Below, piece by piece: positions 1 to 57,600 of a stretch of DNA of 57,600 bases. Made by a program: the position numbers and the translations under genes. Below the pieces are notes generated by a model. It made no database searches. It saw only the letters and a list, made by a program, of their open reading frames with translations, and had not been told where the DNA came from. The first letter of the stretch is position 1, and each line of letters opens with the position of its first letter. The stretch is from Alphaproteobacteria bacterium (GTDB lineage: Bacteria; Pseudomonadota; Alphaproteobacteria; Rhizobiales; JAJFHR01), in the NCBI GenBank assembly GCA_024278055.1, contig JAJRTY010000172.1, positions 1 to 57,600 of the forward strand, read 5' to 3'.

Positions 1-231
1 GAGGCCCGTAAACGTGCTGTTGAAGATGCCCTTCGCAAGGTTAAAATCTATGTGGCCGCCACCAACAGCAAACTGGGCCGGATTATTTCCATCTCCGAAG
101 GTCAGGCACGTCCACCAGTTCGCCAATTTGTTCAAAGAGCCGAAGCGCTGAGCGCCCGGGCTGATGTTCCCATAGAGGCCGGTGAACAAACATTGAGCAT
201 TCGGGTCAACATCACCTTGGAGCTGGAGTAA
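1..231 (+). CDS. SIMPL (DUF541) domain protein, C-terminal part
   Basis: Frame 1 is open from the first base of the window to a TAA at 229-231, giving 76 residues without a start. The end of the chain (IRVNITLELE) and the preceding region rich in alternating Lys/Arg and Ala match the C-terminus of SIMPL/DUF541 proteins, which are periplasmic proteins of poorly defined role. Only the last third of the domain is present, so no signal peptide can be judged. The gene converges with the nucleotide cyclase gene, whose stop lies two bases away. Confidence 0.75.
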   Translation, partial: EARKRAVEDALRKVKIYVAATNSKLGRIISISEGQARPPVRQFVQRAEALSARADVPIEAGEQTLSIRVNITLELE

Positions 232-233
232 AG

Positions 234-1397
234 CTAACCCGTACAGGGGACAAAAAGCGTTGTCTCGCCTGGAACGCCAGGCAGAACCACATCGCGATAT
301 CTGGTGTAAGCCTTATCCGGCAGACGTTTGACAAATTCTTCCGACATCAACAAACGGCGGTCGAAACTTGAACACATGTCCGCAATTCTCGAAGTGTAAT
401 TCACATCGCGTCCAATCACCGTAAAATCGAGCCGCGTGCCCGAACCCACATTGCCATAGGCCGGATTGCCAAAGTGCAGGGCAATGCCTGCATGAATCGG
501 GCGTTCCATACCCTTTTCGCGTTCCATATTGTGTTGGTCAATGGCCTTGAGAACCTTCTTCACCGCGTCAAGAACCCGACCACAGGCATCAGGCCCCTGC
601 CCCGGTTCCGCCCGGAAAACCGCCAGAACCCCGTCGCCGATAAACTTCAAAACCTCACCACCGGCTGCTTCCACATGAGGGACCACACAATCGTAATATT
701 CATTGAGAACTTCGACCAGTTTTTCCTCGGACACTTCCGTCGACAGTCTGGTAAAGTTACGCATATCAACAAACATGATAGCCGAGCGGGTTCGTCTAAC
801 CTGGCCAAGATGAATATCCCCCGCCAAAATCATCGCTGCCGGTTCCGCCCACACATAGGTTGCCAGCGCTGAGTGCATACGCTGCGCCGACGATTTTATT
901 TCAGCAATAGCGCGAAAGGCCGGCAGACTTTGCTCAATCAGCTTCAGATGGGCAGAAGTCAGGCCGCCGGCATCTTTGGTGGCAAAACTCAGCCCGTTTT
1001 GAACGCCGTTGGATAAAAACAGTGGCAGGCAGATATAATGCGTAAAACCCTGCTCTTTAAAATCGCCAACAATACCAAATCGATCGTCAGGCGTATCAGC
1101 CAGGCATAATGACAGGCTTTGGCGGTTTTCATGCACCCAGGCAAATGGACTGTGCGTATAAAGCCCGTCCGTCCTGCTGCCATACAAAATCGGAATATAT
1201 GTGGAAGGCCCACCAGGTTTCCACACCCGGCCATAGCCGCTTTGTTCTGCGTGCAGTGTTTCAGCCAGATACATGGCCCGCTCGATCGACACGCCCGCTT
1301 TCACCAGTCGTTCACAAAACCCGTCAAAAATTACTGAAGGATCAGGCTCATCAATGGCTTCATTCAGCAACCAGTCGCTGATGTCGGTAGCGCTCAT
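234..1397 (-). CDS. class III adenylate/guanylate cyclase with N-terminal sensor region
   Basis: The product has 387 residues. The C-terminal half (about 200-385) is a class III nucleotide cyclase domain that makes cyclic AMP or GMP from the nucleoside triphosphate. Both metal-binding aspartates are visible in FVDMRNFT (D211) and KFIGDGVLAVF (D255), as are the substrate Lys (K251), an Asp in DFTVIG (D324), and the transition-state Asn and Arg in VNYTSR (N333, R337), so it should be active. The N-terminal 180 residues look GAF-like, with no membrane segment, so the enzyme is probably cytoplasmic. The gene sits 22 bases downstream of rpoD on the same strand. The signal sensed is unknown. Confidence 0.88.
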   Translation of the reverse strand: MSATDISDWLLNEAIDEPDPSVIFDGFCERLVKAGVSIERAMYLAETLHAEQSGYGRVWKPGGPSTYIPILYGSRTDGLYTHSPFAWVHENRQSLSLCLADTPDDRFGIVGDFKEQGFTHYICLPLFLSNGVQNGLSFATKDAGGLTSAHLKLIEQSLPAFRAIAEIKSSAQRMHSALATYVWAEPAAMILAGDIHLGQVRRTRSAIMFVDMRNFTRLSTEVSEEKLVEVLNEYYDCVVPHVEAAGGEVLKFIGDGVLAVFRAEPGQGPDACGRVLDAVKKVLKAIDQHNMEREKGMERPIHAGIALHFGNPAYGNVGSGTRLDFTVIGRDVNYTSRIADMCSSFDRRLLMSEEFVKRLPDKAYTRYRDVVLPGVPGETTLFVPCTG

Positions 1398-1419
1398 CGC
1401 TTAAGCCGATACTGAAAAT

Positions 1420-3516
1420 CTAATTATCCAGGAAACTCCGAAGCTTGCGGCTGCGCGAGGGGTGCTTGAGCTTGCGCAGGGCCTTGGCTTCAATCTGGCG
1501 AATACGTTCGCGTGTTACCGAAAACTGCTGGCCAACTTCTTCCAGAGTATGATCCGTGTTCATGCCGATGCCAAAACGCATGCGCAGCACGCGTTCTTCC
1601 CGCGGCGTCAGTGATGCCAGAACCCGTGTGGTGGTTTCGCGCAAGTTGGATTGAATAGCGGCATCAATCGGCAGGATAGCGTTCTTGTCCTCTATGAAGT
1701 CACCGAGGTGGCTGTCTTCCTCATCGCCAATCGGCGTTTCCAGAGAAATCGGCTCCTTGGCAATCTTGAGCACCTTGCGCACTTTTTCCAGCGGCATGGC
1801 AAGCTTGTTCGAAAGCTCTTCCGGGGTTGGTTCACGACCGATTTCATGCAGCATCTGGCGCGACGTGCGCACCAGTTTGTTGATGGTCTCAATCATATGC
1901 ACGGGAATGCGGATGGTGCGTGCCTGGTCAGCAATAGAGCGCGTAATCGCCTGACGGATCCACCATGTAGCGTAAGTTGAAAACTTGTAGCCGCGGCGAT
2001 ATTCAAATTTGTCCACCGCCTTCATCAGGCCGATATTGCCTTCCTGAATGAGGTCGAGAAATTGCAGTCCACGGTTGGTATATTTCTTGGCAATGGAAAT
2101 CACCAGACGCAGGTTGGCTTCAACCATTTCCTTCTTGGCGCGGCGGGCTTCACGTTCACCTTTTTGCACCATATGGGTGATGCGGCGAAATTCGCTGATC
2201 TCCAGACCGGTTTCAGTTGCCAGTGCAAAGATTTCGGAACGAATGTCACCAACCGGTCCAACCTCCTGCTGGGCAAAGGCTTTCCAGCCCTTGGCTTTCA
2301 AGGCGCCAACTTCTTCCAGCCAGGTGGGATTAAGCTCGTTGCTCTGGTATTCCTTGAGGAAATTTTCGCGCTTAACACCCTGACTTTCAGCCAGACGCAT
2401 CAAACGACCTTCAAAACTCATCAATCGCTTATTGATTTCATAGAGTTGTTCAACCAGCGCTTCAATACGCGCATTGTTCAAGGACAGACCCTTGACGTCC
2501 TCTTCAATTTCCTCACGCAGCTTTTTGTAACGCCGTTCCTGACTCGTACTCAGGCCTTCGTTTTTCAGCTTGTTTTCAACATGGGTGTCCTGAAGCTTGC
2601 GCAGTTTTTTATAGTTGGACGCAATCTTGTCAAAGACCTCAACCACCTTGGGCTTGAGCTCAGCCTCCATCGCTGCCAGCGACAGCGAGTTGTCAGCATC
2701 ATCATCTTCATCATCATCCTCGTCACCACCTTCTTTTGATTCCGAGGCTTCATTTGTATTGTCTTTATTGGCTTCCAGTTTTTTCTTCAACGCCGGATTA
2801 CTCATGCCGCCGCCAAGTGCGGCCACGGTTGCGCCGGGACCGTGCGCCGGTGGCTTGGTAATGATTCCAGCTTCGGCATTACGCGCAGCAAGCGCTGCAG
2901 CTTCGGTAACCTGCTGACCCAAAAGTGCCTGGGCAGCTTTTGCTTCAGGGCCGGCGTAGGTGGCATCAAGGTCGATAATATCGCGCAGCAGGATGCGGCC
3001 TTCGTTAAGTTCATCGCGCCAGATAATAATCGCCTGAAAAGTCAAAGGACTTTCACACAATCCGGCAATCATGGCTTCACGCCCGGCCTCGATGCGCTTG
3101 GCAATGGCAATTTCGCCTTCACGCGACAATAGCTCGACCGAGCCCATTTCGCGCAAATACATCCTTACGGGATCGTCCGTTCTGTCAACGGTTTCAGAAG
3201 CAGGCTTTTCAACCTTGGCAGGGAGCTTGGCTGCGGGCGCCAATTGACCATTGGCCTGGTTTTCCTCAACCTCATCCTGCTCAATGACATTAATGCCCAT
3301 CTCGGACAGCATAGACAGGGTATCTTCTATCTTTTCCGAGGAAACCTGATCCGAGGGCAAAACCTCATTGAGTTCATCATAGGTGACGTACCCGCGCTGT
3401 TTTGCGAGCTTTATAAGGCCTTTAACCGCCTTGCCCGTCATATCAAGCAACGGCCCATCCTGGGTTTCGCTGCTTGCATCTGCCTTTTTGTCTTTTTCGG
3501 CCGTTTTTGTCGCCAT
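1420..3516 (-). CDS. rpoD: RNA polymerase primary sigma factor RpoD (sigma-70)
   Basis: This is the housekeeping sigma factor. The start at MATKTAEK (3516) gives 698 residues; an ATG 39 bases upstream would add a cysteine/arginine-rich stretch not expected in the family. The order is region 1.1 (about 20-80), region 1.2 ([21 protein letters not shown], about 115-134), a long non-conserved spacer with an acidic run at 264-276 ([13 protein letters not shown]), region 2 ([20 protein letters not shown] onward, with the -10 recognition part [17 protein letters not shown]), region 3, and region 4.2 ([20 protein letters not shown]) at the C-terminus. It lies downstream of dnaG with 254 bases between them. 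Confidence 0.98.
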
Positions 3517-3770
3517 ATTTCCAATGTCTCCACGACAGCACCTGCTTGGGCGCAATCTGGATGGTGTTTATCCGGCCTTGATTATTCTTAATCGAGGGAC
3601 CGCCAGCACCATCGTGCAAAAATAGCTGAACTCCTCAGTTACAAGGACGATCAGCGTGTGTTCTCCAACATTTCTAAGTCAGTTACGTTAAACTCACCTT
3701 AACCACGTACAACTAATTCAAGCTTATTTCCAAGCACCTGCACCGTGGTCGCCACCAAACAGTCCGGGAA

Positions 3771-5681
3771 TTAAATTTTGGAACTCGCTCCATCTTCTCG
3801 AGCCTCAATGCCATCGGCACTGGATAGTTGGCTGCGGATATCCGTCAGCCGTTTAAAATTCTCATCACTGCTGTCCTGTACATAGGCTAATTCAGCAACA
3901 TTTAACTCCTTACGCAACGAAAACGCCCTCACATGCAATTCGGCTGCCTGTCGCCAACCGCAAATAGCTTCCTCTTCCGACGCCTTTTCCCGAATGAACC
4001 GGTCGCTTCCGTGTGTCAGTGCCGCTTCCAGTCGCTCCAGCAAAGACATGCAGTTATGCTCTACCAATTGGGATTTCATATCCTGATTTTCAAGGGGTTG
4101 GCTGCCGGACGCGATATCTATTATCACAGACCGCATTTTGTCAAGCTCTGCTAAGGAAAATTCGAGGGTGGAAAATTCTTCCAGAACCTCGTCTAACATT
4201 CCGGGATGATTGATTATTGTCACAAACAACAAAGCCTCGCGCGCAGCGATCTGCCAACCCTGCTGGTTACGGGCAAGAGTGCTTTTTTTCAAAGCTTCCG
4301 AAACTCCTGACGCCTGCCGGGAGGATTTGTAACGCCCGCCCTGCCAGTTTCCTGTTCTCGCACCTGCGCCAGACGGCCTGAACTGGCGATTTTTTCTGTT
4401 TCCCGACCCTGCCGGTTGCCACAGTTTTTGCAACCGATCTCTTAAGGCTGCTTCATAATGATGGCGCACTTTCTGATCAGCGATACTCGCCGCAGCTTCC
4501 ATAATGCGCCGCTCAAGAAGGGCACGTTTTTCCGGCGTCTGCCAGGTATCGGTTTCAGCCTCGCGTCGCCACAGCAGATTGATCAGCGGCAAGGCCTGGT
4601 CCACCACCTGCTCAAAGGCCTCGCGGCCCTGGGCCTTGATCAGATCATCGGGGTCCTGGCCATCGGGCAACAGGGCAAAGCGCACGGATTGTCCCGGTTC
4701 CAGCATCGGCAAAGCCAGGTCAATAGCGCGATAAGCCGCTTTCAGCCCCGCCTTGTCACCATCAAAACACAAGATCGGCTCCGGCGACATGCGCCACAAC
4801 AGGCGCAACTGGCTTTCGGTTAATGCCGTACCTAACGGTGCCACCGCATTATCGAACCCGGCCATGCCAAGGGCTATAACATCCATATAGCCCTCAACGG
4901 CAATGACTTTTCCTTGGTCATAAGCAGCCTGACGTGCGCGCGAAATATTATAGAGCACATGACCTTTGTGAAACAGCGGCGTTTCGGGTGAGTTGAGATA
5001 TTTGGCGGGCTGATCCTCTGACAGAGCGCGACCACCAAAGGCGATCACCCGGCCTTTCACATCCTTAATCGGAAACATTACCCGATTACGGAAGCGATCA
5101 TAGGACACCGCAATATCAGCCCCGCCAACAATCATTCCGGCCTCGATCATTTCGTCAGCCGAGACACCTTTTGAATTAAGGAACTGCTTGAGATCATAGC
5201 GCCCCGACGGCGCATACCCCAGACCGTAGGTCTGTTGAGTAGCACTTGTAACACCGCGTTCATTTAAATAACCGCGTGCCAATGCCCCGTTTTGCGATTG
5301 CAGAGCATCAACAAAAAAAGCTTGCGCCAGTTCCATAACTTCTAAAAGCCCGGTGCGTTTTTTCTCCTGCAGCTCAACCTCGGCCGATCGTTCCGGCATC
5401 GCCACACCGGCCTCCTGCGCCAGACGCTCAACAGCTTCAGGAAAACTCAATCCTTCCACTTCAGTCAGGAACGAAAAAATGTCGCCATGTTTGCCGGAAG
5501 AAAAACAGTGATAGAACCCTTTTTGATCATTGACGGTAAAAGACGGCGTCTTTTCGGAATTAAACGGCGACAGGCCGACAAATTCACGGCCGCGCTTCTG
5601 CAGTTTGACACGCCTGCCGATCACGTCTGAAACAGGCAGACGGGCACGAATCTCATCGAGAAGCGAGGGTGGAAATTTCAT
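3771..5681 (-). CDS. dnaG: DNA primase DnaG, zinc motif degenerate
   Basis: DnaG makes RNA primers at the replication fork. The 636-residue protein has the N-terminal CHC2-type domain (about 1-100), the TOPRIM catalytic core (VIAVEGYMDV and the acidic LCFDGDKAGLKAA) and a C-terminal helicase-binding region. The usual C-x2-H...C-x2-C zinc ligands read SPFN and CFSS, so positions 38, 41 and 62 are Ser, Asn and Ser and only C59 remains. The rest of that domain (EKTPSFTVNDQKGFYH) is well conserved. The start ATG at 5681 gives MKFPPSLLDEIRARLPVSDV, the normal family N-terminus. The gene precedes rpoD on the same strand. Confidence 0.97.
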   Translation of the reverse strand: MKFPPSLLDEIRARLPVSDVIGRRVKLQKRGREFVGLSPFNSEKTPSFTVNDQKGFYHCFSSGKHGDIFSFLTEVEGLSFPEAVERLAQEAGVAMPERSAEVELQEKKRTGLLEVMELAQAFFVDALQSQNGALARGYLNERGVTSATQQTYGLGYAPSGRYDLKQFLNSKGVSADEMIEAGMIVGGADIAVSYDRFRNRVMFPIKDVKGRVIAFGGRALSEDQPAKYLNSPETPLFHKGHVLYNISRARQAAYDQGKVIAVEGYMDVIALGMAGFDNAVAPLGTALTESQLRLLWRMSPEPILCFDGDKAGLKAAYRAIDLALPMLEPGQSVRFALLPDGQDPDDLIKAQGREAFEQVVDQALPLINLLWRREAETDTWQTPEKRALLERRIMEAAASIADQKVRHHYEAALRDRLQKLWQPAGSGNRKNRQFRPSGAGARTGNWQGGRYKSSRQASGVSEALKKSTLARNQQGWQIAAREALLFVTIINHPGMLDEVLEEFSTLEFSLAELDKMRSVIIDIASGSQPLENQDMKSQLVEHNCMSLLERLEAALTHGSDRFIREKASEEEAICGWRQAAELHVRAFSLRKELNVAELAYVQDSSDENFKRLTDIRSQLSSADGIEAREDGASSKI

Positions 5682-5767
5682 CAGTTTTATTTTCGGGTTC
5701 CAGATCCTAAACTATTAATTATAGCGCCCAAGCGGCTGGAGAATCGAGCAGCAATCAATTTCATCAA

Positions 5768-5799
5768 CAGGGGCGGGAAAAACAGTCACCCGCCCCCTG
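5768..5799 (-). terminator. GC-rich hairpin after the cyclase-family gene
   Basis: A 10-bp GC-rich stem (caggggcggg at 5768-5777 paired with cccgccccctg at 5789-5799, one bulged C) lies 12 bases downstream of the stop of the gene at 5812-6636. The U-rich part falls in the loop and not after the stem when read on the minus strand, so it may slow or stop transcription only partly before dnaG. Confidence 0.4.
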
Positions 5800-5811
5800 C
5801 CGGTTTTTGTT

Positions 5812-6636
5812 TTAAGAAAGCGCCATCACACGCGCCGGACCGCCTGAGCCACCGCGCATTTTTGGTGCCCCAACAACAAGTGTTGCACCTTTAACCGGCA
5901 GCGCATCAAGATTAGCCACACATTCAAGTCCCCAGCGGTTGGTCGGCAACCAGGCATAATGGGTGACGAAATCAGCAGATATACCATGATCAAGCGATAG
6001 TGAATCAACTGCCATGCCCACCGTTTTGGTTTCTTCCAGCAGCATTTTTGTCGCTTCTATGTGAAAACCGGGGAAATGCATTTTACCTTTATCATCAGCA
6101 TTTCTGAACTTGTCACCATTGGTGAACTTATCCCAACCCGACATCATGGCCACACAGGCACCATCAGGAATGGGGCCATTAGCGGAAATATAGGCCTTGA
6201 TGTCATCCGGGGTGACTTGTGCATCTGCATCAGCAGCGGCTTTTTCGCGAATATCAATAATAGCCAGAGGGCAGAAAAGAGTTTCAACCGGGACTTCAGC
6301 AACCGAATTACCATCGGCGGAAAAATGCAACGGCGCGTCCATATGCGTGCCGGTGTGCTCGTTAACGGTCAATACGTTCACATTAAAGCCGTTTTCCTTG
6401 AAATTATAAATCGATTTGGCAGACACACCGGGCTTGCCAAAATAGGTCGGAAACCCTTCGTGCAGCTCATGTGTCAGGTCTGTTGGACTGCCGTTGGAAA
6501 TGTTTACCTCAACAGCTGTCGCCGGAGTAGCCGCACCAACAGCCGCCGCAGCCGAAGCCAGTGCCACACCTTTGAAAAAGTCACGCCGGTCCAGCATTTT
6601 GCTCTTGACCGTTTCCATTACGCAATGATCACACAT
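5812..6636 (-). CDS. cyclase-family (kynurenine formamidase-like) metal hydrolase, Tat-exported
   Basis: The 274-residue product belongs to the PF04199 'cyclase' family of Zn/Mn-dependent amidohydrolases that includes kynurenine formamidase. The metal motif HTGTHMD is at 94-100. The N-terminus MCDHCVMETVK followed by RRDFFKG at 17-23 and an Ala-rich stretch is a twin-arginine signal peptide, so the enzyme folds in the cytoplasm and is exported. The substrate is not evident; the family acts on cyclic or linear amides and esters. It starts 65 bases downstream of the stop of the TPR gene on the same strand and may share its transcript. Confidence 0.85.
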   Translation of the reverse strand: MCDHCVMETVKSKMLDRRDFFKGVALASAAAAVGAATPATAVEVNISNGSPTDLTHELHEGFPTYFGKPGVSAKSIYNFKENGFNVNVLTVNEHTGTHMDAPLHFSADGNSVAEVPVETLFCPLAIIDIREKAAADADAQVTPDDIKAYISANGPIPDGACVAMMSGWDKFTNGDKFRNADDKGKMHFPGFHIEATKMLLEETKTVGMAVDSLSLDHGISADFVTHYAWLPTNRWGLECVANLDALPVKGATLVVGAPKMRGGSGGPARVMALS

Positions 6637-6701
6637 TATCCATCTCTCCCTTTGATTGTTGTTTCACTCAATCACAAACGATGATTATGACAGAGAAAAA
6701 T

Positions 6702-8084
6702 CTAGGCCGCCAGCAAAGAGTCGGCCTTCGATTGGGCTTGCGCTGCACGGTGGCTGTCGTTGAGACCTTTATGGGCGCGGGCAACATATTTCCAGTTTTG
6801 CGCACTGCTGGGCTTGAGCGCACAGCGCTCATTGGCCAGAGCCAGGGCCAGATCAAACCGGCGTGCGCGCAACGATGCCTCAAGCAATGTCCAGCCGATA
6901 ATATCGCGCTGGGCAAAACTGCCACCAAGCCGGTGAGTGTTATAACGCGCCGGTAACAGGCGATCCACGCACTCCCCATACTTACCCTGGGCAAAAGCCT
7001 GAAGAGCCAGGCAAAACTGAATTCCCATCTCACGGCTCATCGCCACATTGGCATCTGATGCATGTTCCACATAACGCGCATTGGCATTGAGCAATTGTTC
7101 AGCTTCTTCGCGTCGATTGTCAGAAACAAACGCCATCATCGCATGCACGTCATTAAACGCATAAAGCGTATCACTGGCGCTCGACTGCCATTTATCAGCC
7201 AGTTCCGACCAGCGGCCTCCCACGTCAACATCAAGCAGTTTCAAACGCCACAACAAGGCAGCCGCATCAAGTTCTTCATACTTGTCGCCCGAGTGCTGCT
7301 GGGTTCTCAAATGATTGTCATAGATGTGCAAAACCGTGTCCACCTGCCCCACATCCATATGAAACAGCGACAGGTGCCACCACAGATGATTGGCAAAATT
7401 GGAATTGGCCCAATAATACTCATGGTGCTTCATGAACGCGATCCCGCCGGACTGACGCCCGCGCATTTCCATCACATGAGCCACCGCATGAACCGCGTAG
7501 GGGTTATTGGGACGCAGGGCCAAGGATTGCCGCCCCAGTTCTTCAGCATGCATAAAGTCGCGGTTTTCTTCCAGCCCGAAGGAATAAAACCCCAGGACAA
7601 ACTCATAGCCCGGAACCGCCTCATCCCAGATTGAAAATACCCGCGCCACACAATCACGCTGGCCGACAACATCGCCCAGCAAGACATCAGACAGATGCAC
7701 CATTTGCAACGCCAGAAGATCAAGCGGGTGGCGGGTGAGTGCAGCTTCCCAATGCTGAACAGCGCCATAAAAATCACCATCAACCCAGGCACGCACAGCT
7801 TGAATATGATCGCGCTCCCGTTCGTTGGCGATAGGCCACAAGACCTCAGCTGCCTCAACGCTTTTCAGCAAAATTGAGTAAATCCGTGTTTCCATATTTT
7901 GCGTCAACATGGCGGCTTTGAAACAATAGCCCATGACAAAATCAGGGTGAGCGCTCAGAACTGTATCAATTTCACTGACCGCATCACCGTTGAAAACCAA
8001 CGCACAGTGATGTGCTGTCTCCATGGCCTCAATCGCGTCGGCTGAATTACATGATGTGGGCACCCCCCGGCAGTCCTTAAGCAT
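6702..8084 (-). CDS. TPR protein resembling TTC38
   Basis: This 460-residue soluble protein has irregular tetratricopeptide helices over most of its length. The stretch ALRPNNPYAVHAVAHVMEM and the following HLWWHLSLFHMDVG are hallmarks of the TTC38-like family, whose biochemical role is unknown. No signal peptide is seen. The ATG at 8084 is preceded by an AAAGGA ribosome site. The gene is divergent from the Lrp/AsnC gene (127 bases between starts), which suggests regulation by it, and it probably leads a transcript that includes the cyclase-family hydrolase. Confidence 0.82.
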   Translation of the reverse strand: MLKDCRGVPTSCNSADAIEAMETAHHCALVFNGDAVSEIDTVLSAHPDFVMGYCFKAAMLTQNMETRIYSILLKSVEAAEVLWPIANERERDHIQAVRAWVDGDFYGAVQHWEAALTRHPLDLLALQMVHLSDVLLGDVVGQRDCVARVFSIWDEAVPGYEFVLGFYSFGLEENRDFMHAEELGRQSLALRPNNPYAVHAVAHVMEMRGRQSGGIAFMKHHEYYWANSNFANHLWWHLSLFHMDVGQVDTVLHIYDNHLRTQQHSGDKYEELDAAALLWRLKLLDVDVGGRWSELADKWQSSASDTLYAFNDVHAMMAFVSDNRREEAEQLLNANARYVEHASDANVAMSREMGIQFCLALQAFAQGKYGECVDRLLPARYNTHRLGGSFAQRDIIGWTLLEASLRARRFDLALALANERCALKPSSAQNWKYVARAHKGLNDSHRAAQAQSKADSLLAA

Positions 8085-8211
8085 TCACATTCCTTTCATC
8101 ACAACCAAAATTTGCTCTTTATGCATCAAGAGATATAGTTTACCATCAAAACACGACAGGTTCTCGCTAATTTCATCTAATTTATACTAAAATTTTAGAG
8201 GTTTTCGACTA

Positions 8212-8670
8212 ATGTCTCTGGATCAGTTTGACAAGAAAATTCTCACCGCCTTGCAAAAAGACGGGCGTGCCAGCGTTGAGCGCGTGGCTGAAGAAGTGGG
8301 ATTATCACCGACACCCACACGCCGCCGCATCCGCCGACTTGAAGAGGCTGGTGTAATTTCCGGTTATGCCGCCAGAATTGACCCGGCAGCCTGCGGGCTT
8401 GATCTGTCATTATATGTTTTCGTCAAACTTGAAAGCCGCCACCGCTCCAACATCGAAAGCTTTGAAACCGCAGTGCAGAAAATGGGCGAAGTGGTAAGCT
8501 GTCACCTCATCACCGGCGCCCATGATTATCTGCTGGTCATGCACCTGGCCAGCATCAATGATTACAACCGCTACTTACGCGAAGTCATCGCCGACATTCC
8601 CGGTATCATCGGCATCGAAACCAGCGTGGTTATCGGCGAGGTGAAGAACAGCAAGGTGCTGGCTTTATAG
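8212..8670 (+). CDS. Lrp/AsnC family transcriptional regulator
   Basis: The 152-residue protein has an N-terminal winged helix-turn-helix (about 4-60; DKKILTALQKDGRASVERVA, then GLSPTPTRRRIRRLEEAGVI) and a C-terminal RAM/effector domain (about 65-148; GAHDYLLVMHLASINDYNRY). Such proteins form octamers that sense amino acids. It is divergent from the TTC38-like gene and upstream of ridA, so control of an amino-acid degradation module is a reasonable inference. A palindromic repeat starts right after its TAG stop. Confidence 0.93.
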   Translation: MSLDQFDKKILTALQKDGRASVERVAEEVGLSPTPTRRRIRRLEEAGVISGYAARIDPAACGLDLSLYVFVKLESRHRSNIESFETAVQKMGEVVSCHLITGAHDYLLVMHLASINDYNRYLREVIADIPGIIGIETSVVIGEVKNSKVLAL

Positions 8671-8671
8671 C

Positions 8672-8834
8672 GGCGCTCAAACGGCGCGCAGCCTGCGGAC
8701 CCCTTGGGCCCTAGTCCAACGCTGCGCTCGTCCCGGTGCCAAAACGACGGTTTATCAGTAACGCTCCCGGACGAACGTAGTGTTGGACTAGGGCCCAAGG
8801 GGTCCGCAGCCTTAGTGGCGCTTGAACGTCACTC
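8672..8834. repeat. palindromic intergenic repeat, copy 1
   Basis: Two arms form a long inverted repeat. The perfect 28-bp core lies at 8693-8720 and 8782-8809, and imperfect pairing extends inwards to about 8740/8762. The 51 bases at 8672-8722 match, in reverse complement, 49 of 51 bases at 39220-39270, so this is a dispersed family and not a simple terminator. The element starts directly behind the lrp stop and ends before ridA. It could fold in RNA or as a cruciform and may affect read-through. Confidence 0.85.
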
Positions 8835-8922
8835 ATTATGCGCCATTTACAATGCATAACTTGAACATCACCCGGGCAAATCTTATGGTACTTTCACATC
8901 AGTATCTGTTGAGTATCAAATA

Positions 8923-9324
8923 ATGACCAGACAACGCATTTCTCAAGGGTCTCCGTTCGAGGATAAAATCGGATACTCACGTGCCATTGTTGATGGCCGG
9001 TGGGTGTTTGTGGCCGGTACCACCGGTTATGATTATAGCACTATGAAAATATCCAGCGATGTTGCCGAACAGGCCGAACAGTGCCTGAAAAACATCTGCT
9101 GGGCGCTTGGGCAGGCTGGCAGCAGCATCGATGATGTGGTCCGGGTGCATTACATATTGCCCGATGCGGATGATTTTGAAGCCTGCTGGCCAGTATTGAA
9201 AAAATACTTCAAAACAGCCAGCCCTGCCGCCACCATGTTTCAGGCAGGCCTGGCCGACAAACGCATGAAAATTGAAATTGAAGTAACCGCCCTGAAACAA
9301 ATCGACCTGGGCGCAGGCCCCTGA
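8923..9324 (+). CDS. RidA family protein (YjgF/UK114-like)
   Basis: The product has 133 residues, typical for the RidA superfamily, whose best-known members hydrolyse reactive enamine/imine intermediates to keto acids. The N-terminal half reads RISQGSPFEDKIGYSRAIVDGRWVFVAGTTG. The sequence DDVVRVHYILPD and the IEIEVTAL end fit the fold. The catalytic Arg of the RidA subgroup sits near the C-terminus; here that part reads DKRMKIEIEVTAL, closer to the Rid4-7-type groups, so deaminase activity is uncertain. It lies behind the Lrp regulator and converges with the yqeY-like gene. Confidence 0.88.
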   Translation: MTRQRISQGSPFEDKIGYSRAIVDGRWVFVAGTTGYDYSTMKISSDVAEQAEQCLKNICWALGQAGSSIDDVVRVHYILPDADDFEACWPVLKKYFKTASPAATMFQAGLADKRMKIEIEVTALKQIDLGAGP

Positions 9325-9331
9325 GCCCGGT

Positions 9332-9796
9332 TCAGCCCAGAAGCTCTTTTATGATACGGCTGGCTTTGCCAAAATCCATCTGACCGGCGAATTTTGCTTT
9401 CAACGCTCCCATGGTGCGGCCCATATCCTTGAGACCTTCAGCGCCCAGTTCAGCAACAATCGCCTGGCAGGCCTGGCGGACCTCATCATCACTCAGCTGT
9501 TTGGGCATGAATTCCGAAATCACTTCAATTTCATCCAGCTCCTGTCGCGAAAGCTCGAGACGACCGGCTTCTTCATAAGTTTGGGCCGATTCGCGGCGCT
9601 GTTTGATCATTTTCGCCAGAATTTCGAGAATATCACCATCATTGACCCCCTTGTCGCCATTGCCAGCGCGACTGGCAATTTCGCGGTCCTTGATTGCCGC
9701 ACTTATCAAACGCAAGGTTGAAAGACGTGTTTTCTGCTGCTCCTTAAGTGCTGTTTTCAAAGCAGCATTAATCTGATCGCGAAGGTGATCGCTCAT
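9332..9796 (-). CDS. GatB/YqeY domain protein
   Basis: The 154-residue protein matches the YqeY family throughout: an N-terminal helical domain (LRDQINAALKTALKEQQKTR, LSTLRLISAAIKDREI) and a C-terminal helical tail domain (MGALKAKFAGQMDFGKASRIIKELL) related to the tRNA-binding tail of GatB. The cellular role is unsettled; a link to tRNA amidation has been suggested from the domain. It is divergent from carA with about 260 bases between starts, a common alphaproteobacterial arrangement near dnaG-rpoD. Confidence 0.93.
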   Translation of the reverse strand: MSDHLRDQINAALKTALKEQQKTRLSTLRLISAAIKDREIASRAGNGDKGVNDGDILEILAKMIKQRRESAQTYEEAGRLELSRQELDEIEVISEFMPKQLSDDEVRQACQAIVAELGAEGLKDMGRTMGALKAKFAGQMDFGKASRIIKELLG

Positions 9797-10056
9797 TTAG
9801 AAAATCCATTTACTGACACAAGGACGAGCACCATAGCCCATGTTGCCGGGAGAGTGCAAATCTTCTGTCACAAGTTAAACCATTGATTTTAATGTATAAA
9901 ATAATTAAATTTTATATTGACGCCTAATTGCCACTTCATTAATGTCGGGAAAATTTGCGCGATATACATGTGCCGCACGGTAAGTCCCTGAATTCCATAC
10001 GAATCTGCCAAAATGATGTATTGCCAACGCAATCACATAACCACCGGAGCGCCATA

Positions 10057-11268
10057 ATGTCCCCGTCAGATGCTGCAACAATGGATAAAGACCACTCCCC
10101 AACACCATGGCCTGCGCGCACAATCACTGCCGTTCTGGTGCTGGAAGACGGCACAATTATTGAAGGACAGGGCCTGGGTGCAACTGGCGAGGCGGTGGGT
10201 GAAGTCTGTTTCAACACCGCCATGACCGGATATCAGGAAGTTCTCACTGATCCTTCTTATGCCGGGCAGATCATCACCTTCACCTTCCCTCATGTGGGCA
10301 ATATCGGCACCAATGATGAAGATATTGAAACTTCCAGCCCGGCCGCTGCCTCTGGCGTTCGCGGCGCTGTTCTGCGGGCAAAAGTAACCGCTGCCTCCAA
10401 CTACCGCTCTGACAAAACTCTCGATAAATGGCTGGAACACCGTGGCATTATCGCCATTTGCGGCATTGATACCCGTGCTTTGACTGCTCATATCCGCAAA
10501 AGCGGCTATATAAATGCCGTTATTGCCCACGCTCCCGACGGCAGGTTTGACCTTGACGCTCTCAAACAAAGCGCCAAAGCATGGGCCGGGCTCGAAGGCA
10601 TGGATATGGTGCCTGATGTAAGCACAGCGCAACAATTCACGTCGGCCCAGACCGGGTGGCAGTGGGACACCGGCTTTGGCAATCTCGATAAGCCAAAATA
10701 TCACGTGGTGGCGGTCGATTACGGCCTCAAGCGCACAATTTTGCGCTGCCTCGCCAATGTCGGCTGCAAAGTCACTGTTGTCCCCGCCAACACAAGCGCC
10801 GAAGACATCCTCGCTCATAAGCCCGATGGCATTTTTCTCGCCAACGGCCCCGGCGACCCGGAAGCCACCGGCATCTACGCCGTACCTGAAATCAAAAAGA
10901 TGATAGCCGCCAACATTCCTTTGTTCGGCATCTGCCTCGGTCATCAAATGCTGGCGCTTGCACTGGGTGCTGCCACAAAAAAGATGCATCAGGGCCACCA
11001 CGGCGCCAACCATCCGGTAAAAGACCACACCACCGGCAAGGTGGAAATCACCTCAATGAACCACGGTTTTGCCGTCGACGGCCAAAGCCTGCCGGAAGGT
11101 ATCACTGAAACCCATGTCTCGCTTTTTGATGGCTCCAACTGTGGCCTGGCCGTAGACGGAAAACCTATATTCTCAGTACAATACCACCCCGAAGCCTCGC
11201 CGGGCCCGCAAGACAGTCATTACCTGTTCGAACGCTTTGCCGGGCTGATGGATACAGCCAGAGGGTGA
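10057..11268 (+). CDS. carA: carbamoyl-phosphate synthase small subunit CarA
   Basis: CarA supplies ammonia from glutamine for carbamoyl phosphate, feeding arginine and pyrimidine synthesis. The start at 10057 (MSPSDAATMDKDHS, 403 residues) follows a GGAG site; a longer frame from 9955 lacks one. The N-terminal small-chain domain contains the family motif GEVCFNTAMTGYQEVLTDPS. The class I amidotransferase domain has the nucleophile in GICLGHQM (C293) and the His/Glu of QYHPEA (H377, E379). The large subunit gene carB is not next to it; the following genes are transporters. Confidence 0.97.
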   Translation: MSPSDAATMDKDHSPTPWPARTITAVLVLEDGTIIEGQGLGATGEAVGEVCFNTAMTGYQEVLTDPSYAGQIITFTFPHVGNIGTNDEDIETSSPAAASGVRGAVLRAKVTAASNYRSDKTLDKWLEHRGIIAICGIDTRALTAHIRKSGYINAVIAHAPDGRFDLDALKQSAKAWAGLEGMDMVPDVSTAQQFTSAQTGWQWDTGFGNLDKPKYHVVAVDYGLKRTILRCLANVGCKVTVVPANTSAEDILAHKPDGIFLANGPGDPEATGIYAVPEIKKMIAANIPLFGICLGHQMLALALGAATKKMHQGHHGANHPVKDHTTGKVEITSMNHGFAVDGQSLPEGITETHVSLFDGSNCGLAVDGKPIFSVQYHPEASPGPQDSHYLFERFAGLMDTARG

Positions 11269-11295
11269 TGGGCCACAATCACGAGGGCAGATAAT

Positions 11296-11724
11296 ATGGA
11301 AACCGAATTTACCCCCCTCGCGTCCCTTGGCGGGGGCACACTTATTGGCTTGTCGGCTGTTATTTTGATGGCGGCGAATGGGCGCATTGCCGGTATCAGT
11401 GGGATTATCTCCCGATTGTTGCCCCCCATCGGGGATAGGCCAGGATTGGCTCAGGGTATTTTCTTTGTTATCGGCCTGCTGCTGGCGGCACCTTTGTATT
11501 TCTTCGCATCCGGAAACCTGCCCCTGCAAACCATCTCTGACAATCTCCCGCTTCTGGCCATCGCCGGCGGGCTCGTCGGCTTTGGCGCAGCCCTTGGCAA
11601 CGGCTGCACCAGCGGCCATGGTGTCTGCGGAATTTCGCGTTTGTCACAACACTCAATCGTCGCCACCTTGATCTTCATGGCCACCGCTTTTGTTACCGTT
11701 TTTGTATTGCGTCACATAGTGTAA
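11296..11724 (+). CDS. YeeE/YedE (DUF395) half-transporter, first gene
   Basis: The 142-residue protein has four hydrophobic segments and the family motif FGAALGNGCTSGHGVCGISR (about 96-115). YeeE/YedE proteins carry thiosulfate or other sulfur compounds; half-size members usually occur as an adjacent pair that together make the full channel. The conserved cysteines in the NGCTSGHGVCG motif are thought to handle the sulfur substrate. It begins 27 bases after carA and is followed 11 bases later by its partner. The actual substrate is inferred from the family. Confidence 0.88.
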   Translation: METEFTPLASLGGGTLIGLSAVILMAANGRIAGISGIISRLLPPIGDRPGLAQGIFFVIGLLLAAPLYFFASGNLPLQTISDNLPLLAIAGGLVGFGAALGNGCTSGHGVCGISRLSQHSIVATLIFMATAFVTVFVLRHIV

Positions 11725-11735
11725 GGGTGGCTTTG

Positions 11736-12143
11736 ATGAAATCCCTCACTGCATTGATCGCCGGTTTGGTTTTTGGCCTCGGCCTGATTATTTCGGGCAT
11801 GGCAGATCCTGCCAAAGTACAGAACTTCCTGGATATTTTCGGCAACTGGGATCCCAGTCTCGCCTTCGTCATGGGCGGCGCAATAGCTGTTACCATGCCT
11901 GGGTACTGGCTCATCCACCAACGACACAAACCTTTTTTCAACGATAAATTTGACCTGCCGAACAGAGCTGATTTCAATCCCCGCCTGATAGCTGGTGCCT
12001 CCATTTTCGGTATCGGCTGGGGATTAGGCGGTTTCTGCCCCGGCCCTGCCCTCACCTCATTACCGCTGGCAGCGCCGGGAACACTGGTATTTGTGGCCGC
12101 AATGCTCACCGGCATGTGGGCCGTCAGGTTCACACGCACTTAA
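11736..12143 (+). CDS. YeeE/YedE (DUF395) half-transporter, second gene
   Basis: This is the partner of the preceding gene, with 135 residues and four hydrophobic segments. It carries the second-half motifs GLGLIISGMADPAKVQNFLD near the N-terminus and GIGWGLGGFCPGPAL (about 95-109), with one conserved cysteine. The ATG at 11736 follows an AAGGG site; a GTG nine bases upstream is an alternative. The tight spacing to the first half supports one operon and one complex in the inner membrane. Confidence 0.88.
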   Translation: MKSLTALIAGLVFGLGLIISGMADPAKVQNFLDIFGNWDPSLAFVMGGAIAVTMPGYWLIHQRHKPFFNDKFDLPNRADFNPRLIAGASIFGIGWGLGGFCPGPALTSLPLAAPGTLVFVAAMLTGMWAVRFTRT

Positions 12144-12481
12144 ACTCAGTCAGTTGAGAAAACAATCAATAGCATGCAATGGTTTACGCTGACCGGGTAT
12201 TTAAACACGGTTGCGCATAGGCTCAAGAACTGGTACACAGCCCGATTGTTGGTCGAAAAACCAATGACACCAATCATTTTAATCGGTTGAAGATACGCCC
12301 ACGGGCTTTTTTTTAACAACCGATGGGTGTGGCGGCTCTGCTGGAATTATTGTGAAACCAGTTTAACTGCCCCATCCTCAATTCCAGATAACCGGATTTC
12401 ATATACGTGACCAGGGCGACCCTTGCAGCTTTTGCTGAACGACTTTCCAGTGCCGAATGGCGCAACTCCAAACAGATAAAA

Positions 12482-14014
12482 ATGACCCCGGGTCGTATAA
12501 AGACCGAATTGCTCTCAGGCCTCACTGTGGCTTTGGCTTTGGTGCCTGAAGCTGTAGCCTTTTCGTTCGTTGCCGGCGTTCACCCACTGGTTGGCCTTTA
12601 TGCGGCTTTCATGGTGGGGCTGATTACCGCTGTTATTGGCGGTCGTCCGGCCATGATTTCCGGTGCCACCGGCGCTCTTGCCGTGGTCATGGTTGCTCTG
12701 GTTGCCACCCATGGCGTTGAATATCTCTTTGCCACCGTGGTTTTAATGGGGGCTATGCAGATACTGGCGGGGGTTTTCCACCTGGGAAAGTTTATTCGTC
12801 TGGTACCGCATCCGGTAATGCTGGGTTTTGTCAACGGTCTGGCGATTGTTATCTTTTTAGCCCAGTTGACCCAGTTTCAGGTTGCCGGTCCCGAAGATAC
12901 CAAAGTCTGGATGACCGGTCTGCCGCTGGCAACAATGCTGGCGCTTGTGGCCGCTACCATGGCCATCATCTGGCTGATGCCCAAGCTGACCACCGCCATC
13001 CCCGCCCCGCTCGCCGGTATCGGCATCATCGCCGGCATTGTTATCTATTTTGGCATCGATGTGCCCCGCGTGGGTGATTTGGCCTCCATTCAGGGTGGAT
13101 TGCCGCAATTCAGCATTCCCAGCGTTCCGCTCAATCTGGAAACCTTGAAAATCATTTTCCCTTATGCGCTGGTGCTGGCCGCCATTGGCCTGATCGAAAG
13201 CCTGTTGACCCTCAATCTGGTGGGCGAAATTACCGGCAAACGCGGTGGTGCCAGCCAGGAGTGTATCGCGCAAGGGCTGGCCAATACGGTTACCGGTTGT
13301 TTCGGTGGCATGGGCGGATGTGCGATGATCGGCCAATCGATGATCAATGTCAAATCCGGCGGGCGCACGCGCCTTTCGGGAATTTCTGCCGCACTCTTCC
13401 TGCTCGCCTTTATTCTGGTGGCATCGTCAATGATTGAACAAATTCCACTGGCAGCTCTGGTGGGGGTTATGTTCATGGTGGTGATCGGCACTTTCGCATG
13501 GCAAAGCTTGAGAATCTTGCGCAAAATCCCCCTGACCGATGCCCTTGTCATGTTTCTGGTCACCATAGTCACGGTGATGAGTGATCTGGCTATTGCCGTT
13601 GTCGTCGGCGTAATTGTTTCAGCTCTGGCGTATGCCTGGAGCAATGCCACGCGCATTCATGCCTATACCGAGACAACAGAAGAAGGCGCCAAGGTCTATC
13701 AAATAGAAGGACCGTTGTTTTTTGGTTCGGTCGATGGATTTACAGAAATATTCGATCCCGCCAATGATCCCGACGTTGTCATCGTCGATTTTCTCAACAG
13801 CCGCGTGGTCGATCAATCCGCCCTTCAGGCCATCGAAGCACTGGCGAATAAATATCAGACACTTGATAAAACACTGCAATTGCGACACCTGTCGCGCGAT
13901 TGCCACAAGCTCCTCAATCGCGCCGGGCAACTGATAGTCGCAACCGACGACGATCCGGTTTACGGTGTCGCAGTAGATTACTCCATCAAAACCGGTATTC
14001 TTGGTGGGCATTAA
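12482..14014 (+). CDS. SulP family anion permease with STAS domain
   Basis: SulP proteins move sulfate, bicarbonate or related anions with Na+ or H+. The membrane part (about 1-400) has the family signature TVALALVPEAVAFSFVAGV near the N-terminus and GCFGGMGGCAMIGQSMINV further on, with about 12-14 hydrophobic segments. A C-terminal cytoplasmic STAS domain (about 415-500; VVIVDFLNSRVVDQSALQAI) is present. The start is uncertain: ATG 12482 gives 510 residues and fits homologues, GTG 12407 would add 25; neither has a clear ribosome site. The neighbouring YeeE/YedE pair makes sulfate a plausible substrate. Confidence 0.9.
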   Translation: MTPGRIKTELLSGLTVALALVPEAVAFSFVAGVHPLVGLYAAFMVGLITAVIGGRPAMISGATGALAVVMVALVATHGVEYLFATVVLMGAMQILAGVFHLGKFIRLVPHPVMLGFVNGLAIVIFLAQLTQFQVAGPEDTKVWMTGLPLATMLALVAATMAIIWLMPKLTTAIPAPLAGIGIIAGIVIYFGIDVPRVGDLASIQGGLPQFSIPSVPLNLETLKIIFPYALVLAAIGLIESLLTLNLVGEITGKRGGASQECIAQGLANTVTGCFGGMGGCAMIGQSMINVKSGGRTRLSGISAALFLLAFILVASSMIEQIPLAALVGVMFMVVIGTFAWQSLRILRKIPLTDALVMFLVTIVTVMSDLAIAVVVGVIVSALAYAWSNATRIHAYTETTEEGAKVYQIEGPLFFGSVDGFTEIFDPANDPDVVIVDFLNSRVVDQSALQAIEALANKYQTLDKTLQLRHLSRDCHKLLNRAGQLIVATDDDPVYGVAVDYSIKTGILGGH

Positions 14015-14042
14015 ATGGTGCAGCGTTTACCCACCGCCAGAA

Positions 14043-14173
14043 GAGGTTTGTAACCCCTTCTGAAATGTTCTCATATTTCGTAGATTTGATAAGAGATAGT
14101 GTTCAGGTGACTCTGAAAATCGAGAATGCAGCAACATAGGCATGAATGTTCCGAAAGGGGTTACAAACCCCTT
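14043..14173. repeat. 131-bp intergenic element with inverted ends
   Basis: Imperfect inverted ends of about 26 bp lie at about 14045-14071 (ggtttgtaaccccttctgaa...) and 14144-14172 (...aaaggggttacaaaccc), enclosing about 75 bases without an obvious gene. The right end is itself partly self-complementary (aggggttacaaacccctt). It lies behind the SulP gene. It could be a small non-autonomous mobile remnant or a long attenuator; no second copy occurs in the window. Confidence 0.5.
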
Positions 14174-14196
14174 CCGGCAAGGGTAATTGAATTCTT

Positions 14197-14439
14197 TCAT
14201 TTAACTGGTGTGGAGTCTTTAGAAAAATCCATGGGTTCTGCTTTCTTGTAGTCTGACGCAGGTCTACATCGTCCAATTTCTTTTCCCCAAATACATAAAG
14301 TAGCACTCCCGGTCAGCTTATCAAGCTGCCACACTGCTAAAGAACTTTGTGTTTTTACAATTGAGAAACGATTTACCAATAAGTATGAAGTAGCCAAAAT
14401 TAGCGAAGAAACAACTATAGCGAGTGCTATTCTGCTCAT
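14197..14439 (-). CDS. small membrane-anchored hypothetical protein
   Basis: The 80-residue product has one N-terminal hydrophobic segment (about 4-24) followed by a short domain with a WQLDKLTGSATLCIWGKEIG stretch. This 'W..D..TG....C' pattern recurs in small envelope proteins of proteobacteria of unknown role, so the frame looks real and not accidental. It ends close to the inverted-repeat element and has no partner on the same strand nearby except the downstream-facing toxin-antitoxin genes, 94 bases away. Confidence 0.55.
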   Translation of the reverse strand: MSRIALAIVVSSLILATSYLLVNRFSIVKTQSSLAVWQLDKLTGSATLCIWGKEIGRCRPASDYKKAEPMDFSKDSTPVK

Positions 14440-14533
14440 ATCTTAATCAATCATAAAAAAATAAATTACGGTGTGATTACTAAATGCACGTAAAAACATT
14501 CAGCGCTCCTCATTACAAACACAAGAAAAAAAC

Positions 14534-14815
14534 TCAATGCCGCCTGTCCAGTGCTTTGCAGACAATATCAGGCTCCTGCGCTATAACTTTCAGATAGGCC
14601 ATTGCCGCTTTATCGGGAGCGCATCGATTTTGTTCCCAATCGCGTAATGTGCCGATAGGGATTTGAAAGCGTCTGGAAAATTCTTCCTGGCTGAAACCAA
14701 GTGCGCGCCGGATAATTTTTGCCTGGGGCGTGCGCTTCATACGTTGCATGTCAGCGACACTAAGCGGCATATCATCCATTTCAGTTGTTGCTTTCGTGAT
14801 AATATCGTCGTTCAT
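14534..14815 (-). CDS. HTH antitoxin partner of BrnT-type toxin
   Basis: The 93-residue product starts at ATG 14815 (MNDDIITKATTE), inside the end of the toxin gene, overlapping it by 35 bases. Residues about 35-75 form a Cro/C1-type helix-turn-helix (IIRRALGFSQEEFSRRFQIP, then GTLRDWEQNRCAPD). The N-terminal part probably contacts the toxin. Known BrnA antitoxins carry a ribbon-helix-helix domain; here an Xre-like domain takes that place. It should repress its own operon by binding the palindrome upstream of the toxin gene. Confidence 0.85.
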   Translation of the reverse strand: MNDDIITKATTEMDDMPLSVADMQRMKRTPQAKIIRRALGFSQEEFSRRFQIPIGTLRDWEQNRCAPDKAAMAYLKVIAQEPDIVCKALDRRH

Positions 14816-15065
14816 GGGCTTGTGCCTTTCGTGCCGAAATAATCCACACTTTGTCATGCCTTTCGGTATGGACAACAACAAGAATATTATCGGCAGCCAT
14901 ACCGATCAGAATAAAGCGTTGTTCATCGTAATCAAGTCGGTCATCTTCAAATTCGATGGCAAAGGGATCACGGAACGCCTGCTGCGCCTGCTCAAAACTT
15001 ACCCCGTGTTTGGCAAGGTTTGAGGCGGCTTTCCTGTGATGCCAATCAAAGTTATCATCAGTCAT
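14781..15065 (-). CDS. BrnT family toxin
   Basis: The 94-residue protein matches the BrnT family (PF04365), ribonuclease toxins of the RelE fold. Visible family features are FDWHHRKAASNLAKHGVSFE at the N-terminus, the AFRDPFAIEFEDDR segment, and the C-terminal WIISARKAQAHERRYY, where the conserved Arg/His/Glu/Arg residues contribute to RNA cleavage. It is the first gene of a two-gene operon and its end overlaps the antitoxin start. The ATG is immediately next to a good -10 hexamer, so the mRNA may have little or no leader. Confidence 0.9.
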   Translation of the reverse strand: MTDDNFDWHHRKAASNLAKHGVSFEQAQQAFRDPFAIEFEDDRLDYDEQRFILIGMAADNILVVVHTERHDKVWIISARKAQAHERRYYHESNN

Positions 15066-15066
15066 G

Positions 15067-15094
15067 ATACTACGGGATACCCGTATTTTGTCAA
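15067..15094 (-). promoter_or_regulatory. promoter and palindromic operator of the toxin-antitoxin operon
   Basis: Read on the minus strand, a perfect TTGACA (15094-15089) is followed after 16 bases by TAGTAT (15072-15067). Between them and touching the -10 lies a perfect palindrome, TACGGG-TAT-CCCGTA (15071-15085). This placement fits autorepression by the HTH antitoxin. The -10 ends only one base before the toxin ATG, which would put the start of transcription at or inside the codon. Confidence 0.65.
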
Positions 15095-15122
15095 GGGCGC
15101 GGTGGCAATCTTCGAAGTCTCC

Positions 15123-16394
<1,272 letters not shown>

Positions 16395-16472
16395 TCAAGA
16401 TTGTTGATAAAATTTCATAAAAAAACACCGTGAAACAATCGTTCCATAATTCAACACAAAATTTCCCTGAAC

Positions 16473-16504
16473 TTGATGTCACGAACTTGAAGTGATTATA
16501 TACT
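16473..16504 (+). promoter_or_regulatory. possible promoter of the secreted HD-domain gene
   Basis: TTGATG at 16473-16478 is followed 17 bases later by TTATAT (16496-16501), with an overlapping TATACT. This lies about 55 bases before the preferred ATG at 16557 and overlaps the longer open frame beginning at 16506, which argues against the upstream start. Confidence 0.4.
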
Positions 16505-16556
16505 AATGTCTAAGAAAGAGCATCTATCCAAAAATAAAAAAAATCAGGAGGAAAAC

Positions 16557-17615
16557 ATGATTCGCAAAACTCTTTTACTTACACTTACTGCCCTAATGCT
16601 GTTTATCGGCTTTAGTCCAACAGTATCGGCCCAAGAAGTGTCCAAAGCTCGTATTGACCAGATACTGGCCATGAGCCCAACGCAAATGGCCAAAACCGGT
16701 GCGTGGACAACTTCTGCCTATAACAGTCTCATGGGCTATCTCAATTCAATTGAGGACGTTGAAATTCGTAACCTGGTTCTTGATATGGCTAACAATCCAA
16801 GATCAACCGTGTTCAACGCTACCGCTGATGCCGATGCCCTGCGCACCACGCCTGCCACCGGCGGCCCCGGTCATCATCAATATCCCGGCGGCCTGGCTGT
16901 GCATCAGCTTGAAGTCATCGAGCTTTCAATGGGCTGGAAAAACACAATGGAGCGCGTGCAGGGTGTTCGCGGCGCTGATCGCGACCAGATTATCGCGCAA
17001 TCCTTCCTGCACGACTGGAGCAAGGTCTGGTATACGATGGATGAGGCCACCGGCAAGGTTAAGAAACCCGACTGGTTCCCCAAATCCTGGGGTGGCAAAG
17101 ACGGTGTCGCCAAATGGGGCTGGATGGGTGAACACGGTCTGGTAACTTATGCCGAACTGCTCAAACGAAAAGCACCTGAGAAGTTGCTGTTTGGAACAGC
17201 CGCTGCGCATTTCGATCCGCAATGGGATCTTGACATCACCGATAAGGATGGAAAAAAACAGGGTCTCAACGCTGCTTTGGCAGAAGCGGCAAAAGTTGCT
17301 GGAACGGAAGCACCAGTGTTGACAAGGGATAAGCTGCGCGCCGAATGGTTTTACGCAACCTATACCGATGGCAGTTGGTCATTCTCACATTATGTGGCCG
17401 GTAAAAATGTCCACAAATGGATCAGGATGGTAGCTAAAGACATCGGAATTGATCCCGAATCTGCTGATGCCTCAAAGCTGGCCTGGTTTGTTCTGTCACG
17501 TGTGTCAGACTTCAAGCTTTACAAGGTTTATCAGGATGCAGATTTTTCCGTTGATGCCGTCAAGGGTAAAATCCTTTCAATCCTGAAGGACTCTTCAGCT
17601 TACGAAGTAAAATAA
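16557..17615 (+). CDS. exported HD-domain protein
   Basis: The start at 16557 has a strong AGGAGG site and gives 352 residues with a signal peptide cleaved near VSAQ (about residue 22). The mature chain holds the His/Asp pattern of an HD-type metal phosphohydrolase: HHQYPGGLAVHQLEV, FLHDWSKVW, MGEHGLVTYAELL and AAHFD (about 100-220). Members usually cleave cyclic nucleotides, nucleotides or RNA in the cytoplasm; an exported copy is unusual. The conserved metal ligands look present, so it may be active in the periplasm. It stands alone, upstream of the sortase-target gene. Confidence 0.75.
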   Translation: MIRKTLLLTLTALMLFIGFSPTVSAQEVSKARIDQILAMSPTQMAKTGAWTTSAYNSLMGYLNSIEDVEIRNLVLDMANNPRSTVFNATADADALRTTPATGGPGHHQYPGGLAVHQLEVIELSMGWKNTMERVQGVRGADRDQIIAQSFLHDWSKVWYTMDEATGKVKKPDWFPKSWGGKDGVAKWGWMGEHGLVTYAELLKRKAPEKLLFGTAAAHFDPQWDLDITDKDGKKQGLNAALAEAAKVAGTEAPVLTRDKLRAEWFYATYTDGSWSFSHYVAGKNVHKWIRMVAKDIGIDPESADASKLAWFVLSRVSDFKLYKVYQDADFSVDAVKGKILSILKDSSAYEVK

Positions 17616-17624
17616 CAATTTTTC

Positions 17625-17656
17625 TCAGCCGGCATCTTATTGGAGGTGCCGACTGA
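17625..17656 (+). terminator. imperfect hairpin after the HD-domain gene
   Basis: The stem tcagccggcatctt (17625-17638) pairs imperfectly with aggtgccgactga (17644-17656). It starts 10 bases behind the stop. No U tract follows, so it may be a Rho-dependent stop or an mRNA end stabiliser. Confidence 0.35.
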
Positions 17657-17843
17657 TCCCCCTGGCAACAATCAGCACATAAAAGGTGCTGCGACGAACT
17701 ATTGATCCGGGTGAACTCCACATTATCGCCACAAAATAACCCGGAGCCCGGCACACAATGGTAAAATTGACGCCTGATTGATGCTGTTTCCTTGACACTG
17801 TTACAAACAGCTGTCGCACAGCTAGTCACGGGGAGCAATCATT

Positions 17844-20168
17844 ATGCTGATCAGAAATTCCGACGCCACACCTGGCTTTCAAAATTCTCATTCGTCATCT
17901 CCACACACCATCTTTAAAGAAATTTTCCTCATCTTTATCGCCCTGTCGCTGTTCACCATCGCAGGTCTGCTGGCCGCTGTGGCGCAACCGCGACTGGTCA
18001 GCCTTGGCGACATACGTTCAGGCGGCCTGTTGCTCAACTCCAAAACCCCGGGCAAATATGTTGAAGCGCCACGGTTGCAAACAGATATTAACGTAAAAAT
18101 CACCGGGTTGATCTCCCGCACCATTATAACCCAGCGCTTTGAAAACCCTTCCACGGGCTGGGTTGAGGGAATTTATGTTTTTCCCATGCCTGAAAATGCT
18201 GCCGTCGACACACTGAAAATGCAAATCGGTGATCGTTTTATCGAAGGCCTGATCAAAGAGCGTAAAGAAGCCAAAAGGATTTATGAAGAAGCTAAAGCCC
18301 AAGGAAAAAAAGCCAGCCTGATAGAGCAGGAACGGCCTAATTTGTTCACCAATTCAATCGCCAATATCGGTCCCGGCGAAATCGTCATTGTGCAAATTGA
18401 ATATCAGGAAACCGTAGCCCGGAATAAAGGCGTTTTTTCCCTGCGCGTGCCTCTGGTCGCAGCGCCGCGCTATCTGCCCGCTCCGGTGGTGCTGTCGGTC
18501 AAGTTCGATTCAGAAACCGGCCTGGGACAGGTGGAATATGCCGATAAGGTTGCAGATCGCGACCGCATCACTCCGCCGGTAGCTCACGCAGATGAAAATG
18601 TCACCAACCCGGTAACGCTTAATGTTTCTCTGGATGCAGGCTTTGCTTTTTCCAACCTTGTCAGCGCCTCTCATAAAATAGCCGTTAAAACCAAAGGCGA
18701 TACGTCAGCAATCATCGCCTTGGCCAAAGGCGAGGCCCCGGCCAACAAAGATTTCACCTTTTCGTGGCAGGCAGCACCGGGACAGGCACCCACAGCGGCA
18801 CTGTTTCGTGAAAGCGTCGGTGACGATGAATTTCTGCTGGCCATAGTTACCCCGCCACGCCCTGCTATCGACAGCACAGTTTCTGCGGCCAAAATCCCCA
18901 GTGAAATCATTTTCGTTATCGACAATTCGGGCTCCATGGCCGGCCCCTCAATTCGTCAGGCCCGTCTGGCCCTGCTGCGTGCGCTTGATCGCTTAAAAAC
19001 CGATGACAGGTTCAACATCATCCGGTTTGACGACACCATGGAGGAATTATTTCCACAGCCCGTGACCGGAGATAAAGAAAACCTCGATACCGCAAAGCGC
19101 TTTGTCGGCAATCTGACCGCCGATGGTGGCACCGAAATGCTCACGGCCCTCAAAGCCTCCCTGGTTGATGCCCATCCAGCGGACACCTCGACCCTGCGCC
19201 AGGTGGTGTTTTTAACTGACGGGGCGATTGGTAATGAAACGCAACTGTTCGAGGAAATTGTCAAAAACCGGGGACGATCGCGCATTTTCACTGTCGGTAT
19301 AGGGTCCGCCCCCAACAGCTTTTTCATGACCCGCGCCGCCGAATACGGTCGTGGCACCTTCACTCACATCGGCTCGGTTAAAGAGGTTGCCAAAGGCATG
19401 ACGGAATTGTTTGAAAAACTGGAAAACCCGGTAATGACCGATCTTGCAGCCAGTTGGGAAGGTGCCGAGGTCACTGATGTGTCGCCGTCAAGCCTGCCTG
19501 ACCTGTATGCCGGCGAACCGGTGGTAATAGCAGCAAAGGTGAAAAAAACTGGCGGTGAACTCGTTCTTAGCGGCAATCTTGCCGGACAACCCTGGCTCAT
19601 CAATCTGCCTCTTGACAAAGCGGCGACCGGCGAAGGCATCGGCAAACTATGGGCACGTCGCAAAATTCGCGAGTATGAAGGCCAACGTTACATTTCCGAG
19701 GACTGGAAAAATCTCGATAGCCTGATCCTGAAAACCGCACTGGCGCATCATCTGGTCAGCCGGTTGACCAGTCTGGTCGCCGTCGACCTGACGCCCTCAC
19801 GACCTCAAGGCGATAACCTTGCCACTCGCAAGCTGCCATTGGAATTGCCGCAGGGCTGGAATTTCGACAAGGTGTTTGGACCCACCACCCCCTTATTACA
19901 AAAAGCTTCAGTGCAACAATCCGATCCCGCTCGTGCCGCCCGGTTCGCACAATTACTGGCATCAAAATCCGCACGTGATCAGGCTGCCAAATCAAGATCA
20001 AGAGGCATAGCCCTGCCCGAGGGTGCGACATTGGCCGACCGGAAAATTGTCATGGGCCTGTTGATTTTGTTCCTGGCGTTTTCAGGCCTGCTGGTTGTTT
20101 TCTTCTGGCACCATCTGAGCCGGTCGTATGCGCAGACAAAAACTTCGAGGCCCTCATATGACCACTGA
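17844..20168 (+). CDS. sortase target protein with VIT and VWA domains
   Basis: This 774-residue surface protein matches the 'marine proteobacterial sortase target' family. It has an N-terminal signal anchor (about 26-47), a VIT domain (about 60-190; TIITQRFENPSTGWVEGIYV), and a von Willebrand A domain (about 355-520) with the metal site FVIDNSGSM. The C-terminus has a sorting-like signal: LPEGAT at 724-729, a hydrophobic segment (about 735-755) and a polar tail. The sortase is expected to cut at the LP motif and attach the protein to a surface partner. The sortase gene overlaps its last bases. Confidence 0.92.
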   Translation: MLIRNSDATPGFQNSHSSSPHTIFKEIFLIFIALSLFTIAGLLAAVAQPRLVSLGDIRSGGLLLNSKTPGKYVEAPRLQTDINVKITGLISRTIITQRFENPSTGWVEGIYVFPMPENAAVDTLKMQIGDRFIEGLIKERKEAKRIYEEAKAQGKKASLIEQERPNLFTNSIANIGPGEIVIVQIEYQETVARNKGVFSLRVPLVAAPRYLPAPVVLSVKFDSETGLGQVEYADKVADRDRITPPVAHADENVTNPVTLNVSLDAGFAFSNLVSASHKIAVKTKGDTSAIIALAKGEAPANKDFTFSWQAAPGQAPTAALFRESVGDDEFLLAIVTPPRPAIDSTVSAAKIPSEIIFVIDNSGSMAGPSIRQARLALLRALDRLKTDDRFNIIRFDDTMEELFPQPVTGDKENLDTAKRFVGNLTADGGTEMLTALKASLVDAHPADTSTLRQVVFLTDGAIGNETQLFEEIVKNRGRSRIFTVGIGSAPNSFFMTRAAEYGRGTFTHIGSVKEVAKGMTELFEKLENPVMTDLAASWEGAEVTDVSPSSLPDLYAGEPVVIAAKVKKTGGELVLSGNLAGQPWLINLPLDKAATGEGIGKLWARRKIREYEGQRYISEDWKNLDSLILKTALAHHLVSRLTSLVAVDLTPSRPQGDNLATRKLPLELPQGWNFDKVFGPTTPLLQKASVQQSDPARAARFAQLLASKSARDQAAKSRSRGIALPEGATLADRKIVMGLLILFLAFSGLLVVFFWHHLSRSYAQTKTSRPSYDH

Positions 20169-20856
20169 GAAACAATCCCTGACCAGGCGGATACAGCAAA
20201 CCTCTGTACCACAGCGTGTTGTAGCCTTGATGATCATTGTCACAGCCGTTGCAGGCTTCAGTCTCGTTGGTCAGGGCCTCTACATAAAAGCCAAGGCCGT
20301 TCTTGCACAAGTGCTGCTCGAACGCGCCTGGAGCCGGACCCTGGCCGGTGAGGTTGCTGCCAAAGCATGGCCGTGGGCGGACACCTGGCCGGTGGCCAAA
20401 ATAAGCCTGCCGCGCATCAAACAAAAAGCCATTGTCCTCAACAATGCCAGCGGTGAAGCCATGGCCTTTGGTCCGGGTCTGGTAGCCGGCACCCCCCTGC
20501 CCGGCCGCCCCGGAACCAGCGTTATTTCCGGCCACCGCGATACTCATTTTGAATTCCTGAGGAACATCAAATTGGGTGACACCATTGAAGTTAAAACCCG
20601 GACCAGTAAACGCCTCATCTACAAGGTCGACTACATGGAAGTTGTTGACGCTTCTGCATCAGGCATTGAGCCTAACGCTCCGGGCGAAAAACTCGCCCTG
20701 GTAACCTGCTGGCCGTTTGATGATAAAAACCCCGGCCCCTTGCGCTACGTGGTCTATGCTTTGCCTTTCACTAATGTTTCAATACCCGTGCCCGCTACTG
20801 CCAGGCTCAACCAATCAACCATCGCCGCGGCTGAACTGGTATCTCTTGCCAGATAA
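20158..20856 (+). CDS. class GN sortase
   Basis: This is a cysteine transpeptidase of the Gram-negative sortase class. The start ATG 20158 overlaps the end of the target gene by 11 bases and gives 232 residues with one N-terminal membrane anchor (about 17-40). The catalytic triad is visible: H126 in SGHRDTHF, C184 in LVTCWPF and R196 in GPLRYVVY. The coupling to the VIT/VWA gene strongly suggests a one-enzyme, one-substrate pair acting in the periplasm. The acceptor on the cell surface is unknown. Confidence 0.93.
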   Translation: MTTEKQSLTRRIQQTSVPQRVVALMIIVTAVAGFSLVGQGLYIKAKAVLAQVLLERAWSRTLAGEVAAKAWPWADTWPVAKISLPRIKQKAIVLNNASGEAMAFGPGLVAGTPLPGRPGTSVISGHRDTHFEFLRNIKLGDTIEVKTRTSKRLIYKVDYMEVVDASASGIEPNAPGEKLALVTCWPFDDKNPGPLRYVVYALPFTNVSIPVPATARLNQSTIAAAELVSLAR

Positions 20857-20891
20857 CGGGGGGCAGTATTGAGGAGGCCTGGAAATTTCCA

Positions 20892-21803
20892 TTGTCAATC
20901 AATCCTGCTCTGGTAATGTCCTGTAAAAACAGGATATCACCCGTGTTCAATGAATATTCACAACTGAAAACCGTCGCCGTGCGCCATCCGCGCGAAGCTT
21001 TTTCCGGTCACACACCTTCCTGCGACATATGGGAAAAGCTCGACTGGCTCGAGCGCCCCGACATGGATGCCGCCCGCGCGGAGTTTGATGTCTTCACCGA
21101 TATTTTGCGCACATCCGGTGCGGAAGTCATTATGCAACCTGCCGGACAGGGACTTTCGCCTGATGCGCTTTATGTGCGCGATGCAACTCTGATTACGCCG
21201 CGCGGTATTATTAAATGCAACATGGGAAAACCAGCGCGGCGCACTGAGCCCGCCATTGCCGCAGATATATACCGCCCGCTCGGGTTTGACATTATCGGAG
21301 AGATTGAAGCACCCGGCACCATTGAAGGCGGCGACGTTATCTGGATTGATGACAAAACACTTGTTGTCGGCGCAGGTTATCGCACCAATCCTTCCGGCAT
21401 TGAGCAGTTGAAAAATATCCTCGGGCCCGGCGTTGAAGTGATAACCGTTGACCTGCCCCATTGGAACGGCCCCCGCGATGTATTTCATCTGATGTCGATG
21501 ATATCGCCGCTGGACAGGGATCTGGCGCTGATTTACCCCCGCCCCATGCCGGTCTCTTTCATCCACTGGCTGCAGAACCGCGGTATTTCCTTAATCCACG
21601 TACCCGATGAAGAATACGACACCATGGGGTGCAATGTACTGGCCCTGGCGCCACGTAAAACTCTGGCCCTTGATGGCAACCCCAAAACCCGAAAGGTGCT
21701 GGAAGGGGCTGGCTGCGAAGTCATCACTTATGCGGGCAAGGAAATTTCAGCAAAAGGCTGTGGCGGCCCCACATGCCTGACCAGACCGTTAAAACGGGGG
21801 TAA
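20892..21803 (+). CDS. dimethylargininase / amidinotransferase-superfamily hydrolase
   Basis: The 303-residue protein has the pentein fold of arginine-modifying enzymes. It shows the substrate-binding ARDATL-like VRDATLI, the EGGDVIWID motif, the catalytic His in RDVFHLMSM, and the nucleophile Cys in GGPTCLTRP near the C-terminus. DDAH-like enzymes split methylarginine to citrulline and methylamine; arginine deiminase-like activity is an alternative. The start is uncertain: TTG 20892 is 14 bases from a GAGGAGG site and ATG 20916 is further. It is 35 bases behind the sortase gene. Confidence 0.87.
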   Translation: MSINPALVMSCKNRISPVFNEYSQLKTVAVRHPREAFSGHTPSCDIWEKLDWLERPDMDAARAEFDVFTDILRTSGAEVIMQPAGQGLSPDALYVRDATLITPRGIIKCNMGKPARRTEPAIAADIYRPLGFDIIGEIEAPGTIEGGDVIWIDDKTLVVGAGYRTNPSGIEQLKNILGPGVEVITVDLPHWNGPRDVFHLMSMISPLDRDLALIYPRPMPVSFIHWLQNRGISLIHVPDEEYDTMGCNVLALAPRKTLALDGNPKTRKVLEGAGCEVITYAGKEISAKGCGGPTCLTRPLKRG

Positions 21804-22014
21804 AAAAGCTAGCCGTTAATCCATGTGACGGCTCACTTCAAAAACCCTTTGATCTGAGCTAGAATTGTAAAATGATTTTGCAATCGATCACTGATCCTGA
21901 AGCCCATTCAAATGCCTTGGAAAATTGATTGAATTGTGTCAATCTGCTGCCGAAAAACATACCTGACTGGGGAGGATGGGTATTGTAAAATCATCAAAAA
22001 GGGAGAATAACTGA

Positions 22015-22344
22015 ATGAAAAAAATTCTGTTCATTGCAAGCATAGGTTTGTTTTTCGCCGGCCCCGCGCTGGCTGCCCAGGTTTGGCAAAAGCCGGTTGT
22101 CAAAGAGTGCGGACTTGAACCAGGCGCCCAATGCAATGTTGAAGTTACCTGCCCTGCCTCTCACCCTGTAGTTATTTCCGGTGGCGGTGGAATGCCAAAG
22201 GCAACGCCTCCCGAAAATCAGGTTGCCATGACCATGAACCTGCCGATAGCCAGCGACAAGTGGCGCGTGCGCTGGAAAAACATGTCATCGACAGATAGCG
22301 CCAGCGTGAAAGTTGCGGTCAAGGTTCTCTGCAGCACTCCGTAA
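22015..22344 (+). CDS. small exported hypothetical protein
   Basis: The 109-residue product has a clear signal peptide (MKKILFIASIGLFFAGPALA) cleaved near residue 20. The mature part has four cysteines (in VKECGLEPGAQCNVEVTC and VKVLC) that probably form disulfides, and a predicted beta-rich content. It follows a GGGAG site. I do not recognise a family and do not assign a role. Confidence 0.75.
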   Translation: MKKILFIASIGLFFAGPALAAQVWQKPVVKECGLEPGAQCNVEVTCPASHPVVISGGGGMPKATPPENQVAMTMNLPIASDKWRVRWKNMSSTDSASVKVAVKVLCSTP

Positions 22345-22446
22345 AACGACTACTGTCGAAGGCACGCGTATAAGACGCATCGCAATGCAGTTATGTGACA
22401 AAAACTGCTGAAAAAACGTTCCGCCCCAAACCAATGAAATTTCTCC

Positions 22447-23388
22447 ATGAGTTATGCAAAAGTTGAACAGCGGCTGAAAAGCGGAGGCGTTGTCATTCTC
22501 GATGGCGGCACTGGTACCGAACTTGAACGCCGCGGCGTGATCATGAACCCGCAAGCCTGGTGCGGACCGGCTACGCTCGATAATGCCGCGTTGCTTGAGC
22601 AAATTCACTGCGACTATATTGCAGCAGGCGCAGACATTATTACAGCAAACACCTACGCATCCTCGCGCCTGATGCTTGGCGCTGCCGGGTTTGGCGATCA
22701 GTTTGAAGAGATAAACCGGATTGCCGTTAAATCAGCACTTCAAGCACGCGAGAAAAGTGAACATCGCGATGTTTTGGTCGCAGGCTGCCTGTCTCACATG
22801 TGCCCCTACACCGGCGGCATCGCCAAACCGGATCAGCTAAAAGGGATTTCCCGAGCCGAAATGTCAGACGGATTTAGCGAGTTGGCTCAGTTCCTGAGCA
22901 ATGAAGGGTGCGACCTGATCCTGCTGGAAATGATGTATTACCCCGAACGTTTGGCGCCCGCCTTTGACGCAGCCATTGCAACCGGGCTGCCGGTGTGGGC
23001 GGGTTTTTCAGCCCGGCGCAACCAGGCCGGCGAGATTGTCAGTCACGCAGAGGAAAGCGATATACCGTTCGAAGAAGTGGTTCAGGTGTTGCATGAATAT
23101 GATGTCGCCGCCGCCGGGATTATGCACACTCCATCAGACGTCATCAGTAATGCTTTGACCATTTTGCGCGAAGTTTATGAGGGCCCGCTCACCGCCTATC
23201 CAGATTCAGGTTATTTCAAAATGCCCAACTGGCAGTTTGAAAAAGTCATTGCCACTGATGAATTTCTAAAGTTTGCCACCCAGTGGGTTAACAATGGCGT
23301 GCAGGTTATAGGCGGCTGCTGCGGACTTTCACCCGAGCACATTGCCGCACTTGAGCCGCTCCATAAGAAAAAAATTGAGCGACGCTAA
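22447..23388 (+). CDS. homocysteine S-methyltransferase family protein
   Basis: This 313-residue protein has the methyltransferase barrel with ILDGGTGTELERRG near the N-terminus and the zinc ligands GGCCG at the C-terminus (VIGGCCGLSPEHIAAL), with a further conserved Cys in AGCLSHMCPY. Members move a methyl group from S-methylmethionine, betaine or related donors to homocysteine. Which donor is used is not evident. It lies alone, about 100 bases behind the small exported protein, with an upstream site that is not a strong ribosome site. Confidence 0.9.
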   Translation: MSYAKVEQRLKSGGVVILDGGTGTELERRGVIMNPQAWCGPATLDNAALLEQIHCDYIAAGADIITANTYASSRLMLGAAGFGDQFEEINRIAVKSALQAREKSEHRDVLVAGCLSHMCPYTGGIAKPDQLKGISRAEMSDGFSELAQFLSNEGCDLILLEMMYYPERLAPAFDAAIATGLPVWAGFSARRNQAGEIVSHAEESDIPFEEVVQVLHEYDVAAAGIMHTPSDVISNALTILREVYEGPLTAYPDSGYFKMPNWQFEKVIATDEFLKFATQWVNNGVQVIGGCCGLSPEHIAALEPLHKKKIERR

Positions 23389-23436
23389 ATTAGGACACAA
23401 ATTGAATCTATGTGAAGACAAGAGGAAAGGGCTTTC

Positions 23437-24000
23437 ATCATACAAACAACCATCAATACTTCAGTTTCACCATTACGTCAGGTTACTTTCGCGGTAACAT
23501 TGGGCGTTATCGCTGTTTTTTCAATGCCGGAGGTCGCCCTTAGTGCCGACGATCCCACACCGACTGTACCAAAGTGCGCCGAAGGTGAAGTGTATAGTCC
23601 CACAGCGCAGAAATGCGTCAAGAAAACATCCAACCTGATCAATGACGAAGATCGCTACAATACCAGTGTGCAACTTGCCCGCTCGGGGAAATACCATTCA
23701 GCAATCAACCTTCTTAAAACCATTGCCAATCAGGACGACCCCCGGGTTTTGACCTATCTTGGTTTCAGCAATCGCAAAATGGGCAAGATGGGTATCGGCG
23801 AAGCTTATTATAAAAAGGCACTCGAGATTGATCCCAACTATCTTCTCGCCCGTGAATATCTTGGCGAAGGATATGTGTCTCAGGGGAAAAAAGATTTGGC
23901 CCTGGCCCAGCTGAAAGAAATTGAAAATCGCTGCGGAACAACCTGCCGGGAATACGGATTGCTCAAAAAGGCAATCTTGACGTCTCAATCCAGTTACTGA
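23437..24000 (+). CDS. exported TPR protein, non-standard start
   Basis: The frame stays open upstream of TTG 23500 to a stop at 23413. TTG 23500 would truncate the signal peptide; the longer frame gives IQTTINTSVSPLRQ before the hydrophobic VTFAVTLGVIAVF and a cleavage site near SADD. No ATG, GTG or TTG is present there, but an AGGAAAGG site (23423-23430) precedes ATC/ATA codons at 23437-23442, so a rare start is possible. The rest is about two and a half TPR units (about 75-150) after a cysteine pair (CAEGEVYSPTAQKC). Its partners are unknown. Confidence 0.65.
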   Translation: MIQTTINTSVSPLRQVTFAVTLGVIAVFSMPEVALSADDPTPTVPKCAEGEVYSPTAQKCVKKTSNLINDEDRYNTSVQLARSGKYHSAINLLKTIANQDDPRVLTYLGFSNRKMGKMGIGEAYYKKALEIDPNYLLAREYLGEGYVSQGKKDLALAQLKEIENRCGTTCREYGLLKKAILTSQSSY

Positions 24001-24155
24001 GTTCAACCAATATGCGACAAACTAAGCCATTGGTTGGTGACAGCCAATGGCGGATTTGACGTTAACGTAAACTGTACGTGAGGGGACAGAATACTTTTTC
24101 AGGCAATGGCGGTATTTTTTCGTGCAATGAGAGAAGACCGCCTTATATTAGCTAA

Positions 24156-26498
<2,343 letters not shown>

Positions 26499-26551
26499 TA
26501 GACGTTACGGCAAAACTCTGGCAAGCTGGAGCCTTAGAGTTTCATTGAATA

Positions 26552-27733
26552 ATGGGTGAGGAAATTAAGTTGGTTCGGTGTTTTTCTTCATACCTTTTGG
26601 TAATTTTTCTCCTGACTGCCGGATTGCCCTATACAGCCAGGGCAGATGAAGTGGAGGATTGCCTTAAAGCCGGGGGTTACATTCAAATCCAGGGTTGTTC
26701 TGCCATTATTGCAACAAAACAGGCCTTTGGCCTGCCCATTACCCGCAAAAATCTTGCCATCGCTTATTTCAATCGCGGCAATGCCTACGTTGAAACTGCC
26801 AATGACGACAACGCCATCGCAGATTTTACCGCCGCGATTGAACTCAACCCCGACGATGTTCGCGCCTATATGAACCGCGGCAATGCCTATGCCCGCAAGA
26901 ACAGAAGCGACCTGGCGCTGGAAGATTTTGATGCCGCTATAAAAATCGACCCTAAGTTCTCCAAAATCTATCTCAATCGCGGCAGTACTTTTTTTGACAG
27001 AGGTGAATACACCAGGGCAATCGCTGATTATGATATCGCCATTACCCTGGACCGGGAAAACGCAACACTTTATCAAAGCCGCGCATTCGCCTGGCTGCGC
27101 CTGAGAAAAACGGATCGGGCAATTGCAGATTTTGGCGAGGCTATCAAGCGTGAGCCCGCAAATGCCCAAGCCTACTATTATCGTGGCAACGCCTATGATG
27201 ACATCGGCAAGTATGCTCTGGCGATTAAGGATTACGACGAAGCCATCAGGCTCAAACCCGATGTGGCATATTTTCATCTTTATCGCGGCATCGCCAACGA
27301 CAATCGCGGCCAGTATGCTGAAGCGGTTGCCGATTATGGCATCGCCCTGAAACTTAAGCCCAATGACAGTTTAGCCCATAACAACCGGGGCAACAGTTAT
27401 CTTCGCATGGGTAAAACTGACCGGGCAATCGAAGATTACAACCAGGCCATCAAACTCGATCCGAAAAATTCATTTGCCTATTTCAACCGCGCCACTGCCT
27501 ATGATCGCAAGTCAGAAAACAGCAAAGCGCTGGCAGATTACAATAGTGTCATCGAGTTGAAGCCGAAAAACACTCTCGCCTACAACCGGCGAGGATTGCT
27601 TTTCATCAAAATCAAAGATTATGACCGCGCCGTTGACAGCTTTAACCGCGCCCTGGAAATCGACCCCAAGTACACGGATGCTTTCACCAACCGTGCCATT
27701 GTCTATCGGCTGAAGAGCGAAGCTGCCGGTTAG
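26552..27733 (+). CDS. exported multi-TPR protein
   Basis: The 393-residue product has an N-terminal signal segment (CFSSYLLVIFLLTAGLPYTARAD) and about ten 34-residue TPR units over residues 65-390, each with the pattern A..NRG.A......AI.D...AI..DP. Such arrays bind proteins and are common in periplasmic or lipid-anchored assembly factors. Two starts are possible: ATG 26552 without a clear site, or TTG 26570, seven bases after GAGGAA. It follows uvrB after 53 bases. Its ligand is unknown. Confidence 0.88.
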   Translation: MGEEIKLVRCFSSYLLVIFLLTAGLPYTARADEVEDCLKAGGYIQIQGCSAIIATKQAFGLPITRKNLAIAYFNRGNAYVETANDDNAIADFTAAIELNPDDVRAYMNRGNAYARKNRSDLALEDFDAAIKIDPKFSKIYLNRGSTFFDRGEYTRAIADYDIAITLDRENATLYQSRAFAWLRLRKTDRAIADFGEAIKREPANAQAYYYRGNAYDDIGKYALAIKDYDEAIRLKPDVAYFHLYRGIANDNRGQYAEAVADYGIALKLKPNDSLAHNNRGNSYLRMGKTDRAIEDYNQAIKLDPKNSFAYFNRATAYDRKSENSKALADYNSVIELKPKNTLAYNRRGLLFIKIKDYDRAVDSFNRALEIDPKYTDAFTNRAIVYRLKSEAAG

Positions 27734-27750
27734 AGCAACCGCAAAACCTG

Positions 27751-28434
27751 TCAGCCATCGGCATCAAAAGTATACACCAGTCCGGCACGAACAAGATGCA
27801 GGCTGCTTAAATCCGCATTGACGTCACCCGGTGTAAACGAATAGGTTTTTTTGCCAAAATCCCCGTAGATATATTCCAGACGCAAATTCAGACTATCGCG
27901 GATATTGGTTTCCATACCGGCGCCGACAACATACCCGATCTGGGTTTTCCTGTCTGTTTGATTGAACGCGGTCAATGTCATTTTACCCTCGAGAATACCT
28001 ACCCCGGCGGTTGCATAGATTAGCGTATTGTCAAGCGCATACCCCAGTCTGGCCCGCGCAGTGGCGATATAGGGTATCTCCAGGTCAACCTCATCCAGCC
28101 GGTTTCTGGCTTCGAGGTCTGCCCAGGTAAAATCGGCTTCAACACCAACCACGATATTGTCATATTGCAGGTTGTACCCGACCAGACCGCTAAGTGTCAC
28201 TGCATCACCGCCCAGTTCGGGATCATTGCCCACACTGGGCAAATACAACGAATGCAGTGAAGAAACACCGGCAGCAACCCCCACATAAGGCCCGCTCCAG
28301 TCAGTGATACTTTTCCTCATTTCAGCGATAGGGGGAGGCGGCGGCGGGGCCAGGGGATCGGCAGCAAAGGCAGAAGATGCACCTGTTGCCACAATGGCTG
28401 CCAGGCAAGAAACGCAAAATACTCGGGTAGTCAT
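27751..28434 (-). CDS. Omp31-like outer-membrane beta-barrel protein
   Basis: Starting at ATG 28434 after a CCGGAG site, the 227-residue protein has a signal peptide (MTTRVFCVSCLAAIVATGAS), a Pro-rich linker (DPLAPPPPPPIAE) and an eight-stranded barrel typical of the Omp25/Omp31 family (DWSGPYVGVAAGVSSLHS; VGYNLQYDNIVVGVEADFTW; C-terminal VRAGLVYTFDADG). A longer frame from 28521 adds an unsupported extension. The barrels serve as abundant structural outer-membrane proteins in Rhizobiales. It converges with the TPR gene. Confidence 0.87.
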   Translation of the reverse strand: MTTRVFCVSCLAAIVATGASSAFAADPLAPPPPPPIAEMRKSITDWSGPYVGVAAGVSSLHSLYLPSVGNDPELGGDAVTLSGLVGYNLQYDNIVVGVEADFTWADLEARNRLDEVDLEIPYIATARARLGYALDNTLIYATAGVGILEGKMTLTAFNQTDRKTQIGYVVGAGMETNIRDSLNLRLEYIYGDFGKKTYSFTPGDVNADLSSLHLVRAGLVYTFDADG

Positions 28435-28548
28435 TACATTAACTCCGGTTTGACCGGATAGAAAGCTCAACCAAACATACTTTGTTAACGTTAATTGTCC
28501 CCTAACAGCACGAAAAACCACTGGAAATACCTGATGATTTTGGCGGTG

Positions 28549-28893
28549 TTAAAAAATACCCAGATCAAGTGGTCTGACCGCCCCCATCCAGATGCCGCTG
28601 TCGCGATGATCGCGCAGCGCATCATCCGTGTTGGGATGGGCAAAAATCACCAGACCGTTGCGATTGAGCGCAAGATAAGGCATGATCGTGTCAAACAGGT
28701 CAGGCTTAAAGGCGATCTGAAAACTCCAGTCGGGGTGAGGCCCCACAGGCCTGTCAAACCAGCGACCAAATTCCGCCTGTTCAAACTCAACCTCCATCGC
28801 CGCCCTTAACTCTTCTGCCCGGGGCTTGCTGTCAGCATCATAGTAAACATGAGCGTGGTAATCTTTAATCAGGTCAATGGATAGTGTCATCAT
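28549..28893 (-). CDS. DOPA 4,5-dioxygenase family protein
   Basis: The 114-residue protein has DYHAHVYYD at the N-terminus, GRWFDRPVGPHPDWSFQIAF in the middle and the HPNTDDALRDHRDSGIWMG end, the signature of DOPA-4,5-dioxygenase-like extradiol enzymes. His residues in these motifs would bind Fe(II). The bacterial members lack a proven substrate. Starts at 28893 or 28890 (MMTLSID) fit homologues; a longer frame adds 41 residues with no support. Confidence 0.85.
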   Translation of the reverse strand: MMTLSIDLIKDYHAHVYYDADSKPRAEELRAAMEVEFEQAEFGRWFDRPVGPHPDWSFQIAFKPDLFDTIMPYLALNRNGLVIFAHPNTDDALRDHRDSGIWMGAVRPLDLGIF

Positions 28894-29045
28894 GTGAAAA
28901 CCGCACCTCACAAAAATTTTATGGTTTGAAACCGGATATCGAATATCTTTGCATATTTTCTCTGGTGACAAAACAGCACTTGCAGTAATTTGACTATGCC
29001 GATCCATCACCAGCACATAGAATGATGTTCATTCAAGAGGGTAAT

Positions 29046-29720
29046 ATGAAATCAGTCAGTCCGGCAATCATAACAGCAACACTTACGGCTTTGGTGACCA
29101 TAGGACTGATTGCGCTGCTGTTTATGTTTCCGGTCAACCTCGATGGGATTTTTGACAATGACATCGGCTTAAGGAAGAACACGTCAAGTATCTCCGCCAA
29201 AAAAGGCTTTGCATCCAAAGGAACTGCCGCCGAAAAAACCGTGTCCGCAGGCGAGACAGCTGCCCCCATGACCATGGACCGGCTTAACACCATTATCACC
29301 CGGCTGGACAATAATGTGGAAAAGCCGCGCAACGGCTTCTGGCGCTTCACCGTAACCGGTGCCACTGTTATTGTCGTCGGCGACGAGACTTTTGATCGCC
29401 TGCGTATTCTTGTCGGCATTCAAAGTGCCGAAAATTTGACGAAAGACCAGTTGATGCAGATTGCCAAATCAAATTATGACACCGCCCTCGATGCCCGTTA
29501 CGCCATTTCCCAGAATATTCTGTGGTCCATGTACGCCCACCCGCTAAAATCGCTTGGCGACAGACAGTTCATTTCAGCCATCGGCCAGACCGTAAACCTG
29601 GCCATATCCTACGGCGACGGCTATTCCTCAGGCGGCATACTCTTTGAAGGCGGTGACATCAAAGATGTCCAGCGCAACAAGATGATCGAGGATCTGATCA
29701 AAAAAGGCCTGAAGGCATAA
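29046..29720 (+). CDS. membrane-anchored member of an unrecognised paralogous family
   Basis: Starting at ATG 29046 after AGAGGG, the 224-residue protein has one N-terminal membrane segment (about 5-27), a Ser/Ala/Lys-rich linker and a C-terminal domain of about 130 residues. The domain is clearly homologous to the protein encoded at 50885-51496; shared stretches include YDTALDARYAISQ, AIGQTVNLAISYGDGYSSGG and the C-terminal IKKGL. The mix of strands followed by helices resembles YbjN/CesT-like chaperone domains, but that is only an impression. I do not assign a function. It is followed 23 bases later by the SH3b/VHL gene. Confidence 0.78.
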   Translation: MKSVSPAIITATLTALVTIGLIALLFMFPVNLDGIFDNDIGLRKNTSSISAKKGFASKGTAAEKTVSAGETAAPMTMDRLNTIITRLDNNVEKPRNGFWRFTVTGATVIVVGDETFDRLRILVGIQSAENLTKDQLMQIAKSNYDTALDARYAISQNILWSMYAHPLKSLGDRQFISAIGQTVNLAISYGDGYSSGGILFEGGDIKDVQRNKMIEDLIKKGLKA

Positions 29721-29743
29721 GTCTTCCAGTTACAGGGAAAATC

Positions 29744-30385
29744 ATGAATTACCTTTTCAAATTATCCTTCTCTCTGGTCTTTCTGTTAGGTGTTGGGTTT
29801 GCCAATGGACAAGGTATAGAGGCCGGATCCTGGGGAGGAAAAGTTCGCGCAGGTCCTGGCATGCAGTATCAGCAGGTTGGCAGCCTTCGTAACGGCGACC
29901 CGGTTAGATTGCTGGAAGATACCCGTGTAATGATGAACGGCTACCCCTGGTATCGTATTTCTTACCGGGGAGGGAACATCGGTTACCAGTGGGGCGGAAT
30001 TCTTTGCAGTTATGACAATCCGATTGGCGGTATATTCAAAATCTGTGAAGTTGATAATCGGCGCCAAACATCTGCTCAATCACAAGGTCAGCAAGAGCTG
30101 TCTTGCTCGGCAGAAAGCCAGACACGTTCGATAACCGGCAATATACCCGCGAGTATAAGTTTTCGCGTCATTGGTGAAAACGACGAAACTCAATTTAAGA
30201 TATACTGGCTCGACTATCAGGGTCGTCGCAAATTTTACAAACACATATTTGCCGGAGACACATATCAGCTCACCACTGCCATGACACACCCATGGCTGGT
30301 TACCGCCCCCATACCCGGTGGTGGTGAAGACTGTATTGCAATCTATCTGCCTCAAAAAAACGGTCGAACCATTATCCTGCGCTGA
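29744..30385 (+). CDS. exported SH3b + VHL beta-domain protein
   Basis: The 213-residue protein has a signal peptide (about 1-22), a bacterial SH3 domain (about 28-90; KVRAGPGMQYQQVGSLRNGD) and, after a Gln-rich linker, a domain closely resembling the beta domain of the von Hippel-Lindau protein (about 122-205): ISFRV, FKIYWLDYQGRRKFYKHIFA, THPWLVT, CIAIYLP. SH3b domains bind cell-wall peptides; bacterial VHL-like domains have no settled role. It follows the paralogous-family gene closely and converges with the MBL-fold gene. Confidence 0.8.
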   Translation: MNYLFKLSFSLVFLLGVGFANGQGIEAGSWGGKVRAGPGMQYQQVGSLRNGDPVRLLEDTRVMMNGYPWYRISYRGGNIGYQWGGILCSYDNPIGGIFKICEVDNRRQTSAQSQGQQELSCSAESQTRSITGNIPASISFRVIGENDETQFKIYWLDYQGRRKFYKHIFAGDTYQLTTAMTHPWLVTAPIPGGGEDCIAIYLPQKNGRTIILR

Positions 30386-30395
30386 TATATTGCCG

Positions 30396-31049
30396 TCAGG
30401 CAATAAACGGATTGGTGTTGCGTTCCTCGCCGATGGTGGAAACGGGACCGTGGCCGCAGATGAAGGTTATGTCGTCATCGAGCGGTAGCAGGTGGGTTTT
30501 GATTGCCGCTATCAGGGCATCATGATCGCCATATTCAAAGTCTGTGCGACCGATGGAGCCCTTGAAAATAACGTCACCGACGAGGGCAAGCTTTACGTCG
30601 CGATTGATGTAGACCAGTGAGCCCGGTGAATGACCCGGGCAATGGCGTATATCGAAATCGAGTCCGACTATATTGAGAACACCGCCGTCTTCCAGCCACA
30701 GGTCCGGCGCAACATTGCGCGCACCGCTCATGCCATATTGCGCCCCGGCGTTGGCCAGGTCATCCAGCAGAAACTTATCCTCAATATGCGGGCCTTCAAT
30801 CGGCACGCTGTCGCCCTTCTCCTCCAATGCCTGTTTCAGTTCCGCTGCCCCGCCGGCGTGGTCGATGTGGCCGTGGGTGAGGATAATTTTCCCGACTTTG
30901 AGCTCCTGTTGCATCACCACATTGAGGATTTGGTTGACATCGCCACCGGGGTCAATCACCGCTGCGTTCTTCGTGTCTTCGTCCCACAAAAGAGTACAGT
31001 TCTGTTGCAGCGGGGTTACCGGCAGAATTGCCACACTGAGAGAAACCAT
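30396..31049 (-). CDS. MBL-fold metallo-hydrolase (glyoxalase II-like)
   Basis: The 217-residue protein carries the metallo-beta-lactamase motif THGHIDHAGG (H59, H61, D63, H64), the downstream His of CPGHSPGS and the Asp in LVGDVIFKGSIGR that bridges two metals, and FICGHGP at the C-terminus. This is the short YcbL/GloB-like group of hydroxyacylglutathione hydrolase relatives. The substrate is not proven. It lies 17 bases downstream of the D-2-hydroxyacid dehydrogenase gene on the same strand, which is a sensible pairing for lactate or thioester metabolism. Confidence 0.92.
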   Translation of the reverse strand: MVSLSVAILPVTPLQQNCTLLWDEDTKNAAVIDPGGDVNQILNVVMQQELKVGKIILTHGHIDHAGGAAELKQALEEKGDSVPIEGPHIEDKFLLDDLANAGAQYGMSGARNVAPDLWLEDGGVLNIVGLDFDIRHCPGHSPGSLVYINRDVKLALVGDVIFKGSIGRTDFEYGDHDALIAAIKTHLLPLDDDITFICGHGPVSTIGEERNTNPFIA

Positions 31050-31066
31050 AGGTAAAATATCCTGAG

Positions 31067-32041
31067 TTAAACGATGCGATTTATCAAAGCATCATTGCCT
31101 TGCGCCAATCTATTGAGATTTTCAAGCAACTGGTCAACGATGTTTTTTTCGTAAGCCCGGGTTTCCCCGCCGGTGTGGCTGGTGACAATGACATTTTCAA
31201 AGCCCCATAGCGGTGATGCTTGCGGCAGCGGTTCAACCTCGAATGTATCAATCCCCGCACCGGCCAGCCTTTTATCTTCCAGCGCTGCAACCAGCGCGGC
31301 CTGATCAACGCAGCGGCCACGGGCGACATTGATAAGATAAGCGCTCGGCTTCATCACACTAAAGGCGGTCGCATCAATCAGATTGGTGGTCTCAGGCGTC
31401 AACGGACAGGTCAAAACCACAACATCGGCGCGCGGCAGGTGTTGATGCAATTCAGATGTGGGGTAAATTTCATCAACGAGGTTTTCAAAACCGGCTGTAT
31501 TACGCTTGATACCAATGGTTTTCATGCCAAATGCCCGGGCAAGCTGGGCCGTGCGACTGCCAATATACCCCAGACCGACAATCAGCATGGTTTTACCGGG
31601 CAACTCGTCTTCGCGGTCTGACATGGCCTTGCCCATTCCGCGCCAGTATCGTTTGTTTTGGTCATCACGGGCGATATGAATGCGTCGTGTCAGTCCCAAA
31701 AGCAGGGCAAACGCATGTTCGCTGACCGCATTCGAATTAACCCCGCCGGCATTACACAGAACAATCGAGCGGGATTTTAATCCCGCTGTATCAAAATAAT
31801 CATAGCCTGCTGAAATTGCCTGGACATATCGCAGTTTATTATCCTGCTCAAGCCAGCTGTTTTTCCAGAATCCGGACAAAACCAGCACATCCGTGTCACT
31901 CATGCGTGCCACGGTATCTTCCCGGGTAAAGGTCTGGAAATGCCGGATGCCGGTTTGTCGAGCGGCAAACTCGTCAACGAAATCATAGGCCGAATGGGCA
32001 AATTGTATGGTGAGGTCTTCAAAGCGGGGAAATTTCTGCAT
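31067..32041 (-). CDS. D-2-hydroxyacid dehydrogenase
   Basis: The 324-residue enzyme reduces 2-keto acids to D-2-hydroxyacids with NAD(P)H. The Rossmann motif MLIVGLGYIGSRTAQLARAF is present, as are the catalytic Arg in INVARGRCVD, the Glu in FEVEPLP and the His in SHTGGETRAYE. The glyoxylate/hydroxypyruvate type of substrate cannot be separated by eye from others. It is transcribed with the following MBL-fold gene and is divergent from the PhyH-like gene. Confidence 0.92.
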   Translation of the reverse strand: MQKFPRFEDLTIQFAHSAYDFVDEFAARQTGIRHFQTFTREDTVARMSDTDVLVLSGFWKNSWLEQDNKLRYVQAISAGYDYFDTAGLKSRSIVLCNAGGVNSNAVSEHAFALLLGLTRRIHIARDDQNKRYWRGMGKAMSDREDELPGKTMLIVGLGYIGSRTAQLARAFGMKTIGIKRNTAGFENLVDEIYPTSELHQHLPRADVVVLTCPLTPETTNLIDATAFSVMKPSAYLINVARGRCVDQAALVAALEDKRLAGAGIDTFEVEPLPQASPLWGFENVIVTSHTGGETRAYEKNIVDQLLENLNRLAQGNDALINRIV

Positions 32042-32231
32042 TCGTCTTTTGTAACGATATTTTGCCGTGGCTGCAATCTAATCGCAACGGTTTCCCCCGC
32101 CTTGTAGCTGTTGATGCGGGCGGGTGAATGTTTTTCTTCACTCCCGACAAAATCTGATATAACAAAGCCGTGATCAGACAGGCAGGTTTTTCAAAACATC
32201 GTGCCCGGAACAAAACCGAAAGGCTTAAAAG

Positions 32232-33137
32232 TTGCGATACAGAATATCCCGAAAAGTCAATCTTATCCTGGCTAAATTTTTCAAAGTGCCGCGAAAACGC
32301 GCCCAGCTGATTGCCAAGGGCGTCAATTATGCGCTGCAACCCTTCGCTTATCGTCCGCGCAAGGAAATGGCGCAAAAACTCAAAACCACACCTGCATCAC
32401 CCTTGCACATTGACAACAAAACGGCATTTTGCCTCACTGATTTTGCTGAAATTCCTGAAGTCACCCCGGCCATAGAACGCGCAAGGCAGGTTTATGCCGA
32501 AGCCCGCGCGCAGGAAAGTCTGAAAAAATCCAAAGGCGGCAAATCCAAAAAAGAATTTCTGGTCTACGCCAGCCAGTCACATCAATCAGCCCAATATGAC
32601 GAGTTGATTAAGCTTGCACTTGCCCGTCCGGTGCTTGATGCGGTGGCAAGTTATCTCGGCACCATGCCAATTCTCAATTGCCTGCATATTATGGTCAGTG
32701 AGCCTAATGATTCAGCCGTTGACAGCCAGCTTTATCATCTTGATTTTGCCGATGTGCATCAGGTCAAAATGTTTGTCGCTTTGGAAGATGTCACCGATGA
32801 TCACGGACCCTTCACCTTCCTGCCCAATGACGAGACGCTCGAACTTATCGACAGGACCGGTTACGATCGCGGACGGTTGACAATTGAGGAAGTGGAAGCA
32901 GCGGTTGGGGCTGAAACACAGATTTCGCTGACATGTAAGCGCGGCGAAGGCGTATTGCTCGACACCTCAAAATGCATGCACTACGGCTCAAAGGGCAACA
33001 AATATCCCCGCCTGATGCTGATGATCCAATATACCGATTACTATGTACCCGAAGCCCCGCCGACGCGCTGGCCGATTGCGGAACTGACGCAAAAACATGG
33101 TCTCGACCCGGTTCAGGTTATGGCCCTTGGAGGGTAG
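32232..33137 (+). CDS. PhyH-like Fe(II)/2-oxoglutarate dioxygenase
   Basis: The 301-residue protein has the H-x-D of a jelly-roll dioxygenase in YHLDFADVHQ, the distal His in KCMHYGSKG and an Arg in NKYPRLMLMIQY. Phytanoyl-CoA-dioxygenase-like enzymes hydroxylate lipids, sugars or small molecules. A TTG start (32232) follows GAAAGG and gives the basic N-terminus MRYRISRKVNLI. It is at the left edge of the surface-carbohydrate block, so a sugar or lipid substrate is possible. Its 3' end converges with the SGNH fragment. Confidence 0.78.
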   Translation: MRYRISRKVNLILAKFFKVPRKRAQLIAKGVNYALQPFAYRPRKEMAQKLKTTPASPLHIDNKTAFCLTDFAEIPEVTPAIERARQVYAEARAQESLKKSKGGKSKKEFLVYASQSHQSAQYDELIKLALARPVLDAVASYLGTMPILNCLHIMVSEPNDSAVDSQLYHLDFADVHQVKMFVALEDVTDDHGPFTFLPNDETLELIDRTGYDRGRLTIEEVEAAVGAETQISLTCKRGEGVLLDTSKCMHYGSKGNKYPRLMLMIQYTDYYVPEAPPTRWPIAELTQKHGLDPVQVMALGG

Positions 33138-33150
33138 TTTTATTCTGGTT

Positions 33151-33777
33151 TTATCGCAGGGTTGATTTGAGCGACGGATAAATCATGCCTGCAATAATAT
33201 CTTCTCCGCACAAGCTGAAATGATCGCCATTGAGGTAGGTGATACAGTCACCAACCTTGAGGAAATATGGTTTAAGGGCAAGCTCATCGACCAGCGATAA
33301 ATAGCGAAATCCCCCCTGTTCAACCGGCAGCTTTATTTTTTTGGCAATAAACTTTTCCAGATCATCGAAAATTCTGATGCTTTTTTCATTGAGATTGAGA
33401 TCTTTCAAAAGACCCTCATAGTCATTGAAATCTATACGCGCCTCAACAAAGGGGCCGAGCCAGACAACGTCGGCAAACTTCGAAATGCGTTTCAAGTAAT
33501 CGATAACCAGGTCGATATTGCGATCATCGAAACTGTATCTGGCGCCGGCATCAAATACTTTTTCTGTATCAACATTGCCCTCACCGTCTTTGATAAAATA
33601 CGATCCCGATTGATGGAACAACACCGTTTTTACCTTGTCGGAATTTTGTTTTAAAAACGCATCAAAGCCATCATACTGGCATTTCTTTTTATTCCTGTGC
33701 GGTCGGCATCCACCTTGCACCACACCGAAAACGAATGGATATACATTCGACTTTGCCACCACATTGTAGAGATTCAT
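33151..33777 (-). CDS. SGNH domain, separated by a frameshift from its acyltransferase
   Basis: The 208-residue frame begins at MNLYNVVAKS, but the real reading continues upstream through VIVLGDSHGMNLY, which contains the SGNH catalytic serine block. The C-terminal catalytic Asp-His is in GDHFSLCGE. In intact homologues this domain is fused to the membrane acyltransferase encoded directly upstream; the two frames overlap by four bases and are one base out of register. The start at 33777 is thus a by-product of the shift. If not corrected, the domain would lose its nucleophile and be inactive. Confidence 0.82.
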   Translation of the reverse strand: MNLYNVVAKSNVYPFVFGVVQGGCRPHRNKKKCQYDGFDAFLKQNSDKVKTVLFHQSGSYFIKDGEGNVDTEKVFDAGARYSFDDRNIDLVIDYLKRISKFADVVWLGPFVEARIDFNDYEGLLKDLNLNEKSIRIFDDLEKFIAKKIKLPVEQGGFRYLSLVDELALKPYFLKVGDCITYLNGDHFSLCGEDIIAGMIYPSLKSTLR

Positions 33778-35099
33778 CCCATGACTGTCGCCCAGTACAA
33801 TGACGGCCTTGTCGTATTTTCGGCACAGTTTTCAAACCGCGACACAGCTTGTTTGGTAACAGTCAGGTCGGAGAATTTGCATTTGCCATCATCAACCATG
33901 TAATCATAAAGATTAATCCCGGTGGCCTTGTCGACCAGCCTGATGGTTTTCGCCTCGGCCACAGTTAACCGGTTGTTTAAATAATTTTCTTTGAAGCCAT
34001 CGGTTGCAAATCCAAGATATCCAACAACAACCAGCAGGGTTGTAACACCTGCAGCAGCTTTGAAAACAAACCCGCGCGAAAGCGCCAGGCTGTGTTTGGT
34101 GTGCCGGAAAGGCAGCTCAACGAAGCGCCAGCTGAAATATGCCAGTCCAAGCGATGTTACTGAGAGAAACAACATCACACCATCATTGAGGAATTCACCG
34201 TAGCCGATGCGGGCAAAGGCAAAAATCGGCTGGTGCCACAGATAAGCACTGTAACTGATCAGGCCCAGACCCACCAAAACCCGATGCGCCAGCAAATTGC
34301 CGACAATAGTACCCTTCAGGCCATAAAGGATGATGAGTGACGTTCCCAAAACCGGTGCCACAGCATAAAGCGAAGGAAATGGCGTGCTTTCATCATAGAC
34401 AAATATGGCCATAATAATCAGTGCCAAACCTGCCAGTGACAACCATTGATTGGGCTTAAGTTCTCTTTTAAAGGCGATAAATGCGCAGATTGAGCCAAAT
34501 AAAAGCTCCCACACCCGCGTTGGCGCCAGGAAAAAATTGGCCTCGGGAAAATCGCGCGCCCCCCATTCACTCAAGGCAAGACTGGCCACCGTAATGGTCA
34601 AAAGAACATAGAGCATCGGTTTGAAACCAAAGCGCCACAGCACGATCAAAAGAAGAGGGAAGAACAGATAGTATTGCTCCTCAACTGCCAGGCTCCAGGT
34701 ATGAAGCAGCGGTTTTTCTTCAGCCGCTGCACCAAAATAGTTACTTTCCTGCCAAAATAGAAAATTCGATGAAAACAGGTTGGTGGCAATAATGCTATTG
34801 GCAAAAGCCTTGAGCTGCGGTGGTATCATTAGCGCCCAGGCAAACGGCAAAGAGACCAGCATGACAAAAGTCAGCGCCGGTAAAATGCGCCGGGCGCGCC
34901 GTTCATAAAACCGTAAAAGCGAGAACCTGCCCTTGTCCAGATCATCCATTATGATCGAGGTAATGAGATAGCCGCTGATAACAAAAAAGACATCTACGCC
35001 GACATAGCCACCATTAAACAGGCTAAAACCGGCATGAAAAAAAATGACCGGAACAACAGCGACAGCTCGCAACCCATCTATTTCAGCACGATATCGCAA
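33774..35099 (-). CDS. OafA/OatA-type membrane O-acyltransferase (3' end frameshifted)
   Basis: This 441-residue part is an acyltransferase-3 membrane domain that moves acyl groups to surface sugars. It has about ten hydrophobic segments and the family N-terminus YRAEIDGLRAVAVVPVIFFH with the catalytic His (H22). A TTG start (35099) after AAAGG is supported because homologues start at this place. The last 15 residues (TTRPSLYWATVMG) do not fit the family and mark the shifted frame. With one added base the product would be about 649 residues with a C-terminal SGNH domain. It lies 27 bases behind a methyltransferase gene. Confidence 0.88.
   Translation of the reverse strand: MRYRAEIDGLRAVAVVPVIFFHAGFSLFNGGYVGVDVFFVISGYLITSIIMDDLDKGRFSLLRFYERRARRILPALTFVMLVSLPFAWALMIPPQLKAFANSIIATNLFSSNFLFWQESNYFGAAAEEKPLLHTWSLAVEEQYYLFFPLLLIVLWRFGFKPMLYVLLTITVASLALSEWGARDFPEANFFLAPTRVWELLFGSICAFIAFKRELKPNQWLSLAGLALIIMAIFVYDESTPFPSLYAVAPVLGTSLIILYGLKGTIVGNLLAHRVLVGLGLISYSAYLWHQPIFAFARIGYGEFLNDGVMLFLSVTSLGLAYFSWRFVELPFRHTKHSLALSRGFVFKAAAGVTTLLVVVGYLGFATDGFKENYLNNRLTVAEAKTIRLVDKATGINLYDYMVDDGKCKFSDLTVTKQAVSRFENCAENTTRPSLYWATVMG
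33817..33820 (-). other. site of probable one-base frameshift in the acyltransferase
   Basis: A run of four T on the plus strand (four A on the coding strand) lies where the two halves must join. Adding one A gives the reading A-E-K-Y-D-K-A-V-I-V-L-G-D-S-H, which matches the known SGNH junction. It is either a real disabling deletion or a sequencing or assembly error in a short homopolymer. No slippery heptamer in the right phase is seen. Confidence 0.75.
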
Positions 35100-35126
35100 G
35101 TTAAAACCTTTGAGTAAAAGGGATTT

Positions 35127-35975
35127 TTAATCAATCAGATAGAGATGATATTGCTCTGCTTTTTTTCCGCTTGAAGGCGAAATCAGCGAGCGAACGAAGT
35201 TTTCTAATTTTCTCCCGCCCAGACGCCACGCCGCCGTCATTAAAAAACCCGCGACGAATGACGGTCGCTGCAAGCTGGTATCCTCAGGTGATTTTCCTGT
35301 TCTTTGTATTTGCAGAACATTTTTCTCAAACCGGATATTCCATTTGGAGTTGACCAGAATTTCTCGAAAGCGCTCGGGGCGTTTGAACCCTGGAATATTC
35401 CAGTTGCGCGGCTTGCCCTTTTTGTAGGCCATGGCAAAAATCCCGACTTTATATTTGCCACGCAAAGCTTTCAAAAAGGCGTTGGCATAATCATCCCATC
35501 CCATTTTGCTCACCAGCTCCTGGTCAAACAAGGCACCGGCATGGTGTATCAGGTTCTGGCAGATGATCACGTCACCATCAGGAATTTGATCCAGCGTCTC
35601 CAATGAAACACTGTATTCTTTAAACTTGGCCTTTTCCTGCAATCCCATGGCTCTGGCAGCTTCCGTGCCAAAATTCAAAATGTCCGGCACCACATCATAG
35701 ACGATGACTTCTTCAACCAGACCCTCATCGAGCAGGGATAAAGAGAAATACCCGCAATTACCACCGATATCGATCAGGCGTTTTAATGGCTGGTGACTTT
35801 TTAGAAAATCACGCACCAGTTCATAGCGCGCCTCAATGCCAAAACTGTCGACCCCGTGTTGATCTATATTCAGGTCTTTGGCCAACCGCTTGGGATAGCG
35901 AATATAATCACCATGTTTGCGCGCCTCAGTGAATGACTGCTTCAACTGATCAATATTTTCAATTTCCATATTCAT
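35127..35975 (-). CDS. class I SAM-dependent methyltransferase
   Basis: The preferred start (ATG 35975) overlaps the stop of the upstream kinase-like gene as ATGA and has GAAGG before it, giving 282 residues. The SAM-binding motif I is KRLIDIGGNCGYFSL, followed by VEEVIVYDVV with the acidic ribose residue. A long C-terminal basic region follows. Its place between the acyltransferase and phosphotransferase-like genes suggests that it methylates a surface sugar or lipid intermediate, but the acceptor is not evident. Confidence 0.84.
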   Translation of the reverse strand: MNMEIENIDQLKQSFTEARKHGDYIRYPKRLAKDLNIDQHGVDSFGIEARYELVRDFLKSHQPLKRLIDIGGNCGYFSLSLLDEGLVEEVIVYDVVPDILNFGTEAARAMGLQEKAKFKEYSVSLETLDQIPDGDVIICQNLIHHAGALFDQELVSKMGWDDYANAFLKALRGKYKVGIFAMAYKKGKPRNWNIPGFKRPERFREILVNSKWNIRFEKNVLQIQRTGKSPEDTSLQRPSFVAGFLMTAAWRLGGRKLENFVRSLISPSSGKKAEQYHLYLID

Positions 35976-37003
35976 TTTACGCCTTCGCACAGCTCCTCAA
36001 TCATAGTTTGGTTTTTCCCGATTTCCGCCACAAAAAACTGACGCGAACGTTTAGCACTCATTTCGCGTGCCTGCATATAATACTGGATCATTTTATCCCG
36101 GTTTTTCTCTCGCAATACACTATCGGCAGCCAAAACAAGCGCCATTTGAATTTCAGGTTGAACAACGTCGGCCTGGTTTTTTGAAAGTGACGCCAGCATA
36201 TGAAGAACATCACTGCGTATATCAGGTTGCCTCGTATAGATCTTCCTTAAATCAGCTGCAACCGGCATGACACATGCAGCTTCCCAATCAACAACAAAAA
36301 GTCGGCCCAGATGACTTCTTATCATATTATCCGGGCTTAAATCACCATGGCAAAAAGCAACCGGCCATTGTGCCGTTATCCAGTAATCTGAAGCAAATGC
36401 ACTTCCGTTATCGGGCAGGTACCGGAGAACCTCTGATACTTTAACTCCATAGATTTTCCGACTGAAAACTTTGCGGTGCCGGCAGGTCGAACGATAAAAA
36501 TCCAGCGCATGGTCGCGAATAAATTCTTCTGCCAGCGGCCTGCCGCCTTTTGCCTGGACAATCATGTCTTCGGTTATCCAGCAACCATTCTTGCGGTCAT
36601 AACGGTTAATATCGGGCACACCAAATGACGGTCTTAAAGCTCCCTCCAACAACCTTCGGGCCTTGATCTCCCGGCGCAGGCACCCCGCCCTGCTCAGGCC
36701 GACGAGAGCAATCTTGATCGTCTGGTTCTGGTCTTTTCCACACCCCAATACCCGCAGATTGTTCTTGACCCGGATTGAATTGGCTAAAAATGGCAGCCCG
36801 ACATAGGCCCGGGGCCAGCGGCGCGGCCGCAACAGATTCTCAAGAAAAGCCCGGGTTAAAACCGTCCTTTTAACCGGTAACAAATACTGACCACAGAGGA
36901 AATAACCGTATTTGTTTTCCAGCCCCTCGCCAAAAAAACTCTTTGAAAAATCAGTCAGAGCATCAATTATCTGGCCAAATTCACGTTCGCGAACCTTTAC
37001 CAC
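35972..37003 (-). CDS. phosphotransferase-fold (APH/choline kinase-like) protein
   Basis: The 343-residue protein has the catalytic loop CHGDLSPDNM (H219, D221, N226) and metal-binding VVDWEAA (D239) of the aminoglycoside phosphotransferase/kinase fold. The N-terminal lobe has a basic segment (RPRRWPRAYV). A GTG start at 37003 follows GGGAG. Relatives phosphorylate small alcohols, sugars or antibiotics; in this surface-carbohydrate setting a sugar or lipid-core kinase like WaaP/KdkA-type is the likely role. It overlaps the downstream methyltransferase gene by four bases. Confidence 0.8.
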   Translation of the reverse strand: MVKVREREFGQIIDALTDFSKSFFGEGLENKYGYFLCGQYLLPVKRTVLTRAFLENLLRPRRWPRAYVGLPFLANSIRVKNNLRVLGCGKDQNQTIKIALVGLSRAGCLRREIKARRLLEGALRPSFGVPDINRYDRKNGCWITEDMIVQAKGGRPLAEEFIRDHALDFYRSTCRHRKVFSRKIYGVKVSEVLRYLPDNGSAFASDYWITAQWPVAFCHGDLSPDNMIRSHLGRLFVVDWEAACVMPVAADLRKIYTRQPDIRSDVLHMLASLSKNQADVVQPEIQMALVLAADSVLREKNRDKMIQYYMQAREMSAKRSRQFFVAEIGKNQTMIEELCEGVK

Positions 37004-37090
37004 CGAATTTCACTCCCTAGATTTACAAAGTTTTTCACGAAAAAAATCATCAGACAACAGATTTAAAGGCTTGAATAACACGACAATGCA

Positions 37091-37900
37091 TCAGTATGCG
37101 TTTTGCTCCAGCAACCACTTGTTGCCAAGGCAAAACTCAAGTTGCAACTTGTTGTATTTTCCCAGCGCAGCTTCCTGAAGCTCAAAATAATGCACGTCAT
37201 TTACCTCATCGTGGCGGTAGGCCCACTGGCGTTGAAAGTTTAACTTAAGAAAGCGGGCATTGGCCGTCCGGCCATCAACAACAATCAAAGTGCCGGGCAG
37301 AAAAAAGTGCTCGATCTTCAACAGATCACACGACATCGGCAATCGGTCGGGATGGGCTGTTGTTATGCCATTGACTGTCCCGGTGGCCGCATGCTGGGAA
37401 GGGCCATCAAGATAGACCAGATCCGGGCAAATATTGGGTAACGCGTCATATTCGGTACAGATGCGGTCGTTAAACTGCGTCATGTTAACAGCACTTTTGT
37501 GGAAGTGTGCGAAGGGGCGCAATTCCTCCGGCGTGCGTTCAGCCGCCAGCTTGATGTAATCGGGCATATCATCAACACTATGCACTTCAAAACAGTCGTG
37601 TCGACGCAGGTTTTCACGCACAAATTCGCCATGTTTCAGAGAATTGATCTGAAGGGCATGAGCAAAAACAAGTGACGAATACCCACAGCCAAACTCCAGA
37701 ACCGTCGTCACCTTGCGGCTAAGACACAAGCGGTGCAATCGTACCAGATCGTGAATTTTCGGCGCAAATGGGTCAGTAAAATCCGCATCCACTGATCCCG
37801 ATACGCCGGTATCCTGTTTTATCGAAAAATCGATAAGCCCGTCGATGCCGTACTTACCTGCATAATCTTCGTCGCATATATCAGCATCTTCATTGGTCAT
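37091..37900 (-). CDS. SAM-methyltransferase-like protein of surface cluster
   Basis: Starting at ATG 37900 after GGGGA, the product has 269 residues. It has a motif I-like VLEFGCGYSSLVFAHAL (about 65-81), a VHSVDD strand and VYLDGPS, a pattern seen in methyltransferase-like proteins associated with carbohydrate clusters. GTG 37972 or ATG 37948 would extend it without a ribosome site. It is the first gene of a minus-strand run ending with the acyltransferase, divergent from the glycosyltransferase-like gene. Activity is inferred; the acceptor is unknown. Confidence 0.7.
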   Translation of the reverse strand: MTNEDADICDEDYAGKYGIDGLIDFSIKQDTGVSGSVDADFTDPFAPKIHDLVRLHRLCLSRKVTTVLEFGCGYSSLVFAHALQINSLKHGEFVRENLRRHDCFEVHSVDDMPDYIKLAAERTPEELRPFAHFHKSAVNMTQFNDRICTEYDALPNICPDLVYLDGPSQHAATGTVNGITTAHPDRLPMSCDLLKIEHFFLPGTLIVVDGRTANARFLKLNFQRQWAYRHDEVNDVHYFELQEAALGKYNKLQLEFCLGNKWLLEQNAY

Positions 37901-38122
37901 TGTAAGTTCCCCACCCTTGTTTCCAAAGGTGTTCTGCGGTAATTTCATTTTGGAAGCGTTGAGTGTTATCACGGTAAATACAGCCCCGCAATTAATTCTG
38001 TCAGAGAAAATTCAATGATGGCAGAATTGACCAGGGTCAATGCACAGACAAAAGTTAAATTGGAAAATTCACCGGTAAAGTATATACGTAGTTGCAATTC
38101 AATTTAAAGCAGATGAGTTCAC

Positions 38123-39019
38123 ATGAAGAACACAGTATTCATTCACACCAACGCCAAGCAAATTGCCGGAGCTGTGGTTTCAGCCCACTCCCTTAAGCGC
38201 AACTCGGCTGATCCAGACGCCTTTGAGGTTAAAATTCTCAAAGTCGAGGACCATGATTTTTTCAAAGCCTACGAGGGGCGCAAATTTCTGCGCGCAAAAG
38301 GCTGGCGCACCTGGAAGAATGATGATTTGCAATCGTTCACGCCAACACGCTTCATGCCCCCGGAACTCATGGGCTATAAAGGCCGCGCGGTGGTTATTGA
38401 TCCCGATGTATTTGCCGTTGGCGACATCAATGAGCTGTTTGAAAAGGACATGGGCGGCGCTGCCATCGGTGCCAAACCGCGCCCCGGCCACAATGGCAGG
38501 GCGGATTATGTCGCCAGCAGTGTGATGTTGCTGGAATGCGAAAAACTACAGCACTGGAAAGTAAAAGAGCAGTTTGATGCCCTGTTTGAGGGCACATTTG
38601 ATTATGACGACTGGATTACCCTCACGACTGAACCCGAAGGCAGCATCTGCCACCTCGAATCCATATGGAATGATTTTGACAATCTGACCCCGCAAACACG
38701 CCTCCTGCACAACACCAAAAGACGCACGCAGCCATGGAAGACCGGCCTGCCGATTGATTTCCGCAACCGCATCCCGCTGATTTCAAAATTCCTGCCCGAA
38801 AACGGCATCGTCCTGCCCGGACGTTACAAAAAACATCCCGATCCGCGCCAGGAAGCCCTGTTCTTTTCCCTGCTGAAAGAATGTCTGGACAAAGGTCTGA
38901 TCAGCGAAAGAGAAATCAAGCACGAAATGGCCTCAAACCACGTCCGCCACGATGCCCTGGAAGTCATGGCAAAAGTTCCCGATGTGGATAGTATTTTGAA
39001 CCAGAAAGTAGCTGCCTGA
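38123..39019 (+). CDS. GT-A-fold glycosyltransferase-like protein
   Basis: The 298-residue protein starts with the strand KNTVFIHTNAKQIAGAVVSA and has the DxD-type motif in RAVVIDPDVFAVGDINELFE (about 87-106), typical of nucleotide-sugar-dependent GT-A enzymes (GT8-like). The later LLHNTKRRTQPWKTG resembles the sugar-nucleotide binding end of GT8 proteins. No membrane segment is seen, so it would act on the cytoplasmic side. It is divergent from the methyltransferase-like gene, with about 220 bases between the starts. Confidence 0.75.
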   Translation: MKNTVFIHTNAKQIAGAVVSAHSLKRNSADPDAFEVKILKVEDHDFFKAYEGRKFLRAKGWRTWKNDDLQSFTPTRFMPPELMGYKGRAVVIDPDVFAVGDINELFEKDMGGAAIGAKPRPGHNGRADYVASSVMLLECEKLQHWKVKEQFDALFEGTFDYDDWITLTTEPEGSICHLESIWNDFDNLTPQTRLLHNTKRRTQPWKTGLPIDFRNRIPLISKFLPENGIVLPGRYKKHPDPRQEALFFSLLKECLDKGLISEREIKHEMASNHVRHDALEVMAKVPDVDSILNQKVAA

Positions 39020-39039
39020 AATTGAGCAGGCGGTTTTTT
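39010..39039 (+). terminator. rho-independent terminator of the glycosyltransferase-like gene
   Basis: The stem agctgcctg (39010-39018) pairs with caggcggtt (39027-39035), with two G-U pairs, and is followed by a run of T to 39039. It overlaps the TGA stop at 39017-39019. Confidence 0.6.
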
Positions 39040-39042
39040 AGA

Positions 39043-39274
39043 GGCGCTCAAGCGGCGCGCGGCCTGCACTCGCAGTCGCTCGTTAGTCGTTCGCTGTCGC
39101 TCCTCCGGTGCTGCAATGAGAAATTGTCCGTATAGCAACCGGAGACCACACCCCAGATTATCCGTATAACAACCGGAGACCACATTCCGGATCATCCGTA
39201 TGGCACCTGGACAAGCGAAGCGTTGGACTAGGGCCCAAGGGGCCCGCAGGCTGCGCGCCGCTTGAGCGCCACTC
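39043..39274. repeat. palindromic intergenic repeat, copy 2, with inner tandem repeat
   Basis: Terminal inverted repeats of 25 bp (39043-39067 and 39246-39270) match at 24 positions. The right end (39220-39270) matches copy 1 at 8672-8722 in reverse complement (49 of 51). Inside, a 34-bp unit beginning tccgtat recurs at 39127, 39161 and 39195; the first two copies are nearly identical (with caaccggagaccaca) and the third is degenerate. The element fills nearly the whole 299-base gap between two convergent genes. I see no open frame of its own. Confidence 0.85.
39127..39217 (+). repeat. 34-bp tandem repeat inside copy 2
   Basis: Three units begin at 39127, 39161 and 39195. The common core is tccgtatarcaaccggagac plus cacayycc; the last unit is cut short at about 39217. 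The equal 34-base step with slight base differences shows tandem duplication and later drift. Confidence 0.8.
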
Positions 39275-39318
39275 TTAAAAGAGCGCCACTTTCAAGAACA
39301 CCATCCAAAATTACTCCC

Positions 39319-40647
39319 CTACTTCTGCTCGATAGAAAAAATCCGGTCGGACAGCTCGGTTACCTGTGGTAGCGGCATGTCCAGCCGTCCAGCGAATTCG
39401 GCCAGTCTGGCGGAAACTTCACCTGCCGAAACTGGTGGGAATTTATGGTCGATGTAATCTGCATGAGCCAGTGAATACCTGTCCAGCTTTCTCAAGCTGC
39501 GCTCACACCCGCGCCATAAAGACCGCGTTTGCCCGGCCAGCCGGGAAACAGGGCTCACCGCCTCGCGCTGGGGCAAGGCGCTGATGGCATCGATAATTCG
39601 CTGCGAACTGGTTGGCCCCTGCAGGCCGGAAACCAGGTTGGCCAACTCGGCATCTATGGTTTCATTGCCTGATTGCGGTTTTTCAATCGCATCAAACAGC
39701 CGTGTCTTGTCTTCGGCAACAATTGACACTTTCAACGGTTGGCGAATTTCAAACTCGCCGCCGTTAACCGGTCGATACATGATGGCGGGGCGGGCAAGGA
39801 TGGCGGTTTCTAACGCTGTGGTACAGCCATTGTGGATAACGGCGTCGGCGGCCATCAGCCATGGAATTAATTCTGCATCATATTTGACCAGAATATTATC
39901 CAGCCCCTTTGATGCTTCTATCCACGCTGCCGGATTTTCGGATGGATGGGGACGAATAACAATCTGCCGGTCGGGAAACCGGGCTGAAAGTTCTGGCAGC
40001 AGTTTGACGAATGCCCGGTATACAGCGTAGCGAAACTTGAAAAACTCTTCGGGAAACTGATAGGTGCGGGCCAGTTCGCCAAGTTCGGCATCGGTTTTTT
40101 GACCATCACCATTACTTTGTGCCAAAGCAAAATTGAGGATGCCGAAGTTTGAATTGATAAGGATAAATTTCCCGTGTTTTTCCTGCAACCTGTCCGCAGC
40201 CGGGCGGTAAATCTCGCGCAGAGGCGGGCGTAAAAGGTCCGTGCGCGGGTTTCCGGCGGCAATAATATCGGGACCGGGCTGACCTGCAACACTGGCCAGA
40301 ACCTCGGCATGTTCCACTCCCCAGGCAAAAATCGCATCCATACAGCCCATGGCCGCAACATCAGCACGGCGATGGCAATAACTGTCTTCATCCAGCCACA
40401 CCAGACCTTCTTCATCGACACCGACAATACGGTGGCCAAGCTGGCGCATGATGCGTAAAAAGCGGCGCCTCTTGCGGGTGAAATTATGAGTAAAGAACAC
40501 ACCGGGCTCGAACCTGTGCATGATGTTGCTCATCATTGAGCGATTGCCCAGCACCACCTTGTGCCCGCGCCCAACACCATGCAGAGCAAGCAGCAGCTTG
40601 CCATCAAGCTCCCGGGCAGCGGTTTCAACAGGAATATACAGGTTCAT
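39319..40647 (-). CDS. surface carbohydrate biosynthesis protein (glycosyl/glycerophosphotransferase-like)
   Basis: Starting at MNLYIPVETAARELDGKLLL (40647), the 442-residue product matches a family annotated as surface carbohydrate biosynthesis proteins. It has a GT-B-like architecture: an N-terminal domain with VETAARELDGKLLLALHGV, and a C-terminal domain with VIRPHPSENPAAW, ADAVIHNGCTTALETAI and ARPAIMYRP, like CDP-glycerol or capsule transferases. A longer frame adds 20 residues without a clear ribosome site. It converges with the glycosyltransferase-like gene across the repeat element. The exact reaction is not known. Confidence 0.82.
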   Translation of the reverse strand: MNLYIPVETAARELDGKLLLALHGVGRGHKVVLGNRSMMSNIMHRFEPGVFFTHNFTRKRRRFLRIMRQLGHRIVGVDEEGLVWLDEDSYCHRRADVAAMGCMDAIFAWGVEHAEVLASVAGQPGPDIIAAGNPRTDLLRPPLREIYRPAADRLQEKHGKFILINSNFGILNFALAQSNGDGQKTDAELGELARTYQFPEEFFKFRYAVYRAFVKLLPELSARFPDRQIVIRPHPSENPAAWIEASKGLDNILVKYDAELIPWLMAADAVIHNGCTTALETAILARPAIMYRPVNGGEFEIRQPLKVSIVAEDKTRLFDAIEKPQSGNETIDAELANLVSGLQGPTSSQRIIDAISALPQREAVSPVSRLAGQTRSLWRGCERSLRKLDRYSLAHADYIDHKFPPVSAGEVSARLAEFAGRLDMPLPQVTELSDRIFSIEQK

Positions 40648-40811
40648 CAAAGAGGCCGAATTTGAATTGAAATTATTGTCGGCAGGGTCGAGCGCTGCTG
40701 TTAGCACAGCTATGCAAAAAATAAAAGTCGCGGGTTCAAAGGCAATAATTGTTTTTTAGGCAGGGAACATACAATCTGTTATTCATATCCATCTTAAAGG
40801 AAAGATTGTTG

Positions 40812-41501
40812 ATGAGTGCTGTTTCTTCTATTTTGCCGATACCGGTGCGTTTGTTCTGCCTGAGCTTTATTCTCGCCGTAATGGTGATATCGCCAAAGGC
40901 TGTCGCACAGGGAATACCGGGGAAGTTTGATTATTACACATTAACGCTGTCCTGGAGCCCCAGTTTCTGCACCACACCGGCAGGCCGCAATTCTCCACAA
41001 CAATGTGGCAAAACCCGCCGCTATGCGTTTGTTGTTCACGGGCTGTGGCCGCAGTATTATCGCGGCTGGCCGCAATTTTGCGCACGCAAAGCCCCCTACC
41101 TCGCCAACAGGTTAATCCGCTCATATTATGACATCATGCCGTCCAAACGCCTGATCATCCACCAGTGGAAAAAACACGGCACCTGCACCGGGTTAAGAGC
41201 GGCAGATTATTTCAACCAAACCCGCAGGCTGTTTGACAAAATTAAAATCCCGGCACGCTACCTCAGGCCCAACAAGCCCATTGTCACCACACCGGCACAA
41301 GTGGTTGAGGATTTCATTAAGACCAACGCGGATTTGCAAGGGGATATGATTTCAATTCAATGCGGCAACAACACCAGAAGGGCACGGCTGAAAGAAGTAA
41401 GGATTTGCTTCGGTCGTGACGGAAAACCGGCAAAATGCGGCAGCAATGAAACCCGACAGTGCCGCGCCCGGCAGTTAGTTCTGCCGCCGGTCAGGGGTTA
41501 G
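40812..41501 (+). CDS. exported ribonuclease T2
   Basis: The start ATG 40812 follows AGGAAAG and gives 229 residues with a signal peptide (about 1-33, cleaved near AVAQ). Both catalytic blocks are present: FVVHGLWPQY (H76) and HQWKKHGTCTGL (H117, H122), with paired cysteines around them. RNase T2 cleaves RNA through 2',3'-cyclic phosphates and acts outside the cytoplasm to scavenge phosphate and nucleotides. It stands alone on the plus strand next to two minus-strand genes. Confidence 0.95.
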   Translation: MSAVSSILPIPVRLFCLSFILAVMVISPKAVAQGIPGKFDYYTLTLSWSPSFCTTPAGRNSPQQCGKTRRYAFVVHGLWPQYYRGWPQFCARKAPYLANRLIRSYYDIMPSKRLIIHQWKKHGTCTGLRAADYFNQTRRLFDKIKIPARYLRPNKPIVTTPAQVVEDFIKTNADLQGDMISIQCGNNTRRARLKEVRICFGRDGKPAKCGSNETRQCRARQLVLPPVRG

Positions 41502-41534
41502 CGCGGGATCAAATAACTTGGGATCATCTGCACC

Positions 41535-41555
41535 GTCCCGGCCTTGAACCGGGAC
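41535..41555 (+). repeat. short REP-like hairpin behind the RNase T2 gene
   Basis: GTCCCGG at 41535-41541 pairs with CCGGGAC at 41549-41555 around a 7-base loop. It lies 33 bases behind the stop. The sequence resembles REP hairpins widespread in alphaproteobacteria; it may also serve as an mRNA end. No strong U tract follows. Confidence 0.5.
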
Positions 41556-41577
41556 CTGTTTGATAAAATAACAATCT

Positions 41578-41739
41578 GCCTCCCTCCTCCTTGTGGGGAG
41601 GGATTGAGGGTGGGGGTTAAAGTGATCATGTATGCGCTTTCGCGCATTCACCATGGTCATAATAATCAACATTTTATTGATTTTAGTAAGGGTTTAAAGA
41701 GAACCCCCACCCCAACCCCTCCCCACAAGGAGGAGGGGC
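41578..41739. repeat. long inverted repeat (REP-type palindrome)
   Basis: The left arm 41578-41618 (ccctcctccttgtggggagg and more) pairs with the right arm 41702-41739 (ctccccacaaggaggagggg). About 34 of 38 positions match, with an 83-base AT-richer spacer. Similar tgtggggagg palindromes occur as dispersed repeats in many alphaproteobacteria. It lies between the convergent RNase T2 and MFS genes and could act as a two-way end of transcription. Confidence 0.8.
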
Positions 41740-41755
41740 TTTAATGTATTCCGTT

Positions 41756-42991
41756 CTACTGCTTCCTGTTATTTCGCCCGCGTTTGCCGAGACCGAAAAT
41801 TGCCGGCGAGGTGCGCATGAAGGCAACAAACGACTTGCGTCTGGCCAGCGGCACACTTGGCCGCACCATCATACGAGCCAGCACAAACACCAGAAGCGCT
41901 GAATGTATTACGGTCGTATAGGTAAAGACTGCCGCAGGGCCGTATTTTTCCATCACCAAAGAGGCCGCAAACGGGCCGATTGCAGCGCCGATAGCAAACA
42001 AAAACAACAATCCGGCAGCAACATCAATAAAATCTCCTGATTTGGCGAAATCATTGGCATGCGCAATGGAAAGTGAATAAAGCGGCAACGCAAAGGCGCC
42101 AAACAGGAATGACCCGGCATAAATGAGGTTTGGCTCCTGGCCGGAAAGAGTGCTTAAAAATATGCCCGCGAGCGCTGCCCCGGTGGTTGCCCCGATCATC
42201 ACCCAGCGCCGGTCATAACGATCAGACAACCAGCCCAGCGGTATAGGCATAATTGCACCGCCAGCAATGCCGGCACTCATGAACAAGGCCACCTGCAACA
42301 CATCAAAACCCAGTTCACCGGCATAAAGCGGACCGATGATGCGAAAAGCGGAATTGGTCAGCCCAATGGTCAAAACACCAACAGCGGCCAGTGGCGACAC
42401 ACCCCAGATCATGGTGAGTTTTATGTCATGAGCTTTTGGCGGCCTGGGGCTGGGACTGCGCGACAGGGCAACCGGCACCAGGGCGAGACAGAAAAAAATC
42501 GCCACCAGAATAAAAATTTCAGACCCTTGAGGCCCGACAATCGGCAGCAAAAACTGCCCGCCGGTAACCGCTGCCAGATCAACGGTGCGATAAAGGCCCA
42601 ATACCCGGCCACGTCCTTTGGATCCGGCTTGTTCATTAAGCCAGCTTTCCGTCACCATCGACAGTCCGGCAAACACCACCCCCATGACAAAGCGAATAGC
42701 CATCCACGAGACCTCACCAACCAGAAGCGCCATGGACAAGGCTCCAACAGCGCCAATGGCAGCAAAGGCAGCAAAAACCCTGATGTGTCCGACAGCAGTA
42801 ATCAGTGGTGGCGCATAGCGACAGCCAAGCATGAACCCCAGATAATATGTGGCCCCGATAAGACCAATAACCGCCGGGGAAAATCCTTCCATGTCGGCAC
42901 GGATGGTAATCAACGTGCCCTGCAGCCCATTGCCCGCGAGTAATATGCCCGATGAAATAAGAACAGGGGCCAGCTGCTTTAGATTGCGCAT
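41756..42991 (-). CDS. MFS transporter (YcaD/UMF-like)
   Basis: The preferred start MRNLKQLAPVLISSG gives 411 residues with 12 predicted membrane segments. The first half has ATYYLGFMLGC and ESWLNEQAGSKGRGRVLGLY, typical of the YcaD group; the loop GWLSDRYDRRWVM is the MFS signature between segments 8 and 9. The substrate cannot be read from the sequence. A longer frame from 43024 adds 11 residues. It is divergent from the thioesterase gene, with about 125 bases between the starts. Confidence 0.88.
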   Translation of the reverse strand: MRNLKQLAPVLISSGILLAGNGLQGTLITIRADMEGFSPAVIGLIGATYYLGFMLGCRYAPPLITAVGHIRVFAAFAAIGAVGALSMALLVGEVSWMAIRFVMGVVFAGLSMVTESWLNEQAGSKGRGRVLGLYRTVDLAAVTGGQFLLPIVGPQGSEIFILVAIFFCLALVPVALSRSPSPRPPKAHDIKLTMIWGVSPLAAVGVLTIGLTNSAFRIIGPLYAGELGFDVLQVALFMSAGIAGGAIMPIPLGWLSDRYDRRWVMIGATTGAALAGIFLSTLSGQEPNLIYAGSFLFGAFALPLYSLSIAHANDFAKSGDFIDVAAGLLFLFAIGAAIGPFAASLVMEKYGPAAVFTYTTVIHSALLVFVLARMMVRPSVPLARRKSFVAFMRTSPAIFGLGKRGRNNRKQ

Positions 42992-43117
42992 GAGAGAAAC
43001 TGTGTAGTACCAAGGATTGATCACGGTACAATGATATAGATTGCCACGGCAGGCAAATGTTCATTGCGCAACCCTGATAGCGTCTACGCGCAAGGCTAAG
43101 TTTAAAGGAAGTTAAAA

Positions 43118-43579
43118 TTGACATCAAAATCAACCAGACAACCCGAGCCGGATCAAAACCCGATCACCTACCAGGGTATCGTTTACCCTTGGCACTGTGA
43201 TCATATGGGGCATATGAATGTGATGTGGTATACGGGCAAGTTTGATGAGGCCACGTGGCACTTCTTTGCCCCGGTTGGCATCACAGCCGAATATCTGCGT
43301 AACAATGGTCTGGGCATGGCAGCCGCTGACCAGCATATTCGCTACAAGGCCGAACTGCTGGCTGGTGACCTGATAATCGTTCGATCACATTGGCTTGAGG
43401 TCAAGGATAAATCTATACGTTTCTGCCATCGTATGTATAATTCCAACAGCGGCATACTGGCCGCAACTTGCGAACTGGTCGGTGTGCATACCAATGCAAA
43501 AACCCGACGGGCGCATGAGTTTGACAAGTCAATAATCGCCAGGGTTGAAGCCGCCCTGACCGGGGAGAAACCCCCATGA
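43118..43579 (+). CDS. hot-dog-fold acyl-CoA thioesterase
   Basis: The 153-residue protein has the 4HBT motif YPWHCDHMGHMNVMWYTGKF (about 24-43), where the Asp and His residues form the catalytic site for hydrolysis of acyl-CoA. The rest (LAGDLIIVRSHWLEVKDKSI) is the beta-sheet of the fold. The TTG start at 43118 is supported by AAAGGA eight bases before it. Its stop overlaps the start of the DUF1176 gene in ATGA, so the two are translationally coupled. Confidence 0.87.
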   Translation: MTSKSTRQPEPDQNPITYQGIVYPWHCDHMGHMNVMWYTGKFDEATWHFFAPVGITAEYLRNNGLGMAAADQHIRYKAELLAGDLIIVRSHWLEVKDKSIRFCHRMYNSNSGILAATCELVGVHTNAKTRRAHEFDKSIIARVEAALTGEKPP

Positions 43580-44658
43580 ACTTAGACAAAACCCTCAGCC
43601 TTGCCGCAGTTCTCTTTATAGTCGCGGGTTTAGGCAGTGCCAATAGCCAAACCATCAGGCACTTCAAAGACTGGCAGGCGACGTGCGATGCCGGTGGCAA
43701 TTGCAAAGGTTTTGTGGTTGATACCAGGCGCAACAATACTGAAGCTACATACAGACTTGAAATAGCCAGAAAAAGCGGGCGGGATGCTTTCTGGACCATT
43801 TCTTTCGTGATCCTCGGCGATGAGCCCAGAACCTACGAACCGTTCCATGTTTCAGTCGATTTCGAACCACCGTTGCAGATAGAACCCGATGAGGGATATC
43901 GGGTCGGTGCCCGGACAGATACCTATGACATCATCAGCGCCCCCAAGGGCAATGGCCTGATGGCCTTGTTTGCCCGCGGCAATCGAGCCTTTTTTAATTT
44001 TCTCAACACCAGGGGACAGGAAACCGCAGCCCGGTTTTCCCTCAAGGGTTTCAAAGCATCGCTCCTGTGGATTGATGAGCAACAAAACCGGCTGCAATCC
44101 CCACGCCTGACAGGCAAGATTGAACCCGCATCAAATCAGACTGGCACCGGACAGGTCAATCCATTTACATCAGGCAACTCAATTATACTGTCCCCGGACA
44201 GAATTCCACCAGCCATTGAAAAACTGCATTTTGCCGATGGTGAGTGTGAACCGTCTGATCGCCCGCCTCTGGAAGGCTTTGGTTTTGAGAGCGCTCAAGT
44301 GGACAAGGATAATACGCTTTATCTCATACCGTGCTTTGCCGGAGCTTATAATGTTGTTTACAGAGCTTACCTGAAATCATTCAACGATACGGCCCGACAG
44401 CTTTTGTTTGCCAGGTATTCCGATGAAACGGGATGGACCGGCACCAAAGAACTGATGAATATCTCATACGATGCCAAAACCGGCACCCTCACCGCATTTT
44501 CCAAGGCACGAGGCCTGGGAGATTGCGGTAGCACATCGCGATACAAATGGACAGGCTACGCCTTCAAGATGACGGAATACCGCTATTGGGGCAAATGTGA
44601 CGGCACCCGGCTATCCTCGGACTGGCCGGTAATTTATCCACCAGCAAAACGGAAATAA
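43576..44658 (+). CDS. exported DUF1176 protein
   Basis: The 360-residue product has a signal peptide (MNLDKTLSLAAVLFIVAGLG, cleaved near NSQT) and the DUF1176 domain, with the motifs RHFKDWQATCDAGGNCKGFV near the start, a central SGNSIILSPDRIPPAIEKL and the cysteine pair around GLGDCGST...WGKCDG. Members are periplasmic with no known function. The gene starts inside the stop of the thioesterase gene (ATGA). It converges with the small Gly-rich membrane protein gene, two bases away. Confidence 0.85.
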   Translation: MNLDKTLSLAAVLFIVAGLGSANSQTIRHFKDWQATCDAGGNCKGFVVDTRRNNTEATYRLEIARKSGRDAFWTISFVILGDEPRTYEPFHVSVDFEPPLQIEPDEGYRVGARTDTYDIISAPKGNGLMALFARGNRAFFNFLNTRGQETAARFSLKGFKASLLWIDEQQNRLQSPRLTGKIEPASNQTGTGQVNPFTSGNSIILSPDRIPPAIEKLHFADGECEPSDRPPLEGFGFESAQVDKDNTLYLIPCFAGAYNVVYRAYLKSFNDTARQLLFARYSDETGWTGTKELMNISYDAKTGTLTAFSKARGLGDCGSTSRYKWTGYAFKMTEYRYWGKCDGTRLSSDWPVIYPPAKRK

Positions 44659-44660
44659 AG

Positions 44661-44936
44661 TTATTTATTCAGCATCTTTTTAACAACACCGACAATAACC
44701 AGCAGAATACCGCCGCCAACACCACCAGAAAGTATCTGGCCGACAATAGAAGCAATATCAAGCCCGCCGCCACCACCGATTGCCAGCCCAAAAGCGCCTA
44801 AAACCTGCCCGCCCAGACCGCCGCCAACAATACCGACAACCGAGTTCCACAAGGTTCCAAGACTATACTTTTTTAACGCCATCCCAGCGGCATTTCCACC
44901 CACAGCTCCGGCAATCAGTTGAATAATAAATTCCAT
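44661..44936 (-). CDS. small Gly-rich membrane protein
   Basis: The 91-residue protein is almost entirely hydrophobic and glycine-rich, with three membrane segments (about 3-18, 30-55, 63-86) and a short Lys-rich end (VVKKMLNK). The composition resembles GlsB/YeaQ-type transglycosylase-associated proteins and similar short alphaproteobacterial membrane proteins of unknown role. An ATG at 44936 follows GGAGGAAAC. No partner is evident. Confidence 0.75.
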   Translation of the reverse strand: MEFIIQLIAGAVGGNAAGMALKKYSLGTLWNSVVGIVGGGLGGQVLGAFGLAIGGGGGLDIASIVGQILSGGVGGGILLVIVGVVKKMLNK

Positions 44937-45089
44937 TTTATGTTTCCTCCCCGAAACAATACACTCCAGTAAACGAACCCAATCCGAACCGGATCGACCA
45001 CATTCATGAGTTAGGAACTCAAATCCTATACTTGTTTACGCCGCTATGAAATACTATTTTCTATTTCCACAATTGAAGGAGGCTCTCCC

Positions 45090-45941
45090 ATGGTTTTTGG
45101 CTCTGTTCCCAAAATCCCCGTTGCCCGCCATGACCGCTCCGCCCAGATCGCCGATGACATTGATTTTGAAATCAAGGGCGCGGAAATGCAGTTTGTCGAA
45201 ATCGAGCTTGATCCCGGCGAAAGCGCTATCGCCGAAGCCGGTGCAATGATGTTCAAAGCCCCCAGCGTCACCATGGAAACCGTCTTTGGTGACGGCTCCG
45301 ACCAATATCAGGGCAGCGGTATATTTGACAAGCTCGTCGGCGCCGGAAAACGCCTGATTACCGGTGAAAGCCTGTTCACCACTGTCTTTACCCACACCGG
45401 CAGCGGCAAGACCCGTGTGGCCTTTGCCGCCCCTTATGCCGGGCACATTCTGGCCCTCAAGCTGGATGAATATGACAGTAAAATCATCTGCCAGAAAGAT
45501 GCGTTTCTGTGTGCCGCACGCGGGGTTGCCTTAGGTATACATTTCCAGAAAAAAATCCTCACCGGGCTTTTCGGTGGTGAAGGCTTTATCATGCAATCCC
45601 TCGAAGGCGACGGCTGGGTATTCATTCACATGGGCGGCACGGTGGTCGAGCGCGATCTCGCTCCTGGCGAAGAACTTCATGTTGATACCGGTTGCGTGGC
45701 GGCGATGACGGCCACAGTCGATTTTGATCTTGAACGCGCCGGTGGTATCAAATCGATGATATTTGGCGGTGAAGGTATGTTTTTCGCCCGCCTCACCGGC
45801 CCTGGAAAAGTGTGGATACAAAGCCTGCCGTTTTCGCGACTGGCCGGTCGCATGCTGGCCGCCGGCCCCGGCGGCAGGGATGTGGGAGAAGGCTCGCTCC
45901 TGGGACCGATTGGCGATATAATCGGTGGTAAAAGATTCTAA
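45090..45941 (+). CDS. AIM24 family (TIGR00266) protein
   Basis: The 283-residue protein matches the AIM24/TIGR00266 family over its full length, with FEIKGAEMQFVEIELDPGES, AIAEAGAMMFKAPSVTMET and GPGKVWIQSLPFSRLAGRM as visible family parts. The fold is a beta-helix-like sheet; function is unknown in bacteria, and in yeast mitochondria the relative affects inner-membrane organisation. A GAAGGAGG site precedes the ATG. The GST gene follows after 17 bases and is probably in the same operon. Confidence 0.92.
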   Translation: MVFGSVPKIPVARHDRSAQIADDIDFEIKGAEMQFVEIELDPGESAIAEAGAMMFKAPSVTMETVFGDGSDQYQGSGIFDKLVGAGKRLITGESLFTTVFTHTGSGKTRVAFAAPYAGHILALKLDEYDSKIICQKDAFLCAARGVALGIHFQKKILTGLFGGEGFIMQSLEGDGWVFIHMGGTVVERDLAPGEELHVDTGCVAAMTATVDFDLERAGGIKSMIFGGEGMFFARLTGPGKVWIQSLPFSRLAGRMLAAGPGGRDVGEGSLLGPIGDIIGGKRF

Positions 45942-45958
45942 CTCACAAGGAAAACCTA

Positions 45959-46567
45959 ATGATATTGCATTCCTCCGGCCCCTCACCTTTTGGCCGAAAA
46001 GTAAAAATCGCTGCCTATCATCTGGGATTGATGGACGCGATCACCGTTGAGCAAACAGACGTCAACAACCCGGATCCTGAATTTTTTGACACAAACCCTC
46101 TGGGCAAAATTCCAGCACTTGTTGTGGATGGCAATCAGGTGCTTTTTGATTCCCGCGTCATCATCGAATATCTCGACAGCATCGCAACCTCGAACAGGAT
46201 TTTCATACCCGGCGGACCCGCAAGGTTCAAAGACCTGACTTTAAGTGCCCTGGCTGACGGTATGATGGATGCAGGTATTCTGCAGATCTATGAGGTGCGC
46301 AAACGTCCACCGGAAGAGCGCAGTCAAGGCTGGCTCGATTTTCAGGCTAACAAAGTTGCTCGCAGCCTCAACGCCCTCGAAGCCGATACGCCGCCACTCA
46401 AAGACGGCATCACTATGGGCCACATAAGTCTCGCCTGTGCGCTTGGATACCTCGACTTCAGGTTTAATGGCGACTGGCGGGCTGACCATCCAAATCTGGT
46501 GAGCTGGCTCAAGGATTTCGCTGCCAGAGTTCCCGGCTTCGACAAAACCCAACCACCGTCTGCCTGA
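45959..46567 (+). CDS. glutathione S-transferase
   Basis: The 202-residue protein has the thioredoxin-like N-terminal domain with HSSGPSPFGRKVKIAAYHLG and the cis-Pro in GKIPALVVDGNQVLFDSRVI, and an all-helical C-terminal domain. A Ser in SGPSPFGRK takes the place of a catalytic Tyr/Cys, as in many bacterial GSTs. An AAGGA site precedes the start. It lies between the AIM24 and HAD genes in one run with short gaps. The substrate is not known. Confidence 0.92.
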   Translation: MILHSSGPSPFGRKVKIAAYHLGLMDAITVEQTDVNNPDPEFFDTNPLGKIPALVVDGNQVLFDSRVIIEYLDSIATSNRIFIPGGPARFKDLTLSALADGMMDAGILQIYEVRKRPPEERSQGWLDFQANKVARSLNALEADTPPLKDGITMGHISLACALGYLDFRFNGDWRADHPNLVSWLKDFAARVPGFDKTQPPSA

Positions 46568-46571
46568 TCGC

Positions 46572-47216
46572 ATGCCGCCAGAACTGGTTATTTTTGATTG
46601 CGACGGAGTGCTGGTTGACAGTGAGGTTGTTTCCAACCAGGTGCTGGTGAACAACCTCGCCCGTTATGGCCTGTCTTTGACGTTGGAACAGTGCATGGAC
46701 CTGTTCGTCGGCGGCACCATGAAAGGGGTTGAAACTAAATCCCTGAGCATGGGCGCACAGCTACCGCCGCACTGGATTGATGAGATTTATGACGAAACCT
46801 ATATCCGGCTCAAACAAGGTGTGCCGGTGATAGAGGGTATACCGCAAATCCTCGATAGGCTTGATGCGGCACACATCGCCTATTGCGTCGCCTCAAACGG
46901 CAGCGAAGAAAAAATGGCTATCACGCTGGGTCAAAACGGCCTGCTGGCACGATTTGAAAAAACCATGTTTTCAGCCCACAGCCTCGGCACCTCCAAACCC
47001 GACCCGCACATGTTTCTCCACGCCGCCAAAACCTTCAACGTTACTCTGGATGCATGCAGTGTCATTGAGGACAGTTCCAGCGGAGCCAAAGCCGCCCGCC
47101 GTGCCCGCATGAAATGCTTTGGTTACGCACCTCACAATGACGGTCGCAAACTGGAACGGGAAGGTGCTCAGATCTTTCATGATATGAACACCCTGCCGAA
47201 GCTTCTGCATTTATAG
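46572..47216 (+). CDS. HAD-superfamily hydrolase (beta-phosphoglucomutase-like)
   Basis: The 214-residue protein has the HAD motif I FDCDGVLVDSE at the N-terminus, the motif II Ser in YCVASNGSEEK, the Lys in LGTSKPDPHMF and the acidic pair in VIEDSSSGAKAARRA. The cap domain after motif I fits the phosphatase/mutase group (YqaB/GPH type). A phosphosugar phosphatase role is likely but not proven. It starts four bases behind the GST stop. Confidence 0.92.
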   Translation: MPPELVIFDCDGVLVDSEVVSNQVLVNNLARYGLSLTLEQCMDLFVGGTMKGVETKSLSMGAQLPPHWIDEIYDETYIRLKQGVPVIEGIPQILDRLDAAHIAYCVASNGSEEKMAITLGQNGLLARFEKTMFSAHSLGTSKPDPHMFLHAAKTFNVTLDACSVIEDSSSGAKAARRARMKCFGYAPHNDGRKLEREGAQIFHDMNTLPKLLHL

Positions 47217-47339
47217 CTCGAAGCAGATACGCAAAACATTGCCACCTTCCCTCACCCGCTGAAAATTTGCGCACGGAAAATGGAAATCCAGCCCGGCCTC
47301 ACCTTCCAGCTTCGCTGGCACCTTCCGCGCGCATTTACT

Positions 47340-47756
47340 TCAGGAGCGATTGATTTCGATTTTTCTTTTTGCCGTTTCTGTCTCCGTTTTCTTTTGAATT
47401 GAAACAGTCAGAACACCGTCATTCATGTCGGCTTCAACCACACTGTCATCAGCATCAGGAGGAAGGCGGAAACTGCGGCTGAACGCTCCATACTGGCGTT
47501 CACTGAAGAAATAAGTGTCCCCTTTTTCTTCACGATGTGAACGCTTCTCACCTTTCAGAGTCAACATGCCGTCATTTACCGACACTTCAACATCGTCAGG
47601 AGCCACCCCTGGCAATTCGATGGTTATTTCATAACCGTCACCCTTTGAAGAAGCTTCCGAAGCCGGCGCAAACCAGTCTGCAATCCGCGACGACATCTGA
47701 CGAAGTGGCTCATAAACACTCGGCCACCAGCCCGTTGAATGTGTTTGTTCAATCAT
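47340..47756 (-). CDS. small heat shock protein Hsp20
   Basis: The 138-residue chaperone has an alpha-crystallin domain (about 45-130): YEITIELPGVAPDDVEVSVN, LTLKGEKRSH, the GAFSRSFRLPPDAD strand and the NDGVLTVSIQKK C-terminal strand. The N-terminus is short (W-rich, about 1-44) and the tail ends AKRKIEINRS with an I-x-I motif that helps oligomerise. The gene has an upstream promoter resembling the RpoH type and a structured leader. No heat-shock partner gene is adjacent. Confidence 0.95.
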   Translation of the reverse strand: MIEQTHSTGWWPSVYEPLRQMSSRIADWFAPASEASSKGDGYEITIELPGVAPDDVEVSVNDGMLTLKGEKRSHREEKGDTYFFSERQYGAFSRSFRLPPDADDSVVEADMNDGVLTVSIQKKTETETAKRKIEINRS

Positions 47757-47779
47757 GTCTATACTCCTTTCACAGATAT

Positions 47780-47840
47780 AGAAGTGTTTTACAAATTACA
47801 CATATTGAAAACTGATGTTTTGATCAGTATCAACACTTCT
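47780..47840 (-). promoter_or_regulatory. structured 5' leader of hsp20, possible RNA thermometer
   Basis: On the minus strand, AGAAGTGTT pairs perfectly with AACACTTCT (47832-47840 and 47780-47788), and inside this is a smaller hairpin ACTGAT-caaaac-ATCAGT (47811-47828). The ribosome site AAAGGAG lies just downstream of the structure. A thermometer role is inference; ROSE-type thermometers are known in front of rhizobial hsp20 genes but the UYGCU motif is not clear here. Confidence 0.4.
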
Positions 47841-47841
47841 C

Positions 47842-47869
47842 ATCTATGGAAAGCAGTTGGAAATTCAAG
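47842..47869 (-). promoter_or_regulatory. RpoH-type promoter of hsp20
   Basis: CTTGAA (47869-47864) is followed 17 bases after CTTG by CATAGAT (47848-47842). This fits the alphaproteobacterial heat-shock sigma consensus CTTG-N17-CyTATnT with small deviations. It lies about 86 bases before the ATG. Confidence 0.5.
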
Positions 47870-47906
47870 AGGGCAGCAGCGGCAAAAACCTACCGGTTTT
47901 ACAGCG

Positions 47907-48518
47907 CTACCTTTCCGACAAGGCAAGTTTCAGACCCAGAAACCCGAAAGTCCCGGCAAATGCCCGCTTGAGCCAGTTCATGACATTTGGACGCGAGATT
48001 ACATAGTCCCGTGCCAGAGCGGCACAAGCGCCATAGCCGATAAAGACAACGAAGGTCAGCAGCATGAATATTGCAGCCAGTGTTACCATAGTATAGGCTG
48101 CGCCGGTTGCATTGAGCGGCACGAACTGCGGCAGAAAAGCCAGGAAAAAGAGGGAAAGTTTCGGGTTCAGGACGTTCAGCAGCATACCGTTCAAAATTGT
48201 CCTGGCTGTGGAGGATTTAGCTCTGTCCTCGGAAACATCCAAAGTTCCACCGTCGCGCAAAATGCTCCAGGCCATATAAAACAGATAAATAACGCCGAGA
48301 TATTTAATAACCTGAAAGGCAAGAGCGCTTGTATGCAGGATTGACGCAAGGCCGATAATGCTGGCGATTGCAGCGGGTAAAATCCCCAATGTACACCCAA
48401 ATGCCGCCGCAATACTTGGCCCGAAACCACGACCAAGACCAATCGCCAATGTGTAAAGAACACCCGTACCCGGCAATAGAATGACAACAATCGAAGTCAG
48501 AAGAAATTCAACAGACAT
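47907..48518 (-). CDS. LysE/RhtB family exporter
   Basis: The 203-residue membrane protein has six hydrophobic segments and the LysE signature (LLPGTGVLYTLAIGLGRGF, GCTLGILPAAIASIIGLA) in the N-terminal part. LysE/RhtB proteins export amino acids or homoserine lactones. The region NVLNPKLSLFFLAFLPQFV in the middle is diagnostic. The transported compound cannot be given. It lies 29 bases downstream of the GNAT gene on the same strand. Confidence 0.92.
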   Translation of the reverse strand: MSVEFLLTSIVVILLPGTGVLYTLAIGLGRGFGPSIAAAFGCTLGILPAAIASIIGLASILHTSALAFQVIKYLGVIYLFYMAWSILRDGGTLDVSEDRAKSSTARTILNGMLLNVLNPKLSLFFLAFLPQFVPLNATGAAYTMVTLAAIFMLLTFVVFIGYGACAALARDYVISRPNVMNWLKRAFAGTFGFLGLKLALSER

Positions 48519-48547
48519 TTATGTCTCCCGCCGGCAAAAACCCAAAA

Positions 48548-49060
48548 TCAACTTACACATCTCACATAAAGCATGGATTGTCTGCCCTTTTCCACATAAG
48601 CCTCATCGGCCACAAACCCCGCACCGGTGGAACAGCGGATAGCTGCAAGGTTGTCATCATCATGGGCGATGTGGAAGATGCGGTCTTGCGCACCGAGGTC
48701 CGGGCAGATTTGGGCAACAAGTCGGTCCAGCATTTTCGTACCCAATCGACGTCCGAGGAAATTTGCATCCCCGATAAAATAATCAATACTGATCCCGGCC
48801 ATCCGGCCTATTGTAGCTGCGCCATAATCAGGAAAGGTGCGATTAAAATACCATTGCATATAGCCAAATGACTGATCATTCTCGGTGGCAATCACGCAAT
48901 TAACGTCACCAGCCCCGTCAAGGCGCGGTGAAAATTTTGCAAAAACCGTTTCAAGGGATATCTCATCGCGCATATAGAACGGCTTGAGGTGCGGGGCATT
49001 GAGCCAGTGGTAAAGGGTGACAAAATCTGATTCTTGCAAAGGACGTAAGTTTAGCTCCAT
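48548..49060 (-). CDS. GNAT acetyltransferase (AAC(6')-like)
   Basis: Starting at MELNLRPLQESDFVTLYHWL (49060), the protein has 170 residues. The longer frame from 49174 overlaps the dioxygenase gene end and is not supported. It resembles the AAC(6')/RimJ-like group, with ISIDYFIGDANFLGRRLGTK forming the acetyl-CoA loop, and DRIFHIAHDDDNLAAIRCST and GAGFVADE near the end. Real substrates range from aminoglycosides to siderophore or polyamine amines, so no resistance role is claimed. Confidence 0.82.
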   Translation of the reverse strand: MELNLRPLQESDFVTLYHWLNAPHLKPFYMRDEISLETVFAKFSPRLDGAGDVNCVIATENDQSFGYMQWYFNRTFPDYGAATIGRMAGISIDYFIGDANFLGRRLGTKMLDRLVAQICPDLGAQDRIFHIAHDDDNLAAIRCSTGAGFVADEAYVEKGRQSMLYVRCVS

Positions 49061-49103
49061 GTCGGCAATAGTAATACCAAACCAGAGATTTGCAAACTTG
49101 CAA

Positions 49104-50006
49104 TCAGACAGGTTCAGGCCGCGCTTTACCCTTGATTTGTGTTCGCAACATATAGCGCCGCGCATTTTGATCAAACGGATCGCGGCGATGCAGGGTTGCG
49201 CGGTTATCCCACATCAACACATCTCCCACCCGCCACTGGTGAGAATACGACAGGTTGTCAGCGGTCGCATGTTGCCACAGATCGTCAAGCAATTGCTCCG
49301 ATTGCGCCAAAGACAGGCCCTCCACATACGCATTGCGACGACGGCCCAGAAACAAAACTTCCCGGCCGGTGTCACTATGGCGGCAAATGGCCGGATGAAA
49401 GGTTCCGGCACACGTCAGGGGATCATCGCTTTCGACCAATCCCTGCCGCACAAAACCGGCCGAATTATATGTGCCGTCATGTTTAATCCGCAGCCCCTCA
49501 ATTTCCGTCCTCAGGCTCACCGGCAACTGCTCAAGGGCACCATACATACCGGCCAGCCAGGTGTTGCCACCGGTGGGCGGGATTTCTAACGAATATAACA
49601 ATGAAGCCCGCGGCGGATTATCGAGATATGACATATCCGTATGCCACGCAGCTTCGCCCGCCCCCAGACTGCCAACCGCCTTGCCGTCATCTCCCTTGAT
49701 GTTGGAAATCACATAAACCTCAGGGTATCCTTCAACCGCCGTCTTGCCCGCTTCATTGACCGGTGCTTCATCCAGATCACCGAAATAACTGCTGAAACGC
49801 ACAAGGTCATGTGCCTCAAGGCTTTGGCCACGAAACAGAAGTGCGGAGTGCTGAATGAACAGGTCCTCGATGGCTGTTGCTTGATGTTTATCAACATTTT
49901 TAAGATCAACACCCTGCACCTCAACGCCAAGCGACGGTGTTATGGCCCGAACAGTCCAATTATATTTACTAAAATCAACCGCTGTCGGCTCTGGCGCATT
50001 CATCAT
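49104..50006 (-). CDS. TauD/TfdA Fe(II)/2-oxoglutarate dioxygenase
   Basis: The 300-residue protein has the iron ligands H122 and D124 in AAWHTDMSYLDN, a distal His in ATLHRRDPFD and the 2-oxoglutarate Arg in ARRYMLRTQI. An N-terminal SLGVEVQGVDL is the TauD mark. The family removes sulfite from taurine or opens aryloxy acids; the substrate here is open. Start ATG 50006 follows AAAGGA. The gene is just downstream of the Crp/Fnr gene, 93 bases away, on the same strand. Confidence 0.9.
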   Translation of the reverse strand: MMNAPEPTAVDFSKYNWTVRAITPSLGVEVQGVDLKNVDKHQATAIEDLFIQHSALLFRGQSLEAHDLVRFSSYFGDLDEAPVNEAGKTAVEGYPEVYVISNIKGDDGKAVGSLGAGEAAWHTDMSYLDNPPRASLLYSLEIPPTGGNTWLAGMYGALEQLPVSLRTEIEGLRIKHDGTYNSAGFVRQGLVESDDPLTCAGTFHPAICRHSDTGREVLFLGRRRNAYVEGLSLAQSEQLLDDLWQHATADNLSYSHQWRVGDVLMWDNRATLHRRDPFDQNARRYMLRTQIKGKARPEPV

Positions 50007-50099
50007 CACATCCTTTAAGTTGTGGCAAAATTAAATTCCACAAAGAATAAAACAGTGAAGTCTGTACTTCTGTCAGCAAGATGACAATTCAAATTATCC

Positions 50100-50783
50100 C
50101 TAGGAACGCGGCAAAAAATGTTCCAGCCGCTCGGCATCAATCACATTAAGACTTCGCCCGTTTTTTGAAATCAGCCCATCAGCCACAAATCTGTTCAAAA
50201 TCGCAGTGATGGTTGGCCGCCGGGAGTTTAGCAGACTGGCCAGTTCTTCATGGGTGAGGCAAACAGGCTGCCGCCTGCTGACCGTTTCTTTTTCAGGATC
50301 ACACCGCGACAGCGACAAAAGAGAATGGGCAAGCCGTTGTTCAACATTTCGAGCAAGAAAATCACCGACACGATGGTGGAAATCACTCATTCGATTGACC
50401 AGCAGTTCAACAACATAAACCCCAAAATCCGGGTTTTCCTTCAACAATACCTGAAATTTTTGGCGCGGGATCCTGACAAGTTCGCCATCGGTTATGGCTA
50501 TGGCTTCAGCATCGCGGGTGGCTGAAGTCGCCAATGCCGTCAATCCCATGAGACTATGGGAAAGATGAAGCCGCAGCAGACACTCACCACCACTGGAGTT
50601 AATCAAAACCGACTTGGCCTGCCCGGACAACAAAAAGCAGATATCCTCTGCTCTTTCACCTTGCCGATAAATCGTTTCACCTTTTACAAAACCACAGGTT
50701 TGGCCATTGTCTACCAGGAGATTGACATGCTCTTTCATCAAGTTAGCGCCAATATCAATAAAACTGCCAATACTGAATTCGCG
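50100..50783 (-). CDS. Crp/Fnr family transcriptional regulator
   Basis: The 227-residue protein starts at ATG 50783 after GGGGA. It has a cyclic-nucleotide-binding-like barrel (about 15-130; GFVKGETIYRQGERAEDICF) and a C-terminal winged helix (about 165-215; LTHEELASLLNSRRPTITAI). The N-terminal cysteine pattern of an iron-sulfur FNR is absent: only scattered cysteines are seen. Its signal is therefore not obvious; the cyclase at the left of the window could in principle supply a cyclic nucleotide. It may control the TauD-like gene next door. Confidence 0.9.
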   Translation of the reverse strand, partial: REFSIGSFIDIGANLMKEHVNLLVDNGQTCGFVKGETIYRQGERAEDICFLLSGQAKSVLINSSGGECLLRLHLSHSLMGLTALATSATRDAEAIAITDGELVRIPRQKFQVLLKENPDFGVYVVELLVNRMSDFHHRVGDFLARNVEQRLAHSLLSLSRCDPEKETVSRRQPVCLTHEELASLLNSRRPTITAILNRFVADGLISKNGRSLNVIDAERLEHFLPRS

Positions 50784-50884
50784 CATAACTTCCCCATGTA
50801 AAACCAAAACCGAAGGTCAACACCAACGCTACCCGGTTTCGGCCGGTGGCCCAGGTCATAAATTCACAAACAAACCCGGCACGC

Positions 50885-51496
50885 TTAAATCGGAATACCC
50901 TGTTTAAGCAGCCTGTCAATCAGCTGACGGCGCAAAATACCACGGCTGTCACCACCACCATAGGTCAGCAGGCCTGAATTATAGGTCTTGCCGTAACTCA
51001 GCGCAAGATTGACGGTTTGACCGATACCTTTGATGAACTGACGCGGGTAAAGCTCGCTCAGGGGGTGAATGTAGACAGACCACAGAAGTTTTTGCGCAAT
51101 GGCATAGCGGGAATCAAGGGCGGTATCAAAATTGGCCTGGGTGATGCGCTCAAACTCCTCCAGTTTCAGCCCTTCCGCAGGACGTATCGGCACCATAATG
51201 CGCATGCGGTTAGCCTTTGGATCAGTGACAACAATCACGGTGTTTTTTTCTATCGTGAATTGCCAGACACCGGAGCGCAGGCTTTTTGCCTTTTTGTCCA
51301 GCAGCGCAATGATTGACCCCATTTGCTTGATCGTCATAGTGCCTTCGCGCACCACCTCCCTGGGTTTTTGCGTTGGTGGCACAGCCGGTTTTTCCGGGTT
51401 TTCAGGTGCATCAGTCTGGCTAAAGGCAACCGTTGTGAGGCTCACAACCAGCACAGAAATGAGCATCAGGCTTCGACCCATAATGGTTTGCATCAT
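50885..51496 (-). CDS. exported member of the unrecognised paralogous family
   Basis: The start at ATG 51496 or 51493 follows AAAGGA; an upstream frame in the track is spurious since it lies over another gene. The product has 203 residues with a signal peptide (about 1-28, cleaved near AFSQ), a Pro-rich linker (DAPENPEKPAVPPTQKPRE) and a conserved domain of about 140 residues. It pairs with the protein at 29046-29720 over FDTALDSRYAIAQ, GIGQTVNLALSYGKTYNSG and the LLKQG end. It is probably periplasmic. No function is assigned. It is preceded by a DoxX-like gene with nine bases between them. Confidence 0.78.
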   Translation of the reverse strand: MMQTIMGRSLMLISVLVVSLTTVAFSQTDAPENPEKPAVPPTQKPREVVREGTMTIKQMGSIIALLDKKAKSLRSGVWQFTIEKNTVIVVTDPKANRMRIMVPIRPAEGLKLEEFERITQANFDTALDSRYAIAQKLLWSVYIHPLSELYPRQFIKGIGQTVNLALSYGKTYNSGLLTYGGGDSRGILRRQLIDRLLKQGIPI

Positions 51497-51504
51497 ATGT
51501 TCCT

Positions 51505-51786
51505 TTATTCTGTCATTTGGCCGATGACCGTCGCGCCAACCACCCATCCAGTGACCAGTGATCCCGGTTGCGCAACAACCACAAGGCCGCAAAGCCCGCC
51601 CATGACAAAGGGCAAAGTGGTTCCGATATCGATCCCGTGAAAATATCCCCACAGCTTTTGATATTGTACCGGTGCAAGAATTTTGTTGACCGCCCACACA
51701 AATAAAAACCAGGCAAGGCCGAGGCGCAGGATCAACAGGCCCATAGGCTCCTGCCAGTCCGGCCCGGTTGCGTTCCTGTTCATCAT
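51505..51786 (-). CDS. short DoxX-like membrane protein
   Basis: The 93-residue protein has a DoxX-type N-terminus (ILRLGLAWFLFVWAVNKILA, then YFHGIDIGTTLPFVMG) and three hydrophobic segments. Usual DoxX proteins have four segments and about 130 residues, so this one lacks the end and stops just before the next gene's ribosome site. Its role is unknown; DoxX relatives are linked to thiol oxidation or quinone enzymes. Starts at 51786 or 51783 follow AGGGCA. Confidence 0.65.
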   Translation of the reverse strand: MMNRNATGPDWQEPMGLLILRLGLAWFLFVWAVNKILAPVQYQKLWGYFHGIDIGTTLPFVMGGLCGLVVVAQPGSLVTGWVVGATVIGQMTE

Positions 51787-51872
51787 TGCTGCCCTTTGTG
51801 GTTAGTACCAGCAAAGGGGACAGAATTTACATCGGCAGGTCAAATCATAGCTGATCACGCATGTGTTACCGC

Positions 51873-52184
51873 CTACCCCAGACGTGATTTAACATCAGCG
51901 GCAAAATCTTCATATGGGCGTATGGATTTAACATCGACTTGCACATGGTGGCCCATTTTCTTCATGATCGGCAAATCGAACAAAATGCGATCAAGATCAT
52001 CCGGTGTGTCCACCTTGACGATGGCCAGAACCTTGCGCTCGCCAACTATTTTCCAAAGATCAACCACCACACCGGCAGCCTTGGCCCCCAGTGCTGCGTC
52101 TGCCTCCTCGGCCCACACCTCAAACAATCCCTGCTGAGCCATATCCGCATCATATTCAACCGTAAAATCGAGCCTGTAGAGCAT
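51873..52184 (-). CDS. muconolactone isomerase-like protein
   Basis: The 103-residue protein has the MIase fold pattern: MLYRLDFTVEYDADMAQQGL at the start, a helix of AEEADAALGAKAAG, strands around LWKIVGERKVLAIVKVDTPD and a final LPIMKKMGHHVQVDVKSIRP. True isomerases use similar small domains in aromatic ring cleavage pathways, but no other ring-cleavage gene lies nearby, so the role may be different. It lies about 85 bases from the DoxX-like gene. Confidence 0.75.
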   Translation of the reverse strand: MLYRLDFTVEYDADMAQQGLFEVWAEEADAALGAKAAGVVVDLWKIVGERKVLAIVKVDTPDDLDRILFDLPIMKKMGHHVQVDVKSIRPYEDFAADVKSRLG

Positions 52185-52313
52185 GTGTATGTTCCTTTTC
52201 TAACCAGAATTACGTTGTGCATCCGTGAGATTATAATCTGGTGATGATCTACCTGTCCATGGCACAATCACGAGGTAATTATACCCCTGACGTCCATCGC
52301 CAGCCATATACAG

Positions 52314-54266
52314 TCATGCCGTGGTGTCCTTACCCTTAACAAAACCCGTATTACTTGGTTTGCGTCTTTTGCCCTTGTTTTTATCTTTGACTTTGGCTTT
52401 TTTCTTGGGCGGTTTTTTTATCTCTTTGGTTTTTTTCGCAGGTGGGCTTTCGGCTTCCGTTTGCTTTGTCGGCATAGCAACAAACCCGCGTCTTACTCCC
52501 GCTTTTGCGCCAGCAGAAGGTTTGGCAGCGGGTGCAGTTTTTTTGTCCTGTCTATCTTTTTTGCTTTTTACAGCTTTTGCTTCAGGCGCGGGTTCCGGTT
52601 TGCGTTTTTTTGATTTAAACGGTTTTTTCTTGTCATATGCCGGTTTGGCAGCCTTGCCCTGAACCCCCGCAGGTGCGGCATCCAGCCGGGCGGCAATTAT
52701 GTTTTTCTCAATCTTGCCATCAGGGCCAACAGCCTCCAAAAACCGATCCGCAGCACCCGCTGCCAATTCCACAAAGGTTTGTTTTTCCTGAATCCTGATT
52801 GCCCCTATATCGCGCTTGTTAACCCCGCCTGCACCGCACAACATCGGCAATATCCAGCGCGGCTCGGCGCGGTCAGAGCGGCCAACTGAGAGGGAAAACC
52901 AGACACTGTCCTTGAAACCATCAAATGATTTTTTCTCCCGCGCTTCAGGTGCCGGCACATCAAGTAAATCCTCAGGGGCCGATTGTCCTGCACGATAAAG
53001 CCTGACGAACGCAGCCGCCACCTGCTCAGGCCCGTGGCGGGCCAGCAACTCGCTGGCAAACCCGGCCTCATGCTCCTGGATAGGATTGCTTAAAACCGGG
53101 TCTTCGAGAATACGTTTGTCATCGCGGGCAATGACTTCTTCAGCCGTTGGCGGTTTGGCCCATTCAGCTTCAATTTTCGCACTCACCAGCAATCTTTCGG
53201 TACGTCTGCGGGCATTGTGCGGTACAATCAAGGTACATACGCCCTTGCGCCCGGCGCGACCGGTGCGACCGCTTCGATGCAGCAGGCTTTCCTTGTTTTT
53301 CGGCAGGTCAGCATGAATGACCAGCTCCAGATTTGGCAGATCAAGACCTCTGGCGGCAACGTCTGTCGCCACACACACCCGTGCGCGGCCATCGCGCATG
53401 GCTTGTAATGCGTGGGTGCGCTCGGACTGGCTCAATTCACCCGACAGGGCAACAACCGAAAACCCGCGATTATGAAACCGGCTGGTGAGGCGGCCAACGG
53501 CAGCACGGGTTGCACAAAACACAAGCGCGTTTTTAGCTTCAAAATAACGCAGCACATTAATGATGGCATTCTCGCGATCATTATTGGCCACCACAAGCGC
53601 GCGGTATTCGATGTCGCCATGCTGGCTTTGTTCGGCACTTGTGGTTACCCGCACCGCATCACGTTGATACCGTTTGGCGATATTTACAATGCTGCGCGGA
53701 ACGGTGGCCGAAAACATCAAAGTGCGGCGTTGTTTTGGCGCCGCCTCCAGAATAAACTCAAGATCCTCGCGAAACCCCAGATCGAGCATTTCATCGGCTT
53801 CATCCAGCACCACAGCCTTGAAACCGGTTGTATTCAGCGACCCGCGCCCGATGTGGTCGCGCAAACGCCCCGGTGTTCCCACCACAATGTGAGCACCGCG
53901 CGCAAGGTCGCGGCGCTCGGTACGCGCATCCATACCGCCAACGCACGAAACCACAGTGGCCCCGGTTTGCTCGTAGATCCAATCAAGTTCTCGTTTCACC
54001 TGCAAGGCAAGCTCGCGTGTGGGCGCCACAACCAGGGCCAGCGGGACTTTTGGTTTGAAGAATTTTTCTGCACCCTGCAATAAAGTGTCCGCAAAGGCCA
54101 GACCAAAAGCCACGGTTTTCCCAGACCCGGTCTGGGCCGACACCAGAAGATCGGCACTCGCGAGTTCCGGTTTCAGGATGGCCTGTTGCACCGGCGTCAG
54201 TTCGGTAAACCCGCGTTTGCTCAATGCTGAGCCAAGGGCCGGGACAACGCCTTCAAATTCTTCCAT
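52314..54266 (-). CDS. DEAD-box RNA helicase with long basic tail
   Basis: The 650-residue protein has the complete DEAD-box core: Q-motif region, SAQTGSGKT (43-51), PTRELALQ, VLDEADEMLDLGF, SAT, and the C-terminal helicase domain with HRSGRTGRAGRKG. After the core comes a DbpA-type RNA-binding domain (about 470-560) and a tail of about 100 residues rich in Lys, Ala and Pro. It resembles DeaD/CsdA helicases that remodel RNA in cold and ribosome assembly. The tail is low-complexity and may bind nucleic acid. It is divergent from the SDR gene (230 bases without other features). Confidence 0.94.
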   Translation of the reverse strand: MEEFEGVVPALGSALSKRGFTELTPVQQAILKPELASADLLVSAQTGSGKTVAFGLAFADTLLQGAEKFFKPKVPLALVVAPTRELALQVKRELDWIYEQTGATVVSCVGGMDARTERRDLARGAHIVVGTPGRLRDHIGRGSLNTTGFKAVVLDEADEMLDLGFREDLEFILEAAPKQRRTLMFSATVPRSIVNIAKRYQRDAVRVTTSAEQSQHGDIEYRALVVANNDRENAIINVLRYFEAKNALVFCATRAAVGRLTSRFHNRGFSVVALSGELSQSERTHALQAMRDGRARVCVATDVAARGLDLPNLELVIHADLPKNKESLLHRSGRTGRAGRKGVCTLIVPHNARRRTERLLVSAKIEAEWAKPPTAEEVIARDDKRILEDPVLSNPIQEHEAGFASELLARHGPEQVAAAFVRLYRAGQSAPEDLLDVPAPEAREKKSFDGFKDSVWFSLSVGRSDRAEPRWILPMLCGAGGVNKRDIGAIRIQEKQTFVELAAGAADRFLEAVGPDGKIEKNIIAARLDAAPAGVQGKAAKPAYDKKKPFKSKKRKPEPAPEAKAVKSKKDRQDKKTAPAAKPSAGAKAGVRRGFVAMPTKQTEAESPPAKKTKEIKKPPKKKAKVKDKNKGKRRKPSNTGFVKGKDTTA

Positions 54267-54496
54267 TATTTTTCACCAGGGGGTTGGGGAGTTATATTGG
54301 CTGTCTTGTAGTGCCTGTTGAAAGCATTGTACAGAAAACAACAAAACAATATGAACCAGCACCATCTGGTGAGCCTGGTAAAATCAGGACGTCAATTTTA
54401 TCTCATTTTGTCGGGCCAGTCATCAGTTGCAGGCTTATTTGGAAATGTGTATGTCATACAGACATGCGATTGTTTCCTGAAAAAAAATAGGCATCA

Positions 54497-55273
54497 ATGT
54501 CACAGCACGAAAAAAATCATAAAAAATCGGTCTTGATTACCGGGGCGGCCCAGCGCATCGGGCGCGCGATAGCGCTGGATTTTGCTCAAAAAGGCTGGAA
54601 TATTGCCGTTCATTATCATAAGTCGGAAGATGCGGCTGGCGAAGTCGCCCGGGAGATCGAAAGCATGGGCCGCAAAGCTGTATGTGTACAATGTGATCTC
54701 GCCGATGCCCATGCAGCCGAGAAGATTTTCAGCCAAACTGGCCGCGATCTCGGACCGGTTTCATGTCTCATCAATAACGCATCAGTTTTTGAACCAGACG
54801 ATATCACTTCTGTATCAGCGGCCAGCTGGGCGCTGCATCTGGATGTAAACCTCAAGGCCCCGGTGTTTTTGGCCCAGTCTTTTTCCGCCCAGCTTAAGCG
54901 CGGCATGGATGGTAATATCATCAACCTGATTGATCAGCGCGTATGGAAACTTAATCCGCAATTTCTGTCTTACACCACCAGCAAAGCGGCCTTGTGGACG
55001 CTGACGCGAACGCTTGCTCAAGCCCTGGCTCCCGCTATCAGGGTCAACGCCATCGGCCCCGGCCCGGCCTTGCCCAATGAACGCCAGCGCCGCCAGGATT
55101 TTGACAAACAGGTCTCGGCCACATTGCTGAAGCGTGGCACCAGCCCGGAAGAAATTTGCCGGACAATACAGTTTATCCTTGCAACGCCCGCCATGACCGG
55201 ACAAATGATAGCTCTTGATGGCGGCCAACATCTGGCCTGGCGCACAGCTGATGTTGTTGGCATTAAAGAATAA
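54497..55273 (+). CDS. SDR-family oxidoreductase (pteridine reductase-like)
   Basis: The 258-residue enzyme has the TGAAQRIGRA cofactor motif at 15-24, NNAS, and the active site with YTTSK. It shows the FolM/pteridine reductase pattern (GAAQRIGRA, GPGPALPNERQRRQD). Such enzymes reduce dihydropteridines or dihydromonapterin. Location directly before folB strongly supports a pterin role. The gap to folB is 32 bases, so both may be one transcript with uvrC. Confidence 0.88.
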   Translation: MSQHEKNHKKSVLITGAAQRIGRAIALDFAQKGWNIAVHYHKSEDAAGEVAREIESMGRKAVCVQCDLADAHAAEKIFSQTGRDLGPVSCLINNASVFEPDDITSVSAASWALHLDVNLKAPVFLAQSFSAQLKRGMDGNIINLIDQRVWKLNPQFLSYTTSKAALWTLTRTLAQALAPAIRVNAIGPGPALPNERQRRQDFDKQVSATLLKRGTSPEEICRTIQFILATPAMTGQMIALDGGQHLAWRTADVVGIKE

Positions 55274-55305
55274 GCCTGACATCGCAACCGAAAAGAGGTA
55301 TCGAA

Positions 55306-55698
55306 ATGACACAATCTGCGAGCAAACCCGCGGTCAATATTGCCGATGCCATACGTTCGATAAGACACGTATTCATAACGGATTTAACCCTCGAGGCGCT
55401 CATCGGTGTTTATGAACATGAAATAATCAATCCGCAAAAAATCGTCATCAATATTGATCTGACCGTGAGTGAGGATAAAAATTCAATTGATGACAAGCTC
55501 ATGGGCGTGGTCTGCTATGAGACCATCGTCAACAAGATCAAGACCATCATTGCCGCCGGCCACGTCAATCTGGTCGAAACCCTTGCCGAACAATTCTCCG
55601 ATGCCTGCCTGGAAGATTCGCGCGTTATCGCCGCCCGCATTCGCCTCGAAAAACCACAAGCCATATCTGAAGCCGCCAGTGTCGGCATAGAAATCTAG
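55306..55698 (+). CDS. folB: dihydroneopterin aldolase
   Basis: FolB makes 6-hydroxymethyl-dihydropterin in folate synthesis. The 130-residue protein has the family start (VFITDLTLEALIGVYEHEIINP), the strand IVINIDLTVS, an active-site Lys region (VCYETIVNKIKTII) and LVETLAEQFSDACL and RLEKPQAISEAASVGIEI at the end. An AGAGG site precedes the start. It lies between the pterin-type SDR and uvrC. Confidence 0.93.
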   Translation: MTQSASKPAVNIADAIRSIRHVFITDLTLEALIGVYEHEIINPQKIVINIDLTVSEDKNSIDDKLMGVVCYETIVNKIKTIIAAGHVNLVETLAEQFSDACLEDSRVIAARIRLEKPQAISEAASVGIEI

Positions 55699-55722
55699 CG
55701 TTCCAACCCGCGCAGCTAGAAT

Positions 55723-57600
55723 ATGCCAGATATCGCTAACACCAATGCTGAACCGGTAAAATCAGGCCCCGAGGTCATCAAGGCCTTTCTCAAAACCCTG
55801 CCTTCCGGTCCCGGTGTTTATCGCATGTTGAACGACAAGGGCGAAATTCTCTATGTCGGCAAGGCCCGCAGCTTAAAAAAGCGCGTGCAAAGCTATACCC
55901 GCATGATGGGCCACACCAACCGGATTGCCCAGATGATCCTGTTGCCCAGTGACATGGAATTTATCACCACCGCCACCGAGGCTGACGCCCTGCTGCTTGA
56001 AGCCAATCTTATCAAGCGCTTCAAGCCCCGGTTCAATGTGGTCCTGCGCGACGATAAATCCTTCCCCTATATTCTCATTGCCCGTGACCATGACATTCCT
56101 CAACTGGTCAAGCATCGCGGTGCCCGCAACCGCAAGGGCGATTATTACGGACCCTTTGCTTCAGCCGGCGCCGTCAACCGCACCATAAACGCCCTGCAAC
56201 GCGCCTTTTTGCTCCGGTCATGTTCAGACTCCGTCTATGAAAACCGCTCAAGACCATGTCTTTTGTACCAGATAAAAAGATGCAGCGCGCCGTGTACCGA
56301 TGAAATTTCCGGGCAGGATTATGCCCGTCTGGTCGATCAGACTTCCGTTTTTCTGTCCGGCCGCAACCAGTCCGTCCGCGACCGATTGCATAAGCTGATG
56401 GAGACGGCCAGTAACGCGCTTGATTTTGAACAGGCTGCCATCTACCGCGACCGCATTGCAGCGCTGAGCCATATTCAGGCGCATCAGGGCATCAATCCCA
56501 GGCACACCAAAGAAGCGGATGTTTTCGCACTTTTTCGCGCCGGGGGCGAAGTCTGTATTCAGGTATTTTTCTTCCGTGCCAGTCAAAACTGGGGCAACCG
56601 TGCCTATTTTCCCCGGGCAGACAAAAGCCATGATGAAGCGGAAATTCTGGAAAGCTTCCTTGCCCAGTTTTACGATGACCGGCCAGTGCCAAAAACCCTG
56701 TTGCTCAGTCATGACATTCCCTCGCAAAAGCTTTTGCAAAGTGCCTTGAGCATTAAATCCGACCGCAAAGTCGATGTGCTTATCCCCCGGCGCGGAGAAA
56801 AAAAACTGCTGGTGGATCACGCACGGACCAACGCCCGCGAAGCGCTTGAACGCCGCATGGCCGAAACCGCCTCGCACAAAAAACATCTGCTAAAACTGGC
56901 AGAATTGTTTGATCTCGAAAGCCCGCCCGACCGCATCGAGATCTACGACAACAGCCACATTCAAGGCAGCCACCCGGTCGGTGCCATGGTGGTTGCCGGG
57001 CCAGACGGGTTTTTAAAAAACCAGTACCGCAAATTCAACATCAAGGACAAAGACACAAAACCCGGTGATGATTACGCCATGATGCGCGAAGTGATGACGC
57101 GGCGTTTCAGCCGCCTGCTACGCCAAACCGATCAGGCCGAAACACCGGCTGAAGAAAACCCCTGGCCCGATCTGCTGATTATTGATGGTGGCAAGGGGCA
57201 GCTGAGTTGCGTCAATGAGGTTTTGGCCGATCTGGGCATTGACGATTTAAATGTCGTCGCCATATCCAAAGGACCGGACCGCAACGCCGGGCGCGAAAAT
57301 TTCCATATAAAGGAAAAACCGCCATTCATTCTGGAACCCAGAGACCCGGTGCTGTATTATATTCAAAGATTGCGTGACGAAGCGCACCGGTTTGCCATCG
57401 GCTCTCACCGTGCGCGTCGCAAAAAAGCCCTTGGCTCCTCGCCGCTTGATGAGATCGCCGGCATAGGTCCGGGGCGCAAAAAAGCACTGTTAAGACAGTT
57501 TGGCTCGGCAAAAGCTGTAAGTCGCGCTGGATTAACTGACCTAGAATCAGTAAAAGGTGTAAGCAAATCCATGGCCCAGATAATTTACGATCATTTCCAC
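55723..57600 (+). CDS. uvrC: UvrABC excision nuclease subunit C (3' end outside window)
   Basis: UvrC makes both cuts of nucleotide excision repair. The frame is open from ATG 55723 to the last base (626 codons, no stop), so only the very end is missing. It has the GIY-YIG domain ([20 protein letters not shown], about 26-45), the UVR motif ([20 protein letters not shown]) that binds UvrB, the RNase H-like endonuclease domain ([23 protein letters not shown]) and the helix-hairpin-helix ([20 protein letters not shown]). It follows folB after 24 bases. No SOS box is seen nearby. Confidence 0.97.

Follow-up and report, generated by a model that had tools for sequence, protein, structure and literature searches.

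A putatively exported alphaproteobacterial protein combines a bacterial SH3 domain with a pVHL-type beta domain that retains the residues of the hydroxyproline pocket

In animals, the beta domain of pVHL recognises hydroxyproline as part of the oxygen-sensing pathway, and pVHL itself is a much-studied reader of protein modification and a leading handle for degrader drugs. The question raised by a single bacterial gene, at positions 29744-30385 of the DNA analysed here, is whether this same domain is present in a protein that appears destined to leave the cytoplasm and, if so, what such a domain might bind. The stretch concerned (the window) is one entire contig of 57,600 nt (JAJRTY010000172.1, forward strand) from Alphaproteobacteria bacterium, assembly GCA_024278055.1, with a genome size of 3.57 Mb.

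The nearest genome, a sister within the same genus, contains an ortholog that shares 87% identity across all 213 residues (BLAST), and 66 of the 97 differences between the two genes fall on third codon positions. The ortholog is retained at this level, and dN/dS between the two genomes is 0.10 for the gene as a whole and 0.14 for its VHL portion; the locus is therefore a real gene on which purifying selection acts. In a third member of the genus (genome G057, 83% complete), no match to the window protein was detected. Immediately upstream, with 23 bp between its end and the VHL gene, lies a gene for a 232-residue protein with a single hydrophobic N-terminal stretch (29022-29720, + strand), for which a Pfam scan at E <= 1 returned no match. 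An operon comprising these two genes was considered and rejected: a counterpart of the upstream gene is present in the sister genome, but without adjacency to the VHL gene, an opposite-strand gene (L049 5097-6554) being located between both, and there is no conserved operon. Approximately 1.8 kb downstream, the window encodes a PhyH-type 2-oxoglutarate oxygenase (32232-33137, + strand; Pfam E 7.8e-5), which is also retained in the sister genome; nothing ties this gene to the VHL protein.

The encoded protein comprises a signal-like start, an SH3_3 domain and a C-terminal homolog of the pVHL beta domain (Table 1). In the full-length model (mean pLDDT 87.3, pTM 0.52) both domains are predicted with high confidence and are separated by a weak linker, while residues 1-20 have low pLDDT values (52-55). 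The SH3_3 match (PF08239) scores 38.7 bits, above the Pfam cut-off of 27, and the conserved SH3 module runs to residue ~102 in alignment A4. Together, the Pfam score and the confident modelling of both domains bear out the fusion to a bacterial SH3 domain that had been proposed from the sequence. The window's SH3_3 subfamily is common in this order and is found also in proteins without VHL. Export, which formed part of the same proposal, is likewise favoured: the N-terminus resembles a signal peptide by eye and, as judged by a heuristic, a strong hydrophobic stretch lies upstream of the VHL domain in 63 of 67 relatives, such that the protein is probably exported. Two cysteines within the C-terminal domain, C121 and C197, may form a disulfide; both are missing in some gammaproteobacterial relatives (e.g. 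L067 and L070).

Table 1. Features of the SH3b-VHL gene and its product, and of a module shared by related proteins. Frequencies refer to 69 bacterial VHL-type domains.
Feature	Residues	Position	Strand	Basis or remark
Whole gene, SH3b-VHL protein (putatively exported)	1-213	29744..30385	+	213 aa plus stop; conserved in sister genome
Signal-peptide-like N-terminus	1-22	29744..29809	+	Lys, hydrophobic stretch, then small residues, by eye
Bacterial SH3 (Pfam SH3_3)	31-81	29834..29986	+	E 1.1e-9
Low-confidence linker	~103-115	30050..30088	+	pLDDT 62-71 per ten-residue block; <50 at 110-114
pVHL-type beta domain, alpha domain absent	116-213	30089..30382	+	Profile, model and fold searches
Cysteine	C121	30104-30106	+	Invariant, column C6 of A1
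Trp88 of pVHL	W155	30206..30208	+	W in 65/69
Tyr98 of pVHL	Y165	30236..30238	+	Y in 52/69
Ser111 of pVHL	T178	30275..30277	+	T/S in 67/69 (T 59, S 8)
His115 of pVHL	H182	30287..30289	+	H in 63/69
Trp117 of pVHL	W184	30293..30295	+	W in 68/69
Cysteine	C197	30332-30334	+	Invariant, column C82 of A1
~125-aa module	L037 100-222			Stop-to-stop frame residues; also in L031, L032, L038, L040, L042, L044
~125-aa module, further carriers				L089, L090, L091, L099, L102

The VHL-like motifs of the second half were located at residues 154-172 (YWLDYQGRRKFYKHIFAGD), 181-187 (THPWLVT) and 199-203 (AIYLP). When scanned alone, the window protein matches the Pfam VHL family (PF01847) over residues 151-186 with E 0.0037 and 17.7 bits, below the family cut-off of 21 bits, and the isolated domain, at 19.8 bits, is still below it. 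The sub-cut-off score represents the detection limit of a single-sequence scan, and homology rests instead on profile searches and on the predicted fold. BLAST recovered relatives of the C-terminal half within the same order, and 20 domains make up alignment A1. All 20 match Pfam VHL individually at E <= 10 (best 1.3e-14), and the 20-row profile recovered human pVHL from the PDB at E 1.2e-10. The sole row recruited through the Pfam VHL search, L051, was removed and the profile test repeated: with the 19 remaining relatives, none of which had been selected by likeness to VHL, human pVHL again came out on top (E 5.2e-11), with entries other than VHL appearing only from E 0.77. A profile of the seven closest relatives also placed 24 pVHL chains at the top, although with weak E values (0.026-0.11). 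More broadly, 62 of 67 bacterial proteins match PF01847 at E <= 0.01. The human stretch aligned by sequence is about 62-122, leaving AIYLP outside, whereas the structural alignment, which reaches pVHL residue 152, includes it.

Structural comparison gave the same result. The AlphaFold (AF2) model of the domain has a pLDDT of 94.2, and a Foldseek search with it returned pVHL chains as all 50 of the 50 matches listed (best E 3.1e-5). A second fold search, in which the 50 matches listed were again exclusively pVHL, gave a Z score of 10.9 and an rmsd of 2.0 A over 83 aligned residues, with model residues 10-98 superposed onto pVHL 61-152; among the 50 matches listed for the full-length model, too, only pVHL chains were present. 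Prediction and superposition, the check that the sequence-only reading had put forward, therefore recovered the pVHL beta-domain fold and not an unrelated one. The homology of the C-terminal domain to the pVHL beta domain is well supported, and its assignment to the second half of the protein stands, although the limits first given, 122-205, were slightly short of the approximately 116-213 indicated by the model.

The window protein is alike human pVHL (PDB 1LM8, 1LQB and 4AWJ) in predicted fold, in sequence homology and in five pocket residues, Thr taking the place of Ser111, but differs in having an export-like signal and an SH3b domain in front, and in ending at residue 213, directly past the last beta strand. 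Elongin C is bound by the C-terminal alpha domain of pVHL and, because that domain is missing, the window protein is no E3 subunit. An intracellular function resembling that of animal pVHL, whether as a ubiquitin-ligase adaptor or as the oxygen-sensing partner of a prolyl hydroxylase, could be argued from the homology and from two matches to the PF13640 oxygenase family in the window genome. However, with the Elongin C-binding domain absent and the structural alignment stopping at pVHL 152, with an N-terminus that resembles an export signal, and with neither PF13640 co-occurrence (see below) nor a conserved operon, such a function is highly improbable.

The hydroxyproline site of pVHL is described as comprising Trp88, Tyr98, His110, Ser111, His115 and Trp117, in which Ser111 and His115 bond the hydroxyl of hydroxyproline, Tyr98 bonds the carbonyl and His110 supplies a backbone carbonyl (PMC9528729). 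By residue identity the window protein has the pVHL pocket, again with Thr at position 111. Conservation of the site was assessed in 69 non-identical domains from 67 proteins (77 domain hits, domain E <= 1e-3, with the two relatives in genomes G317 and G342 left out), with weighted entropy as the ranking criterion across 61 human positions. Positions 88, 98, 111, 115 and 117 rank 3, 13, 5, 4 and 2 of 61, a level of conservation equalled by 9 of 200000 random five-position sets, and one that is biased upward because the domains had been selected through their similarity to a pocket-bearing protein. Removal of the motif-fetched loci, leaving 49 domains, gave ranks of 3, 16, 6, 4 and 2, with 13 of 200000 random sets equally conserved. 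The complete pattern W-Y-[ST]-H-W is present in 51 of the 69 domains and W-x-[ST]-H-W in 62; the latter is broken in 7, and position 98 is not Tyr in 17. Within the window protein's own subfamily (seven rows), all five residues are invariant. Conversely, the residues that read the flanking peptide are poorly kept (N67 in 12 of 69 domains, R69 in 2, P99 in none, R107 in 3 and I109 in 4), as is the His110 side chain (1 of 69), while Tyr or Phe occupies the F91 position in 52 domains and the Y112 position in 56. Since N67, R69, P99, R107, I109 and H110 are not retained, the central site is kept but its context differs, and the flanking HIF contacts of human pVHL are not retained in the bacterial domains. 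A kept centre with changed flanks may point to binding of the same kind of residue in other sequence contexts.

The predicted fold and the pocket residues are well supported; why the residues are retained is a separate matter. Glycine 93 has the top conservation rank, and N78, S65 and F76, none of which is listed for the central pocket, come close to the pocket residues in conservation, which indicates that structural packing accounts for part of the conservation. The domain might accordingly be a structural beta-sandwich spacer or a dimerisation module in which pocket residues are kept only for core packing, a view that fits the roughly equal conservation of G93, N78, S65 and F76. However, two polar positions, 111 (Ser/Thr in 67 of 69) and 115 (His in 63 of 69), stay conserved amid variable neighbours (110, 113 and 116), and a purely structural role is considered improbable. 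The point that pocket tryptophans can be kept for folding alone nevertheless counts against the ligand-binding explanation preferred here.

The family extends well beyond the window. A pattern scan of named genomes returned 23 loci, including examples in alpha-, beta- and gammaproteobacteria (e.g. Pinisolibacter, Pseudoduganella and Pseudomonas) and in Actinomycetota (Micromonospora, Actinoplanes and Streptomyces), together with single-MAG loci in one Gemmatimonadota, one Bacteroidota and one Obscuribacterales. By their labels the relatives span five phyla, three of which rest on single MAGs where contamination is possible. Searches with A1 detected the VHL domain in at least 34 of 150 genomes of the order, at least 9 of 385 of the class and at least 7 of 299 of the phylum; Pfam's own VHL model detected it in 1 of 249 in the phylum.

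The 67 full-length proteins, a set pooled from several searches as opposed to a random sample, mostly have no Pfam partner domain. Those partners that were identified (E <= 0.01) include several that point outside the cytoplasm, namely SH3_3 in 7 proteins, the MVL mannan-binding domain in 4, MliC in 3, and LprI, ricin-B lectin and CVNH in one each; Peptidase_M56 and DUF3471 were found in 2 each, and RTX repeat, Hint and caspase domains, among others, once. A purpose-built SH3 profile identified 6 of 67 proteins against the 7 found by Pfam. The SH3b domain precedes VHL in five, namely L001 (the window protein), L005, L063, L072 and L074, of which L072 and L074 come from MAGs with the labels Rhodobacteraceae and Pseudoprimorskyibacter, whereas in L034 the order is VHL, LprI and then SH3b. 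The five proteins fall into two groups in the tree (changes 2), and the SH3b-VHL order may have had one origin. Human VHL lies on a very long branch (2.26) in no supported set, and the tree gives no direction of transfer.

Several other architectures were observed among the relatives. A module of ~125 residues precedes VHL in 12 of the 67 proteins (Table 1) and occurs also in the SH3b proteins L007 and L008; one carrier, L042, scanned alone in Pfam (E <= 0.01), gave VHL as the sole match. In Streptomyces typhae, L083 (1979-4177) has a caspase domain (C14) and a TPR match, with VHL at the C-terminus, and might be a protease with a VHL-type recognition end. Four alphaproteobacterial proteins that are probably exported (L053, L054, L055 and L061) have a short domain C-terminal to VHL; Pfam identifies it as MVL in L053, and the similar C-termini of L054, L055 and L061 suggest that these are the remaining three MVL carriers. 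L059, one of the two proteins with a BlaR1-type Peptidase_M56 domain, and L097 both have a VHL-like domain without W88 and H115.

The presence of candidate partner enzymes was compared between genomes with and without the domain. PF13640 oxygenases occur in 63 of the 150 genomes of the order, and were not enriched in VHL-bearing genomes (17 of 34 versus 46 of 116 others, p 0.33); the idea of a hydroxylase partner was rejected on this basis. In a single case, G119, PF13640 and VHL genes are on one contig, ~7 kb apart. Similarly, the PF05544 family of proline racemases and hydroxyproline epimerases, present in 82 of the 150 genomes and in two copies in the window genome, showed no enrichment (20 of 34 versus 62 of 116, p 0.70), and a link to hydroxyproline catabolism was discarded. 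The overlaps were counted by eye from tables, and the test is a weak one since both families are broad. Bacterial prolyl hydroxylases that act on EF-Tu have been described (PMC6235002, PMC5653532). The null co-occurrence is the chief counter-evidence to a hydroxyproline-type ligand; it argues against hydroxylation of that ligand by the cell that makes the protein, and less so against a foreign source.

The conserved pocket, taken with the lectin and lysozyme-inhibitor partners, suggests extracytoplasmic recognition, and two forms of this can be weighed. In one, the same exported binder would hold a different ligand in the pocket, either part of the cell's own envelope (a stem peptide of peptidoglycan, the tail of a lipoprotein or a residue linked to a glycan) or a lysozyme-like attacker, and the protein would guard or monitor the cell wall. 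The SH3_3, MliC, LprI and BlaR1-type M56 partners (7, 3, 1 and 2 of 67) are in keeping with this, as are L034, in which VHL, LprI and SH3b occur in a single protein, and the missing link to hydroxylase or hydroxyproline-catabolism families. It is a possibility of some weight that is nonetheless on the doubtful side, since the retained Ser/Thr111 and His115 are the pair described as bonding the 4-hydroxyl in pVHL (PMC9528729). Moreover, the lectin partners (MVL 4, CVNH 1 and ricin-B 1 of 67) suit foreign glycoproteins equally. We know of no reason why a peptidoglycan peptide would need that pair of residues.

The explanation preferred here, held tentatively and at somewhat below an even chance, is an exported, non-catalytic binding protein whose VHL pocket grips a hydroxyproline-like ligand. 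The signal peptide would target the protein for export, the SH3b domain would keep it at the cell envelope, and the VHL-type domain, to judge from homology and pocket conservation, would grip the ligand via W155, Y165, T178, H182 and W184. That ligand would carry 4-hydroxyproline, or a hydroxylated ring resembling it, in a sequence context unlike that of HIF, and would most likely be supplied by an extracytoplasmic or foreign protein. As for the recognition of envelope peptides suggested in the sequence-only reading, the ligand may be a component of the cell's own envelope, or else a foreign hydroxyproline protein.

EMK97_00595 of Litorilituus sediminis, a bacterial protein that is secreted and carries a VHL beta-domain annotation, has been reported previously and is treated there as a possible tumour suppressor; the portions of that account available here give no family-wide analysis of pocket, architecture or distribution, and name no SH3b fusion (PMC9002001). 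Among the matches listed in literature searches on bacterial VHL, its origin, prolyl hydroxylation and PF01847, which covered mostly freely accessible papers and were judged partly on titles and the start of abstracts, this was the only one to treat a bacterial VHL protein, and none gave an account of a bacterial VHL family, its pocket or an SH3b-VHL fusion. Annotation of a bacterial VHL protein is thus already in print for one protein, whereas the family, pocket and fusion appear to be new.

A bolder proposition is that the pVHL beta domain is the scaffold of extracytoplasmic hydroxyproline readers in at least five bacterial phyla. On this view the animal oxygen-sensing reader would derive from this older domain or have a common ancestor with it, and the pocket would predate HIF; as a whole this is unlikely, at perhaps a quarter of full confidence. 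With a broad bacterial family that has the pVHL fold and pocket residues, it becomes testable whether hydroxyproline is recognised by bacteria outside the cytoplasm, and whether the oxygen-sensing reader is older than the oxygen-sensing pathway. The family would also provide small VHL domains without a need for Elongin, for use in binding studies, and there may have been an older, extracellular use of the hydroxyproline-recognition domain in bacteria.
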